A DNA stretch of 64,000 bases from an uncultured Eubacteriaceae bacterium. GTDB lineage: Bacteria > Bacillota > Clostridia > Peptostreptococcales > Anaerovoracaceae. Each line of letters opens with the position of its first letter. The first letter of the stretch is position 1. Positions 1 to 64,000 of the stretch are shown here, piece after piece. The position numbers were made by a program, and so were the translations under genes. The stretch lies in contig CAIFEY010000001.1 in the NCBI GenBank assembly GCA_903789635.1, forward strand, positions 124,001 through 188,000. The letters are read 5' to 3'. The notes below the pieces were generated by a model. The model was not told where the DNA came from, did no database searches, and saw only the letters and a list, made by a program, of their open reading frames with translations.

Positions 1-110
1 CGGCTAAGATTCGCCAGTGGAGAAAGCCTGAGCCTTACAAGGGCAAGGGAATCCGCTATGATGGTGAGATCGTCCGCAGAAAAGAAGGAAAGACCGGAGC
101 TAAGGCATAG
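1..110 (+). CDS. rplF: 50S ribosomal protein L6, C-terminal part (truncated by window start)
   Basis: Frame from nt 3 reads [35 protein letters not shown], an L6 C-terminus; followed by rplR. Confidence 0.93.
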
Positions 111-128
111 TAGAAAGGAGTGTGCGTA

Positions 129-494
129 ATGGCAAACATGAGCAAGAATGACAAACGTCTGAAGAGACATCACAGACTGAGAAAAGACCTGAACGGAACT
201 CCTGAGAAGCCGAGACTGTGCGTATTCCGCTCTAACAAGAATATCGCATGCCAGATCATTGACGACACTGAGCGCAAGACTCTGGTATCGGCATCTACGC
301 TTGATAAGGATATCAAGGCAGAGATCGAGAACGGCGGAAATAAAGATGCCGCAAGAAAAGTCGGCGAAGCAGTTGCGAAGAGAGCACTGGAGAAGGGAAT
401 CACAGAGGTTTGCTTTGACAGAGGCGGATTCCTTTATCACGGAAGAGTTAAGGAACTCGCAGATGGCGCTCGCGAGGCTGGACTGAAGTTCTAA
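129..494 (+). CDS. rplR: 50S ribosomal protein L18
   Basis: [36 protein letters not shown]...; start moved to ATG 129 behind GAAAGGAG. Confidence 0.97.
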
Positions 495-508
495 CGGGAG
501 GAAAAAGA

Positions 509-1012
509 ATGCGTAATACAATTGATGCTTCCAAGCTTGATCTGACGGAAACCATCATCAACATCAGACGTGTTGCGAAGACCGTAAAGGGTGGACGCAA
601 CATGAGATTCAGCGTAACAATCGTAGTCGGAGACCACAATGGTCACGTCGGCGTTGGTCTCGGAAAGTCTGCTGAAATTCCGGAAGCAGTCAGAAAAGCT
701 ACAGAAGCTGCAAAGAAGAATTTGATCTACGTTCCAATGGTTGGAACAACAATTCCACACAGACACATCGGCGAGCACGGTGCTGCAAGAGTTCTCCTGA
801 TGCCTGCACCGGCAGGAACCGGAGTACTGGCAGGATCTTCTGCTCGTACAGTTCTGGAAGCTGCGGGAATCCGCGACGTCAGAGCTAAGTCCGTCGGTTC
901 CGACAACTCCGGAAACATCGCACTGGCTACACTGCAGGGTCTGAAGGAACTGAAGACAGTTGAAAGTGTTGCTAAGCTGAGAGGCAAGACACCGGAAGAG
1001 ATTTTGGGATAA
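509..1012 (+). CDS. rpsE: 30S ribosomal protein S5
   Basis: S5 sequence ([34 protein letters not shown]); operon order. Confidence 0.98.
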
Positions 1013-1025
1013 TAGGAGGAAGACA

Positions 1026-1208
1026 ATGGCTGGAAAGATTAAGATCACATTGACGAAAAGCCCGATTGGTGCTTCCCCTAAGCAGAAGAAAGTTGTAGAA
1101 GCACTGGGACTTAAGAAGATGCACCATTCTGTTGTATTAGATGACACACCTGCTACACGCGGTGCTGTTGCTAAGGTTCCGCATCTTCTCACTGTAGAAG
1201 AAGCATAA
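1026..1208 (+). CDS. rpmD: 50S ribosomal protein L30
   Basis: [34 protein letters not shown]; operon order. Confidence 0.97.
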
Positions 1209-1229
1209 GGTTAGGAGGTGCGAAGTAGA

Positions 1230-1670
1230 ATGAATCTGCATGAATATATTGCACCAGCAGGTGCTAATAAATCCCGCAAGAGAAGAGGCCGCGGAAATGC
1301 TACCGGTCAGGGTAAGACCGGCGGCAGAGGTATGAACGGCCAGAAGCAGAGAAGCGGCGGCGGCGTAAGACTTGGTTTCGAGGGAGGCCAGATGCCGCTG
1401 TACAGACGTCTGCCAAAGAGAGGATTTACCAACATCTTCGCTACAGAGTATGCAGCGATCAACGTTGATGTCCTCAACAGATTCGAAGACGGAACAGTTG
1501 TTACACCGCAGCTTCTGAAGGACGCTGGCGTCGTAAAGAAGCTCAATGACGGCGTAAAGATTCTCGGCGGTGGTGAGATCGAGAAGAAGTTGACTGTTCA
1601 GGCTAGCAAATTCACGAAGAGTGCAAAAGAGAAGATTGAGGCAGCCGGCGGAAAGGCCGAGGTGATTTAA
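1230..1670 (+). CDS. rplO: 50S ribosomal protein L15
   Basis: [45 protein letters not shown] upstream of ATG 1230. Confidence 0.97.
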
Positions 1671-2957
1671 ATGGAAATGTTAAAGACCATTCGCCAGGCT
1701 TTCGCTGTTAAAGAAATCCGGTCGAAAATGATCTTCACATTACTGATGCTCGTAGTATTCAGAATTGGATCCAACATCCCGGTTCCAGGAATCAACCACG
1801 ACGTGTTGGCACAGATGTTTACCAGTGGAAACATGGGTATCCTCGAGCTGTTCAACCTGTTCTCCGGTGGTTCCTTTGCAAACTTTACCGTATTTGCACT
1901 GAGTGTAACGCCGTACATTACGGCATCCATTATCGTGCAGCTGCTGACCGTGGCGTTCCCGTACTTCGAACGGCTCGCCAAGGAAGGCATGGAAGGTCGC
2001 AAGAAGATGGCGCAGATCACGCGTTATATGTCAGTCGTTCTGGCTGTCATCCAGGCGCTTGGTCTGACGTTCGGTCTGTTTAGAAAGGCGATTATTGATC
2101 AGTCGGTCTTTAACTTCATTGTAATCACATTGATCCTGACTGCAGGAACAACCTTCCTGATGTGGCTGGGAGAGCAGATTAATGAATATGGAGTAGGAAA
2201 TGGTATTTCCCTGCTGATTTTCGGAGGCATCATTGCCAGAATCCCGAGCGAGATTTCCGAAATCGGAAGCAAGGTCAGCGGAGGATCCATGTCCGTCATC
2301 ACTCTGATTCTGTTCATCGTCTTCGCGATCGTTGTTGTCGTCGGTATCATCGAGGTACAGCAGGGAACCAGAAAGATTCCTGTCCAGTACGCTAAGCGTG
2401 TGGTCGGAAGAAAGATGTACGGTGGTCAGTCCACACACATTCCGATGAAAGTCAATCAGGCCGGAGTTATTCCGATCATCTTTGCACTTTCACTGCTTCA
2501 GTTCCCGCTGACAATTATGTATTTCTTCCCAGGAACTGCATTCTACAGCTTCTGCCAGAAATACCTGTCACCTGCAGGAAGCCCTGGAGTTTGGGTTTAT
2601 GCAGTTTTGAATGTCGCGCTGATTATCTTCTTTAACTATTTCTACACGGCGATTACATTCAACCCGGTAGAAATCTCTAAGGATATGAAAGCCAACGGCG
2701 GATTCATTCCTGGAATCCGTCCGGGAAAGCCGACAACCGAGTATTTGAGCAACGTAATGTCTCGAATCTCCATCGTCGGAGCTATTTTCCTGGCGGTTGT
2801 TGCTACACTGCCGACACTGGTATCGCAGTACACAGGTCTGGACATCCGTTTCGGCGGAACATCCATCCTGATTGCTGTTGGTGTTGCGCTTGATACTGTA
2901 CAGCAGCTGCAGAATCAGATGCTGATGAGAAATTACCGAGGCTTTCTTAATAAATAG
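1671..2957 (+). CDS. secY: Protein translocase subunit SecY
   Basis: 428 aa polytopic protein with SecY motifs (IPVPGIN, FNLFSGGS, GIRPGKPT). Confidence 0.98.
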   Translation: MEMLKTIRQAFAVKEIRSKMIFTLLMLVVFRIGSNIPVPGINHDVLAQMFTSGNMGILELFNLFSGGSFANFTVFALSVTPYITASIIVQLLTVAFPYFERLAKEGMEGRKKMAQITRYMSVVLAVIQALGLTFGLFRKAIIDQSVFNFIVITLILTAGTTFLMWLGEQINEYGVGNGISLLIFGGIIARIPSEISEIGSKVSGGSMSVITLILFIVFAIVVVVGIIEVQQGTRKIPVQYAKRVVGRKMYGGQSTHIPMKVNQAGVIPIIFALSLLQFPLTIMYFFPGTAFYSFCQKYLSPAGSPGVWVYAVLNVALIIFFNYFYTAITFNPVEISKDMKANGGFIPGIRPGKPTTEYLSNVMSRISIVGAIFLAVVATLPTLVSQYTGLDIRFGGTSILIAVGVALDTVQQLQNQMLMRNYRGFLNK

Positions 2958-2983
2958 TGCGGAAAAGAATGGGAGATGAAATT

Positions 2984-3631
2984 ATGATCAGAACAATTCT
3001 TTTAGGCCCTCCGGGAGCAGGCAAGGGTACACAGGCAGCTAAGATCGTGGAGAAGTACAACATTCCTCACATCTCAACCGGAGATATTTTCAGAGAGAAT
3101 ATCAGCAAGGGCACCGCGCTTGGCATGAAGGCAAAAGAATACATGGACAAGGGAGAGCTCGTTCCTGATGATCTCGTCATCGAGATTGCAACCGACCGTC
3201 TGCTGGCGGACGACTGCAAGGCAGGATTCATCCTGGACGGCTTCCCGAGAACCGTTCATCAGGCAGAGAAGCTTGATGAATTCCTGAAGCAGCATGATAT
3301 GCCGCTGACGGTGGTAATCAATCTTGAAGTTGAAGACAGCGTTCTTATGGAACGTATCACCGGCCGCCGTGTGTGCCCGAAGTGTGGTGCAAGCTACCAT
3401 GTAACGGGCATGCCTCCTAAGAAGGAAGGCATCTGCGATGTCTGCGGATCGGAACTTGTTCAGAGAAAAGATGACAACGTTGAGACTGCGACGAACAGAA
3501 TCAGCGTTTACAACAAGCAGACGAAACCGCTGATCGAGTATTACGAGAAGGCGGGAATCATCGCAAACATTGACGGCTCCACACCGCTGCCAGTGACGTT
3601 TAAAAACGTCTCCGATGCGCTCGAAGCGTAA
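2984..3631 (+). CDS. adk: Adenylate kinase
   Basis: MIRTILLGPPGAGKGTQAAKI P-loop; Cys-type zinc LID (CPKCGASYH...CDVCG). Confidence 0.97.
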   Translation: MIRTILLGPPGAGKGTQAAKIVEKYNIPHISTGDIFRENISKGTALGMKAKEYMDKGELVPDDLVIEIATDRLLADDCKAGFILDGFPRTVHQAEKLDEFLKQHDMPLTVVINLEVEDSVLMERITGRRVCPKCGASYHVTGMPPKKEGICDVCGSELVQRKDDNVETATNRISVYNKQTKPLIEYYEKAGIIANIDGSTPLPVTFKNVSDALEA

Positions 3632-3689
3632 GCCGCTTCAGAGGCGGACAGAGCCAGAAGTTCACACATTAAAGAGAGAGGTGTAGAAT

Positions 3690-3911
3690 TTGGCGAAAAA
3701 AGACGTGATTGAAGCTATGGGAACTGTAGTCGATGCTCAGCCGAACGCAATGTTCAAGGTTAAGCTGGAAAACGGTTTCGAAGTAGAGGCGCATATTTCA
3801 GGAAAGATCAGAATGAATTACATCAGGATCCTGCCGGGAGACAAGGTAAAAGTGGAGCTTTCCCCTTACGACCTGGGACGCGGCAGAATCGTCTGGAGAG
3901 ACAGAGGCTAG
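3690..3911 (+). CDS. infA: Translation initiation factor IF-1 (TTG start)
   Basis: [53 protein letters not shown]. Confidence 0.96.
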
Positions 3912-3982
3912 GCAGTGCGGCCTTGAGCGGCTGTACTTTGTCTGATCACCGTTCGATCCGGAGCATTTGATAGGAGGTTGAC

Positions 3983-4096
3983 ATGAAAGTAAGAGCTTCT
4001 GTAAAACCTATCTGCGAGAAGTGCAAAGTTATCAAGAGACATGGCAAGGTCATGGTTATCTGTGAGAATCCTAAGCATAAGCAGAGACAGGGTTAA
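3983..4096 (+). CDS. rpmJ: 50S ribosomal protein L36 (37 aa, below the ORF-track size cutoff)
   Basis: ATG AAA GTA AGA GCT TCT ... = [47 protein letters not shown]. Confidence 0.97.
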
Positions 4097-4117
4097 TAGA
4101 TAAGAACATTATTATAG

Positions 4118-4167
4118 AAACGCCGGGATGTTTTTTAAAAAGAACAAAAAACATTCTGGCGTTTTTT
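4118..4167 (+). terminator. Intrinsic terminator/attenuator inside the ribosomal operon
   Basis: AACGCCgGgATGTTTTTT ... AAAAAACATtCtGGCGTTTTTT hairpin plus U-tract between rpmJ and rpsM. Confidence 0.8.
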
Positions 4168-4388
4168 GGTGTTATATGGTAAACTATGGGAGTTACGCAA
4201 GTAACACAGTTTTTTGCTGTCTGCATACTGCAAGCCGATGGCTGGTTAAATTCCGCGGCTGGAGTTACAGTGACAGACGGCGCATGTATGGGGTGCGGTG
4301 CCGGGGCTGCATGCCTTTAAATAATACATTGAACACCTGTCTATATCGCTCCCGGAACAGTGACGGAAGATAGGAAAGGAGGAAGCGT

Positions 4389-4757
4389 ATGGCTCGTATA
4401 GCCGGCGTAGATTTGCCGAGAGATAAGAGAGTTGAAATCGGACTCACTTATATCTATGGAATTGGCAGAACATCAGCCAAGAAAATCCTCGAGGAGTGCG
4501 GAATTAATCCGGACACGAGAGTCAAGGATCTGACAGAGGATGAGGCTGGTAAAATCAGAAAGGTCATCGACAGCGAATACATGGTTGAAGGTGATCTCAG
4601 ACGTGAAGTTTCCATGAACATCAAGCGTTTGATGGAGATCGGAAGCTACAGAGGAATCAGACATAGAAGAAGCCTTCCTGTAAGAGGTCAGAAGACCAAG
4701 ACCAACGCTCGTACTCGCAAGGGTCCGAAGAAAACTGTTGGCAGAAAAAAGAAATAA
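4389..4757 (+). CDS. rpsM: 30S ribosomal protein S13
   Basis: [34 protein letters not shown]. Confidence 0.98.
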
Positions 4758-4775
4758 GGAAGGAGGACGTAAGCT

Positions 4776-5177
4776 ATGCCTAAGAATCAGAAGAACAAAA
4801 CGACTAGAAGAAAGAAGATCCAGCGTAAGAATATTACAAAGGGTCAGGCTCATATTCAGTCCACTTTTAACAATACGCTCGTAACACTGACAGACATGGA
4901 CGGTAATGCTCTGTCCTGGTCCAGTGCGGGTTCCCTCGGATTCAGAGGATCTAAGAAGTCCACTCCGTTCGCAGCACAGATGGCTGCAGAGACAGCAACT
5001 AAGGCTGCTATGGAGCATGGTCTTAAGACAGTTGAAGTTTATGTAAAGGGACCGGGTTCCGGAAGAGAGTCCGCTATCCGTGCTCTGCAGGCAGCAGGCC
5101 TGGAGATCACCATGATCAAGGACATCACACCGATTCCGCATAACGGATGCCGTCCGCCGAAGAGAAGAAGAGTCTGA
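4776..5177 (+). CDS. rpsK: 30S ribosomal protein S11
   Basis: [46 protein letters not shown]. Confidence 0.98.
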
Positions 5178-5200
5178 TGGAAGGGAGGAGTAAGTAAAAT

Positions 5201-5821
5201 ATGGCTAGATATACATGTGCTAACTGCAGACTTTGCAGAAGAGAAGGCCAGAAGATGTTCCTTAAGGGAGACAGATGCTATGGCCCTAAGTGCGCGCTTG
5301 AAAAGAAAAACTACGCTCCTGGACAGCATGGTCAGATGAGACATAAGATGTCTGAGTATGGAATGCAGCTCAGAGAAAAGCAGAAGGCGAAGAGATTCTA
5401 CGGAATCCAGGAGACACAGTTCAGAAACCTGTTCGAGAGAGCAGACAGAGCTGCCGGCGTAACCGGAGACAACCTGCTCGTTCTGCTTGAGCGCAGACTG
5501 GACAATGTCGTATACAGACTGGGATTCGCTTCTTCCAGAAAAGAAGCAAGACAGATGGTCGTACACGGACATTTCCGCCTGAACGGCAAGAAGGTAAATT
5601 CCCCGGCTCAGGAAGTCAAGCCTGGAGACGTTATCAAGGTTAAGGAGAAGAGCCAGAACTCTCCTAAGTTTAAGGAAATCAGAGACATGCAGATTACTGT
5701 ACCGTCCTGGCTGTCTGTAGACGTAGACAAGCTGGAAGGTAAAGTACTGGTGCTGCCTACCAGAGAGGATGTTGATACACCGATCGCAGAGCATCTGATC
5801 GTCGAGTTGTACTCCAAATAA
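5201..5821 (+). CDS. rpsD: 30S ribosomal protein S4 with N-terminal zinc-type cysteines
   Basis: [37 protein letters not shown]4 domain [27 protein letters not shown]. Confidence 0.98.
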
Positions 5822-5868
5822 TAGCCTGCTGCAGGTTATAGCGTTTGGATTAAAAGGAGGTTTTTTTA

Positions 5869-6813
5869 GTGTTAGAAATCGAAAAACCAACGATAAGCAA
5901 AGAAATCAGCGACGACGGCAGATATGGAAAGTTTATCGTAGAACCTCTTGAAAGAGGATATGGTACGACTCTGGGCAACGCGATGAGAAGAATCCTGCTC
6001 AGCTCCCTTCCGGGAGCCGCGGTGACTTCTGTTAAAATTGACGGTATTCTTCATGAGTTTTCGTCGATTCCTGGTGTTAAGGAAGACGTTACGGAAATTA
6101 TTCTGAACCTGAAGAATCTGGCAGTCCGCCTGAACGGTGAGGACACCAAGCGTGTCATCATCAACGCGGTCGGACCTAAGGAAGTAACAGCTGCAGACAT
6201 CGTAGGGGATGACGGTCTCGAGATTTTCAACCCTGATCTGCATATCGCAACACTGGAAGAGAACGCAACGCTGGTTATGGAGATCAACCTGGCCAGAGGA
6301 CGCGGCTACGTTCCGGCTGAACAGAATAAGACAGAGAGTACACCAATTTCTGTAATTCCGGTAGATTCTATCTATACGCCGGTCAGAAAGGTCAATTTTA
6401 CCGTAGAAAATACCAGAGTAGGTCAGGTTACTGACTATGACAGACTAGTCCTTGAAATCTGGACCGACGGCTCCGTAGCGCCTGCTGAGGGTGTCTCTAT
6501 CGGAGCAAAGATCATGCGGGAGCATCTGAACCTGTTTATCGAGTTGGATGACTCCACGGGCAGCATGGAAATCATGGTCGAAAAGGAAGAAGATCAGAAG
6601 GAAAAGGCACTGGAGATGACCATTGAGGAGCTGGAGCTCTCTGTAAGATCTTACAACTGTCTGAAGCGCGCCAACATCAACACTGTTGAAGAGCTGACGG
6701 AGAAGACAGAAGAAGATATGATGAAGTTCCGCAACCTTGGTAAAAAGTCTCTGGAAGAAGTAAAGAACAGACTCGAAGAACTCGGACTTGGACTCAAGCC
6801 GAGCGAAGAGTAA
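5869..6813 (+). CDS. rpoA: DNA-directed RNA polymerase subunit alpha
   Basis: RpoA NTD ([24 protein letters not shown]) and CTD ([42 protein letters not shown]). Confidence 0.98.
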
Positions 6814-6830
6814 ACGGAAGGAGAATTGAC

Positions 6831-7172
6831 ATGCCGGGATATAGAAAACTGGGCAGAAACAGCGCGCACAGAAAAGCGATGCTTAGAAATCTTGTCACCG
6901 ATCTCTTCAGAGAGGAGAGAATCTCCACAACAGATACTCGCGCTAAGGAAGCAAGAAGAGAGGCTGAGAAGCTGATCACACTGGCTAAGCGCGGAGATCT
7001 GGCTGCAAGAAGACAGGTTATGGGCTACGTATACGATGAAGACGTTACATCCAAGCTGTTCGACGACATTGCTCCGAGATATGCTGAGCGTAACGGCGGA
7101 TACACCAGAATCCTCAAGCTGGGACCTCGCAGAGGCGACAACTCTGAGGTTGTTTTCCTGGAGCTCGTGTAG
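6831..7172 (+). CDS. rplQ: 50S ribosomal protein L17
   Basis: [49 protein letters not shown]. Confidence 0.98.
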
Positions 7173-7202
7173 TACGGTTTCAAGAGTGAATTGAACAATC
7201 AT

Positions 7203-7231
7203 GCGTCGGGGATTATCCCCGGCGCTTTTTG
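7203..7231 (+). terminator. Intrinsic terminator of the ribosomal operon
   Basis: GCGtCGGGGATtATCCCCGgCGCTTTTT. Confidence 0.85.
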
Positions 7232-7405
7232 CATATGCGGATTCAGAAGCGGCGGAACAGGAGCGGCAGCTGCACGGAGAGGGGTCAGCCGAGTGATTTA
7301 TTTCTTAATCTTCCGGTTGTTGTGTAGTAGAATGATATTGGGAGATATTTCGTATTCGCTCCGCAGATTGGGAGACGCGGGCGGAATTAAGATAAGGACT
7401 GAGAG

Positions 7406-8545
7406 ATGAACAATTTTAAGTTAAAGGGGAATGCATTCACAAAGGTCTTCACCGTTCTGATCCTTGTGGATATATTTTTGCCGAATGTGGTCGTGACGGC
7501 GGTACTTGGGCTGATGCTGCTGTATGAGCTGCTGACGTTCCTCGCGGTGAAGTCGGCGGGCGAGCTGCGCTTTGGCACGGTCTGCGGCAAAAAAGAAGCG
7601 GCCAAGGGGGAACGCGTTTCTGTCCGGCTGAAGGCTGAGGGAAAGGGGCAGACGATCATGTTCGCCTCCTGCCACGCCGACATGAACGTGGAAAACATGC
7701 TGACGGGAGAGAACAGCGACACGCCGGCCAACTTCGTGCTGAAGAGAAAGGGCGGAAGCGGCTATCGGATCAACGTCACGGAGGAGCGCTGCGGCGTGGT
7801 TCACGTCACGCTGAACAACACGAGAATTCAGGACGCGTTCGGGAAGAAGCAGGGGTATGTGCTCACGGGGTCGCAGGCGGAGATCCTGTACCGCCCGGAC
7901 GTCCGGACGGTCGAGCTCCCGGAGCGCTTCTTCGCGGCCGGATCTGCGGGCGTCTACCTGTTTGCACGCGGTGACGAGTTCCACGGCGACTTTATCGGAA
8001 GCCCGCAGTCCGGCGAGGGCGGCAGTGCAGACGGGACAGGAGGCGCAGCGGGTGCCGGCTGGGGGACCGGGCAGATGAGCGGCGCGGACAGGGCTAAGAA
8101 CTGGGTCGTCAAGGCTTTTGAGCCGGTCGCGTTTTCGCCGATGGCCAACCAGCCGGTTTCCGGCAGGATCGGCGTCGTGTTCCTGAACTATGTCCAGAGC
8201 GGCCACGTCGTCACGCCGGAGCGGAAGAGCCGACTCGCGGAGCTCGCGGTCTCCGCGGCCGACACGCTCACGAAGGCGGGGCTCGCGCACGAGTTCTTCT
8301 GGCTCGGCAGGAGCGCGGACGGGTCGGCGGAGTGCCGCCGCCGCGTGCACCGCTCCGCGGATGACGTGCAGCAGACCTCGGACGAGCTGATGCGCACCGG
8401 ATTCACGGAGGAAAACGGTGCCGAGGTCTTAAAGAACGCCATCCGGCCGGGTGAGCTGGACGCGTTCCTGCTGATCAGCGCCGGCGGAGACCAGGAAGGC
8501 GTACTGTTCGGCGAGCTGGGCAGCGTGCGTATGCTGAAGGCGTAG
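7406..8545 (+). CDS. Membrane-anchored hypothetical protein, possibly a divergent DUF58-like protein
   Basis: Two N-terminal TM segments followed by a beta-rich domain; weak resemblance to DUF58 region, with a Gly/Ala-rich insert where the conserved motif would lie. Confidence 0.45.
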   Translation: MNNFKLKGNAFTKVFTVLILVDIFLPNVVVTAVLGLMLLYELLTFLAVKSAGELRFGTVCGKKEAAKGERVSVRLKAEGKGQTIMFASCHADMNVENMLTGENSDTPANFVLKRKGGSGYRINVTEERCGVVHVTLNNTRIQDAFGKKQGYVLTGSQAEILYRPDVRTVELPERFFAAGSAGVYLFARGDEFHGDFIGSPQSGEGGSADGTGGAAGAGWGTGQMSGADRAKNWVVKAFEPVAFSPMANQPVSGRIGVVFLNYVQSGHVVTPERKSRLAELAVSAADTLTKAGLAHEFFWLGRSADGSAECRRRVHRSADDVQQTSDELMRTGFTEENGAEVLKNAIRPGELDAFLLISAGGDQEGVLFGELGSVRMLKA

Positions 8546-8727
8546 CGCGCGGCTCGGAAGCGCTCCGGAAAGAAGCGCGGATCATCGCGCTGAAGGGAGC
8601 CGCAGCGGCACGGCAGCGCTATAGTAAGAAGCGCCGGCAGCGCGCGGTGGAAATTACCTGCATTATCGCGCGGCTCGGTGCGCCGCGGCGGTGTTGTCTG
8701 TGCATCAATGCATTGTGGCGGAGGCCA

Positions 8728-8778
8728 AGGCTTCTCCTCATTTCTTGTGGGATGGGGAGAAGCCGGTTTTCTTTTTTG
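8728..8778 (+). terminator. Intrinsic terminator
   Basis: GGCTTCTCCtCAT...GATGGGGAGAAGCC followed by GGTTTTCTTTTTT. Confidence 0.8.
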
Positions 8779-8920
8779 TCTAATAAATGAGACAGTCCGA
8801 TAATATAGAAAATCTGAATTTGAAGTAAGTGGTAAGTCGGGATATAGTCAATATGGATGATTATGCATTTTATGATAGATATTGGTAAAAGGAAGAGTGA
8901 GAGAAGGGAGCAGGAGACCT

Positions 8921-10741
8921 ATGTTTCATATAAATATTCCGTCGCTGGAGAGGGAAATTACCTGTGAGGCGGGCGAAAACCTGATGCAGGTGCTGCTGAG
9001 AAATCAGATCTACGTGGATAACGCGTGCAGCGGAAAGGGGCTCTGCGGGAAGTGCAGGGTCCGCATTCTGCAGCAGGAGGGTGACCAGCCGCTCGGGTTT
9101 ACGGATGAGGAAGTTCATCTTTTGTCGGAAAAGGAAAGGGAAGAGGGCGTGCACATCTGCTGCATGATGGACGTGCAGCAGGACCTGACGGTCGCGCCGA
9201 TGCAGAAGGAGAAGAAGACGGAGGTCCTCGCGGGCGGTTACACGCCGGAGTTCGCGCACTGCCCGGACACGAGGAAGATCTCGGTCGAGATCGAGGCGCC
9301 GTCGCTGGAGACGCAGACGCCGTTCGAGGAGCTGCTGATGGAGAAGACCGGGGCTGAGTCCGTGGATCCGCTGGCGCTGCCTGCGGGCGGAAGGATGCCG
9401 GGGACGTATACGGCGGTTCTGCATAAGGATCGTGTAATTGCGATCGAGGAAGGCGACACAACGGAACGTCTGTACGGTGCGGCCGTCGACATCGGAACGA
9501 CGACGGTCGTCTGCTCGCTGGTCGACCTGCACACCGGAGAGATCCTCGCCGACGCGTCGCAGGTGAACGCGCAGAAGCACTTTGGACAGGACGTACTGAG
9601 CCGTATCACCTATGAGATGGAAAACCCGGAAACGGGCGCAGGAGAGCTTCAGAAGGCCATTTCCGAGTCGATCATGGGCATGCTGGGTGAGGCGTGCCGC
9701 AAGGCGGACGTCAAGCTGACGGAGATTTACGAGATTTCCGTCGCGGCGAACTGCACGATGATGCACTTGCTGCTCGGCGTGGACGCGCGTCCGCTCGGCC
9801 GTTCGCCGTATGCTCCGGTCTTTACGGCGGCAAAGGACATCCCGGCCGCTTCCATCGGCATTCACGCGGCGCGGGGGGCAAGGCTCTACGCACTGCCGTC
9901 CGTCTCGGCGTATATCGGTGCAGACATCGTCGCCGGTGCGAGGGTCTGCGACCTGGTTCACCAGAACGGCAACGTCCTGTTCATCGACATCGGAACGAAC
10001 GGCGAGATCGTGCTGTCCAACCACGGGAAGCTGCTCTGCTGCTCCTGTGCGGCGGGACCGGCGCTCGAGGGAATGAACATCAGCTCCGGCATGCGCGCTG
10101 AGGAGGGCGCGGTCGAGGACGTCCAGATCCTGGAGGATCACGTGGACCTGAAGACGATCGGCGGCACCGATCCGGCGGGACTCTGCGGAAGTGGAATCCT
10201 CGCGGCGATCCGCGAGCTGCTGAAGGCGGGAATCGTGAAGAAGAGCGGCGCGTTCGTGAAGGCGGGCCACTTCCCTGAGGAGGACTTCCGCGCGGAGCGT
10301 CTGAAGGTCGACGAGGACGGCAAGCGCTCGTTCCTGCTGTCGACGGCGCCGCACGAGATCCAGGTCACCCAGAGCGACGTGCGCCAGGTTCAGCTCGCTA
10401 AGGGCGCGATTTTGTCCGGATTCGAGGCGCTCCTGCGCAAGGCGGGAATCGGCATGGCCGACCTCGACGAGGTCCTGATCGCCGGCCAGTTCGGCGCGCA
10501 CCTCCCGGCGGAGAGCCTGACCGGAACCGGCATCCTGCCGGAAGAGGTCAGCGACCGCCTGAAGTACGTCGGAAACACGTCCCGTACAGGCGCGTACATG
10601 GCGCTGATGTCCGGCGAGGTGAAGCAGCAGGTCGAGACACTGTCCCACGAGATGGACTACATGGAGCTCGGCGCTACCGAGAACTACGAGCAGCTGTTCA
10701 CCAAGTGCCTGATGTTCCCTTCGAACAGGAAGCGTAAGTAA
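8921..10741 (+). CDS. Corrinoid-protein reductive activator (RACo/ASKHA-type ATPase with N-terminal 2Fe-2S domain)
   Basis: N-terminal ferredoxin cysteines DNACSGKGLCGKCRVRI; ASKHA motifs GAAVDIGTTTVVCSLVD and VLFIDIGTNGEIVL; ACSGSGLLA-like LCGSGILAAI. Confidence 0.9.
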   Translation: MFHINIPSLEREITCEAGENLMQVLLRNQIYVDNACSGKGLCGKCRVRILQQEGDQPLGFTDEEVHLLSEKEREEGVHICCMMDVQQDLTVAPMQKEKKTEVLAGGYTPEFAHCPDTRKISVEIEAPSLETQTPFEELLMEKTGAESVDPLALPAGGRMPGTYTAVLHKDRVIAIEEGDTTERLYGAAVDIGTTTVVCSLVDLHTGEILADASQVNAQKHFGQDVLSRITYEMENPETGAGELQKAISESIMGMLGEACRKADVKLTEIYEISVAANCTMMHLLLGVDARPLGRSPYAPVFTAAKDIPAASIGIHAARGARLYALPSVSAYIGADIVAGARVCDLVHQNGNVLFIDIGTNGEIVLSNHGKLLCCSCAAGPALEGMNISSGMRAEEGAVEDVQILEDHVDLKTIGGTDPAGLCGSGILAAIRELLKAGIVKKSGAFVKAGHFPEEDFRAERLKVDEDGKRSFLLSTAPHEIQVTQSDVRQVQLAKGAILSGFEALLRKAGIGMADLDEVLIAGQFGAHLPAESLTGTGILPEEVSDRLKYVGNTSRTGAYMALMSGEVKQQVETLSHEMDYMELGATENYEQLFTKCLMFPSNRKRK

Positions 10742-10962
10742 TAGATAGTAAGCAAACGGCCGATGGGGCGCGCTTTGCCTGGAATTTAACAATATTAACC
10801 TTGGGCAAAGCACAGATGGCGAAACCAAGGGCTTCGGAAGTGCTGCGTGAGTCCGGAGCGGCAGTCACGGCAGGCTTTCAGCACCGGATGGATTTTGTCC
10901 GCGCGCGCCCCGGCGGATATATAAACTAAGAGCATGAGAATCAGAAGAATATAGGAGAATGA

Positions 10963-12021
10963 ATGATGGAATCGAATAATCTGGAGAAACAGGAATTCAC
11001 CCCGAAGAGCCGCCTGCACGCGATCCTGGACGGACGCCGCGTCGACCGCCCTGCATGCATCTGCCCGGGCGGCATGATGAACATGGTCACCGACGGCCTG
11101 CAGAAGGAAGCCGGCGTCGGCCTGCCGGAGGCGCACACGGACGCGCGCAAGATGGCAGACCTCGCGGAGGCCGTGATCAAGGACGGCATCTTCGAGAACT
11201 GCGGCGTCCCGTTCTGCATGACGGTCGAGGCCGAGGCGATGGGCGCCAAGATCACGCTCGGAAACAACCTCTTCGAGCCTCATGTCGTCGAGTACGCGAT
11301 GTCGGACGTCGACAACTACGCGGAGCTGAAGCCGATTGACTTAGAGAGCGGCCGCGCCAAGGTCGTCCTGGACGCGATCAAGATCCTGAAGGACGAGGTG
11401 AAGGACGCGCCGATCATCGGAAACCTCACCGGCCCGGTCAGCACGGCGGCTTCCCTGGTAGACCCAGAGAAGTTCTACATGCAGCTGCGCAGGAAGAACG
11501 AGAACGCGCACAAGGTCATGGACTTCGTCACGGAGCAGCTGATCAAGTTCGGCGTCGCCCAGGTCGAGGCGGGCGCTGACGTCATCACGATCGCGGATCC
11601 GTCCGGCACGGGCGAGATCCTGGGACCGAAGTACTTCACCGAGTTCGCGGTCGACTACATCAACAAGCTGACCGACGCCCTGCACGAGGCGGGCGCGGAG
11701 GTCATCGTCCACATCTGCGGCCAGATGAAGTACGTCTACGACCAGCTGAAGGACGTCCGCAGCGACGCGCTGAGCTTTGACGCGATCGTCTCCCTGCGTG
11801 AGGCGAGAAAGCACCTGCCGGGACGCGTCCTGATGGGCAACGTCAGCACGTTCGCGGTCGAGCTGACCGATCCGGACAACGTCGATTCCCTGACCAGGAA
11901 GTGCGTCGACAACGGCGCGGACATCGTCTCCCCGGCATGCGGACTGGGAATGGGCTCCCCGCTGCCGAACGTCAGGGCGATCCTCAAGGCTGTGCGCAGC
12001 ACGCCGGTATCCGAGGAGTAG
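10963..12021 (+). CDS. UroD-superfamily corrinoid methyltransferase (MtaA/MtbA-like)
   Basis: 352 aa UroD fold; thiol-activating zinc motif HICG ... SPACGLG conserved, unlike heme UroD. Confidence 0.85.
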   Translation: MMESNNLEKQEFTPKSRLHAILDGRRVDRPACICPGGMMNMVTDGLQKEAGVGLPEAHTDARKMADLAEAVIKDGIFENCGVPFCMTVEAEAMGAKITLGNNLFEPHVVEYAMSDVDNYAELKPIDLESGRAKVVLDAIKILKDEVKDAPIIGNLTGPVSTAASLVDPEKFYMQLRRKNENAHKVMDFVTEQLIKFGVAQVEAGADVITIADPSGTGEILGPKYFTEFAVDYINKLTDALHEAGAEVIVHICGQMKYVYDQLKDVRSDALSFDAIVSLREARKHLPGRVLMGNVSTFAVELTDPDNVDSLTRKCVDNGADIVSPACGLGMGSPLPNVRAILKAVRSTPVSEE

Positions 12022-12057
12022 TTCGGACAAAATTCAATGGGGCTGGAAGGAAATGGA

Positions 12058-12765
12058 ATGACGAGAAACCTGAAACCGGAAAACACGATACTGATCGCCT
12101 GCTCGATGATGGAGGACGAGGTCGGCCGAGTGCTGGAGGAGCAGAACCTCCAGTACCCGGTCGTCTGGATGGAGCGCGGGTACCACAGCTACCCGGACAA
12201 GCTCCGCGCCGTCCTGCAGGAGCAGATCGACCTCGCGGAGGAGAAGCTGCCGAAGGACGAGTCCTCGAGCATCCTGCTCGCGTACGGGCTCTGCGGGAAC
12301 GGGACCGAGAGGCTCGTCTCCCACACGGCGACGCTGGCGATGCCGCGGTTCGACGACTGCATCAACACCCTGCTCTGCTGTGAGCCGCGCACCTGCCGCG
12401 CCATGGAGAAGGCCGGCGTCTACTATCTTACACGCGGCTGGACGCTGGACATGGGTGCCGTCCTGCAGTCGCACCAGAAACTGCTGGACAAGTTCGGCGA
12501 GAAGAAGACCGATCGGATCATGCGGATGATGTACGACGGCTACAAGCACGTGGCCGTGATCGACGACGGATGCTACGACACCGAGCCGATCTGCGAGTAC
12601 GCGGAGAAGTGCGCCGACCTGCTGAACGTCGACGCCGGGTGCGTGCCGGGCGGGACGTACATCTTAGAGAAGCTGATGACCGGCGGCTGGGACAGCGACA
12701 TCCTCGTGAAGAGGCCGGGCGAACAGGTTGAACAGGAAGACTTTTTCTACGAGTCGGTGCGGTAA
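12058..12765 (+). CDS. DUF1638 domain-containing protein
   Basis: ILIACSMMEDEVGRVL...LAYGLCGNGTERLVSHTATLAMPRFDDCINTLL; commonly found near corrinoid methyltransferase genes. Confidence 0.8.
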   Translation: MTRNLKPENTILIACSMMEDEVGRVLEEQNLQYPVVWMERGYHSYPDKLRAVLQEQIDLAEEKLPKDESSSILLAYGLCGNGTERLVSHTATLAMPRFDDCINTLLCCEPRTCRAMEKAGVYYLTRGWTLDMGAVLQSHQKLLDKFGEKKTDRIMRMMYDGYKHVAVIDDGCYDTEPICEYAEKCADLLNVDAGCVPGGTYILEKLMTGGWDSDILVKRPGEQVEQEDFFYESVR

Positions 12766-12829
12766 TCCGCCCGGCTCTTTTTTTTCTGCGGCGGCCATCA
12801 GGGCGGGTGTGAACCTGGTCGGGCGCGGA

Positions 12830-12851
12830 CTTTGTCCGAGGAGGGACAAAG
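12830..12851. promoter_or_regulatory. Inverted repeat CTTTGTCC-N6-GGACAAAG upstream of the second methyltransferase
   Basis: Perfect 8-bp arms: ctttgtcc gaggag ggacaaag. Confidence 0.55.
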
Positions 12852-13032
12852 GCGAAATGGAACTGCAGACCGCGGGCTTCTGCAGCAGCCCACGGCCGAC
12901 CTGATGTCGATCGGTCAGCCGCTCGGTTACATATAGATAAAATGAATTAGAAGCGCCGGCAGAATCTCTGTAAAATATACTGAGTAAATACTGAATAATT
13001 GGAAGATCTGAAGATCTAAGGAGGCGACCAGA

Positions 13033-14145
13033 GTGTCCAGAAAGACAAAAGACGAGATGACGCCGAAGCAGCGCGCTGCGGCGATCGCAAACGGAGAAGA
13101 AGTGGACCGCATGCCGTGCAACCCGAACGTGGCGAACGGCGTGGCGAGAGTCTACGGATGTAAGATTTCAGAGTTCAATACCTCGGCCAAGACGCTGGCA
13201 GAGGCGCAGATTGCGGGCTACAGACGCTTCGGATACGACAGCGTCCGCGTATTCACCGACCTTTTCCCGTGGGCAGAGGCGATGGGCGCGGAGGTCACGA
13301 TGCCGGAGGACGACACGGTCGACCTGAAGACCCCGGCGATCAAGGATCCGGCGGACTATAAGAAGATCCATCCGCTGAATCCGTATAAGGACGGCAGGCT
13401 TCCGGTCCACCTGGACGCGATGAAGTACCTGATCGACGGCGTCGGCGACGAGGTGGGAATCTCCGCGGCGATCGTAGGCCCGTTCACGAACGCTTGCTTC
13501 CTGCTCGGCGTAGAGAACGTCCTCCGCTTCTGCTACAAGAACCCGGAGGCGGTGCATCATCTCTGCCAGGTATCGCTGGAATCGCTGATCGCCTACGCGG
13601 ACGCGGCAATCGATATCGGCCTCGGACCGACGATTTCCGAGCCGATGTCCTCCTGCACTGTCATCAGCCCTAAGATCTTCCGCGAGTTTTCCGCGCCGTA
13701 CCTGAAGCAGCTCGTCGACCACTTCAAGTCGAGGGACCGCGGCGTCGTCATGCACATCTGCGGTCAGACTGCTGATATCTGGGAAGATATCGCGGATATG
13801 GGCGTCGCCGGATTCTCCATCGACAACGTCGCGAGCATCGAGGAGTGCAAGAAGAAGATCGGAAACAAGACCAAGATCCTGGGAAACGTGAACCCGGGAA
13901 CGACGATGTACATGGGCACGCCGGCGGAAGTTCGCATGGCGACGCTGCAGTGCATCAAGGAAGGCTACGACTCCCCGAAGGGCTTCATGCCGATGTCCGG
14001 CTGCTCCCTCCCGGTGGAAACGCCGTTCGAGAATATCGACATGATGATGGACACCGTGCGCGAGCTCGGATACCCGGTTGACCCGGAGAAGCTGGACCGC
14101 ATGATGAAAGAGACTGAGGCGGAACTGGAAAAGGAGAAAGCATAA
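13033..14145 (+). CDS. UroD-superfamily corrinoid methyltransferase (second copy, divergent)
   Basis: GTG start; UroD-like; zinc motif MHICG ... MSGCSLPV; stop overlaps the corrinoid-protein start. Confidence 0.85.
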   Translation: MSRKTKDEMTPKQRAAAIANGEEVDRMPCNPNVANGVARVYGCKISEFNTSAKTLAEAQIAGYRRFGYDSVRVFTDLFPWAEAMGAEVTMPEDDTVDLKTPAIKDPADYKKIHPLNPYKDGRLPVHLDAMKYLIDGVGDEVGISAAIVGPFTNACFLLGVENVLRFCYKNPEAVHHLCQVSLESLIAYADAAIDIGLGPTISEPMSSCTVISPKIFREFSAPYLKQLVDHFKSRDRGVVMHICGQTADIWEDIADMGVAGFSIDNVASIEECKKKIGNKTKILGNVNPGTTMYMGTPAEVRMATLQCIKEGYDSPKGFMPMSGCSLPVETPFENIDMMMDTVRELGYPVDPEKLDRMMKETEAELEKEKA

Positions 14146-14807
14146 TGGCAAGGAGCAAGGAAGAACTGATCGCGGCGATGGGAAACGCCGTGCTGGAGAT
14201 GGAAGATGAAGAGGCCGCGGCCCTGGCGGAGGAATACGTCGAGGCGGGCTACGATGCGATGGAAGGCCTGACCGAGGGTCTGGCAAAGGGCATGAACCGG
14301 GCAGGAGAGCTCTACGAGGAGAAGGAATACTTCATCCCTGAGCTGCTGCTCTGTTCCGATGCGTTCTACGGAGCCGTCGACGTCCTCCGTCCGCACATCC
14401 AGAAGAAGACCGACAGCGGCGAGCAGATGACCGCCGTCATCGGCGTCGTCGAGGGAGACACCCACGACATCGGAAAGAACATCCTGAAGATCATGCTGGA
14501 GACCGAGGGATTCGACGTCTACGACCTCGGAAAGGACGTCCCGACGCAGAACTTCATCGATGCGGCCAGGGAGCACAACGCGGACTTCATCGGCATGTCC
14601 ACGCTGATGACCACGACAATGATCAAGATGAGTGAGATCATCCAGGAGCTGAAGAACAACGGCCTGCGCGACCGCGTCGTCGTCATGGTCGGCGGCGGCC
14701 CGATCTCCGAGGCCTACGCGGACAAGATCGGTGCGGACGGCTACGAGCCGGATGCGGCAAGCGCAGCGCGCCGCGCGCGCGAGCTCGTCCTCGCCCACCG
14801 TTCGTAA
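14145..14807 (+). CDS. Corrinoid (B12-binding) protein, MtaC/MtbC-like
   Basis: B12 signature EGDTHDIGKNI ... MSTLMTTTM ... VMVGGGPISE; N-terminal helical cap. Confidence 0.93.
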   Translation: MARSKEELIAAMGNAVLEMEDEEAAALAEEYVEAGYDAMEGLTEGLAKGMNRAGELYEEKEYFIPELLLCSDAFYGAVDVLRPHIQKKTDSGEQMTAVIGVVEGDTHDIGKNILKIMLETEGFDVYDLGKDVPTQNFIDAAREHNADFIGMSTLMTTTMIKMSEIIQELKNNGLRDRVVVMVGGGPISEAYADKIGADGYEPDAASAARRARELVLAHRS

Positions 14808-14915
14808 CGCTGTACCGGAGCCGCGCATGGCAGATGCTCAGTGCCGCGCGCAGCCGCACGGTGAACGGTGACCGCAGCGAAACCCAATAAACCAACAATA
14901 CATAAACCAACAAAA

Positions 14916-14963
14916 ACGAAAATACCGAAGCAGGAATCACATTCCAGCTTCGGTATTTTCGTC
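14916..14963. terminator. Bidirectional-looking intrinsic terminator
   Basis: CGAAAATACCGAAGCaGGAATcacATTCCaGCTTCGGTATTTTCG. Confidence 0.8.
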
Positions 14964-15608
14964 TGTAACTTTGTATCCTTCAATAATTTAGTGGAATAAG
15001 TAAATTTCGATACGCTGTTGTAACCTTCGATGTCTCAAAAAAGGAAAAAAGCAGCCATGCACTCCCACTGACGCAGAGTCGAACCTGTCTGCTTTCCCGT
15101 ATATGTCCATTTTGTATCCGTTTTCGGCGACCTGCCGCAGACAACCCCGATTTGTCATTGACCTGCCGCGTATATGCGGATTGCTAAAACGATCTTGATT
15201 ACGTATTTTATTCTACAATCTGAATGGAAATTCATCAAATTCATCTTTTCGATAGGTTGGAAGTGTTGGAAGTGCAGAGGTATTAATTTTATTCAGGGTT
15301 GATGCGGGACTTTGCACGCATGTTGTTATCTGGGTGTATAGAGATTTTCTATAGGATGGGGAGAGGCGGAAATACCGGTGTGCAGGGCAGTGAAAAGAAG
15401 CAGGCGTTGATATTTGTAGAAAACGAATCTGGGTGCACGCGCCCCAATCGGGCGGGCTTTATGATAGAATAGGAATCAGAAACTTTCATGGCGGTGAGGC
15501 TCAGGCTGAAGCCGCCTGTTACGTATATTACGCTGTTGCGCATACGGTGAAGAGGATGCGCATCTGAAGAAGACCGCCGCGGAAAGCGGCGCAGAGGTGA
15601 GGGAATAC

Positions 15609-17822
15609 ATGGCAAAGTTAAATCCGAAGCAGCAGGAGGCAGTGGAGTACCTGGACGGGCCGCTGCTGATTTTAGCGGGAGCGGGGTCCGGGAAGACGAG
15701 CACGATGACGCACAGGATCGCGCACATGGTGGACTGCGGAATCGAGCCGTACCATATTCTGGCGGTGACGTTCACGAACAAGGCGGCGAACGAGATGCGG
15801 GAGCGTGTGGAACAGCTGATCGGGGACACGCGCGGGATGTGGATCATGACGTTCCACGCGATGTGCCTCAGGATCCTGCATAAGTACTGCGACCGGATCG
15901 GCTACGGCTCGCAGTTCTCTATCTACGACACGACGGACCAGAAGACGGTCGTGAAGAACATCATGAAGGAGCGCGGCATCAGCGACAAGGAGTATAAGCC
16001 CCAGTATCTTTTGTCGGCGATCAGTAACTGCAAGGAGAAGGCGCAGTCGCCGCAGGACTTTGCCGAAGTCTCGCTGGAGAGCGTGCGCAGCCGGGTCATC
16101 CACATCGTCTACGAGGAGTACGAGAAGCGACTGAAGGAGAACAACGCGATGGACTTTGACGACCTGCTCCTGAACTGCTGGCGCCTGCTGAACAGCGAGC
16201 CGGACGTGCTGGAGGAGTATCAGCAGCGGTTTAAGTACATCATGGTCGACGAGTACCAGGACACGAACCACATCCAGTACGAGCTCGTGACGATGCTCGC
16301 GAAGAAGAGCCGCAACATCTGCGTGGTCGGCGACGACGACCAGTGCATCTACCAGTGGCGAGGCGCGGACATCCGCAACATCCTGGACTTTGAGAAGGAT
16401 TTTCCGGAGACAAAGGTGATCAAGCTCGAGCAGAACTACCGCTCCGTCGGGAACATCCTGGCTGCTGCACACTCGGTCATCCAGAACAACACGGAGAGAA
16501 AGTCCAAGAAGCTCTGGACGGACCGTGAGCCGGGCGAGAAGGTACATTATTACCGACTGGACAACGATAAGGAGGAGGCGTCGTACGTGGCGCGCCAGAT
16601 CGCGTTCCTGGAGAAGGACGGGCGGAACTGGAATGACTTCGCGATCCTGTACCGAACCAACGCGCAGTCGCGTCTGTTCGAGGAGGCGATGAGCCGCGAG
16701 GGCATCCCGTACCGTGTCCTGTCGGGCATGCGCTACTATGACCGCAAGGAGATCAAGGACGCGATGGCGTACATGCGCCTCGTGGTCAATCCGGCGGACG
16801 ACCTGTCGGTGCAGCGCATCATCAACGAGCCTAAGCGCGGCGTCGGGGCCAAGACCTGGGAGAAGATCCGCGCGTTCGCGGCGGCCAGAAGGCAGAGCGT
16901 GCTGGAGGCGCTGGCGGACTCGGACGGCGAGGTCCTCGGGACGCTGCCGGGCAAGGCCTATGAGAAGGTCAGGGACATGGTGGGGTGCATCATGCTCTGC
17001 CGGCAGGAGAAGGATAACCTCAATGTTACGGATATCTTTGACCAATTGATGACCAAGACGGGCTACATGCCTGCCCTGGAGAACGAGCACACGACGGAGG
17101 CGGAGGGACGCCTGGACAACCTGATGGAGTTCAAGTCGGTCATCGCGGACTACGAGAGCAGTGCGGAGGAGCCTACGCTCGACGAGTTTATGGAGCAGCT
17201 CGCGCTGACGGCGGAGGTCGACAACTACAACGAGTCGGACGCCGCGGTCACGATGATGACGATGCACAGTGCCAAGGGGCTGGAGTTCCCGGTTGTGTTC
17301 ATGCCGGGCATGGAGGACGGCCTGTTCCCGGGAAGCCGCGCGTTCGACGACGAGAGCAAGATGGAGGAGGAACGCCGCCTCTGCTACGTCGGCATGACCC
17401 GCGCCAAGGAGCTGCTGTACCTGACGAGCGCCGAGGTGCGCACGCGCTACGGCCGCACGGACTATACGCGTGAGTCGCAGTTCATGAAGGAGCTGGACCC
17501 GAAGCTGGTCGAGGGCGACGCGGTGTTCCGCAAGAAGGCCGGAGATTCCAGCCTGGGCGTTTCGACGGGCAGCATCGACGGGTATTCCCGCCAGCCGGCC
17601 GCAAAGCCGTACGACGCGCTGAAATACGCCCGCATGGAGACGCGCAGGCACGCATCCTCATCGGCGGACTCCCTCGACCTGAACGCCGGCGACCACGTCA
17701 AGCACAGCAAGTTCGGCGAGGGTCTGGTCATCGAGGCGAGCGACAAGATCGTGACCGTCGCATTCGACTCCGTCGGCATCAAGAAGCTGGCGAGGGGCAT
17801 CGCGCCGCTGGAGAAGCTCTAG
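15609..17822 (+). CDS. pcrA: UvrD/PcrA-type DNA helicase
   Basis: Superfamily I motifs LAGAGSGKTSTMTHRI, VDEYQDTN, VGDDDQCIYQWRGA, MTMHSAKGLEFPVVFM. Confidence 0.95.
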   Translation: MAKLNPKQQEAVEYLDGPLLILAGAGSGKTSTMTHRIAHMVDCGIEPYHILAVTFTNKAANEMRERVEQLIGDTRGMWIMTFHAMCLRILHKYCDRIGYGSQFSIYDTTDQKTVVKNIMKERGISDKEYKPQYLLSAISNCKEKAQSPQDFAEVSLESVRSRVIHIVYEEYEKRLKENNAMDFDDLLLNCWRLLNSEPDVLEEYQQRFKYIMVDEYQDTNHIQYELVTMLAKKSRNICVVGDDDQCIYQWRGADIRNILDFEKDFPETKVIKLEQNYRSVGNILAAAHSVIQNNTERKSKKLWTDREPGEKVHYYRLDNDKEEASYVARQIAFLEKDGRNWNDFAILYRTNAQSRLFEEAMSREGIPYRVLSGMRYYDRKEIKDAMAYMRLVVNPADDLSVQRIINEPKRGVGAKTWEKIRAFAAARRQSVLEALADSDGEVLGTLPGKAYEKVRDMVGCIMLCRQEKDNLNVTDIFDQLMTKTGYMPALENEHTTEAEGRLDNLMEFKSVIADYESSAEEPTLDEFMEQLALTAEVDNYNESDAAVTMMTMHSAKGLEFPVVFMPGMEDGLFPGSRAFDDESKMEEERRLCYVGMTRAKELLYLTSAEVRTRYGRTDYTRESQFMKELDPKLVEGDAVFRKKAGDSSLGVSTGSIDGYSRQPAAKPYDALKYARMETRRHASSSADSLDLNAGDHVKHSKFGEGLVIEASDKIVTVAFDSVGIKKLARGIAPLEKL

Positions 17823-18017
17823 CGACGCTCCGCCCGTCTTCGACAAAGCACACCCGACCAGGTCCCGCGAGTGCGGGGAAAGAAGCGGACAGATGCATAC
17901 GGCGCCAGGTGCGCGGCACCAGACATCAGGATTATGCGCGGCGTCTGGCGCCCCGGATGATGCGCGCGGCGTCAGGGATCAGGCACCGGGCATCGTGAAG
18001 ATGCAGACGGTGTAAAA

Positions 18018-18058
18018 TTGACAAAGATTACGTTAATTATAAATAAATACGCTTATAA
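18018..18058 (+). promoter_or_regulatory. Candidate promoter region upstream of ligA
   Basis: TTGACA at 18018-18023 followed by A+T-rich -10-like boxes (AAATAA, TATAAT). Confidence 0.4.
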
Positions 18059-18125
18059 TAATTGGTAACAGTATGGATAACCGGAAGACGACCGGGAAAG
18101 GAATCAGCAGAAAGGGGAATTGAGC

Positions 18126-20108
18126 ATGGCCGAGAATAAGAAGGAGAGGATCAAAGAACTTGTCGACGCGCTGAACCGCGCCGCCCGCGCGTACTACATG
18201 GACGCGGAGGAGATTATGCCGAACATCGAGTACGACCGGATGTACGACGAGCTTCTGGACCTGGAGAAGGAGACGGGCATCATCCTGTCGAACAGCCCGT
18301 CGCAGAACGTCGGATACGAGATCGTCTCAGATCTGCCTAAGGAGCGCCACCCGAGCCGTATGCTGAGCCTGGACAAGACCAAGAGCAGGGAAGAGCTCAG
18401 GGACTGGCTCGGCGATCAGGAGGGCCTGCTCTCCTGGAAGCTGGACGGAATCACAATCGTACTGACATACGACGGCGGAAAACTCGTGAAGGCGCTGACC
18501 AGAGGAAACGGCGACGTCGGAGAGGTCATCACGAACAACGCCAAGGTGTTCGACAATGTGCCGGTGTCCATTGGATTTAAGGGACACATGGTCCTGCGCG
18601 GCGAGGCGGTGATGAAGTACAGCGACTTCGAGAAGATCAACGAGGCGATCGGCGACGCCGACGCGAAGTATAAGAACCCGAGGAACCTCTGCAGCGGCTC
18701 CGTCCGCCAGCTGGATCCGCGCGTGACCAAGGACAGGCACGTCAACTTCATCGCGTTCACGCTGGTCGAGGCGGAGGGCGTGGACTTCCAGGAGCGAAGG
18801 GACAACCAGCTGAACTGGGTCGGCGAACAGGGCTTCGACGTCGTCCCGTTTAAGTATGTAAACAAGGACAACATCCTGGACACGATCGAGTGGTTCGCGC
18901 AGGAGATCGTCAATAACGATTTTCCTTCGGACGGGCTTGTTTTGACCTACAACGACATGGTCTACGGCCGCTCGCTCGGGCAGACCGCCAAGTTCCCTAA
19001 GGACTCGCTCGCCTTCAAGTGGGTTGACCAGAAGGAGAAGACGACGCTGCGCCAGATCGAGTGGAGTGCGTCCAGGACCGGACTGATCAACCCGGTCGCG
19101 ATCTTCGACCCGGTGGAGCTGGAGGGCACGACGGTGAAGAGGGCCTCCGTGCACAACGTCAGCATCATGCGTGAGCTGAAGCTCGGCATCGGCGACACGA
19201 TCACCGTATATAAGTCGAACATGATCATCCCGCAGATCGCGGAGGACCTGACGGGCAGTGACAATATCGAGATTCCGGATACGTGCCCGGTATGCGGCGG
19301 CAAAACCGAGATCCACGAGGACAACGGCGTCCAGACGCTCTACTGCACCAACCCGAAATGTCTCGCCAAGCAGATCAAGAGTTTCTCCCTGTTCGTCTCC
19401 AGGGACGCGATGAACATCGACGGCCTGAGCGACGCGACGATCGAGAAGCTGATCGCTAAGGGGCTGATCACGGAGTTTGCAGACCTGTTCAAATTCGATA
19501 CGTACAGGGATGCGGTCGTCGAGATGGACGGATTCGGGGAGAAGTCGTTCCAGAATCTTGCGGAATCCGTGAAGAGGGCCAGGGAGTCTAACCCGGTCCG
19601 CCTGCTGTACGCGCTCGGAATCCCGGGAATCGGGCTCGCCAACGCCAAGGTTATTGCGAAGGCCTGCGGAAACAGCTGGACGCGCATGCAGAACCTGACG
19701 GAAGATGAGCTGACCGCGATCGACGGCGTCGGAAGCGTGCTGGCAAAGGCATACACCGACTATTTCGCAGACAGCAGACACCAGAAGATCGTTGCGGACA
19801 TCCTGGATCAGGTCACCCTGGACGAGACGGTCGAGGACAGCCCGAACTTCCTGGACGGCATGACGTTCGTCATCACCGGTTCACTGAACCACTACGCGAA
19901 CCGCGAGGAGCTGAAGTCCGAGATCGAGCGCTTCGGCGGAAAGGCAGCGGGCTCCGTCAGCAGTAAGACGACCGCCCTGATCAACAACGACACGACGTCC
20001 ACGAGCGCCAAGAACAACAAGGCGAAGGAGCTCGGAATTCCGATCCTCGACGAGGAAACCATGCAGAAATGGCTGGAAACAGGAGAAAAACCGACCAACG
20101 TCGAGTAG
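18126..20108 (+). CDS. ligA: NAD-dependent DNA ligase LigA
   Basis: Adenylation motif SWKLDGITI, zinc cysteines CPVCGG...CTNPKC, HhH region and BRCT C-terminus. Confidence 0.96.
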   Translation: MAENKKERIKELVDALNRAARAYYMDAEEIMPNIEYDRMYDELLDLEKETGIILSNSPSQNVGYEIVSDLPKERHPSRMLSLDKTKSREELRDWLGDQEGLLSWKLDGITIVLTYDGGKLVKALTRGNGDVGEVITNNAKVFDNVPVSIGFKGHMVLRGEAVMKYSDFEKINEAIGDADAKYKNPRNLCSGSVRQLDPRVTKDRHVNFIAFTLVEAEGVDFQERRDNQLNWVGEQGFDVVPFKYVNKDNILDTIEWFAQEIVNNDFPSDGLVLTYNDMVYGRSLGQTAKFPKDSLAFKWVDQKEKTTLRQIEWSASRTGLINPVAIFDPVELEGTTVKRASVHNVSIMRELKLGIGDTITVYKSNMIIPQIAEDLTGSDNIEIPDTCPVCGGKTEIHEDNGVQTLYCTNPKCLAKQIKSFSLFVSRDAMNIDGLSDATIEKLIAKGLITEFADLFKFDTYRDAVVEMDGFGEKSFQNLAESVKRARESNPVRLLYALGIPGIGLANAKVIAKACGNSWTRMQNLTEDELTAIDGVGSVLAKAYTDYFADSRHQKIVADILDQVTLDETVEDSPNFLDGMTFVITGSLNHYANREELKSEIERFGGKAAGSVSSKTTALINNDTTSTSAKNNKAKELGIPILDEETMQKWLETGEKPTNVE

Positions 20109-20564
20109 ATTGATTGTAACGATATACAAAAATAATGCATAAGTTTGTAACTTGTGCACAATCGAAATGAATAGGCATTGCAGACCGCTGGGTTTTCCGG
20201 CGAGAGCAGTGCCTTTTCTTTTGCCTTCAGCGGTCAAATTGATACAGGTAGAACGAAATTGTTGCAAAATTACTTAATTGCGTATTTCATCAGTTTCCTG
20301 AGGTAGACGATTCGGGCGGATTTTGTCTGGGAAGGGGGCGGGAAGTGACCTACGAGAGGGTGAGATGGGTATGAAAAGGGCCATTTTGAAAATGAATAAA
20401 AAAAGATTTATGTGAATAAAATTGGCTGGAGTGTATAATTGACAGAACATAGCGTGAATAAAGTGAGCAAAAAAAGCATTGGAAAATCAATGCGTTAAAG
20501 GGTAATCTGACGTTTTGCCATCGTCAAAAGATTCACAGGGAACATGAATATCCTTCCTTCATAG

Positions 20565-20602
20565 CAACATTGCAGTGACAACATAGTGCCTTTGCAATGT
20601 TG
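20565..20602. promoter_or_regulatory. Inverted repeat CAACATTGCA-N18-TGCAATGTTG overlapping the putP -35 box
   Basis: Perfect 10-bp arms at 20565-20574 and 20593-20602. Confidence 0.65.
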
Positions 20603-20628
20603 ACAATGATATACCCGTATGTGATAAT
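20600..20628 (+). promoter_or_regulatory. Predicted sigma-A promoter with extended -10 (putP)
   Basis: TTGACA (20600-20605), 17-bp spacer, TGt-GATAAT (20623-20628). Confidence 0.65.
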
Positions 20629-20772
20629 ATATGTATAATTTTTATCAATGACGAGATTACGCAATCTAATATTTTGAAATAGGCGTAACCTGTGGAAACC
20701 GTCGTTGATCGGTAATTAAACATCATCTATGAAGGGTATTTCTAAAAATCAAGAGTCAAAAAAGGGAGGAAA

Positions 20773-20805
20773 ATGAGTAGCCCCGTTTCCGCGGTTATCA
20801 TATAA
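20773..20805 (+). CDS. Candidate leader peptide MSSPVSAVII
   Basis: ATG behind AGGGAGGAA; stop TAA 6 nt before the putP ATG, same reading frame as putP. Confidence 0.4.
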   Translation: MSSPVSAVII

Positions 20806-20811
20806 GTCACT

Positions 20812-22368
20812 ATGACCCTAGCATTGGAAGTCGGCACGATAGCCGTATACATGGTTGCCATGATCGCTATCGGTGTCAGCGTATCGAAGAAAAATAAGTC
20901 GACAGAAGAATATTACCTGGGCGGACGTCAGCTTGGACCGTTCGTCACCGCAATGAGTGCGGAAGCATCGGATATGAGCAGCTGGCTGCTCATGGGACTG
21001 CCGGGCGTAGCGCTGTTCGGACTGATCGGCGGAGGCGGAACCTTCGCAGAAGCATTCTGGACCGCAGCGGGACTCGCAGTCGGAACTTACGTTAACTGGC
21101 TGGTCGTCGCTAAGCCGCTGAGAATCTACTCTGAGCATATCGACGCCAACACCATTCCGGATTTCTTCTCTAACCGTTTCCAGGAAAAGAACGGCGTCCT
21201 GCTCGCCATCAGCGCGATCATCATCGTCATCTTCTTTATCCCGTACGTAGCATCCGGATTCGCATCCGTAGGAAAGCTGTTCAACACACTGTTCAGCGTT
21301 AACTACCACACCGTAATGATCATCGGTGCCCTGGTAATCGCAACTTACACCATCCTCGGCGGATTCCTCGCGTCGTCCTTCACGGACTTTGTACAGTCCA
21401 TCATCATGACGATCGCGCTGATCGTCGTATTATGGTTCTGCCTCAGCACAGCGAATGGCTGGGACAACGCAATCGGCGCAGCTGCCAACCAGGTTCCGGG
21501 ATACTTCAAGCTGAACGCTCCGGACGGATCCTACTCACCGCTGACCATCGTATCCAACTTCGCATGGGGACTCGGATACTGCGGAATGCCGCACATCCTG
21601 CTCCGTTTCATGGCGATCGAGGATGATAAGAAGATCAAGGTTTCCCGTCGTATCGCATCCACATGGGTAGTCATCTCCATGGGATGTGCGGTACTGATCG
21701 GTGTCCTCGGATTCTCCGTTGCCAAGCACTTCAACATGTTTGCTAACGCGCACTTCGACGCAGAGAGAATCATCATCTACATCGCAGACCAGATTGCACA
21801 GATCAACCCGATCTTCGCGGTCATCGGAGGTCTGATCCTTTCCGGAATCCTCGCAGCAACGATGTCCACAGCAAGCGGACAGATGCTGGCTGCATCCTCC
21901 AGTGTATCGGAGAACCTGATCCACCACTTCTTCATGAAGGACCTGCCTGCTAAGAAGGGCATCGTCATCGCGAGAATCACTGTACTGTGCATCACGATCC
22001 TGGCAGTCATCTTTGCCTGGAACCCGAACAGTTCTGTATTCCGTATCGTATCCTTCGCATGGGGCGGATTCGGCGCATCCTTCGGACCGCTGATGCTCTG
22101 CTGCCTGTTCTGGAGAAAGACGAACGTTCAGGGCGCGATCGCCGGCGTTCTCTCCGGCGGTGCGATGATCTTCATCTGGAAGTTCGGAATCGCTAAGCTC
22201 GGCGGAATCTTCGCCATCTACGAGTTGCTGCCGGCATTCGTCGTCAGTCTCATCGTCATCATCGTAGTCACACTGGCTACGGGCGGTGCCAAGGAAGAGA
22301 TTGCTGCAGTATTTGACGAGGTTAAGCAGATCAAGAAGAGCGGAATCAACGTCGCAGAACTCGACTAG
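20812..22368 (+). CDS. putP: Sodium/proline symporter (SSS family)
   Basis: PutP motifs EEYYLGGRQLGPFVTAMSAEASDMSSWLLMGLPG; 518 aa. Confidence 0.92.
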   Translation: MTLALEVGTIAVYMVAMIAIGVSVSKKNKSTEEYYLGGRQLGPFVTAMSAEASDMSSWLLMGLPGVALFGLIGGGGTFAEAFWTAAGLAVGTYVNWLVVAKPLRIYSEHIDANTIPDFFSNRFQEKNGVLLAISAIIIVIFFIPYVASGFASVGKLFNTLFSVNYHTVMIIGALVIATYTILGGFLASSFTDFVQSIIMTIALIVVLWFCLSTANGWDNAIGAAANQVPGYFKLNAPDGSYSPLTIVSNFAWGLGYCGMPHILLRFMAIEDDKKIKVSRRIASTWVVISMGCAVLIGVLGFSVAKHFNMFANAHFDAERIIIYIADQIAQINPIFAVIGGLILSGILAATMSTASGQMLAASSSVSENLIHHFFMKDLPAKKGIVIARITVLCITILAVIFAWNPNSSVFRIVSFAWGGFGASFGPLMLCCLFWRKTNVQGAIAGVLSGGAMIFIWKFGIAKLGGIFAIYELLPAFVVSLIVIIVVTLATGGAKEEIAAVFDEVKQIKKSGINVAELD

Positions 22369-22425
22369 TTCGCTCGGGAATTTAATCACGTAGAAAGTGC
22401 TGTAAGGCAGCCTTTCATAGATGAA

Positions 22426-22459
22426 AGGGACCGCCATTCCGTTGGCGGCCCTCTTTTTT
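22426..22459 (+). terminator. Intrinsic terminator after putP
   Basis: GGGaCCGCCAttccgtTGGCGGcCCTCTTTTTTT. Confidence 0.85.
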
Positions 22460-22822
22460 TCAGTCTTTCTGGGGTTTTCATTCGCCATCCGAACGGGAGA
22501 TTTTTCGAGCGTCCCGTGCACGGAAATTTGTGGGCAAAGGCGCGCCGCTTCGGCTTTACCGGCGGCGGAAAGTGTGGTAAAGTGTCTGATGATGGACGGT
22601 ATTCAAGCTCGAAACTGTACCAGTTGTAATAAAACTGAATAAACGGGCTTTCAATCTTAACGTTCATCCGTTGCCGGGGCAGCAGGCTTCCCGGATTCCG
22701 CGTCTTCGCGTGATCCGGAGAATAATCAGGCTGCGCGGCAGGCGGATTTTTTTTCTGTGCGCGGACCGACTTTGTCTGAGCGGCCGCAAGCAGGCGTCAG
22801 AACGGAAAGGAAGGTTAACACA

Positions 22823-23215
22823 ATGAGAATTCCAATGTTGGTAGGCAAAATTCACCGGGCCACAGTCACACAGGCGGAGCTGAACTATGTGGGCAGCATC
22901 ACCGTCGACAAGGATTTCCTGGACAAGGCGGGAATCCGCGAGTATCAGAAGGTGGACATCGCGAACGTCGACAACGGCGCGCGCTTCTCCACGTACACGA
23001 TCGCGGGAGAGCCGGGCAGCGGCATCATCTGTCTGAACGGGGCGGCGGCGCGCTGCGCGAGCACCGGGGATAAGGTGATCATCATGGCGTACGGCGAGAT
23101 GACGCCGGAGGAGGCCGACGAGTACGCGCCGAAGGTCGTTTTCCTCGGAGAAGGGAATAAAATCGAACGAGTCACCAACTACGAACACCACGGGCGTCTG
23201 GAGGACATGCGGTAA
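22823..23215 (+). CDS. panD: Aspartate 1-decarboxylase
   Basis: [34 protein letters not shown] with GS self-processing site; LNGAAAR. Confidence 0.95.
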
Positions 23216-23222
23216 TTCCGCC

Positions 23223-23251
23223 TTGACAGTGCCCGTATAAAATCATATAAT
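23223..23251 (+). promoter_or_regulatory. Consensus sigma-A promoter for the SRP RNA
   Basis: TTGACA (23223-23228), 17-bp spacer, TATAAT (23246-23251). Confidence 0.85.
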
Positions 23252-23257
23252 TGATAA

Positions 23258-23417
23258 GACAATTTGTCCTTTAACAGCTCCGTCTGTCTGGGTCTGGGTC
23301 CTGCGCAATAGGATGCCGTGAACCTTGTCAGGTCCGGAAGGAAGCAGCAATAAGCGGATGTTTCTATGTGCCGCAGATAAGCCTTTTCCTAATTTCATGC
23401 GGAGCTGTTAAAGGGCA
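23258..23417 (+). ncRNA. ffs: Signal recognition particle RNA
   Basis: Core GTGAACCTTGTCAGGTCCGGAAGGAAGCAGCAATAAG...; perfect 15-bp closing stem CCTTTAACAGCTCCG/CGGAGCTGTTAAAGG. Ends approximate. Confidence 0.9.
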
Positions 23418-23464
23418 ATTGTTGTATTGCAGGGGAAATTTCTGTACAGGAGGAGGAATGCTGT

Positions 23465-25480
23465 ATGGCGGAATATCGTGCGCTTTACCGGGAAACGAGG
23501 CCGGAGGTCTTTTCGGAGATTCTCGGGCAGGATCACATCGTGAAGATTCTTAAGCACCAGATCGCGACGGGGACGGTGAGCCACGCGTATCTGTTCTGCG
23601 GGACGCGCGGAACGGGAAAGACGACGACGGCGAGAATCCTCGCGAAGGCGGTCAACTGCACCGCGCCGCAGGGCGAGCGCCCGTGCGGTGTCTGTGATAC
23701 CTGCAGGGCGATCGCGGCCGGCAATTACCTGGATGTCGTCGAGATCGACGCGGCGTCCAACAACGGCGTCGACAACATCCGCGAGCTCCGCGAGAGCGTC
23801 AACTACCCGCCGTCGATCGGCAGGCGCAAGGTCTACATCATCGACGAGGTGCACATGCTGTCCACGGGCGCGTTCAACGCCCTCCTGAAGACGCTGGAGG
23901 AGCCGCCGGAGCACGTCATGTTCATCCTCGCAACGACGAACCCGGAGAAGCTCCCGCAGACGATCCTCTCGCGCTGCATGCGGCTGGACTTCCGGCGTGT
24001 GCCGGCAGAGATCCTGGCCGCGCACATGGCGGACATCTGCAGACAAAAAGGAGTCGGCATCACAGAGGACGCACTGCGCCTGCTGGCCGGAAACGCGGAC
24101 GGCTCCGTCCGTGACTCTCTGAGCATCCTGGAGCAGTGCCTGTCGTCCGGCGAGAAGGAACTGACGAGGGACATCGTTCTCGACTTCCTCGGCACGGCGC
24201 CGGTGGACTTCTTCCTGGACCTGACCGAGAAGGTCATGACCAAGAACGTCTCGGGCGCGTTCATGCTCCTGGACGACGCGCTGCGCGAGGGCAAGGACGT
24301 CCGCCAGCTCATGAAGGACTGGATGGCGCATCTCAGGAACCTGATGATCGCCAAGTACGTGCAGGATCCGGGCGACATGCTGAACCTGTCGAGCGAGAAC
24401 ATCGCGCTGCTGCAGAATCAGGCACTGAAGATCGGCATCTCCGAGCTGAATCACGCGATCGTCACGATCGCGCGGGCGATCAACGACGCGAGATACTCCA
24501 CACAGGCGAGAATCCTGATGGAGGTCACGATCGTCACAATCGCGTCCGGCATGGACTACGGCAAGGGCCAGATCCCGGCGCCGCAGCACACCGTGATCCC
24601 GCAGGCGCGGGCCAGTCAGGCGCCGCAGGGATACCAGCCATCTGCACAGCCGATGCGCGGAGCCCAGTCGCCGCAGGCCTTTGCGCCGGTGCCTCCGCAG
24701 GGCATGCCGGTGAACGCGCAGACGCCTGGCATGATGCCAGGCATGGCGCCGGGAATGGATCCGAGTGCTGTTCAGAATCCGCAGTATGCGGGCGGGCAGC
24801 CGGTGAACGGGACGGCACCTGGCATGATGCCTGGAGCGGCGCCGGGAACGGACCCGAACGCGGCCCAGAATTCGCAGTATGCGGGCGGGCAGCCGGCGAA
24901 CGCACCGGCACCTGGCATGATGCCTGGAGCGGCGCCGGGAATGGATCCGAATGCCGCTCAGAATCCGCAGTACGCGGGCGGGCAGCCGGCGAACGCGCCT
25001 GCACCAGGTATGACGCCGGGAGCGGCGCCGGGAATGGATCCGAGCGCAGCCCAGAATCCGCAGTATGCGGGCGGACAGCCGGCGAGTGCGCCGGCAGGAG
25101 AAGCAGCCCCGGCGGCCCCGCAGGCGGCGCAGCCGCAGCAGGAGCCGGAGCTCTCCGCGCAGGAGCTGCAGGACATCTGGCGCATGACCTTTGAGGAGGT
25201 CGAGCACGAGGTCCCGAAGCTGAACGTCATGCGCAGGGCTTCGCTCGCCGCGATCACGGGGAACCAGTACAAGGTGCTCTGCGAGAACAAGCTCGACGCC
25301 TCGGTGCTGAAGTCGGAGAAGGACTTCCTCGACGCCCGCATGAGCAGAAGGATGGGCAGGCCGATGGTCATGGTCCTGAAATCGGCGCAGGGCGGCAGGG
25401 GAGACGACCGCGAGGAGAAGCTTGAGAAGGAAGCCGAGGAGGCCTCCCGGCTGCTCGGCGTGGACGTCAAGCTCGTGTAA
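23465..25480 (+). CDS. dnaX: DNA polymerase III subunits gamma/tau
   Basis: AYLFCGTRGTGKTTTARILAKAVNC, zinc cysteines CGVCDTCRAI, VYIIDEVHMLSTGAFNALLKTLEEPP; conserved ffs-dnaX-ybaB-recR order. Confidence 0.96.
   Translation: MAEYRALYRETRPEVFSEILGQDHIVKILKHQIATGTVSHAYLFCGTRGTGKTTTARILAKAVNCTAPQGERPCGVCDTCRAIAAGNYLDVVEIDAASNNGVDNIRELRESVNYPPSIGRRKVYIIDEVHMLSTGAFNALLKTLEEPPEHVMFILATTNPEKLPQTILSRCMRLDFRRVPAEILAAHMADICRQKGVGITEDALRLLAGNADGSVRDSLSILEQCLSSGEKELTRDIVLDFLGTAPVDFFLDLTEKVMTKNVSGAFMLLDDALREGKDVRQLMKDWMAHLRNLMIAKYVQDPGDMLNLSSENIALLQNQALKIGISELNHAIVTIARAINDARYSTQARILMEVTIVTIASGMDYGKGQIPAPQHTVIPQARASQAPQGYQPSAQPMRGAQSPQAFAPVPPQGMPVNAQTPGMMPGMAPGMDPSAVQNPQYAGGQPVNGTAPGMMPGAAPGTDPNAAQNSQYAGGQPANAPAPGMMPGAAPGMDPNAAQNPQYAGGQPANAPAPGMTPGAAPGMDPSAAQNPQYAGGQPASAPAGEAAPAAPQAAQPQQEPELSAQELQDIWRMTFEEVEHEVPKLNVMRRASLAAITGNQYKVLCENKLDASVLKSEKDFLDARMSRRMGRPMVMVLKSAQGGRGDDREEKLEKEAEEASRLLGVDVKLV
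24728..25099 (+). repeat. Four in-frame 93-bp (31-aa) tandem repeats in the dnaX linker
   Basis: Unit PGMMPGAAPGMDPNAAQNPQYAGGQPANAPA starting at 24728, 24821, 24914 and 25007. Confidence 0.95.
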
Positions 25481-25635
25481 CGGGCGCGCGGCGCAGCGCG
25501 GCACGTCGCACCGGCGTTCCGCGCGGGAAAAGACGTTCACCGCGGGGACAGCGATTTACGATGCCGCGGATTTAAGATATAATGGTAAGGAAAAACGAAC
25601 GGTGAACAGCCGTTAACCAGAACGGAGGAAATAGA

Positions 25636-25998
25636 ATGGGAAGAGGAATGAGAGCAGGCCGCGTCAAGAAGACTGGCGGCGGAGGCGGAAAGAAAGCTCA
25701 GCAGGCACAGATTCAGCAGCTGCAGGAGATGCAGAAGCAGATGGAATCCATGCAGGAGGAGCTCGAGGAGAAGGAAGTCAGCACTTCCGCAGGCGGCGGA
25801 GTCGTTAAGGCGACCATCAACGGAAAGAAGGAGATCGTCAGCCTGACCATCGACCCGGACGTCGTAGACCCGGATGACGTAGAGACTCTGCAGGACCTGG
25901 TCATCGCAGCCGTCAACGAGGGCATGCGCCAGATCGACGAGATGAGCAATAACGCATACAACAGCCTGACCGGCGGGCTGAACATTCCGGGACTGTAA
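25636..25998 (+). CDS. YbaB/EbfC family nucleoid-associated protein
   Basis: MQKQMESMQEELEEKEVSTSAGGGVVKATINGKKEIVSLTIDPDVVDPDDVETLQDLV. Confidence 0.92.
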   Translation: MGRGMRAGRVKKTGGGGGKKAQQAQIQQLQEMQKQMESMQEELEEKEVSTSAGGGVVKATINGKKEIVSLTIDPDVVDPDDVETLQDLVIAAVNEGMRQIDEMSNNAYNSLTGGLNIPGL

Positions 25999-26010
25999 AG
26001 AGGCGGAGCC

Positions 26011-26610
26011 ATGCAGTATCCGAAACCACTGGGAAGACTGATCGGAGAGCTTTCCAAGCTTCCGGGAATCGGCAGTAAAAGTGCCCAGAGACTTGCCTTT
26101 CATATTTTGTCGATCAGCGACAAGGAGGCAGAGGGGCTCGCGGACGCGATCATGCAGGCCAAGCAGACGATGCACTACTGCTCCGTGTGCGGCAACCTGA
26201 CGGACCGTGACCCGTGTGAGATTTGTACGGACCCGAGCCGGAATCCGGATATCCTCTGCGTGGTGGAGACGCCGCAGGACGTCCTCGCGATGGAGCGGAT
26301 CAAGGAATATCATGGACGCTATCACGTGCTGAACGGCGTGATTTCGCCGATGGACGGAATCGGACTGGAGGACATCAACCTGACCTCGCTGATCAAGCGG
26401 CTGCAGGAGCATCCGGAGATTCAGGAGGTTATCCTGGCGACCAACCCGAACATTGAGGGCGAGGCGACGGCGATGTACATCGCGCGCCTGCTGAAGCCGT
26501 CCGGGATCAAGGTCACCCGCATCGCGCACGGCCTGCCGGTCGGAGGAGATCTGGAATACGCGGACGAGGTGACGCTCCTGAAGGCGATGGAAGGACGGAC
26601 TTCGATCTAG
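26011..26610 (+). CDS. recR: Recombination protein RecR
   Basis: [18 protein letters not shown]4 zinc [16 protein letters not shown], Toprim [22 protein letters not shown]. Confidence 0.97.
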
Positions 26611-26627
26611 CAGAAACATGAATGATG

Positions 26628-26670
26628 CGGCAGACTGCGGCCCTGTGGGCGGAGGTCTGCCGTTTTATTG
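26628..26670 (+). terminator. Intrinsic terminator after recR
   Basis: CGGCAGAC...GTCTGCCGTTTTATT. Confidence 0.65.
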
Positions 26671-26793
26671 TGTATGCAGGCGGGCATAAATGAAGGTAGA
26701 CACAAAAAAGTACTGTTCGCCGCGGTGAATTGGCAGAATCTGCTGAAGTTCCCCTTTCTCCCGCGGCAAAAAGTAATCAGCAAGGAGACGAAC

Positions 26794-27279
26794 ATGTCTG
26801 TGGATAAAGTAAAACAGTATTTCAAGCAGTTCGGGATGGAGGACAAGGTGCTGGAGTTCGACGTGTCCAGCGCAACCGTCGACCTGGCGGCCGAGGCCGT
26901 CGGCGTCGAGGGCGCCCGAATCTGTAAAACCCTGACGTTCAAAGATCCGGAGAACGAGGATGGGTGCATCCTGGTCCAGATGGCCGGAGACGCGCGCGTG
27001 AACAACGGAAAGTTCAAACGGACCTTTGGATTTAAGCCGACGATGCTGCCGGCGCAGGAGGCCCTGCGCATCACGGGCCATGCCGTAGGCGGGGTCTGCG
27101 GCTTCGCGATTGAGAACCCGCTCGTGAAGATCTATGTCGACGACTCTGTCAAGCGCTTCCCATCGGTATTTCCGGCGGCCGGAAGCGGGAACAGCGCGAT
27201 CGAGCTGACGCCGGACGAGCTGTACCGGTACTCAAACGCCCTGGACTGGGTCGACGTCTGCAAGATCCCGGAAGCTTAG
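26794..27279 (+). CDS. YbaK/EbsC-family aminoacyl-tRNA deacylase
   Basis: MSVDKVKQYFKQFGMEDKVLEFDVSSATVDLAAEAVGVEGARICKTLTFK...; YbaK/ProX fold motifs. Confidence 0.85.
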   Translation: MSVDKVKQYFKQFGMEDKVLEFDVSSATVDLAAEAVGVEGARICKTLTFKDPENEDGCILVQMAGDARVNNGKFKRTFGFKPTMLPAQEALRITGHAVGGVCGFAIENPLVKIYVDDSVKRFPSVFPAAGSGNSAIELTPDELYRYSNALDWVDVCKIPEA

Positions 27280-27468
27280 ATCGCCCGGAACCAGGAATGA
27301 ATGCGGACCCGCGATGAAGAGGATCAGCAGGATTCACGGCGCACGGATCTGCGGCAAACGCTCGGGCATATGCTCACATACGAACATAGACGCGTACGAT
27401 TAGTACGATTATGCACAGGGATAACGAGTAAAACGGATAACTTTTTGCGGCAGGAAGAAGGGAGAACC

Positions 27469-29436
27469 ATGCCTGAATTTAAACTCCATTCTAAATACAA
27501 GCCGACCGGCGATCAGCCGCAGGCGATCGAGAAGCTGGTGAAGGGCTTCAAGGAAGGGAAACGGGCGCAGACGCTGCTCGGCGTCACCGGATCCGGAAAG
27601 ACCTTTACGATGGCCAACGTCATCGAACAGCTGCAGAAGCCGACGCTGATCATCTCGCATAACAAGACGCTGGCGGCGCAGCTGCAGGGGGAGATGAAGG
27701 AGTATTTCCCGGAGAATGCGGTGGAGTACTTCATCTCGTTCTACGACTACTACCAGCCGGAGGCCTACGTGCCGTCGACCGACACTTACATCGAGAAGGA
27801 CTCAGATATCAACGATGAGATCAACAAGCTCAGGCACAGCGCGACCTCCGCGCTGTTCGAGCGGCGTGACGTCATCATCGTCGCGTCGGTATCCTGCATC
27901 TACGGATTAGGAAGCCCGATCGACTACTCGACGCAGGTCCTGTCGCTGAGGCCGGGCATGGAGAAGCCGAGGAAGGAGATCCTGCGCAGGCTCGTCGACA
28001 TCCAGTACGTCAGGAACGACCTCGCGTTTGAGCGCGGCACGTTCCGGGTGCGCGGGGACACGATCGACATTTACCCGGCAGGTTCGGATATTGCGTTCCG
28101 CGTGGAGCTCTTTGGCGACGAAATCGACACGATCAAGGAGATGAACCCTCTGACCGGAGAGATCCTGGGTCTGCGCAACCACATCGCGGTCTACCCGGCG
28201 ACGCACTACATCACCTCGCCGGAGCACATGGAGGCGGCGCTGAAGGGCATCGAGGAGGAACTCGAGGACCAGGTGGCGTTCTTCAAGAGCCAGGGCAAGC
28301 TGCTGGAGGCGCAGCGCATCGAGCAGCGCACGCGCTATGACATGGAGATGATGCGCGAGATCGGCACCTGCAAGGGAATCGAGAACTACACCCGCCACCT
28401 GACGGGCCTGAAGCCGGGCGAGAAGCCGTACACGCTGCTCGACTACTTCCCGGACGACTTCCTGATCATCACCGACGAGTCGCACGTCATGCTTCCGCAG
28501 CTGCACGCGATGTACAACGGAAACCTGTCGCGCAAGCAGTCCCTGGTCGACTACGGATTCCGCCTGCCTTCCGCGCTGGACAACCGCCCGCTGAAGTTCG
28601 AGGAGTTCGAGGGCATGGTCAACCAGATCATGTACGTCAGCGCCACGCCGGCAAAGTACGAACGTGAGCAGTCGAACGGAATCAGCGCTGAGCAGATCAT
28701 CCGCCCGACCGGCCTGCTGGACCCGCCGATCGAGGTGCACAAGACCGAGGGACAGATCGACGACCTGATCGGAGAGATCAACAAGACGATCGAGGCCGGC
28801 GAACGCGCCTTCATCACGACACTGACCAAGAAGATGTCCGAGGACCTGACCGACTTCCTGATCAAGGCCGGCGTCAAGGCCAAGTACCTGCATTCCGACA
28901 TCGACGCCCTCGAGCGCATGCGGATCATCCGCGACCTGCGCCTGGGCGAGTTCGACGTCCTGGTCGGCATCAACCTTCTGCGTGAGGGGCTCGATGTGCC
29001 GGAGGTATCCCTAGTCGCGATCCTCGATGCGGATAAGGAAGGATTTTTGCGCACGGAGACGTCGCTGATTCAGACGATCGGCCGCGCCGCGAGAAACGTC
29101 CACGGCCGCGTCATCATGTACGCCGACTCGATCAGCCCGGCGATGAAGACCGCGATCGACGAGACCAAGCGCCGCCGAGAGATCCAGAACGCCTATAATG
29201 AAGAGCACGGAATCACGCCTAAGAGTGTCGTCAAGGACATCCGTGAGGTCATCGAGGCGACGGTCCCGGCGGAGGAGACCGGCGGAAAGAAGAAGCCGGA
29301 GGAGATGACCAAGAAGGAGCTGAAGGACTACGTCAAGAAGCTGCAGCAGGAGATGCAGCAGGCCGCGTCGGACCTCCAGTTCGAGAGGGCAGCGGAGCTC
29401 AGAGACATCTTCTTCGAGTACCGCTCGCATATGTAG
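27469..29436 (+). CDS. uvrB: Excinuclease ABC subunit B
   Basis: [27 protein letters not shown]-like [22 protein letters not shown]-terminal UVR motif. Confidence 0.97.
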
Positions 29437-29529
29437 AGTTCGCATATGCAGCACGGTGATGCAGCCGCGGGCAGCGGCTGCGGCGGAATACACAGTCTTT
29501 GCAGACAAAGGCAGAAAGGACAGGAGACC

Positions 29530-30363
29530 ATGAGAATAGCACAGCTCCAGATGCCGGTATACCCGGATAAAGAGAAGAACCTGAAGCAGCTGGAGGACGC
29601 CGTGAGAAATCTCTGCGCGGAATCCGGTGGAAACAAGCCGGACCTGATCGCCGCGGGCGAGATGTTCAGCTGTCCGTATGAGACGGACAAGTTCCCGGAA
29701 TACGCGGAACCGGCGGGCGGTCCGACCTGGAAGCGCCTGTCCGCGCTCGCAGAGGAGAACGGGGTGTACCTGTCGCCGGGGACGATCCCGGAGGTCGATG
29801 AAGAGAGACGTGTATACAACACGGCCTTCGTGTTCGACCGCGAGGGACATCAGATCGCACGCCACCGCAAGATGCACCTGTTCGACATCGACGTGCAGGG
29901 TGGGCAGAGCTTCCGCGAGTCCGACACGCTGACCGCGGGCAGTGACGTCACGGTTTTCGACACCGAGTTCGGCCGCGGCGGGATCTGCGTCTGCTTCGAC
30001 TTCCGTTTTCCGGAGCTGGCGCGCCTGATGGTGCTGGAGGGGGCAAAGTTCATCCTGGTCCCGGCCGCATTCAACCAGACGACCGGCCCGGCGCACTGGG
30101 ACCTGATGTTCAGGAGCCGCGCGGTCGACAACCAGTGCTGGACGATCGGGACCTCGCCGTCGATGAATCCGGAGGCGTCCTATCACGCCTGGGGGCACAG
30201 CATGATCGTCTCCCCGTGGGGCGAGGTGGTGAGCGAGATGGATGAGATTCCGGAGTACCGGGTGATCGACATCGACCTTTCAGAGACCGAGCGTGTGCGC
30301 GCCCAGCTGCCGCTCCTGTCCGCGCGGCGGGAAGACGTGTATACACTGAAGAAGGTTAAATAG
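29530..30363 (+). CDS. Carbon-nitrogen hydrolase (nitrilase/omega-amidase family)
   Basis: Glu-Lys-Cys nitrilase motifs: GEMFSCPY, RKMHLFDIDV, GICVCFDFRFPELARLM. Confidence 0.9.
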   Translation: MRIAQLQMPVYPDKEKNLKQLEDAVRNLCAESGGNKPDLIAAGEMFSCPYETDKFPEYAEPAGGPTWKRLSALAEENGVYLSPGTIPEVDEERRVYNTAFVFDREGHQIARHRKMHLFDIDVQGGQSFRESDTLTAGSDVTVFDTEFGRGGICVCFDFRFPELARLMVLEGAKFILVPAAFNQTTGPAHWDLMFRSRAVDNQCWTIGTSPSMNPEASYHAWGHSMIVSPWGEVVSEMDEIPEYRVIDIDLSETERVRAQLPLLSARREDVYTLKKVK

Positions 30364-30560
30364 AAGGATCGGCTGAACGACGGCTGCAGATGGGCATCAG
30401 GGCAGGCTCGGTGACTTGCGCGCGTGGGCTTTGGCCCTGACAGCGCAGGACGGCCGGGCGAAGCCGGAAATGACCGGAATAAAAGAGGAATGGGAATCAG
30501 ACTCGGCCTGCGGACTCATGCGGGCCGGGTAATTATTGGAGAGGGAAAGGTGTACGGCTC

Positions 30561-33536
30561 ATGCCGAATGAAATCATCATTAAAAATGCGAATGTGAACA
30601 ACCTGAAGCATTTAAGCGTGCGGATTCCGCGCGACAAGTTCGTGGTGCTGACGGGGCTGTCCGGCTCGGGCAAGTCCTCGCTGGCGTTCGACACGATCTA
30701 TGCGGAGGGGCAGAGAAGGTATATCGAGAGTCTGTCGTCGTACGCGCGGCAGTTCCTGGGGCAGATGGACAAGCCGGATGTCGAGTCGATTGAGGGGCTT
30801 TCGCCGGCGATCTCCATCGACCAGAAGACGACGAGCAGGAACCCGCGCTCCACGGTCGGAACGGTGACGGAGATCAACGACTACCTCCGTCTGCTGTACG
30901 CGAGGATAGGCATTCCGCACTGCCCGGTCTGCGGCAGGGAGATCAGCAGCCAGAGCGTGGATCAGATCGTCGACACCATCATGGGCTATCCGGAGCGGAC
31001 GCGCCTGATGATCATGGCGCCGGTGGTCAGGGGCCGCAAGGGCGAGCACGTGAAGGTCCTCGAGAGGATTCAGAAGGAAGGCTTCACGAGGGTCAGGGTC
31101 GACGGAGAGATCCGGCTGCTGGACGAGGACGAGATCCATCTGGAGAAGCAGAAGCGCCACACGATCGAGATCGTCGTGGACCGAATCATCGTCAAGCCGG
31201 GCCAGGAGGGACGCATCTCCGAGGCCGTCGAGCTCGCGATGCAGGAGGGCGAGGGGCTTGCCGTCGTCTTCTTCAAGGACGGGGACTTTGAGAAGGAGCA
31301 GACCTTCTCCAGCAAGCTCGCCTGCCCGGAGCACGGCGCGAGCATCGAGGAGCTGGAGCCGAGGATGTTCTCCTTCAACAGCCCGTTCGGCGCCTGCCCG
31401 ACCTGCAACGGCCTGGGCTTCACCGAGAAAGTCGACCCGGATAAGATGATCTACACCGAGAAGAGCATCGCCGATGGCGCCCTGAACCGCATCTACGCTT
31501 CGATGGAATTCTCCGGATTCTACCGCGAGGTCGTGGACATTCTGGCGGCGGAGCACCACGTCGACCTGAACACGCCGTACCGCGAGCTGCCGGAGAAGTT
31601 TAAGCAGGAGCTGCTGTACGGAACCGGAAACCGCCACCTGAAGTACACCCACGTGACCAGGAGGGGCAAAGAAGTCAACTTCGACCATCCATTTGAGGGG
31701 CTGCTGACCAACGTGGAGCGCCGCTACCGCGAGTACGCGACGGACAACATGCGGTCCCGCATGGAGCCGTTCATGGTCGTGAAGGAGTGCCCGGACTGCG
31801 GCGGAAAGCGCCTGAAGCCGGAGGTCCTCGCGGTCACGGTCGGCGGAAAGAACATCGCGGAGTTCTCCGACATGTCGGTCCGCGATTCGCTCGAGTTCGT
31901 GACGAACCTTCAGCTCAGCGAGAAGGATCAGATGATCGGAAAGCAGATCCTGCACGAGATCCGCGCCCGCCTGAAGTTCCTGGTGGACGTCGGCCTCGAT
32001 TACCTGACGCTCTCCCGTGCGGCGGCAACGCTGTCCGGCGGCGAGGCGCAGAGAATCCGGCTTGCGACGCAGATCGGATCCGGCCTGCAGGGCGTCCTGT
32101 ACATTCTGGATGAGCCGAGCATCGGCCTGCATCAGAGGGACAACGACAAGCTCCTGAAGACGCTGCGCCACCTGACCGATCTCGGCAACACGCTGATCGT
32201 CGTCGAGCACGACGAGGACACGATGTACGCGGCGGACCACATCGTCGACATCGGCCCGGGCGCCGGCATCTACGGCGGAGAGCTCGTCGCGCAGGGCACG
32301 GTCGAGGACATCAAGGCCTGCCCGGAGTCAATTACCGGCCAGTACCTCAGCGGAAAGAAGAAGATTGCCGTCCCGGCCGTCCGCCGCGAGGGCAACGGGA
32401 CGTTCATCACCGTCAAGGGCGCGACGGAGCACAACCTGAAGAACATCGACGTCGAGTTCCCGCTCGGGAAGTTCATCGCGGTGACGGGCGTCTCCGGATC
32501 CGGAAAGTCCAGCCTGGTCAACGAGATCCTGAATAAGGGCGCGTCGCGCATCGTCAACCGAAGCGAGGACGTGCCGGGCGCGCACGAGGCCATCCTGGGC
32601 CTCGAGAACATCGACAAGGTCATCGACATCGACCAGTCGCCGATCGGAAGGACGCCGCGCTCCAACCCGGCGACCTACACCGGCATGTTCACGAGCATCC
32701 GCGACCTGTTCGCCAGCCTCCCGGACGCCAAGATGCGCGGCTTCGACAAGGGCCGCTTCAGCTTCAACGTGAAGGGCGGGCGCTGCGAGGCCTGCAAAGG
32801 CGACGGAATCATCAAGATCGAGATGCACTTCCTCTCCGACGTCTACGTCCCGTGCGAGGTCTGCCACGGCAAGCGCTACAACCGCGAGACGCTGGAGGTC
32901 AAGTACAAGGGCAAGAGCATCTACGACGTCCTGAACATGAGCGTGGCGGAGGCGCTGGACTTCTTCCAGAACCTGCCGTCGATCCACCGCAAGCTGGAGA
33001 CCCTGCACGAGGTCGGACTCGACTACATCAAGCTCGGCCAGCCGTCCACGGAGCTGTCTGGCGGCGAGGCGCAGCGAATCAAGCTTGCGACGGAGCTCTC
33101 CAAGCGCAGCACGGGAAGGACGCTCTACATCCTCGACGAGCCGACCACCGGCCTGCACTTCGCCGACGTGGACAAGCTCCTCTCCGTCCTGCAGAAACTT
33201 ACGGACGGAGGGAACACGGTCGTCGTCATCGAGCACAACCTGGACGTGATCAAGCAGGCGGACTGGATCATCGACTTGGGTCCGGAGGGCGGAGACCTCG
33301 GCGGCAATGTCGTCGTTACGGGCACGCCGGAGGAGGTCGCCGAGTGCGAGGAATCCTATACCGGCCAGTTCCTGAAGAAGATGCTCCCGAAGCCGACGGC
33401 AACCAAGGCGACGGTTTCCGCGAAGCCGAAGGCCAAGTCCAGGTCTGCGGCCAAGCCTAAGGCTAAAGCTAAGACAAAGTCGACGGCCAAGGCTGGAGTA
33501 AAGACCAGGGTCAAGGCCGAGGCTGCCGGCAAGTAG
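30561..33536 (+). CDS. uvrA: Excinuclease ABC subunit A with lysine/alanine-rich C-terminal extension
   Basis: [46 protein letters not shown]; two ABC signatures (LSGGEAQRI); tail [37 protein letters not shown]. Confidence 0.97.
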
Positions 33537-33602
33537 CGCCGTACGGCTCGGAAAGCCCTGGGACACATTTCGATACAGCGGTGCAGGATGCGGCAAAAAA
33601 TT

Positions 33603-33646
33603 AATCCGGCAGGGAAGGCTGACTTCCTTGCCGGATATTTTTTTTG
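33603..33646 (+). terminator. Intrinsic terminator after uvrA
   Basis: ATCCGGCAGGGAAGgctgaCTTCCTTGCCGGATATTTTTTTT. Confidence 0.85.
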
Positions 33647-33959
33647 TCCGAAGGAAGATACAACTGTGAGAAAAAACGGTAAACATGGAAATTACTTGTT
33701 GGATAGTACCACATGTGTCAATTTGGTGGTTTCTTTGTGCTTGTATTTACAATTCTGTTAGTTTATCCGCCCGGATTTGTTATAATGTAAAGGAGATGTT
33801 AAATTGCCTGCTCGTCCGGGGCCGCTCAAGGTCATTGGGACGCGCGGGAACAGACGGAAAACCTGCTCGGCGTATGGGAGTTGACGGCGGGCCGGTACCG
33901 TGCGTGCAGGCCGGAGGGGTTGGCCGGGCGCACAGCAGAATTTTGGAGGTATTTTTAAA

Positions 33960-35408
33960 ATGGCACTGAAGGATAATATGACGCTGCTCACCGATTTCTA
34001 TGAGCTGACGATGGGCAACGGGTACTTCGAGGCGGGCCGAAAGGACGAGATCGCATGGTTCGACATGTTCTTCCGTCACATCCCGGACCGCGGCGGCTAT
34101 GCGATCATGGCCGGGGTGCAGCAGATTGTTGAGTATATGGAAAATTTGCACTTTTCCGATGAGGACATCGAGTATCTTCGCGGCAAGCACATGTTCAGCG
34201 AGGGATTCCTGGAGTATCTGAGGGACTTCGAGTTCGAGTGCGACGTCTGGGCGGTTCCGGAGGGCGTTCCGATCTTCCCGCAGGAGCCGATCGTCACGGT
34301 GCGCGGCCCGATCATCCAGGCGCAGCTGATGGAGACGATGATTCTTCTTACGATCAACCACCAGAGCCTGATTGCGACCAAGGCGAGCCGGATCGTCCGT
34401 GCAGCCCAGGGCCGCGGCGTCATGGAGTTCGGATCCCGCAGAGCACACGGCACGGCTGCCGCAATCATGGGCGCGCGTGCGGCTTACATCGGCGGCTGCA
34501 TCGGAACGGCCTGCACGATCACCGACCGCGAGTTCGACATCCCGGCGCTCGGAACGATGGCGCACAGCTGGGTTCAGCTCTTCCCGACGGAGTACGACGC
34601 GTTCACGGCATATGCTAAGACGTATCCGGACAACTGCATCCTGCTGATCGACACCTACGACGTCCTGAAGTCCGGACTGCCGAACGCAATCCGCGTCTTC
34701 AAGGAGCAGAAGCCTAAGAACATGGGCGTCCGCGTCGACAGCGGCGACATCGCGTACCTGACCAAGCGCGTCCGCAAGATCCTGGACGAGGAAGGCCTGC
34801 AGGACTGCAAGATCACGGTCAGCAATTCACTGGACGAGTACCTGATCCGCGACGTGATCATGGAAGGCGCACAGATCGACTCCTTCGGTGTCGGCGAGCG
34901 CATGATCACGGCCAAGTCCGAGCCGGTATTCGGCGGTGTGTACAAGCTGTCGGCGGTCGAGGAGAACGGCAGGGTCATCCCGAAGATCAAGATCTCCGAG
35001 AACGTCGGAAAGATCAGCAACCCGGCGGCCAAGAAGCTCTACAGAATCTACAGCAGGGAGACGGGAAAGGCGGAGGCCGACCTGATCATGCTGAAGGACG
35101 AGCCGATGCCGACCGAGGACGGCTACACGATCTTCGACCCTTGCGTCAACTGGAAGAAGAAGACCCTGAACAACTATTATGCGAAGGACATCCGCGTCCA
35201 GCTGTTCGATCACGGCAAGCGCGTCTACGACTGTCCGCCGGTTCAGGATATCCAGAAATTCTGCAAGGAGCAGGTCGAGACCCTCTGGGAGGAGACCCTG
35301 CGCTTCGAGAACCCGCAGCGCTACTTCGTCGACCTTTCCGAGGACCTGTACAATACCAAGCAGGAACTCATCCACAAGAACAGAGAGCTGAAGCAGGAAC
35401 ATAAATAA
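33960..35408 (+). CDS. pncB: Nicotinate phosphoribosyltransferase
   Basis: LLTDFYELTMGNGYFEAGRKDEIAWFDMFFRHIPDRGGYAIMAG; EFGSRRAHG; VDSGDIAYL. Confidence 0.93.
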   Translation: MALKDNMTLLTDFYELTMGNGYFEAGRKDEIAWFDMFFRHIPDRGGYAIMAGVQQIVEYMENLHFSDEDIEYLRGKHMFSEGFLEYLRDFEFECDVWAVPEGVPIFPQEPIVTVRGPIIQAQLMETMILLTINHQSLIATKASRIVRAAQGRGVMEFGSRRAHGTAAAIMGARAAYIGGCIGTACTITDREFDIPALGTMAHSWVQLFPTEYDAFTAYAKTYPDNCILLIDTYDVLKSGLPNAIRVFKEQKPKNMGVRVDSGDIAYLTKRVRKILDEEGLQDCKITVSNSLDEYLIRDVIMEGAQIDSFGVGERMITAKSEPVFGGVYKLSAVEENGRVIPKIKISENVGKISNPAAKKLYRIYSRETGKAEADLIMLKDEPMPTEDGYTIFDPCVNWKKKTLNNYYAKDIRVQLFDHGKRVYDCPPVQDIQKFCKEQVETLWEETLRFENPQRYFVDLSEDLYNTKQELIHKNRELKQEHK

Positions 35409-35437
35409 CCGAGACATAAACAATCAGAAATACAATA

Positions 35438-35489
35438 AAAACGGGGGTATGGAAAATGTCCGTTCATTTTTCCACACCCTCGTTTTGCT
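35438..35489. terminator. Terminator hairpin between convergent pncB and the Crp/Fnr gene
   Basis: AACGgGGGTATGGAAAAaTG...CAtTTTTCCACACCCtCGTTTT. Confidence 0.7.
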
Positions 35490-35493
35490 GTTC

Positions 35494-36183
35494 TTACATT
35501 AATAGCTTGAAGTGATTCCGGTTCGTCTTCAGTACGCCCTCCTGCTGAAGCTTGGAGATCTCCACCGACATGGCGGAACGCTCCACGCACAGGTAGTCTG
35601 CGAGCTGCTGCCTGTTGTATGGGATATCAAATTCTTTGGAACCCTGCTTGAGCGATTCTGCGGAGAGGTAAGCCATCAGCTTTTCCTTCGTCGTCCGCTT
35701 GCCCATGATGATGGTCTTTTCGTTGAATGCCAGCGCTTTTCGCGAGATCGATATGACGAAGTTCTTAATGAGTGTCTGGTGGTGTTCGCATCTGGTCGTG
35801 CAGGTGTTCAGGACCTTGTCTACCTTCAGGAAAACGATCTGCGAGTTCTCTGCTGCGACAAAGTCCACATTGAGAACCGTTTCCTTTTTGGTTGTGTACG
35901 GATCTCCGAACGAGTCTCCCGCGCTGAATTTGGTGATGATGTTTCTGTTTCCCCAGATGTCTGTCTGGGTCATCAGGACGGATCCGGTCAATATAACACC
36001 GACAGAATCAATGTGTGTTCCTGCCTCATGGATGTATTCATTCTTTTTAACCGTTTTCATTTTTGCGTCCGTACATTTCAGGATTGATAGTATTTCTTGA
36101 TCAGCAAGACCGCTGAACATATCGCAGCGTTTAAGTGCTGTAATGTATTCTTTCACTTTGTCACCCCTATTGTTGGAATTCAA
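35494..36183 (-). CDS. Crp/Fnr family transcriptional regulator
   Basis: cNMP-type N-domain (CDMFSGLADQEILSIL...) and HTH (YNRQQLADYLCVERSAMSVEISKLQQEGVL); divergent from asrABC. Confidence 0.9.
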   Translation of the reverse strand: MNSNNRGDKVKEYITALKRCDMFSGLADQEILSILKCTDAKMKTVKKNEYIHEAGTHIDSVGVILTGSVLMTQTDIWGNRNIITKFSAGDSFGDPYTTKKETVLNVDFVAAENSQIVFLKVDKVLNTCTTRCEHHQTLIKNFVISISRKALAFNEKTIIMGKRTTKEKLMAYLSAESLKQGSKEFDIPYNRQQLADYLCVERSAMSVEISKLQQEGVLKTNRNHFKLLM

Positions 36184-36223
36184 ACATACACCATTACATT
36201 TATTATACTATAATTTGCCAAGA

Positions 36224-36239
36224 TGTTAACAGGTAAACA
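36224..36239. promoter_or_regulatory. Quasi-palindrome TGTTAACAGGTAAACA in the asrA/crp intergenic region
   Basis: Imperfect inverted repeat just downstream of TATAAT (36209-36214). Confidence 0.45.
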
Positions 36240-36255
36240 CATAGGAGGATTGTCT

Positions 36256-37269
36256 ATGGGCTATGTCTTAAGTAATGAGGGCATCAACAAGGCGTTTGAA
36301 GCTCTTCGCAAAGAGTACAGAATCTTTGCGCCCGTTCTCAAGGTAGGCGAGGGCAGATTCAAGGATACGGATGTCATCCGTTATGATTTCGTTGACAGCT
36401 ATGATGAAGTCGAGATGGACAAAAGATCCGATTTCTCGTACAAGGACATTGTTACACCGCTTTCCGAGTCGATGTTCTTCTTCACAGAAGACCAGATTCG
36501 TGAGGCCAACTTCGATGCTTCACCGGTAATTGTTTTGATGAGAGCCTGCGATATTAATGCAGTAGAGCGTCTCGATCAGATTTTCCTCGCAAACGGTGAG
36601 CATAACGATTATTACTATGAGAGACGCAGAGAGGTAATCAAGTTCGCACTCATCGGATGCGGCAAGACCTGCGAGGACGGATTCTGCGTAGATATGGGTT
36701 CCAACAAGGCTGAGGACTACGTTTTCTCTCTGGATCCGAAAGACGGTAAGGTTTATGTAAACGTAAAGGAAGATGACCTTGACGCTGCTTTCGCTGATAA
36801 TTCAGAATCCTCTGCTGACGTAGTGCCTCAGTTCGTAACCGAGAATGAGGTTCACGTAGAGAGACCGGAAGAGGTTCCACTCACACTCTTTAAGGATGAG
36901 ATGTGGGATGAATACAGCAAGAGATGCATTAACTGCGGACGCTGCAACTTTGTCTGTCCTACATGCAGCTGCTTCACGATCCAGGACCTGTTCTTCACGG
37001 ATAACGGCAAGGTGGGAGAGAGAAGAAGAGTCAACGCTTCCTGCATGGTAGACGGATACACAGACGTTGCCGGCGGACTCGTTCAGCGCAGATCTAACGG
37101 TGAGAGAATGAGATTCAAGGTTCTCCACAAGGTTTACGACTTCAGAAAAATCTTTGGATACGACATGTGCGTAGGATGCGGACGCTGCGACACCGTCTGC
37201 CCGGAGTACATTTCGTTCTCGAACTGCATCAACAAGCTTAATGCCAGAGTAAAGGAATTGGAGGGATAG
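36256..37269 (+). CDS. asrA: Anaerobic sulfite reductase subunit A
   Basis: Two ferredoxin clusters CINCGRCNFVCPTCSCF and CVGCGRCDTVCPEYI; asrABC order. Confidence 0.93.
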   Translation: MGYVLSNEGINKAFEALRKEYRIFAPVLKVGEGRFKDTDVIRYDFVDSYDEVEMDKRSDFSYKDIVTPLSESMFFFTEDQIREANFDASPVIVLMRACDINAVERLDQIFLANGEHNDYYYERRREVIKFALIGCGKTCEDGFCVDMGSNKAEDYVFSLDPKDGKVYVNVKEDDLDAAFADNSESSADVVPQFVTENEVHVERPEEVPLTLFKDEMWDEYSKRCINCGRCNFVCPTCSCFTIQDLFFTDNGKVGERRRVNASCMVDGYTDVAGGLVQRRSNGERMRFKVLHKVYDFRKIFGYDMCVGCGRCDTVCPEYISFSNCINKLNARVKELEG

Positions 37270-37271
37270 AA

Positions 37272-38069
37272 ATGGCCGGCAAGAATGAATACACACCAAT
37301 GCCATCCAGACTGCAGGATATCATCAAGCAGGCGGAGAATGAATGGACGTTCCGCTTTACCTATGTCGGACCGGTCAAGCCGGGCCAGTTCTTCCAGGTT
37401 TCCATTCCTAAGGTCGGAGAGGCACCGATCTCTGTAAGCGGAATCGGAGAGGACTTCGTAGACCTGACCATCAGAAAAGTAGGGAAGGTTACGGATTATC
37501 TGTTTGAGAACTTCCAGGCAGGAGATTCCCTCTTCATCAGAGGACCTTACGGAAACGGATTCGATGTTGAGGAGTACGCTAAGGGCGAGATGATCATCGT
37601 TGCCGGCGGTACTGCGGTATCCCCGATCAGAGGAGTTGTACAGTACCTCTGCAAGACGGATCATCCTCAGGATACGCACCTCATCGCAGGATTCAAGAAT
37701 CCGGATGAGATCATGTTCAAGCCTGACTTTGAGGAGTGGAAGGATCTGATCGACCTCACCGTCACCGTAGACGGAGCACCGGAAGGATACGAGGGCAATG
37801 TAGGCCTCGTTACACAGTACATTCCTGACATTCCGATCAGAGATATCGAAAGCTGCAAGGCAATCGTAGTCGGACCTCCTCCGATGATCAAGTTCTCGAT
37901 CATCGAGCTCGTAAAGAGAGGCTTCAACGAGGAGCATATCTGGATTTCCGATTCCCGTAAGATGTCCTGCGGAATCGGTAAGTGCGGACACTGCAGGGTT
38001 AACAGCAAGTACATCTGCATCGACGGCCCTGTCTTCAAATATACAGAGCACAGAGCGCTCGTCGACTAG
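37272..38069 (+). CDS. asrB: Anaerobic sulfite reductase subunit B
   Basis: Flavin/NAD reductase fold with C-terminal CGIGKCGHCRVNSKYICIDGPVF. Confidence 0.93.
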   Translation: MAGKNEYTPMPSRLQDIIKQAENEWTFRFTYVGPVKPGQFFQVSIPKVGEAPISVSGIGEDFVDLTIRKVGKVTDYLFENFQAGDSLFIRGPYGNGFDVEEYAKGEMIIVAGGTAVSPIRGVVQYLCKTDHPQDTHLIAGFKNPDEIMFKPDFEEWKDLIDLTVTVDGAPEGYEGNVGLVTQYIPDIPIRDIESCKAIVVGPPPMIKFSIIELVKRGFNEEHIWISDSRKMSCGIGKCGHCRVNSKYICIDGPVFKYTEHRALVD

Positions 38070-38081
38070 GGGAGGTGCCAC

Positions 38082-39107
38082 ATGACTACAAGAGACATTA
38101 ATACCAAGAAATTTAAGAAGAACGCATTCCGTTACTCCAAGGTTAGAGGCGAGACGGCTTCCAGAGTCAGATGTCCGGGCGGAGAGATCGACGTAGAGTC
38201 TCTGCAGCGCGTAGTTGACATCGCTAAGAAGTACGGTCAGGGAACGGTAAATATCACAAACCGTCAGGGATTCGAGATTCCGGGAATCTCTCTGGACGAT
38301 ATCGATGCCGTAAATCACGCTCTTCAGACAATCATCGAGAACCGCGGAGTAAATCAGGAGGAGTACAACGGCGGATATCCAGCCTCCGGTACTCGTAACG
38401 TAGTTGCATGTCCAGGAAAGAAGCTCTGCCCGTTCGGATGCTATGACACCAAGGCGTTCGCGCAGGAGATCGACAAGGCGATTTTCCCTAACGACCACCA
38501 CGTAAAGATCGCTTTCACCGGCTGCTCCAATGACTGTGCCCACGTTCGCCTGAACGACTTCGGCATCATGGGACAGACAGAGCCGCAGTACAACAGAGAC
38601 AGATGCGTAGGCTGCGAGCAGTGCGTTAAGTACTGCAAGAAGCGTTCCGTAGGAGCTCTCTCCGTGGTAAACGGAAAGATCGTAAGAGATACGAACAAGT
38701 GCATCGGATGCGGAGTATGCATCAACTACTGCCCGACAAGAGCATGGACGAGAAGCAAGGAAGAGTACTTCCGCGTAGTTCTGCTCGGACGTACAGGAAA
38801 GAAGAACCCGAGACTCGCAGAGGATTTCCTCAAGTGGGCTGACCACGATTCGATCAAGAAGATGATCGTAAACGTATACGCTTACCTCGACGAGTACCTG
38901 GATAAGGCTGCCGTAGAGTCCAAGGAGCACATCGGTTACATCGTCGACCGTACCGGATTCGAGGAGTTCCTCAAGTACATCATGAAGGGCGTTGAACTCG
39001 GACCTAAGTGCGAGATGCAGGGACGTCTGTACTGGGGCGGCAAGAGATACGACCAGACAAACGAACTCAAGAAATCGATGTTCAGATTCTCTGAGAGAGA
39101 AGAGTAA
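38082..39107 (+). CDS. asrC: Anaerobic sulfite reductase subunit C (siroheme)
   Basis: NITNRQGFEIPGI; siroheme/Fe-S cysteines CPGKKLCPFGCYDT...TGCSNDCAH; ferredoxin clusters. Confidence 0.94.
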   Translation: MTTRDINTKKFKKNAFRYSKVRGETASRVRCPGGEIDVESLQRVVDIAKKYGQGTVNITNRQGFEIPGISLDDIDAVNHALQTIIENRGVNQEEYNGGYPASGTRNVVACPGKKLCPFGCYDTKAFAQEIDKAIFPNDHHVKIAFTGCSNDCAHVRLNDFGIMGQTEPQYNRDRCVGCEQCVKYCKKRSVGALSVVNGKIVRDTNKCIGCGVCINYCPTRAWTRSKEEYFRVVLLGRTGKKNPRLAEDFLKWADHDSIKKMIVNVYAYLDEYLDKAAVESKEHIGYIVDRTGFEEFLKYIMKGVELGPKCEMQGRLYWGGKRYDQTNELKKSMFRFSEREE

Positions 39108-39133
39108 TCGAATCGGATTTGAATACATGAAAG

Positions 39134-39173
39134 AAAGGGCTGTGGAAAATGCATGCATTTTCCACAGCCCTTT
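39134..39173. terminator. Perfect 40-bp palindrome, probable bidirectional terminator after asrC
   Basis: AAAGGGCTGTGGAAAATGCA/TGCATTTTCCACAGCCCTTT with no spacer, then TTT. Confidence 0.85.
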
Positions 39174-39285
39174 TTCGATGCTTAGCTGTATGTGAATTCC
39201 GCGGCCCGGAACTCATCACGGCAGGCGCGTCTGGCGCCCCGGAGTGATTTTGTCCGCGCGGTATGGACGGTCTGCCCGCTTCCGA

Positions 39286-40212
39286 CTATTTTCCGGAAGT
39301 GTGCAGGACGTCTCTGATCTTGTGCTGAACCATTGCGGTGATGGCGTCTCTGCCAGGACCCATGTATTTACGCGGGTCGAATTCCTCAGGATGTTCAGAC
39401 AGGACCTTGCGGATGGATGCCGTCATGGCGAGACGCAGGTCGGTGTCGACGTTGACCTTGCAGACGCCGTGCTTGCAGGCTTCTTCGATCATGGATTCCG
39501 GAACGCCCTGTGCGCCAGGAACCTGTCCGCCGTACTTGTTGCACTCCTCGACGAACTCCTGCGGTACGGAGGATGCTCCGTGCAGAACCAGCGGGGTGTT
39601 CGGGATCAGCTCGTGGATCTTCTGCAGACGCTCAAAGTCGAGGTATGGTGTGCCCTTGAACTTGTAAGCGCCGTGGCTCGTTCCGATTGCGACAGCCAGG
39701 GAGTCGACGCCGGTGCGCTCGACGAATTCCTTTGCCTCGTCAGGATCAGTGAAGGTCGCCTCTCTCTCGGCAACGTGAACCGCGTCCTCGACGCCTGCCA
39801 GCTTTCCGAGCTCCGCCTCTACGACGACGCCGTGGTCGTGCGCATAGTCTACAACCTGCTTGGTGACGCGGATATTCTCCTCGAACGGGTGCTTGGATCC
39901 GTCGTACATGACTGAGGTGAATCCGTCGTCTACGCAGCTCTTGCAGATTTCAAAGTCTGCGCCGTGGTCCAGGTGAAGAACGGCATCGATGCCCGTGTCC
40001 TCCAGAGCGGCCTCGACGAGCTTCAGCAGGTATGCCGGCCTTGCGTATTTACGGGCACCAGCGGAAACCTGCATGATGACCGGAGCATTCTCCGCCTTCG
40101 CTGCATCGGCGATGCCCTGCACGATCTCCATGTTGTTGACGTTGAACGCGCCGATGGCGTAGTCGCTGTTCAGTGCCTTCTTAAACAGTTCTGTACTGCT
40201 GATAAGAGCCAT
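39286..40212 (-). CDS. fba: Class II fructose-1,6-bisphosphate aldolase
   Basis: VLHLDHGADFE, VMYDGSKHPFEEN, VEAELGKLAG, VLHGASSVPQEFV. Confidence 0.94.
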   Translation of the reverse strand: MALISSTELFKKALNSDYAIGAFNVNNMEIVQGIADAAKAENAPVIMQVSAGARKYARPAYLLKLVEAALEDTGIDAVLHLDHGADFEICKSCVDDGFTSVMYDGSKHPFEENIRVTKQVVDYAHDHGVVVEAELGKLAGVEDAVHVAEREATFTDPDEAKEFVERTGVDSLAVAIGTSHGAYKFKGTPYLDFERLQKIHELIPNTPLVLHGASSVPQEFVEECNKYGGQVPGAQGVPESMIEEACKHGVCKVNVDTDLRLAMTASIRKVLSEHPEEFDPRKYMGPGRDAITAMVQHKIRDVLHTSGK

Positions 40213-40346
40213 AATAATCTCCTCCTGTATTATTAATATGTTATTAGTTCACAAAAACTTCTATCGTTTTGCATATATTATAATATATGCGTCTCTATTA
40301 TATACTGGAAACACAGAAACGTGAACGGATTTCCGTCAATTTACAC

Positions 40347-40877
40347 CTACTTTGTAAGCTCTTTAGCAATCTTTGCCTTGGTCCAGCCCTTCTTGAGCTT
40401 ATGTTCGCCGGCCTTGATGTCGCCTGCCTTCAGTCCCTGCTGGTGGCAGTAGACCTTGAACTCGTGGCGCGTGTCGAATAGCTTGTACTCCTTCAGCTGA
40501 TCCAGGGCACCGTTCAGAGAGCCGCTTTCGATCGTGATCGTGATCGTCTTGACCAGGTATCCATCTTTATACTGCGCGACGACCTTGTCGGTGTCTTTAT
40601 TCGTATCGCTATCCTTGTCCGTGGCAGCAGCTGCCTTGTCGGATGAATCGGAAGAAGAATTCTGGTCAGAACTGCTCTTATTCGCGTCCTGCTGAACTTC
40701 CGATGTGGTTTTCACACTGCTTGTCGTCATATGCTTAGGGTACTGCATAATGACGTTGACGCGCCAGCCGATGATGATCAGTGCCGCGATCAGGATGAGC
40801 ACGGTGATCAGCACGTCGTTGGTATCGTACAGGAAATCCTTCCATCCCGACTGGGAATTAGGGTCCTTCTGCTTCAT
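40347..40877 (-). CDS. Membrane-anchored hypothetical protein with a MltG/YceG N-terminal-like C-terminal segment
   Basis: One TM, Ser/Asp/Lys-rich linker, then LDQLKEYKLFDTRHEFKVYCHQQGLKAGDIKAGEHKLKKGWTKAKIAKELTK. Confidence 0.6.
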   Translation of the reverse strand: MKQKDPNSQSGWKDFLYDTNDVLITVLILIAALIIIGWRVNVIMQYPKHMTTSSVKTTSEVQQDANKSSSDQNSSSDSSDKAAAATDKDSDTNKDTDKVVAQYKDGYLVKTITITIESGSLNGALDQLKEYKLFDTRHEFKVYCHQQGLKAGDIKAGEHKLKKGWTKAKIAKELTK

Positions 40878-41147
40878 GTGAGAGCCTCCTTTCTCTGTCA
40901 TCCCTGTATTCTAGCATATTCGCGGACAAAGAACAAACGAGCAGCCGGAAAACCCCATGAATTCAGCCGTTCCTGATGCAATGTTCACCATTTCTTCACG
41001 CGCCTTGATCGCCTCTGTATGTCATGTCTATGCAGTCCGCCCGCCGCCATCCCCGGGAAAACTGCTCCTCCGCCGCTGAAAGCCGCGCTTTTCAACCCGT
41101 AATGGATTCTTTATTTCTACCTTTCGCTGATGTATAATATGTAAAGT

Positions 41148-42125
41148 ATGGTTACATTAGAAATTGGAAAAAACGAAAAGCAGCAGCGCCTGGATAAATT
41201 CCTCCGGAAGTACCTGGACGCGGCGCCGCTCAGCGCGATCTACAAGATGATCCGCAAGGACGTGAAGGTCAACGGGAAGCGCCGGAAACAGGAGTACATC
41301 CTGGAGGAAGGCGACGTGCTGACCCTCTACGTGGCGGACGAGGAGCTCGAGAGGCTCAGGAAGCCGCGGAAGGCCGTGCAGGCGAAGAAGCAGTTCGGCG
41401 TCGCCTATGAGGACGAGGATCTGCTGATCGTCGTGAAGCCGAGCGGCCTGCTCACGCACGGAAACCGCGAGGAACACAGGAACCACCTGACCAACCAAGT
41501 CATTGACTACCTGATCCACAGCGGCGAGTACGACCCGAGGAGCGAGAAGACCTTTTCCCCGGCGCCGGTCAACCGTCTCGACAGGAACACGTCGGGGCTC
41601 GTGATTTTCTGCAAGAATTACACGGCCCTGCAGGATTTCAACGCGATCATCAAGGAACGCGGACGGGTGCATAAGAAGTACATCACGCTCGTTTCGGGTG
41701 TGATGCGGAAGCCTTTGTCCCTGATCGACCGGATGGAGAAGGACGAGGACAGGAACCGCGTGAGCATCGCGGATGAGGGCAAGGTCATGCACACCGAGGC
41801 CAGGCCGCTGTACTCGACGGACAGGTTCGGCGGATTTACGCTCGCGGAGGTCGAGATCGAGACGGGGCGGACCCATCAGATCCGTGTGCAGCTTGCGGCG
41901 GCGGGGCACCCTTTGGCGGGGGATCCGAAGTACGGCGATCCCGAGGTCAATCGGCAGGTCCGGAAGCGCTGGGGGCTGACGACGCAGTTTCTGCACGCGT
42001 GGTGCCTGGAGTTCGAGGACATGCCGGAGCAGTATGCGCGCCTGAACGGAAAGCGCGTGACGGCACCGCTCCCGCGTAAGCTGGATGCAGTATGCAGAGA
42101 CCTTTTCGGCAGTGTGAAGCTTTAG
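41148..42125 (+). CDS. RluA-family RNA pseudouridine synthase
   Basis: S4-like N-terminus; catalytic PVNRLDRNTSGLVIFCK; ETGRTHQIRVQLAAAGHPLAGDPKYGD. Confidence 0.93.
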   Translation: MVTLEIGKNEKQQRLDKFLRKYLDAAPLSAIYKMIRKDVKVNGKRRKQEYILEEGDVLTLYVADEELERLRKPRKAVQAKKQFGVAYEDEDLLIVVKPSGLLTHGNREEHRNHLTNQVIDYLIHSGEYDPRSEKTFSPAPVNRLDRNTSGLVIFCKNYTALQDFNAIIKERGRVHKKYITLVSGVMRKPLSLIDRMEKDEDRNRVSIADEGKVMHTEARPLYSTDRFGGFTLAEVEIETGRTHQIRVQLAAAGHPLAGDPKYGDPEVNRQVRKRWGLTTQFLHAWCLEFEDMPEQYARLNGKRVTAPLPRKLDAVCRDLFGSVKL

Positions 42126-42137
42126 AGAGGAAAGAAC

Positions 42138-42725
42138 ATGAGTGAGGATAACTTTAACGATCAGAAACAGGGGAGATCAGTGGGAAAAGCAGTTTTGTAT
42201 TGGGTGATCGAGATCGCCATTGCGGTAGCCATCGCGCTGCTGATCATCCAGGTGATCCGGCCGACCATCGTCAGGGAAACCTCGATGCTGCCGAATTTCC
42301 AGGACGGCAATTATCTCTTTGTCTACAGACTCGCATATAAGGGCGACAAGACGCCGCAGAAGGGCGACGTCATTATCTTCAAATCCAACCTTGAGGGCGA
42401 CAACGGAAAGCCGAAGATGCTGATCAAGCGCGTCATCGGCCTGCCGGGGGACAAGATCACGATCGAGAACAACGACGTCTGGATCAACGGCAAGGAGGAC
42501 ACGCAGTCGTACACGCACGACGGGGAGACGAACGGCACGATCATCAACTACACCGTGCCGAAAAACCACTACTTCTGCATGGGCGACAACCGGCTGGTCA
42601 GCATAGACAGCCGCTACGCGAGCGTCGGTGCGGTGCCGAAGAGCAAGATCGTCGGCAAGGTCGTGTTCCGCCTGTATCCGTTCAGCGAGATCGGCACGAT
42701 CAAGAACCCGTACCAGTCCAAGTAA
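42138..42725 (+). CDS. lepB: Signal peptidase I
   Basis: ETSMLPNFQDGNY (Ser), MLIKRVIGLPGD (Lys), FCMGDNRLVSIDSRYASVG. Confidence 0.93.
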   Translation: MSEDNFNDQKQGRSVGKAVLYWVIEIAIAVAIALLIIQVIRPTIVRETSMLPNFQDGNYLFVYRLAYKGDKTPQKGDVIIFKSNLEGDNGKPKMLIKRVIGLPGDKITIENNDVWINGKEDTQSYTHDGETNGTIINYTVPKNHYFCMGDNRLVSIDSRYASVGAVPKSKIVGKVVFRLYPFSEIGTIKNPYQSK

Positions 42726-42862
42726 TGCGGCCGCCCCGGGGCTTGTTCGGGACAAAATAAGAGGCGCAGGGCAATACCCGATCTGCCGCCGACCGGCGCT
42801 GAGCCGCAGAACGGCAGAACCGCAGAAACGGAAAACTCTCTTCCAGCAAAGGAGGAATGTCG

Positions 42863-43330
42863 ATGAAGAATAAAGACGACGGCTACAAGCTGGCCGCGAA
42901 TAATAAGAAGGCGCGCCACGATTATTTTATCGAGGAGACGTACGAGGCCGGAATCGTGCTGACGGGCACGGAGATCAAGTCCGTCCGCGAGGGAAAGGTC
43001 AGCATCAAGGAGAGCTTTGCGCGCGTGGACAACGGCGAGGTCTGGCTGTACGGCATGAACATCAGCCCGTACAAGCAGGGAAACCGATTTAACGTCGATC
43101 CGCTCCGCCCGAGAAAACTCCTCCTGCATAAGAAGGAGATCCGGAAGCTGATCGGCTATGTCACGCAGCAGGGACTGACCCTGGTGCCGCTGAAGATGTA
43201 CATCAACCGCAAGGGCCTGGCCAAGGTCGAGCTCGCCGTCGCGCGAGGCAAGAAGAACTACGACAAGCGCGACACCATGGCCAAGCGCGACGCCGAGCGC
43301 AAGATGGACCGGGCGGTGAAGAACTGGTAA
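42863..43330 (+). CDS. smpB: SsrA-binding protein
   Basis: [42 protein letters not shown]. Confidence 0.96.
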
Positions 43331-43349
43331 TCGGTTGACTTGGGAAGGG

Positions 43350-43455
43350 CGCGGCCGCGGCATTTACGTCAAAGTACACCTTCAATTTATACTTAAAAGC
43401 AAAATATCAATAACGGTAATTTAGCTCTGACCTTGGATGGTCGGAGCTTTTTTTT
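43350..43455 (+). other. tmRNA-like relict ending in an intrinsic terminator
   Basis: Shares CACCTTnAATTTAnAC and AATTTAGCTCTG with active ssrA (47787-47832); hairpin AGCTctGACCttggatGGTCggAGCTTTTTTTT has tmRNA tag-stop-helix layout. Confidence 0.6.
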
Positions 43456-43710
43456 GTACAATACAGACAATAAATTACCGGGTTGATGGGGATAATAGCG
43501 CCTGCATACGGGATGGAAAACCCATTCTGCATTGGAAACAGTGGGGTTCAAGTAAATGTTTGAATTGCAACGAATCGTGATTATAAAACAATCCGAAGTG
43601 ACGCCATACTCGTATTGAAATTTGCAATTTCTGCATACCGATCTGCTAGTGTATGATCATAGGAATGGTAGGCGTGAAGGATATGTGAAGGAATAGGAAA
43701 GAAGGCGTGT

Positions 43711-44256
43711 ATGAAACATCTTTTAGTGCTGTCACATTGCATCCTCAATCATGCAGCTAAGGTGGAGCAGGATGAATCGGAACTGCAGGATGAGTACAGG
43801 GTACGCGCGGAACTTCTTCGGTTGATTCTGGAGAAGGATGTCCAAATGATACAGCTGCCCTGTCCGGAATTCCTGATGTATGGTTCTCAGCGCTGGGGTC
43901 ATGTAAGGAATCAGTTCGAGCATCCATACTACATTGCGCAGTGCAGGAAATTACTTGAGACAACGCTGCTTCAGCTGGAAGAGTATTCACAGCATCCGGA
44001 AAGCTTTCACCTGATGGGAATCGTTTCCGTCGAGGGGAGTCCAAACTGCGGATATCGCCTTACCTGCGTGGGAAGCAAGTGGAAGGGCGAAATCGGAGAA
44101 GATCCCAAGCATGTTGAAGAGATTCAGCATTCACTTCGAATGGTTGATGAACCGGGCGTCTACATGAAGCTGCTGGAGAATGAACTGAATGAGCGTCAGC
44201 TGTCAATTCCGATTATTACGATGGATGAGGCGGTTCAGGCTGTGAAACTGCTCTAG
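43711..44256 (+). CDS. TudS-related putative desulfidase (DUF523-like, CD3072-type)
   Basis: LLVLSHCILNHAAKV, QLPCPEFLMYGSQRWG, EGSPNCGYRL: three cysteines in TudS-like positions. Confidence 0.75.
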   Translation: MKHLLVLSHCILNHAAKVEQDESELQDEYRVRAELLRLILEKDVQMIQLPCPEFLMYGSQRWGHVRNQFEHPYYIAQCRKLLETTLLQLEEYSQHPESFHLMGIVSVEGSPNCGYRLTCVGSKWKGEIGEDPKHVEEIQHSLRMVDEPGVYMKLLENELNERQLSIPIITMDEAVQAVKLL

Positions 44257-44301
44257 CACAGGAATTATAGAATTTTATGGTAAGAGAGTAAGGAGATTAC
44301 A

Positions 44302-44874
44302 ATGAAGAAGAACAGAAACGCTTATGTATTGGCATTTTGCGGCGTGTCGGTCGCAATGAATATCGTGCTGGGTATTATTACTTCGGCACTGGGAATTCCG
44401 CTGTATCTTGATACGCTGGGCACGGTGCTGACCGCGGCGATCTTAGGACCGGTTCCGGGTATTCTGGTAGGCTGCCTGAGCAACGTGATCACCGGACTGA
44501 TTTACAGCGTGTCGGACATCCCGTTCTGCCTGGTGAATATGGCAGTAGGTCTGATTGTAGGTCTGGTTGCCAAGAAGTGGAACTTCGGAATCATCCCGGC
44601 AATCATTACGGGTCTTGCCCTGAGTATTATCTGCCCGGCAATCGGTACGCCGATTGGCATCTATGTTTACGGGGGAATGAACGGATCCGTTTCCGACGTG
44701 CTGGTTGCATCGCTGGTTCAGGGTGGAAAGACCATCTTCCAGGCATCTTTCCTGAGAAACATCGCATCGAACCTGATCGATAAGATCGGTACCTGCGTTA
44801 TCGCCGCTTTACTGATCAAGGCAATGCCGATGAGATTCCTGGACAACTTCAAGAAGGAGAAGAAGACTGCTTAA
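44302..44874 (+). CDS. ECF transporter substrate-binding (S) component, CD3073-type
   Basis: Six-TM S-component pattern; GIPLYLDTLGTVLTAAILGPVPGILVGCLSNVITGL. Confidence 0.8.
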   Translation: MKKNRNAYVLAFCGVSVAMNIVLGIITSALGIPLYLDTLGTVLTAAILGPVPGILVGCLSNVITGLIYSVSDIPFCLVNMAVGLIVGLVAKKWNFGIIPAIITGLALSIICPAIGTPIGIYVYGGMNGSVSDVLVASLVQGGKTIFQASFLRNIASNLIDKIGTCVIAALLIKAMPMRFLDNFKKEKKTA

Positions 44875-44915
44875 TTGAATTCCATTTTACTTAAATTGCA
44901 GAGATAGGCAAGGCT

Positions 44916-45791
44916 ATGATTAAAATCGACAACATTGTACATAAGTACACAGTGTGGGACGATGAGAATACAAAGAACGAAAAAGTAGTGCTGGACGGAA
45001 TATCCCTGGATATTCCGTCTAGTACGTTTATGGCCATTTTAGGGCCGAACGGCTCAGGAAAGTCTACACTGGCAAAGCATCTCAATGTCCTGCTTCTGCC
45101 GGACGAGGGCACCGTTTGGATTGACGGGATAAACACGGCAGACGTTGATAAACTATGGGACATCCGTTCCCAGGTTGGAATGGTATTTCAGAATCCGGAC
45201 AATCAAATCATCGGAACGAGCGTTGAAGAGGATGTTGCGTTCGGTCCGGAGAATAAGAATATGGAATCCTCAAAGATACGAACATTGGTCGAATCCTGCC
45301 TGAAGAGGGTTGGCCTTTGGCAAAAGAGAAAAGAATCTCCGACAAGGCTGTCCGGTGGACAGAAACAGCGGCTGGGAACGGCTGATGCATTGGCCGGTGT
45401 GCCAAAGTGCATCGTTATGGATGAACCGACTGCGATGCTGGACCCGGAAGCACGGAAGGAAGTTATCCGCCTGATTCATGACCTGAACAAGAACGAGGGG
45501 ATCACCATCGTGTTGATCACGCACCATACGGACGAAGTGGCGGACGCTGATCAAATTGTTCTGATGAAAGAAGGACACATCATCGGAAAAGGAACGCCGA
45601 TGGAAATCTTCTCGAATAAGGAACTGCTTCGTGCCGCGAAGATGGATATTCCGCCAAGGGTAGAGCTTGGGGATAAACTTCGAGAAGCCGGGATACCTGT
45701 CCCGGAATCCATTCTTACGGAAGAAAAGATGAAGAGCGAGATTCTGCGGCTGTACAATGAAACGAAGGGGAAAGGAGAAGCTACATGCTGA
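44916..45791 (+). CDS. ecfA1: ECF transporter ATPase EcfA1
   Basis: LGPNGSGKSTLAKHLNVLLLPDEGTVWIDG; VGMVFQNPDNQI; RLSGGQKQRLGTADALA. Confidence 0.88.
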   Translation: MIKIDNIVHKYTVWDDENTKNEKVVLDGISLDIPSSTFMAILGPNGSGKSTLAKHLNVLLLPDEGTVWIDGINTADVDKLWDIRSQVGMVFQNPDNQIIGTSVEEDVAFGPENKNMESSKIRTLVESCLKRVGLWQKRKESPTRLSGGQKQRLGTADALAGVPKCIVMDEPTAMLDPEARKEVIRLIHDLNKNEGITIVLITHHTDEVADADQIVLMKEGHIIGKGTPMEIFSNKELLRAAKMDIPPRVELGDKLREAGIPVPESILTEEKMKSEILRLYNETKGKGEATC

Positions 45792-46642
45792 AGGGTGAAA
45801 ATATTTCCTTTTCTTACAATCAGGCTGGTGCTGAAGAAAAAGCCGTGCTGAAAAACATCTCTTTCGAGATTCGGGAAGGCGACTTCATTGGTCTGATTGG
45901 ATCCTCGGGCTCGGGCAAGACCACATTCGTAAAACACCTGAATGGTCTTCTCAAGGCGACGTCCGGCACCATCACCTATAACGGGCAGAATATCTATGAA
46001 AAAGGATATAAGCTCTCCAATCTCAGAAAAGAAGTGGGACTGGTCTTCCAGTATCCGGAGCATCAGCTTTTCGGAAGCACGGTTCTGAAGGATACAATGT
46101 ATGGACCCAGGAATCTGGGAATGACGGATGAGGAAGCAGAAGAAAGTGCGAAGAGCAGCTTGAAACTGGTGGGTGTCGATGAGTCGTACTATTACGCCAG
46201 TCCAATGGAATTATCCGGTGGGCAGAAACGCTGCGTCGCGATTGCCGGCGTATTGGCCATGAAGCCGAAGATACTTGTCCTTGATGAGCCGGCGGCAGGT
46301 CTGGATCCTGAGACGAAGTTTATGATCTTTGACCTGATCCGACGCATTCAAACAGAGCGGAATATCGCAATCGTTCTGGTGTCTCATCATATGGAAGATG
46401 TGGCGCAGTTCGCGAATCGTGTCTGGGTTCTGCATGACGGAACACTGAAGATGGACGATACGCCGGCCAATGTGTTTGCGAAAGTGGACCAATTAGATGA
46501 GATGGGAATCGGTGTCCCACAGATTACGCAGTTGACATACGAGCTGATGAAAAGCGGTATGCCGCTTCCGCATGCTGCGATTTCTGTGGATGAAGCAGCG
46601 AAGATGCTGACTCATCTGCTGCGGAAGGGGGCGAATGCATGA
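45785..46642 (+). CDS. ecfA2: ECF transporter ATPase EcfA2
   Basis: IGSSGSGKTTFVKHLNGLLKATSGTI; VGLVFQYPEHQLF; ELSGGQKRCVAIAGVLA. Confidence 0.88.
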   Translation: MLKGENISFSYNQAGAEEKAVLKNISFEIREGDFIGLIGSSGSGKTTFVKHLNGLLKATSGTITYNGQNIYEKGYKLSNLRKEVGLVFQYPEHQLFGSTVLKDTMYGPRNLGMTDEEAEESAKSSLKLVGVDESYYYASPMELSGGQKRCVAIAGVLAMKPKILVLDEPAAGLDPETKFMIFDLIRRIQTERNIAIVLVSHHMEDVAQFANRVWVLHDGTLKMDDTPANVFAKVDQLDEMGIGVPQITQLTYELMKSGMPLPHAAISVDEAAKMLTHLLRKGANA

Positions 46643-47439
46643 TACGCGATATTACCATTGGACAGTATTACGATGTGCCGTCCGTAATTCATCGACTGGA
46701 TCCGAGAGTCAAGCTGATGGGTGTGCTGATCTATATCGTTGCGCTGTTTCTCATTCGCAATCCGGTGCTCTACATCGTCCCGCTGGTCGTTACGATTGTG
46801 CTCTATGCGGCAGCTAAGGTGCCGGCATCCTATTTCTTCAAGGGACTCAGGGGAATTATCCTGCTTCTGTTATTCACATTCGTTTTTCGAATGCTGTATA
46901 CGCCGGGTGATGTGATTGCTTCGTTCTGGATTTTCAATATTACAAGCCAGGGCGTTGTCAAAGCAATCCAAATGACGGCAAGAATTGCGCTGATGATTAC
47001 CGGAGCGGCATTGATCTCGTATACGTCTACGCCTAAAGCGCTGGCGGACGGGTTGGAAAAGGCCTTCTCCTGCTTTCAGCGAATTGGGATTCCGGTGCAC
47101 GATATGGCGATCATCGTGATGATTGCTTTCCGCTTCATCCCGATCATGTTTGAAGAGTTGAATTTATTGATGGATGCCCAGGCGGCCCGTGGAGCCAAAT
47201 TTTCAGAAGGGAACATTCTGCAGAAATGCAAGGGCGTGATTACGCTGCTGCTTCCTCTGTTCATGATGAGTGTCAACCGCTCCTCCGATTTAGCAATGGC
47301 CATGGAAGCCCGGGGATACTCCGGAAGCCACGAAGTCTCCAGGATGTACCCGCTTCGGTATCGAACGGCGGATTATGTCTCGTACGTGCTGCTGGCGTTG
47401 TATCTGGCGGCGTTTATCTTCATAAGGGTTTTTCTGTAA
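46639..47439 (+). CDS. ecfT: ECF transporter transmembrane component EcfT
   Basis: SVIHRLDPRVKLMGVLIYI; coupling-helix motif AMEARGYSG. Confidence 0.9.
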   Translation: MIRDITIGQYYDVPSVIHRLDPRVKLMGVLIYIVALFLIRNPVLYIVPLVVTIVLYAAAKVPASYFFKGLRGIILLLLFTFVFRMLYTPGDVIASFWIFNITSQGVVKAIQMTARIALMITGAALISYTSTPKALADGLEKAFSCFQRIGIPVHDMAIIVMIAFRFIPIMFEELNLLMDAQAARGAKFSEGNILQKCKGVITLLLPLFMMSVNRSSDLAMAMEARGYSGSHEVSRMYPLRYRTADYVSYVLLALYLAAFIFIRVFL

Positions 47440-47710
47440 GGAATAATAAATCCGCAGTGGCGGCTATATCGCTGTCACGCTGAGAATACTTCTCAAATTG
47501 ACAAACGGAAAAGAATGGAGTAGAATAGCGATGGTTAGAGATATCTAATTAACGACTTTGATACATTATTTTAGTTGTCTGTGTATGAGGTTAGATTAAC
47601 TCTAACACCTGCCGCGCGGCCTTTATTAAGGGTTTACCCGCCTTGTTTTTCGTGTATAATAATAGTACAAGCGAGAAGTATGATGCCGGATCCGTCCGGC
47701 ATCACACCGT

Positions 47711-48071
47711 GGGGATGTAAAGGTTTCGACGGGGGTATAGAAACTTCATAAGCGGGCCGCAGTCGCCAAGTCTGCGTTAAAAATGGCACCTTAAATTTAA
47801 ACGCTAAAAATAATAATAGCAATTTAGCTCTGGCTGCTTAGTTACAGCCTTAAGCTTGTCATCTCCGGTTCACCTGCAGGTCGGAATCATGGCATCAAAT
47901 TATGCAGGAAAACTTATCCGAATCTCCCCGATCGGATAGGGACTTAGGGGATAGCGAAATCGCCAGTCTGCTGACGGACGGACGACGGGGCGAATCATAA
48001 TCCATCAGCTGCGCCCGGAGAAAGTGAGGCGGAAATGTTTTCGGACAGGAGTTCGATTCTCCTCATCTCCA
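47711..48071 (+). ncRNA. ssrA: Transfer-messenger RNA; tag peptide AKNNNSNLALAA
   Basis: 5' GGGGATGTAAAGGTTTCGACGGGGG; tag ORF 47803-47841 GCT AAA AAT AAT AAT AGC AAT TTA GCT CTG GCT GCT TAG; 3' GGAGTTCGATTCTCCTCATCTCCA. Confidence 0.97.
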
Positions 48072-48073
48072 TT

Positions 48074-48112
48074 CACGAAAAAAAAGGACCTGAAAGGTCC
48101 TTTTTTTCGTGG
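48074..48112 (+). terminator. Intrinsic terminator of ssrA
   Basis: CACGAAAAAAAAGGACCTgaAAGGTCCTTTTTTTCGTG. Confidence 0.88.
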
Positions 48113-48120
48113 AATAACGC

Positions 48121-48505
48121 GATGAGGAGAGTCGAACTCCGAGAGGCACGAACGTCGTGAGACCGTCCAGTGGACGGTCGAACAGAGAGTGCGCCGAGCG
48201 ACTGAACGGGGAGAGAGGCGTGCCGGGGAAGGGGCCCCGGCGGACTCTCCTCATGTCCGGCGGGGTCCGAGGGGGTCCTTTTTTCGTGGAGGAGAATCGA
48301 ACTCCGAGAGGCACGAACGTCGTGAGACCGTCCAGTGGACGGTCGAACAGAGAGTGCGCCGAGCGACCGAAGGGGGAGCGAGGCGTGCCGGGGAAGGGGC
48401 CCCGGCGGACTCTCCTCATCTCCGGCGGACCCGAGGGGGGTCCTTTTTTCGTGGAGGAGAGTCGAACTCCGAGAGGCACGAGCGTCGTGAGACCGTCCGG
48501 CGATG
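48121..48505 (+). repeat. Tandem 165-bp structured repeat (2 full copies plus partial third)
   Basis: TCGAACTCCGAGAGGCACG recurs at 48132, 48297 and 48462 (period 165); full units contain GAGGAGARTC/GACTCTCCTC outer arms, GACCGTCCAgTGGACGGTC hairpin and a GGTCC-T6 terminator. Confidence 0.92.
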
Positions 48506-49256
48506 GCGCACGGGGGCCTGAAATTTGGGAAAAACCACCGTTAGAAGTCTATTTTCCCACTCGCCTCTGGAAATTTAGGAAAATGACACCTATATGGCTC
48601 AAATTCCCAAGTCACCTGCAGTGGGAGGGTAGATATTATACCCTATAGGGGTATACGCGGGACGATGATCATCGATGAGCGAGGGGAACACCGCCGCTGC
48701 CGCTGGAAAATGGACGACAACACGACGATGTTTTGTGGCGGATTATGCAGTCTGTCCAGAATGACGGCGGTGGTGCAGTCAATGACGGCGGGCGCACTGG
48801 TCAAAACGATGATCGTACTCTGCCCGCGGTGACGGAGGCGCCCGCCGACCTCCCCGGAATTTGGGAATATCGGATTTTCGGCGCCGTTTTCCCTAACTTT
48901 TTTTGACGAGTTGGGAAACTGGCAAGGAATGGGCCGAATTCCTAACGCTGGCGCGCCATACCCCGCCGAGGCTGGCGGTGTGAGCGTAATCGTGCGATCG
49001 TTACAGCAAGAAAATGGTGGATATTATATTACCATCTTCCTCCGCCAAAGTTCCGCAGCAGTGTTGTCAATTCACTGCTGCACCGTCAGTGCTTGTCCCA
49101 GTATTGCCACGCCGCCCTAATGTACCAGCTTGATCAAGGCAGAGACGAGTGCGCCGATGTGATTGATGAATCCTGCGAATTCTGATAAAATTAACAAAAT
49201 AATAAGTTCGTGTTATTGATCGCTCTGCTGAATAAACAGGATGAGAAGGGATGGCC

Positions 49257-50054
49257 ATGAAAGAGTATTATTCTATCGGAGAAACAGCAAAACTGCTGGG
49301 TGTATCCACGCAGACCCTGCGGTATTACGACCGGAAAAACATTCTTAAACCCATATATACCAATGAACAGACTGGATATCGTTACTATTCCTACACGCAG
49401 TTCCATGTCATTGACCGCATCAAGTACATGCAGGGACTGGGGCTCTCCCTGGAAGAAATCGGGCCGATTATTCATGAGGGCACCATCGATCATCTGCTCC
49501 CGCTGCTCTCGGCGAGGAAAGAGGCGCTGCTGGATCAGATTAATCAGACGGTCGAGCAGATCAAGGATATTGATTGGTATATCAACTATTTTACGTTCAG
49601 CGGCCAGGGTGACAAAGGTTCGGACTATTACCGCGTTCATCTTCCGGAGCGCTATGTGCTGGAAGTCCCATGTGACCCGGATGAACCGCTCAGCGACATG
49701 GAGATCCGGCTGGCTGAAAAAAAGGGAAGTCCCCTCTGCAGTGACCTTACTTTCCGCCGCCAGTACGGCTACCGCGTACACATGGAGGACCTCGTCCAGC
49801 AGAAGTTCCGCCCGAGCAGCTATTTTATTCTCATCAAGTCCATGCCGGACTTTGTCAGCCGGGACATTCGGGTAATTCCGGAGGGGGACTTTGTCTGTTT
49901 CCGCACGCCTATCCTGAGGGAATGCTGGAACGTCGACCGCCTTACGACGTATTTCACGGGGCTTTCGCATCGTGACACTATTCTGGCCCTGGAATTTGAA
50001 GACAATCTGGTTGACTGGTCCGACGCCATGTACGAGGTGCAGATCATGATCTGA
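49257..50054 (+). CDS. MerR family transcriptional regulator with GyrI/BmrR-like effector domain
   Basis: YYSIGETAKLLGVSTQTLRYYDRKNILKPIYTNEQTGYRYYSYTQFHVIDRIKYMQGLGLSLEEI. Confidence 0.9.
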   Translation: MKEYYSIGETAKLLGVSTQTLRYYDRKNILKPIYTNEQTGYRYYSYTQFHVIDRIKYMQGLGLSLEEIGPIIHEGTIDHLLPLLSARKEALLDQINQTVEQIKDIDWYINYFTFSGQGDKGSDYYRVHLPERYVLEVPCDPDEPLSDMEIRLAEKKGSPLCSDLTFRRQYGYRVHMEDLVQQKFRPSSYFILIKSMPDFVSRDIRVIPEGDFVCFRTPILRECWNVDRLTTYFTGLSHRDTILALEFEDNLVDWSDAMYEVQIMI

Positions 50055-50330
50055 TCCCGCGAACGGAGCTGCGATCGGAAGGCAGCACCTTGCTCCGGGT
50101 ATAAGGTTCTTGCTTTCTCATTTGTTAGTTTTTTGGCAATTGATTTTCGCATGTATGACAAAATATACTTTTTCACTTGTATTTTATTAGATACGAGGTT
50201 CTTTTGATGCAAAAATTCGCAGTGCAATACCTATTGACATTATTTTAACTATAAGATGTATGCTGGTATTAAGAAAAAAACGGTTCGAGCTGTAATTGTT
50301 TTAATAGTTTTAATTATGGAAGGGAGAAGT

Positions 50331-51515
50331 ATGAGCTACAATCTTGACACGGAGGTGCTCTATCAGGGGACCAGACCTCAGGGCATCATCAAAAACCCTG
50401 AAACACCGGCAATTTATCCGGCGACAGCATATATCTTAGACGATATGGACGATTATGTCTTTGCGGATAAGGGCGGCAGATACTATTACAATCGTTCGGG
50501 CAATCCGAACAGGGATGAGCTCGGCGCAGCGGTTTCTTTCCTGGAGAAGGGGGAGAAGACACTGATCTGCTCATCAGGCATGGCGGCCATCTCTACGGTC
50601 CTGCTCTCTTTGCTGAAGTGCGGGGATCACATCGTCATGAGCAGTGCCATCTACGGCGAGACCATTGAAATTGCCGAATGGCTCCTGCCTGACTTCGGAA
50701 TTGAAGTAAGCTTTGCCGATTTCACGGATGCGGAAGCGGTCAAGAAGGCCGTGAAGAGCAATACAAAAATGTTCTATACCGAGATCATCGCGAACCCGCT
50801 GACTCTGGTGACGGACCTGGAGGCGATCACGGAAATTGCCCGTGAACACAGCATCCTCACGGTTGTGGACAGCACATTCACGACACCGTTCGTCTACAGG
50901 CCGCTGGAGCACGGGGCTGACATCGTTCTGCACAGCATGACAAAATACTTCGGCGGGCACAGCGATATCACCGGCGGATGCGTGACGGCCTCCGAGGCGC
51001 TGATCGATCGGATCTATCCGAAGTATCTGCTCCTGGGGTGCTGCCTGGATCCGGTCAGCTCCTGGATGACGCTGCGTTCGATCAAGACCATGAGCATGCG
51101 GGTCCGGGCGCAGAATCAGAATGCCATCCGTATCGCGAAGGCCCTGGCAGAAGATCCGCACGTAAAGGAAGTCTATCACCCGAGCCTGCCGGATCATCCG
51201 CAGCATGAACTTGCGTCGAGTATGTTCGACACCGACTACGGGTACGGAGCAATGCTGAGTTTCCGTCTGGAGGATGATCACGAGAAAGTCGCCAAATTCA
51301 TGAAGAATCTGAAGCTGATCTGCTATCTGGGAACCCTGGGCGGGATCCGCACGACATTCACCCATCCAAGAACCGCCTTCGTCAACAATTTCTCCGCCGA
51401 AGAGCTGGACCGCATGGGGCTGTCGGAAGGCCTGGTCAGAATCTCTGTCGGAGCGGAGGACAGCCGCGACCTGATCGAGGACCTGCAGCAGGCCCTGGCT
51501 TCCATGGATGATTGA
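50331..51515 (+). CDS. PLP-dependent trans-sulfuration enzyme (methionine gamma-lyase/cystathionine lyase family)
   Basis: Cys/Met metabolism PLP fold; HSMTKYFGGHSDITGGCV PLP-lysine motif; GGIRTTFTHPRT. Confidence 0.88.
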   Translation: MSYNLDTEVLYQGTRPQGIIKNPETPAIYPATAYILDDMDDYVFADKGGRYYYNRSGNPNRDELGAAVSFLEKGEKTLICSSGMAAISTVLLSLLKCGDHIVMSSAIYGETIEIAEWLLPDFGIEVSFADFTDAEAVKKAVKSNTKMFYTEIIANPLTLVTDLEAITEIAREHSILTVVDSTFTTPFVYRPLEHGADIVLHSMTKYFGGHSDITGGCVTASEALIDRIYPKYLLLGCCLDPVSSWMTLRSIKTMSMRVRAQNQNAIRIAKALAEDPHVKEVYHPSLPDHPQHELASSMFDTDYGYGAMLSFRLEDDHEKVAKFMKNLKLICYLGTLGGIRTTFTHPRTAFVNNFSAEELDRMGLSEGLVRISVGAEDSRDLIEDLQQALASMDD

Positions 51516-51523
51516 TTGTGCAA

Positions 51524-51571
51524 TAACCTATAGGGTAAGTAATCTATATGGAGAATAATCTATATAGTAAA
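51524..51571. repeat. Three tandem 16-bp direct repeats upstream of the YkvI-like gene
   Basis: taacctatagggtaag / taatctatatggagaa / taatctatatagtaaa. Confidence 0.75.
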
Positions 51572-51585
51572 TAAAGGAGAGTAAC

Positions 51586-52680
51586 ATGAACAACAAGATC
51601 AGCTGGAAATCGGTCTTCACTGTCATGGGCGCTGTGCTCGCATTCAACATCGGCACCGGCTTTGCTACAGGCCAGGAAGTTATGCAGTACTTCTCCGTCT
51701 TCGGATGGTGGTCCGCCCTGACCGCTGTCGCGTTCGCGGCGACAATGGCGATCGGCATTTACTGCCTGGCATACGCGTCCGAGAGGTTCAATCTCACGAC
51801 GGGTGAACAGGTACTCAAGTATTATCTGGGCAAGGGACTCGGAACAGTCATCAATTACTTCTACATTTTCTATCTCTATATGTGCGTGATCGTCATGTAC
51901 ACCGGCGCCGCATCTTCCCTGAAAGAGCAGTACGGCGCTCCGATGTGGGTCGGCGCGGCGATTATCGCTGGCACATGCTGCATAACCAGCCTGTTCGGAC
52001 TTAAGAGCATCGTCAACATCATCAGCAAGATCGGACCGATCCTGATCCTGATCGCGCTCGTCATCTCGCTGATCGCGGTCGTCCGGGGAATCACAAGCGG
52101 CAGCCTGGTGAAAGGCGTAGAACTGGTCTCCTCCGGTAAGATCGAGCACATGAAGGCGTCCAACAGCTGGCTCATCGCCGGCATTATCCTCGCGACCAGC
52201 ACGATTCTGTGGTATCCGAACTTCGCCGTCGAGCTGAAGCAGGAGCACAGCATGAAGAACCTGATGATCGGACAGACGATCGGCAATTCCCTGGTCGGCG
52301 CCGCAGAATTCGTCATGGGTCTCGCGATGATCGCGAACATTTCCCAGGTAGCTGACCTGGATGTCCCGTTCCTCTATGTCGCAAGTCATATCGTCAAAGG
52401 ATTCGGCTCGATCTACGCAATCATGATCTTTGCTGCATTGTTCACGACGACCTGCCCGCTGCTCTGGTCTTCGATCACCCCGTTCGCTAAGGACGGAACG
52501 CCTAAGTACAAGGTGATGGTGGTCGTCGGCACATTGATCGGCTTCCTGGTCGCGATCCTGGTGCCGTACGAGGTCATCATGAACTATGTCTGGGTCGTCT
52601 CCGGCTGGGTCGGCCTTGGCGTCACGGTTATCATGTTCGTCCGTGTGATCTACAACCACTTCAAGTATGGCAAAAAATAA
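51586..52680 (+). CDS. YkvI-family membrane transporter-like protein
   Basis: MGAVLAFNIGTGFATGQEVMQYFSVFGWWSAL...; ~10 TM segments; COG3949-like. Confidence 0.78.
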   Translation: MNNKISWKSVFTVMGAVLAFNIGTGFATGQEVMQYFSVFGWWSALTAVAFAATMAIGIYCLAYASERFNLTTGEQVLKYYLGKGLGTVINYFYIFYLYMCVIVMYTGAASSLKEQYGAPMWVGAAIIAGTCCITSLFGLKSIVNIISKIGPILILIALVISLIAVVRGITSGSLVKGVELVSSGKIEHMKASNSWLIAGIILATSTILWYPNFAVELKQEHSMKNLMIGQTIGNSLVGAAEFVMGLAMIANISQVADLDVPFLYVASHIVKGFGSIYAIMIFAALFTTTCPLLWSSITPFAKDGTPKYKVMVVVGTLIGFLVAILVPYEVIMNYVWVVSGWVGLGVTVIMFVRVIYNHFKYGKK

Positions 52681-52717
52681 ACCTGTGTATCAGGGTATCC
52701 ATCAGTAAATAAACCTC

Positions 52718-52754
52718 AAGCCCTCGAAGACGTGATGTTCTCGGGGGCTTTTTA
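52718..52754. terminator. Terminator between convergent genes
   Basis: AAGCCCtCGA...TCGgGGGCTTTTTA. Confidence 0.7.
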
Positions 52755-52774
52755 CTTTGTCATAAAGACGATTT

Positions 52775-53656
52775 CTATTCTTCTGCATGGTGCTCGGAAT
52801 GCCAGCGCTGCGTGTACATCATGAACACGCGTGCCGCGGGACTTAAGTCCCCCTGCTTCTTGTACGCGACGCCCAGGGTCCGGTTGAAATGCTCGTCGAA
52901 GTGCCGTATGCAGACGTCGAACGGGATGTCCTTCAGCAGGAGCTTTGGCAGAATGGTGATGCCGAACCCGGCCTCGACCATCTTGATCGCCGCGTAGTCA
53001 TCGTTGAGCTCGTAGGTGACGTTCGGCTGTATCTTATAGGCTCTGAAAATTTCTCCCGCCTCGTAGTCCAGTTTATCCGATGTGGAAATATAGTCTTCGT
53101 CCCGGATGTCGGTGAGCCGGACGTATTTTTTACTCGACAGTCTGTGTCCGCGGGGCAGGACGAGCAGCAGCTCATCTGTGCCGAGAGAGGTGAAGTCGAG
53201 ATCTTTGACCGCATATTCTGAAGTGAACATCAAGTCTATTGAGTTTGACAATATCTTATCCTCCAGCTCCTGAAATCCGCCGATGACAATCTCAAATTTT
53301 ATTTTCGGGTACTGCTCCGAGAAGTCCTTCAGGATTTCCGGAAGCCAATGGTAAGAAATGCTCTGGATCGTCCCGATGCGGATGAATCCGGAGGTCAGGT
53401 TGTTCAGGCTCAGCGCGATCTGGTCGATCTTATTCTCGATTCCGCAGATCTTCTGAAGCTCGTCGACGATGTACTTTGCATTCGGCGTAGGCTCAATGCC
53501 GTTGTGTTTTCGGTAAAACAGCTGAACACCCAGCTGGTTCTCATAGTTCTTCACGATCTGGCTCACGGCCGACGCGGTGTAGCTGAATTTTTCCGCGGTT
53601 ACAGAAAAGTTGCAGGTCTTGTAAACATCCAGTATGATCTCATATTTGTTATTCAT
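52775..53656 (-). CDS. LysR family transcriptional regulator
   Basis: N-terminal HTH YKTCNFSVTAEKFSYTASAVSQIVKNYENQLGVQLFYR; LysR effector domain; divergent from the catabolic operon. Confidence 0.9.
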   Translation of the reverse strand: MNNKYEIILDVYKTCNFSVTAEKFSYTASAVSQIVKNYENQLGVQLFYRKHNGIEPTPNAKYIVDELQKICGIENKIDQIALSLNNLTSGFIRIGTIQSISYHWLPEILKDFSEQYPKIKFEIVIGGFQELEDKILSNSIDLMFTSEYAVKDLDFTSLGTDELLLVLPRGHRLSSKKYVRLTDIRDEDYISTSDKLDYEAGEIFRAYKIQPNVTYELNDDYAAIKMVEAGFGITILPKLLLKDIPFDVCIRHFDEHFNRTLGVAYKKQGDLSPAARVFMMYTQRWHSEHHAEE

Positions 53657-53756
53657 AGAAATTTCTCCGTAACTCTGCTGTACGTTTTTTCTCCATTCAT
53701 TATAGCACGTGTAATTTTCAATACTTTGGTCATATGGCGATAACCAGCCTAAAGAT

Positions 53757-53777
53757 TTTTTGGTCAGAGCCCAAAAA
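53757..53777. promoter_or_regulatory. Inverted repeat TTTTTGG-N7-CCAAAAA, candidate LysR operator
   Basis: Perfect 7-bp arms in the divergent LysR/IlvD-like intergenic region. Confidence 0.5.
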
Positions 53778-53853
53778 CCGCGAGGTCGTCAAGAGTTTGA
53801 CAATGTCCTATAATCAAGCCAACAAGAGATGTCTTCGTGAAAGGAGTTAAATC

Positions 53854-55524
53854 ATGGGCAAAGAATATTGGAACGGAGCAGAGGCTGCTCACCGCCGCGT
53901 AATGATGAAAGCCGCAGGATATTCGGATGAGGATATCCGCAAGAAACCGCATATCGGAGTACCGAACTCGTATATGTCCGGTTCCCCTGGTACAGCGCAC
54001 CTGCGTCAGGTGACGGAAGCCGTGAAGGAGGGAATCTGGGCTGCCGGAGGAATCCCGGTGGAGTTCGGAATCCCGGCGACCTGCGGAAACGTGGCCAACG
54101 GTGCAGACGAGATGAAGTACGAGCAGGTCGGAAGAGATATCGTAGCGATGTCCATCGAGTTCGTCTCCAGAGTGCACAACTTCGACGCGATCTGCTGCGT
54201 CGCGAGCTGCGACCTGATCATCGCAGGATGCTACCTGGCAGCATGCAGACTGGAAATCCCGGCGATGGTAGTAACCGGCGGATCCATGCAGGCCGGAAAT
54301 TACTGCGGAAAAACGGTCGTCGAGGCAGACCTGGATGCTGCAAGATTCTCGGGTGCCACAGAGGATGAACTGATGGAGATGGAGGACTGCGTGTGCCCGT
54401 CCTTCGGCGCATGTCCATCCATGGGAACCGCGAATACGATGCAGATGCTCGGAGAGGTCCTGAACCTCGTCATGCCGGGAACATCGACGATTCCGGCTTC
54501 CGACAATGCGAGAATCAGAGCCGCCAGAGCCGCAGGAAAGTACGTCGTTCAGCTGGCCAAGTCCGGACGGACGCCTAAGCAGCTGATCACCAAGGAGGTG
54601 CTGGAGAACGCCATCATGTTCGACATGGCCGTGGCAGGATCGACCAATGCCGTACTGCACATCCTGGCCTATGCGTACGAGCTGGGCATCGACCTCACGC
54701 TTGACGACTTTGAGAAGTATGCGAAGGAGATCTACTGCATCAATGCGGTAATCCCGAGCGGCCCGTACACGGTAGTGGACTTCCACTATGCAGGCGGCGT
54801 CAAGAACGTGATGAAGATGCTGGAGTCGAAGATGCACACGGATGCGCCGACGATGTATGGAAATACCTGGAAGGACATCCTCGACACCGTCGAGGCGAAG
54901 CCGAACGAGGTCATCCACTCGCTGGATAATCCGGTTTCACACGAGCCGGGACTGAAAATCCTCAGAGGAAACATCTCGCCGGCAGGCGCGATCGTCAGAC
55001 CTACCGCGGTATTCGATGAGGTCAAGTACATCAAGGGTGAGGCCAAGGTATTCGACGGCGACCAGCAGGCATACGATGCCATCATGGCCGGAAAGATCGT
55101 GCCTGGTGACATCCTGGTCATCCGCTACGAGGGCTGCAAGGGCGCGCCGGGAATGAAGGAGCTGATGCTCAGCATCGACGCCCTGATCGGAAAGGGCCTG
55201 GATAAGAGCGTCGGACTGATCACGGACGCCAGATTCTCCGGATTCAACTATGGAGCCATCGTCGGCCACGTGACGCCGGAAGCATATGACGGCGGCGTAA
55301 TCGCACTCATCGAGGACGGGGATGTGATCGAGATGGATATCACGAACGGGTTCGTCAATCTGCTGGTTTCCGATGAGGTGCTCGCAGAGAGAAGAAAGAG
55401 CTGGGTTCGTCCGCCGCTGAAGCAGCAGAAGGGTGTGCTGAACATTTACGCGCAGATGTGCAGACCGGCGGAGCAGGGCGGCGCTATGCAGCCTTGGGAC
55501 CTGGATGCGGTTTACAGACCGTAA
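53854..55524 (+). CDS. IlvD/Edd-family dehydratase homologue with substituted ligand motifs
   Basis: Full-length family match (EAVKEGIWAAGGIPVEF, MGTANTMQMLGE, TDARFSGFNYGAIVGHVTPEA) but PGTAHL and SCDLIIAG instead of PCNxHL and CDKxxPG. Confidence 0.88.
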   Translation: MGKEYWNGAEAAHRRVMMKAAGYSDEDIRKKPHIGVPNSYMSGSPGTAHLRQVTEAVKEGIWAAGGIPVEFGIPATCGNVANGADEMKYEQVGRDIVAMSIEFVSRVHNFDAICCVASCDLIIAGCYLAACRLEIPAMVVTGGSMQAGNYCGKTVVEADLDAARFSGATEDELMEMEDCVCPSFGACPSMGTANTMQMLGEVLNLVMPGTSTIPASDNARIRAARAAGKYVVQLAKSGRTPKQLITKEVLENAIMFDMAVAGSTNAVLHILAYAYELGIDLTLDDFEKYAKEIYCINAVIPSGPYTVVDFHYAGGVKNVMKMLESKMHTDAPTMYGNTWKDILDTVEAKPNEVIHSLDNPVSHEPGLKILRGNISPAGAIVRPTAVFDEVKYIKGEAKVFDGDQQAYDAIMAGKIVPGDILVIRYEGCKGAPGMKELMLSIDALIGKGLDKSVGLITDARFSGFNYGAIVGHVTPEAYDGGVIALIEDGDVIEMDITNGFVNLLVSDEVLAERRKSWVRPPLKQQKGVLNIYAQMCRPAEQGGAMQPWDLDAVYRP

Positions 55525-55551
55525 TGTCAGAGAAATGTCAGGAGGGCAATT

Positions 55552-56445
55552 ATGGTACTGTTTTTTCGAGTAATTACCATTTTCTTCATTATTGTGCTGA
55601 CGATTTACATCTACAGAGATGCCATCAGGAACAGGGAGAAAGATGAGCCGGTTTCACACTTTGTCGCATACGGAATCATGGGAGCGGTTCTGAACTTCCT
55701 CGATACACTGGGAATCGGCAGCAATGCCACGCAGATGGTGTTCTTCCGGCTTACCAGGCTCAGTCCGGATGAGGACCTGCCGGGCAACGGAAACGTCATC
55801 TTCTCCATTCCGGTCGCGTTCGAGTTCCTGCTCTTCCTGGGGCTGATCGAGGTCGAGCCGGTTACGCTGTTTTCCATGATCGCGGCGTCAATGGTGGGAT
55901 CGTACGTGGGCGCAAAGATCATGACCAAGCTGCCGGTAAACCAGATCAGAGGCGTGCTGGCGGTGCTGCTGCCGATCGTCGCCATCGTTCTCGTGCTTAA
56001 GGTGAACAAGGTCGGACCGTTCGTAATGCTTGGAACCGCAACGGGTCTGACCGGCGGAAAGCTCGTCATCGCGGTTGCGGTGAACTTTGTCCTCGGCGCA
56101 TTGATGAGCGCTGGAGTGGGACTCTATGCCCCTTGCATGGCACTGTGCGCACTGCTTGGAATGAATTTGACGGTGGCTTTCCCAATCATGATGGGATCCT
56201 GCTCACTGCTGATGCCGATCACTTCCATGGAGTTCGTCAAGGCGGGCCGTTACAACAGAAACGCTGCACTTATTGCGATTCCGACGGGCATCGTGGGCGT
56301 ATGGTTCGCCTACGCGGTCGTAAAATCGATGCCGATCTACTATCTTACGATCATCGTCGCGTGCGTGCTCGTGTATATGTCGATCAGCTTCGTGCTGACT
56401 ATCCGCAAGAGCAGTCAGAAGGCACAGACGTCGCAGGCGTCATAG
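55552..56445 (+). CDS. TauE/SafE (TSUP) family permease
   Basis: 8-9 TM; GSYVGAKIMTKLPVNQIRGVLAVLL; GLTGGKLVIAVAVNFVLGALMSAGVG. Confidence 0.8.
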   Translation: MVLFFRVITIFFIIVLTIYIYRDAIRNREKDEPVSHFVAYGIMGAVLNFLDTLGIGSNATQMVFFRLTRLSPDEDLPGNGNVIFSIPVAFEFLLFLGLIEVEPVTLFSMIAASMVGSYVGAKIMTKLPVNQIRGVLAVLLPIVAIVLVLKVNKVGPFVMLGTATGLTGGKLVIAVAVNFVLGALMSAGVGLYAPCMALCALLGMNLTVAFPIMMGSCSLLMPITSMEFVKAGRYNRNAALIAIPTGIVGVWFAYAVVKSMPIYYLTIIVACVLVYMSISFVLTIRKSSQKAQTSQAS

Positions 56446-56494
56446 ACAGGACAAAAGAATTCCTTTACTAAATACATTTTCAGGAGGTTAGAAA

Positions 56495-57478
56495 ATGCTG
56501 CTGTTATCCAGAGAAGAAATCAAGAAAGTTGTAGACATGGAAGAGATCATCGACGCTACGGAGCGTGCGTTCGAGATGGTCGCGGAGAATACGGTGGACA
56601 TTCCGCTCAGGACCAAGATTCCTGCACCGGACGGGGAATTCCTGTTCATGCCGTCTTATGCGGAGAGCATGAATGCCGCCGCGCTGAAGGTCATCAACAT
56701 CTTCCCGAAGAATATTGACAAGGGCCTCGTCTCCGCGCCTGCCCAGGTCGTCCTGATGGATGGTTCCACGGGATACGTCATCGCTCTGCTGGACGGAAAC
56801 ACGGTGACCCAGTACCGTACCGGAGCGTCGTCGGGCGTTGCATTCCGCCATCTTGCGAGAAAGGATGCGAAGATCGGCGGTCTGATCGGCACCGGCGGAC
56901 AGGCGGCAACCCAGCTGGAGGCGATGCTGTGTGCCTGCAAAAACCTTGAGGAGGTAAAGGTCTACGACCTGAATGCTGAGAGACTGAACGCTTTCTGCAG
57001 CAACATGCAGAAGGAGTTGGCTAAGTATCAGGTAAAGATCACTCCTGCCGGCAGTGCGGATGAGGCAACCGTAGACGCGGACGTATTCATCACCATGACA
57101 CCTTCCCCGAAGCCGGTCTTCGATGGGACCAAGATTAAACCGGGCTGCACAGTAAGCTGCGTGGGCACATACGAGCCGAACAAGCATGAGCTGGATCCGG
57201 CTCTGCTCCCGAGAACGGCAAAGATCTACTTTGATTCAACCGAGGCCGCACTTGCGGAGACCGGAGACCTGCTGATCCCTATCGCGGACGGCATCATCAC
57301 CGAAGCGGACGTCACCGGAAATATCGGAGACGTCTCCCTGGGCAAGCTCGTCGGCAGAGAGAATGACGACGAGATCATCGTCTACGAGACCGTCGGCGTC
57401 GGTGCGCAGGACCTCTGCGCGGCCAAGGTCATCTACGACAAGGCGCTCGCCGCAGGCGTCGGCACTAACTGGGAGTAA
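56495..57478 (+). CDS. Ornithine cyclodeaminase/mu-crystallin family protein (candidate imine reductase)
   Basis: TKIPAPDGEFLFMPSYAE, GGLIGTGGQAATQLEAMLCACKNLEEVKVYDLNAERL Rossmann motif. Confidence 0.88.
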   Translation: MLLLSREEIKKVVDMEEIIDATERAFEMVAENTVDIPLRTKIPAPDGEFLFMPSYAESMNAAALKVINIFPKNIDKGLVSAPAQVVLMDGSTGYVIALLDGNTVTQYRTGASSGVAFRHLARKDAKIGGLIGTGGQAATQLEAMLCACKNLEEVKVYDLNAERLNAFCSNMQKELAKYQVKITPAGSADEATVDADVFITMTPSPKPVFDGTKIKPGCTVSCVGTYEPNKHELDPALLPRTAKIYFDSTEAALAETGDLLIPIADGIITEADVTGNIGDVSLGKLVGRENDDEIIVYETVGVGAQDLCAAKVIYDKALAAGVGTNWE

Positions 57479-57567
57479 GGACCGGGCGTGCGCTGTGAAT
57501 ACGGTATTGCTGATGCTCCGTGCGGCGACGGTGCCGCATGGGGCGGGGAAGGACAGGTAAATCAGAT

Positions 57568-58842
57568 ATGCCACATATTAATATCAAGCTGTATCCGGGG
57601 AAAAGTGAGCAGAAGAAGCTCGAGATGGCGAAGGCCGTCAGAAAGACACTGAGTGATGTATCCGGCGTTTGGAAGGAGAGCGATATCTCCGTTTCCGTAG
57701 AGGAAAAGGCTCCGAACCGCTTCGAGAGTGAGACTAAGGACAGCTTCAGAAAGTCGGAGCTGCTCCTGGATTCGGATTATATCAACTATCGTCAGCCGTC
57801 CGGCATGACCGATTACGACATCGATGTCGATCAGTCGCGGTTCGAGTCGAGAATCAAGGTCGTGGATGCGCATACGGAAGGAGAATTCTGCAGGATCGTT
57901 GTCGGCGGAGTTCCGGAGCCTCAGGGTGCGACCATGATCGAAAAGAAGAAATGGCTGGAGGAGCACTGCGATCACATCCGCACGGCGCTGATGCTGGAGC
58001 CTCGCGGACATCACGACATGTTCGGTGCGATCCTCTGCAAGCCGGTGCATGAAGAGGCTGATTTCGGCGTGGACTACATGGAGACGGGAGAATTCCTGAA
58101 CATGTGCGGCCACTGCACGATCGGCGCGGTCACCGTGGTGATCGAGGCAGGAATGATCCCTTCCCATGAGGGGGAGAACACGGTCGTGCTGGACACTCCT
58201 GCGGGAATCGTCAGAACCAAGGCCATGGTGAAGGGCGGAAAGGTGGAGAGCGTTACCCTGACGAACGTTCCGGCGTTCGTCTACCTGGAGAACCAGTCCG
58301 TGAATATCGATGGAAAGGACATTCACTTTACCATCTCGTTCGGCGGAAGCTTCTTTGCGCTGGTGAACACCGCGCAGCTCGACATCGGTGAAATTAACGC
58401 GAAGTCCGTGCCGGCATACACCGAGCTTGGCATGAAGATCCTCCGGAAGATTCACGAGGAGATTCCGGTAAAGCATCCGGAGCTCGATATCGACCAGGTC
58501 GACCTCGTGGAATTCTACGGTCCTACTCCGAACCCGGATTCTGCGGACATGCGGAACGTCGTCATCTTCGGCGACGCGCAGGCAGACCGCTCTCCGTGCG
58601 GAACGGGAACGAGCGCCAAGCTCGCCACCCTGTATAAATGGGGTGAAATTGAGGTCGGCCAGCCGTTCGTCTATGAAAGTTTCATAGGCACGTTATTCAA
58701 GGGGGAGATTAAGGAGCTGACGAAGGTCGGTGATTACGACGCCGTGGTGCCAATGGTAACCGGATACAGTAATCTCACCGGAATCGCTACCTATCTCATA
58801 GATCCGGAAGATCCGCTGAAATACGGATTCTCAATCGGATAA
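57568..58842 (+). CDS. 4-oxalocrotonate tautomerase domain fused to a proline racemase/hydroxyproline epimerase domain
   Basis: N-terminal MPHINIKLYPGKSEQKKLEMAKAVRKTL (Pro-1 tautomerase); then RIKVVDAHTEGEFCRIVVGGVP, NMCGHCTIG and DRSPCGTGTSAK. Confidence 0.88.
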   Translation: MPHINIKLYPGKSEQKKLEMAKAVRKTLSDVSGVWKESDISVSVEEKAPNRFESETKDSFRKSELLLDSDYINYRQPSGMTDYDIDVDQSRFESRIKVVDAHTEGEFCRIVVGGVPEPQGATMIEKKKWLEEHCDHIRTALMLEPRGHHDMFGAILCKPVHEEADFGVDYMETGEFLNMCGHCTIGAVTVVIEAGMIPSHEGENTVVLDTPAGIVRTKAMVKGGKVESVTLTNVPAFVYLENQSVNIDGKDIHFTISFGGSFFALVNTAQLDIGEINAKSVPAYTELGMKILRKIHEEIPVKHPELDIDQVDLVEFYGPTPNPDSADMRNVVIFGDAQADRSPCGTGTSAKLATLYKWGEIEVGQPFVYESFIGTLFKGEIKELTKVGDYDAVVPMVTGYSNLTGIATYLIDPEDPLKYGFSIG

Positions 58843-58955
58843 GAAAATATTTCTTAAGTGTTCCCGGCAGCGATACGAACCGGGAGAGAAACCAACGTTA
58901 CACTCATACTACTCTTTACAATTATTTTATTCCCATTTGCCCGGAAGGGTTCAAA

Positions 58956-59008
58956 GGCAGCCGCCCTCTCTGCGGAACACATCGTGTTCGGCGGGGAGGG
59001 CGGCTGCC
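58956..59008. terminator. Long GC-rich hairpin after the catabolic operon (no clear U-tract)
   Basis: GGCAGCCGCCCTCtCtGCgGAACACatcGTGTTCggCGGGGAGGGCGGCTGCC. Confidence 0.55.
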
Positions 59009-59298
59009 GTCTGCAGGACAGGCTTCAGGTTTTTTCAGAATTCTGAAAGACCGGCTAAGAATTTGCTGCGGTACAATAGAGAAAATCAAATACGGGGCGA
59101 GGGATACGGAATGCATCGCAGTGCATCGGAACGCATCGCTGCCCCGTATCATCCGGGGCCCTGTCGATGTGACGGCGGCGATTGCCCTGCCCCCGGTCAA
59201 GTGTTAAGATAGAATACTGCGGTGTCCGTGATCTTTATGCGAAAGAACGGCGGCATACGCCGACTGCAGCGGACGAGAAAGAAAGGACGAAGAGAAAT

Positions 59299-60429
59299 AT
59301 GATGAAATTACACCGGCATAAGAAGGCATTTGCAGCCGCGGCAGCGGTGGTGTTATCGGTCGCGATGATTGTCGGGTTCTTCGGCGGAAACGGATCCCCG
59401 GATAAGAACTCTGCGACTGTTGTCAATACAACGACGAACGCGGCGCAGTCAGAGAATGGCGCGCTGGACGTAAGGAACGATTCCTCGGCAAGCTCAGGAG
59501 CGGTGCCGGATGTCTCCGGAATCCAGACCATGCCGGCGAATTACGTCACTCCGCTTTCCAACCGCAGGGACGGCGGCACACTGCATGAGTTCAGATACAA
59601 GGTCACCTATAAAGGAAAGACCTATAAGCGCCCGGCGATCGTCTACCTGCCGGCCGGCTATGATAAATCGAAGAAGTATGATATTTTCTACCTGATGCAC
59701 GGCTACGGCGGCACGTACCACACCTTCCTCGGCTGGTGGAAGGGCGCGCGCCCGTTTAAATACGTCATGGACCACATGATCTACGATCACAAGATCAGGC
59801 CGACGATCGTCGTCGACGTCGAGTACTTCCCGATGTACGGCGAATACTACTACGACCAGCTCGATACCGTGAGCAAGGAAATCGTCAATAACCTCGCACC
59901 GGCCGTCGAGAGCAAGTACTCCACGTACGCGACGTCCACGACGGAGGCAGGCCTCGCCGCATCCCGCGCACACCGTGCGATTGGCGGGTTCTCCATGGGC
60001 GGCTGCGCAACCTGGCGCGCGCTGAAGAACTATCCGGACGTATTCAAGTACTATGTGCCGATGAGCCTCGCGATGTACTACAACCCGGGCAGCTACGTGC
60101 CGAAGAGAAGCGTACAGACGTCCGATACCATGGCGAATGCGGTCAGGACCAAGGCGCCGGGGCGGAAGGTTTACGTCTTTGCCGCCTCCGGATCCGACGA
60201 CTTCATGAACCAGGGAACGGAGATGCAGGCGAGAGACCTCGCGAAGTGCAGAGGCTTCAAGTGGGTCGATCCGTCGGGCAGCTTCAGGGACGGAAACGTC
60301 ACCTACAACTGCTGGGAGGGCCGCTCGCACAGCTTCAAACAGTCCTTCCCGTACCTCTACAACGGTCTGATCCGCTTCTTCGGGTACAGCCAGTCGCAGA
60401 CAGACGAAGTCAGGAACGCAGACAGCTAA
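59299..60429 (+). CDS. Secreted/membrane-anchored esterase (esterase D/feruloyl esterase-like)
   Basis: N-terminal signal/anchor, KYDIFYLMHGYGGTYHTFLGWW, nucleophile IGGFSMGGCATW, GRSHSFKQSFPYLY. Confidence 0.85.
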   Translation: MMKLHRHKKAFAAAAAVVLSVAMIVGFFGGNGSPDKNSATVVNTTTNAAQSENGALDVRNDSSASSGAVPDVSGIQTMPANYVTPLSNRRDGGTLHEFRYKVTYKGKTYKRPAIVYLPAGYDKSKKYDIFYLMHGYGGTYHTFLGWWKGARPFKYVMDHMIYDHKIRPTIVVDVEYFPMYGEYYYDQLDTVSKEIVNNLAPAVESKYSTYATSTTEAGLAASRAHRAIGGFSMGGCATWRALKNYPDVFKYYVPMSLAMYYNPGSYVPKRSVQTSDTMANAVRTKAPGRKVYVFAASGSDDFMNQGTEMQARDLAKCRGFKWVDPSGSFRDGNVTYNCWEGRSHSFKQSFPYLYNGLIRFFGYSQSQTDEVRNADS

Positions 60430-60683
60430 GTATACGGACCGCAGGAAATACCTGCATTTTACAGAAATCCACATTTTCCAATTATAGAAATTCCTATATT
60501 ACCTACATTACTTACATTATCTGAAGAGGGGGCAGCAGCCCTCTCTTTATTTGTCTGATGCGCGGTATGCACGGCGAGGTTGGGAGAATAAATTTTCAGA
60601 ATGTGGTATAATATTTGGATAATCGAATTCTTGAAAGCTATGAGGGTTCATGGCGAAGCAGAGCCTTGGGGAGGTTTTGGGAG

Positions 60684-62603
60684 ATGAAAGGAAAGACAGG
60701 AATCAGGGGTCGGAAATCGACGATCCTGCTGACGGCGGTGCTGGCGGTGGCGATGGTCGTATGCTGCAGCTGCGGTTCAGGCAGCAGTGACAGTGAGACG
60801 GCTAAGGCGTACAGCCCGGCGTCGAGTGCGGCGGCAAAGAAGATGATCAAGAACTACACACAGGACTCGTCTGCTTTGACGCTGGACAAGGGTAAGTGGC
60901 AGTACGACAGCACGCACGACGTCTACTGGCGGGTGAAGGTGAAGTACTGCAGCAAGCCGGCGGCGACGGAGTACGAGACCATGGGAATCTACGTCCCGGG
61001 CGAGTATTTCCAAGGAAAGAAGAACAGCGACGGCACGTACACCTGCACGGTGAAGAAGGGCGGAAAGTGCGGAAACTACACCGCGAAGACGGCGCCGATC
61101 GTGTTCCCGGTCAATACGCCGGGATATTCCGCGCAGGAGGCGCCGACGTCCTACGATTACAGCAGCATCAAGAGCTATATGAAGGCCGGATTCATCTATG
61201 TCTACGCGGGCATGCGCGGCAGGGACAACGGCAGCAATTACAGCGGCGGTGCGCCATGGGGCGTGACCGACCTGAAGGCGGCAGTCCGGTACTTCCGCTA
61301 TAACAGCGGGTCTTTGCCGGGGGACACCGACAGCATCTTCACCTTCGGTCACAGCGGCGGAGGCGCACAGAGCAGCCTGATGGGGGCGAGCGGGAACAGT
61401 TCGCTCTACTACAAGTACCTGACCTCCATCGGCGCGGCGATGTATGACAAAGACAAAAATTACATCGACGACAACATCTGCGGAGCGATGTGCTGGTGCC
61501 CGATCACGAGCCTGGACCAGGCGGACGAGGCCTACGAGTGGAACATGGGTCAGTTCGCAACGAAGGGCACACGCGCGTCCGGAAAGTGGACGAGCCTGCT
61601 CTCTGATGATATGGCGAGGGAGTACGCGACGTACATCAACGCGCTTAAGCTGAAGGACGGAAGCGGAAACACGCTGAAGCTGAAGAAGAGCAGCTCCGGA
61701 ATCTATCTGTCCGGTTCCTACTATAACTATATGATTTCCGTGATCCAGACCTCGCTGAACCACTTCCTGAAGGACACGGACTTCCCGTACACGGCGAGCA
61801 GCCAGACACAGGCGTCCGGCAACTTCGGCGGTTCCATGGCCAGCGGGTCTCTGCCGAGCGGCAGTGCGCCGAGTGGGAGCGCGCCGTCATCGACCGGCAG
61901 TTCGTCAGGCGGAAGTGCACCGAGCGGAAGCGCACCGTCGTCATCCGGCAGCACGTCATCGACGTCCGGAAAGACGTATAAGACCGCAGCGGCGTACATC
62001 AAGGCGCTGAATAAGGGCGGTACATGGATCAAGTACGATAAGAAGACGAACACCGCTAAGGTGCTGAAGCTCAAGGGATTCATCCGAAACTGCAAGTCGG
62101 CGTCCAAGGACGTCGGGGCGTTCGATGCGCTCGACCGCTCGCAGGCCGAGAACAACCTGTTCGGCACGGCCGCGCACGACAGCCTGCACTTCGATTCCGT
62201 GATGGCGAAGCTGATGAGCAGGAACGCGGCGAAGTACGCGAAGAAGAGCGGCTGGAAGGCCTCTTACGCGAAGGCCTATGCGAAGGACCTGAAATACAGG
62301 GATTCGCTCGGAACCGGAATTACGCAGAGGATGAACATGTACAACCCGATGTACTACCTCGACAATTACTATTCCGGATTCGGAAAGTCGAACGTCGCGA
62401 AGTACTGGCGCATCAACACGGGAATCGAGCAGGGCGACACGGCTTTGACGACAGAGATGAACCTGGCGCTCGCCCTCAAGGCGGACAGCAATGTCAGCAA
62501 GGTCGACTTCACGACTGTCTGGGGGCAGGGCCACACGATGGCGGAGCGCAGCGGAGACGCGGAGGCGAACTTCATCAAGTGGGTCAAGGGCTGCACCAGG
62601 TAG
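60684..62603 (+). CDS. Tannase-like (subtype B) alpha/beta hydrolase lipoprotein
   Basis: Lipobox MVVCCSCGSG; nucleophile TFGHSGGGAQSSLMGASGNS; terminal His WGQGHTMAERSGD; low-complexity Ser/Gly/Pro linker inside. Confidence 0.75.
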   Translation: MKGKTGIRGRKSTILLTAVLAVAMVVCCSCGSGSSDSETAKAYSPASSAAAKKMIKNYTQDSSALTLDKGKWQYDSTHDVYWRVKVKYCSKPAATEYETMGIYVPGEYFQGKKNSDGTYTCTVKKGGKCGNYTAKTAPIVFPVNTPGYSAQEAPTSYDYSSIKSYMKAGFIYVYAGMRGRDNGSNYSGGAPWGVTDLKAAVRYFRYNSGSLPGDTDSIFTFGHSGGGAQSSLMGASGNSSLYYKYLTSIGAAMYDKDKNYIDDNICGAMCWCPITSLDQADEAYEWNMGQFATKGTRASGKWTSLLSDDMAREYATYINALKLKDGSGNTLKLKKSSSGIYLSGSYYNYMISVIQTSLNHFLKDTDFPYTASSQTQASGNFGGSMASGSLPSGSAPSGSAPSSTGSSSGGSAPSGSAPSSSGSTSSTSGKTYKTAAAYIKALNKGGTWIKYDKKTNTAKVLKLKGFIRNCKSASKDVGAFDALDRSQAENNLFGTAAHDSLHFDSVMAKLMSRNAAKYAKKSGWKASYAKAYAKDLKYRDSLGTGITQRMNMYNPMYYLDNYYSGFGKSNVAKYWRINTGIEQGDTALTTEMNLALALKADSNVSKVDFTTVWGQGHTMAERSGDAEANFIKWVKGCTR

Positions 62604-62720
62604 GCCTCGCGGCGCATCGGGGATTTTACGGCGAGGACAGAAGGGCCGGACCGGATTCGTCAATACCGAAAAAATCATGAAAACGGACGATAATGGATAG
62701 TAATCCTGGGGGGATGAGGA

Positions 62721-63512
62721 ATGAACGTACAGGCGGCATATGGAATTCTCATTCCGTTCGCGGGCACGACGCTCGGGGCGGCATGCGTATTCTTCATGAA
62801 AAATCAGCTGAGCACCCGGGTCGAGAAGATCCTGCAGGGGTTCGCGGCGGGCGTCATGACGGCCGCGTCGGTCTGGAGCCTGCTGATCCCGTCGATGGAG
62901 CAGAGTGCGCACATGGGAAAGCTGTCGTTTCTGCCGGCGTTCATCGGATTCTGGATCGGCACGCTGTTCCTGCTCCTGCTGGACCACATCATCCCGCACC
63001 TGCACCTGAACAGCGACGAGCCGGAAGGCCCTGATGCGGCAAAGAGCAAACTCACCAAGACCGCAATGATGGTGCTGGCAGTCACGCTGCACAACATCCC
63101 GGAGGGAATGGCGGTCGGCGTCGTCATCGCGGGCTGGCTGAACGGAAACGCGGGACTGACCGCGGGCGGCGCGCTGGCGCTGTCGCTCGGCATCGCGATT
63201 CAGAATTTCCCGGAGGGCGCGATCATCTCCATGCCGCTCCACTCCGAGGGCATGGGAAAGGGAATGTCGTTCCTGGGCGGCTTCCTGTCCGGCGTCGTGG
63301 AGCCGATCGGCGGAATCCTGACGATCGTGCTTTCCGACATGATGGTCCCGGTGCTCCCGTACCTGCTGGGCTTCGCGGCCGGCGCGATGATCTACGTGGT
63401 CGTCGAGGAGCTGATTCCGGAGATGTCGCAGGGCGAGCACAGCGACCGGGGCGTGGTCATGTTCGCCGTCGGGTTTACGATGATGATGGCGATGGATGTC
63501 GCGCTTGGATAA
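62721..63512 (+). CDS. ZIP family metal transporter
   Basis: ZIP motif VTLHNIPEGMAVGVVIAG; GIAIQNFPEGAIISMPL. Confidence 0.92.
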   Translation: MNVQAAYGILIPFAGTTLGAACVFFMKNQLSTRVEKILQGFAAGVMTAASVWSLLIPSMEQSAHMGKLSFLPAFIGFWIGTLFLLLLDHIIPHLHLNSDEPEGPDAAKSKLTKTAMMVLAVTLHNIPEGMAVGVVIAGWLNGNAGLTAGGALALSLGIAIQNFPEGAIISMPLHSEGMGKGMSFLGGFLSGVVEPIGGILTIVLSDMMVPVLPYLLGFAAGAMIYVVVEELIPEMSQGEHSDRGVVMFAVGFTMMMAMDVALG

Positions 63513-63557
63513 GAATTTTGTATACAGGAAACGGGCAGCCTGGCCGCCGCCCGTCGG

Positions 63558-63585
63558 ATATCGAATATTGAATATCGGATATTGG
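63558..63585. repeat. Two 14-bp direct repeats upstream of the last esterase
   Basis: ATATCGAATATTGA ATATCGGATATTGG. Confidence 0.7.
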
Positions 63586-63602
63586 ATCAGAGAAAGGATA
63601 CG

Positions 63603-64000
63603 ATGAACAACAAGAAGAAGTATATCATTCACAAGCGGTTTTACGTGTTCGTGGCGCTGGTCATCATCCTGGTGATCGCGCTGTGCGTGCACTTCCTGGG
63701 CGGGGGAGCTTTGTCCAGCAAGACAGCCGGGAAGTCGGGCACGCAGACGGAGAGTACGGCAAAGAAGAAGGCTGCGAGCGCGTCGCAGCCCCCGGACATC
63801 TCGGGAATCAAGGAGCTGCCGGCGAGCTACACCAGTCCGGTGAAGAAGTCGAGCCACGCGGGCACGCTGCATGAGTTCCGGTATAACGTGAAGATCAACG
63901 GCAGGACGTACAAGCAGCCGGCGATCGTCTACCTGCCGGCCGGGTACAAGTCATCGAAGAAGTACGATATTTTCTACCTGATGCACGGCTACGGCGGGAC
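63603..64000 (+). CDS. Esterase paralogue of 59299-60429, truncated by window end
   Basis: MNNKKKYIIHKRFYVFVALVIILVIALCVHF...ISGIKELPASYTSPVKKSSHAGTLHEFRYNVKINGRTYKQPAIVYLPAGYKSSKKYDIFYLMHGYGG. Confidence 0.85.
   Translation, partial: MNNKKKYIIHKRFYVFVALVIILVIALCVHFLGGGALSSKTAGKSGTQTESTAKKKAASASQPPDISGIKELPASYTSPVKKSSHAGTLHEFRYNVKINGRTYKQPAIVYLPAGYKSSKKYDIFYLMHGYGG

Follow-up and report, generated by a model that had tools for sequence, protein, structure and literature searches.

In dehydratases of the IlvD/EDD family, Mg2+ serves to hold the substrate in place at its C2 side. Catalysis relies on the cluster iron as acceptor of the C3 hydroxyl and on a serine alkoxide as the base for the C2 proton (PMC5770437, PMC11316719). 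All four Mg2+ ligands were described as fully conserved and Mg2+ binding as universal in the family (PMC5770437), and the C-terminal tail is a further segment that matters (PMC11316719). For members in which the Cys of the PCN motif is missing, the Cys of a Cys-Asp-Gly (CDG) motif was proposed as the substitute cluster ligand (PMC5770437). Outside the family, aconitase X (AcnX) dehydrates cis-3-hydroxy-L-proline with an Fe-S cluster as Lewis acid, a serine as base and an aspartate contacting the ring nitrogen, and its product, delta2-pyrroline-2-carboxylate, isomerises to the delta1 form (PMC8184944).

The window studied here (the whole analysed stretch of 64,000 nucleotides) encodes a member of this superfamily, named IlvDx herein. 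Compared with IlvD, represented by the [4Fe-4S]-type enzyme of E. coli and by the M. tuberculosis and Synechocystis structures, it shares the fold (TM-score 0.91-0.92 to 6ovt), the CDG- and CDK-type Cys of most Bacillota IlvDs, the third Cys, the Ser base, the Glu and one Asp, but differs in the replacement of the Mg2+-ligand Asp by Gly and of the carbamylated Lys by Leu or Asn, and in new residues at C428, F464 and the C-terminus; the identity is about 43% at best and IlvDx stays under the cut-offs for dihydroxy-acid dehydratase (DHAD). 6-Phosphogluconate dehydratase (Edd) likewise has a CDG-type Cys as putative cluster ligand (its MCDG aligns with ATCGN of IlvDx), but it keeps the Mg2+-site Asp and Lys and is distant in sequence. 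AcnX is unrelated in fold and sequence and would be an analogue in working only, the logic proposed below for IlvDx being the same (a serine as base, an Fe-S cluster as Lewis acid and a carboxylate at the ring nitrogen). Trans-3-hydroxyproline dehydratase resembles IlvDx in its product, as proposed here, and in the reductase family of its neighbourhood (PMC4113996), but is a non-homologous enzyme of the proline-racemase family. We found no literature linking a DHAD with both D-proline reductase and ornithine cyclodeaminase, and the genome-neighbourhood paper on racemases (PMC4113996) makes no mention of IlvD.

Family assignment of IlvDx

The gene and the active-site positions discussed below are as follows.
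53854..55524, + strand: IlvD/EDD-superfamily protein of 556 aa without half of the Mg2+ site, IlvDx (open reading frame, domains, alignment, tree, model)
54082..54090, + strand: C77-G78-N79, cluster-type Cys kept, Mg2+-ligand Asp of CDG replaced by Gly (alignment)
54208..54216, + strand: C119-D120-L121, the CDK motif with Leu (Asn in basal members) at the carbamylated-Lys position (alignments)
54412..54414, + strand: C187, third cluster cysteine (GAC), invariant inside and outside the clade
55129..55137, + strand: E426-G427-C428, Mg2+-ligand Glu kept, adjoining Pro replaced by a clade-specific Cys (alignment)
55237..55239, + strand: S462, the serine of RFSG, invariant; catalytic-base role from PMC5770437 and PMC11316719

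The frame is open over its 556 aa, and a profile search identified both IlvD/EDD domains (PF00920, 338 bits; PF24877, 217 bits). An AlphaFold2 model (pLDDT 87.2, pTM 0.90), which is without cofactors and has a loop of pLDDT below 50 at residues 80-87 after C77, gave strong structure matches to IlvD/EDD enzymes only, with TM-scores of 0.91-0.92 to the M. tuberculosis and plant DHADs. Both the two-domain homology and the fold thus place IlvDx in the IlvD/EDD superfamily. In contrast, its scores lie under all curated NCBIfam cut-offs for dehydratases, including those of the DHAD models TIGR00110 (551.5 against 618.15 bits) and NF002068 (559.6 against 644 bits, the best match). Judged by its sequence, IlvDx is homologous to IlvD/EDD enzymes yet fails the Mg2+/CDK signature of the family, which is why we do not class it as a DHAD. 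A second IlvD, encoded on another contig of the same genome (L001, G000:C4), is canonical and reads PGH, CDG and CDK. A pseudogene was ruled out, because the IlvDx frame is conserved in 24 genomes. Genes of the IlvDx type are likely annotated at present as DHAD and counted under branched-chain amino acid biosynthesis.

Cluster cysteines of IlvDx

The first alignment comprised IlvDx, 22 close relatives sharing 57-93% identity, and 27 further members of the family, E. coli IlvD among them. A second outgroup sample of 37 more relatives, mostly from Pseudomonadota, brought the outgroup proteins of both samples to 64; a 24th clade member (L068) was placed in the IlvDx clade by the tree and stands outside the 23 aligned. 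The strings SPGTAHL, SCDLIIAG, FGACPSMGTANTM and RFSG, on which the initial annotation was built, are all present in IlvDx where it had placed them. Its reading of the missing PCN Cys as an anomaly does not hold, as E. coli IlvD itself reads PGHxHL without a Cys, and this position is Gly in 36 of the 64 outgroup proteins (27/27 in the first sample, 9/37 in the second). The loss of a cluster cysteine in IlvDx was thus ruled out: [4Fe-4S]-type members normally read PGH and lack a Cys there.

C77 (PAT-C-GN) aligns with the CDG-type Cys, and C77, C119 and C187 are all invariant in the IlvDx clade, forming a predicted three-Cys site of the [4Fe-4S] variant with the CDG-type Cys. As far as can be read from the alignment, the cluster ligands are the ordinary [4Fe-4S]-type set and not the altered part of the protein, and the cluster itself is probably of the [4Fe-4S] type. 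The suggestion that neighbouring cysteines are possibly used is supported for C77 of PATCGN, the aligned alternative ligand, but not for ICCVASCD and AGCYLAAC. Within this Cys-rich stretch C114, C115 and C131 are each present in 13/23 clade members and C126 in 21/23; as only C119 is conserved throughout the clade, a new metal site formed by these two segments was rejected as unlikely.

Changes in the magnesium site

The replacement of CDK by CDL, also pointed out by the initial annotation, turned out to be real and unusual: Lys occupies this position in 27/27 and 37/37 of the outgroup proteins but in none of the 24 clade members, the 23 aligned ones carrying Leu (14) or Asn (9). A second change, which had been missed, affects the Mg2+-ligand Asp of CDG (CDG to CGN), G78 and N79 being found in 23/23 clade members against Asp and Gly in 27/27 proteins outside, with Asp also in 37/37 of the second sample. 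The pair of Mg2+-ligand Asp and Lys is therefore present in all 64 outgroup proteins and in none of the 24 clade members. Only two of the four Mg2+ ligands are kept in IlvDx (D120 and E426), G78 and L/N121 standing in place of the other two, and all clade members are of the CDLIIAG or CDNIIAG type in place of the CDK-x2-P-[GA] signature with its carbamylated Lys. The clade would thus be an exception to the Mg2+ site and carbamylated Lys that structural papers hold to be universal in IlvD/EDD enzymes.

Asp120, Glu426, Thr192, Arg460 and Ser462 are kept in the clade, the serine base in 23/23 members, together with clade-invariant replacements of the Pro of CDKxxPG by A124, of the Pro of YEGPKG by C428 and of the residue following RFSG (RFSG-G to RFSG-F) by F464, and with further invariant changes in the C-terminal tail (C536, R537, Q546, W548). 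The early description as an intact member of altered chemistry is supported in outline, the frame being conserved in 24 species-level genomes, but the altered part is the Mg2+ site and not the cluster ligands. The alignments demonstrate a rewired active site in which half of the predicted Mg2+ site is gone, and IlvDx may work free of Mg2+; since Asp120 and Glu426 are kept, they may still bind a divalent metal, more weakly or in another kind of site.

Phylogenetic distribution

In the maximum-likelihood tree the 24 IlvDx members form one clade (support 100/100), the stem of which is 1.84 changes per site long. The named carriers belong to Lachnospiraceae, Anaerovoracaceae and Peptoniphilaceae, so far within Bacillota only. 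At high identity IlvDx was detected in only 5 of the 391 sampled genomes of the window's class, and no member was found in 299 Pseudomonadota genomes, where the best match was about 40%. Because the gene tree mixes families, with Aedoeadaptatus beside Coprococcus comes and Mobilibacterium beside Faecalicatena, it suggests horizontal transfer, and several independent acquisitions of IlvDx.

Operon organization and the reductase

IlvDx is followed by three co-directional genes, with gaps of 27, 49 and 89 bases, and preceded by a divergent regulator gene.
52775..53656, - strand: divergent LysR-type regulator, beside IlvDx in most relatives
55552..56445, + strand: TauE/SafE (TSUP) family transporter (domain search)
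56495..57478, + strand: OCD/mu-crystallin family reductase, closest solved relative delta1-pyrroline-2-carboxylate (P2C) reductase 6t3e
57568..58842, + strand: 4-oxalocrotonate-tautomerase-type domain with Met-Pro start and proline racemase, in-frame fusion (domains, alignment)

Among solved relatives the OCD-family protein scores highest with 6t3e (250 bits), followed by alanine dehydrogenase (186), mu-crystallin (123) and iminosuccinate reductase (115), and it lies under every curated NCBIfam cut-off (213 against 322 bits for NF004793, 136 against 400 for NF045512). These similarities make it a candidate P2C reductase. At the position of the ornithine cyclodeaminase Asp, which we take to read GGD in that enzyme, the operon protein has GTY and alanine dehydrogenase ADG; a true ornithine cyclodeaminase is thought unlikely because of this GTY.

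The OCD gene adjoins IlvDx in 17 of about 24 loci, while the tautomerase and TauE genes are present in a minority of the loci only. No close OCD partner was found anywhere in the searched genomes of four carriers (G570, G583, G582 and G573), and therefore some members must use another reductase or function differently. At the locus of a basal member (L065, G106:C194), IlvDx is accompanied by an FAD oxidase, a DHDPS-family protein, two Asp/Glu-racemase-like proteins (PRK07475), a sodium symporter, an SDR and a flavin reductase. As the FAD-oxidase and DHDPS superfamilies also occur in 4-hydroxyproline catabolism (PMC4113996), this neighbourhood bears a likeness to that pathway that is only suggestive.

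The operon transporter is 45% identical to a TauE/SafE transporter in the D-proline reductase (prd) cluster of the same genome (L066:9818-10741, G000:C11), which, standing beside the reductase genes, is possibly a carrier for proline-derived acids. Adjoining the LysR gene, the window encodes at 51586-52680 a membrane-like protein of 364 aa for which neither Pfam nor NCBIfam gave a match at E 0.001.

The tautomerase-proline racemase fusion

The fusion frame begins with Met-Pro at 57568, downstream of a purine-rich stretch, and no Shine-Dalgarno sequence could be seen ahead of the internal ATG near 57804. The racemase part keeps both catalytic Cys (NMCGHC and DRSPCGTG) and its closest solved relative is the proven proline racemase of A. 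sticklandii (AsProR, 7pb3, 371 bits), two features by which we assign it as a proline racemase even though it falls under the 556-bit cut-off of NF010576; because both Cys are kept, it is not a trans-3-hydroxyproline dehydratase. It is 70-77% identical to the racemases encoded beside PrdA in the D-proline-reductase clusters of other carriers, and the fused tautomerase domain is 64% identical to the product of a stand-alone gene adjoining IlvDx in L038. The fusion was not seen in other carriers, where racemase-family open frames are of 333-424 aa.

The genome of the window has only two racemase-family genes, and its prd cluster (L066) consists of TetR, PrdC and PrdA without a racemase gene; that of G570 (L125) reads TetR, ProR, PrdC, PrdA. 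The simplest reading is that prdF was relocated into the IlvDx operon and fused with the tautomerase.

Co-occurrence with D-proline reductase

PrdA was detected over its curated cut-off in 17 of the 20 IlvDx carriers searched, with one more fragment at a contig end, and none over the cut-off in carriers G106 and G326. Within Lachnospirales PrdA is present in 11/13 carriers against 8/145 background genomes (p=2e-10), and within the order of the window in 5/6 carriers against 62/192 others (p=0.018), both with counts uncorrected for relatedness. The window's genome also encodes, next to a LysR gene, a second PrdA-like proprotein of 595 aa (853 bits; L067, G000:C11:39180-40883); such a second copy is rare in this order (about 7/198 genomes).

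Proposed function of IlvDx

Substrate, mechanism and direction of the reaction are inferred, as are the cluster type and the metal content. 3-Hydroxyproline would be the most economical substrate, because the operon combines a tautomerase and a proline racemase with an enzyme resembling P2C reductase. We give an even chance to IlvDx being a Mg2+-independent dehydratase of 3-hydroxyproline built on the IlvD/EDD fold, the product of which is converted to proline for D-proline reductase. That the substrate's own ammonium fills the emptied Mg2+ site, in a new 3-hydroxyproline dehydratase feeding the Stickland reduction of D-proline in anaerobic gut bacteria, is put forward more tentatively, at somewhat less than even. 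In the proposed mechanism IlvDx would keep the three-Cys [4Fe-4S]-type site (C77, C119, C187) and the S462 base while giving up the Mg2+ site, and would act most likely on 3-hydroxyproline: Ser462 would remove the C2 proton and the unique cluster iron take the C3 hydroxyl, with Asp120 and Glu426 holding the ring ammonium where relatives use Mg2+ on the C2 hydroxyl, Mg2+ being perhaps dispensable for a substrate that carries nitrogen at C2. The delta2-pyrroline-2-carboxylate so formed would turn into delta1-pyrroline-2-carboxylate with assistance of the tautomerase domain, the OCD-family enzyme would reduce the latter to L-proline, and the fused racemase would convert L-proline to D-proline, which D-proline reductase would use as Stickland electron acceptor. 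No Thr-type trans-3-hydroxyproline dehydratase was found among 26 racemase-family matches in 25 carriers, and AcnX gave a strong match in only 2/25 (G326 and G582), being absent from the window's genome (G000), in which, therefore, neither known 3-hydroxyproline dehydratase was found.

Alternatively, the substrate of the same chemistry could be a linear beta-hydroxy amino acid, such as 3-hydroxyaspartate, 3-hydroxyornithine, serine or threonine, the imine being reduced to an amino acid by the OCD-family enzyme; the loss of a Mg2+ site that binds the C2 hydroxyl suits any C2-amino substrate, and the OCD-family protein also matches imino-acid reductases of the BhcD type, far under the cut-off (175 against 500 bits). 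We consider this a real alternative, though an unlikely one, since the fused racemase of the operon belongs to the proline racemases, the carriers reduce D-proline, and the best solved match of the reductase acts on a cyclic imine (250 bits, against 115 for iminosuccinate reductase). Homology and fold, with TM-scores of 0.91-0.92 to DHADs and a DHAD model as best NCBIfam match, would instead fit a 2,3-dihydroxy-acid dehydratase in which the second metal is replaced or absent and whose 2-keto acid is reductively aminated by an alanine-dehydrogenase-like OCD-family enzyme, alanine dehydrogenase being its second-best solved relative. Against such an activity, which appears distinctly improbable, stand the loss of 2/4 Mg2+ ligands including the carbamylated Lys, the scores under the DHAD cut-offs and the separate canonical IlvD of the genome (G000:C4). 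Loss of ligands called universal could also mark a catalytically dead or regulatory homologue, but no clade member departs from the cluster Cys, the Ser base, Arg460 or Thr192, the protein is full-length, conserved and encoded with enzymes in an operon in most carriers, and the new active-site residues N79, C428, F464 and R537 are fixed rather than drifting, leaving this reading very little room.

3-Hydroxyproline is a constituent of collagen. If IlvDx does dehydrate it, the enzyme would supply a proposed missing 3-hydroxyproline route in gut anaerobes with D-proline reductase, in parallel with the glycyl-radical route for 4-hydroxyproline, and the clade would represent a possible path of an Fe-S dehydratase from hydroxy acids to amino acids.

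Other features of the window

Two tandem arrays were noted elsewhere in the window. The array at 24700-25096 consists of 4.3 copies of a 93-bp unit (85% matches) and is possibly a coding repeat, and that at 48124-48498 consists of 2.3 copies of a 165-bp unit (94% matches), is GC-rich and carries long open reading frames on both strands.
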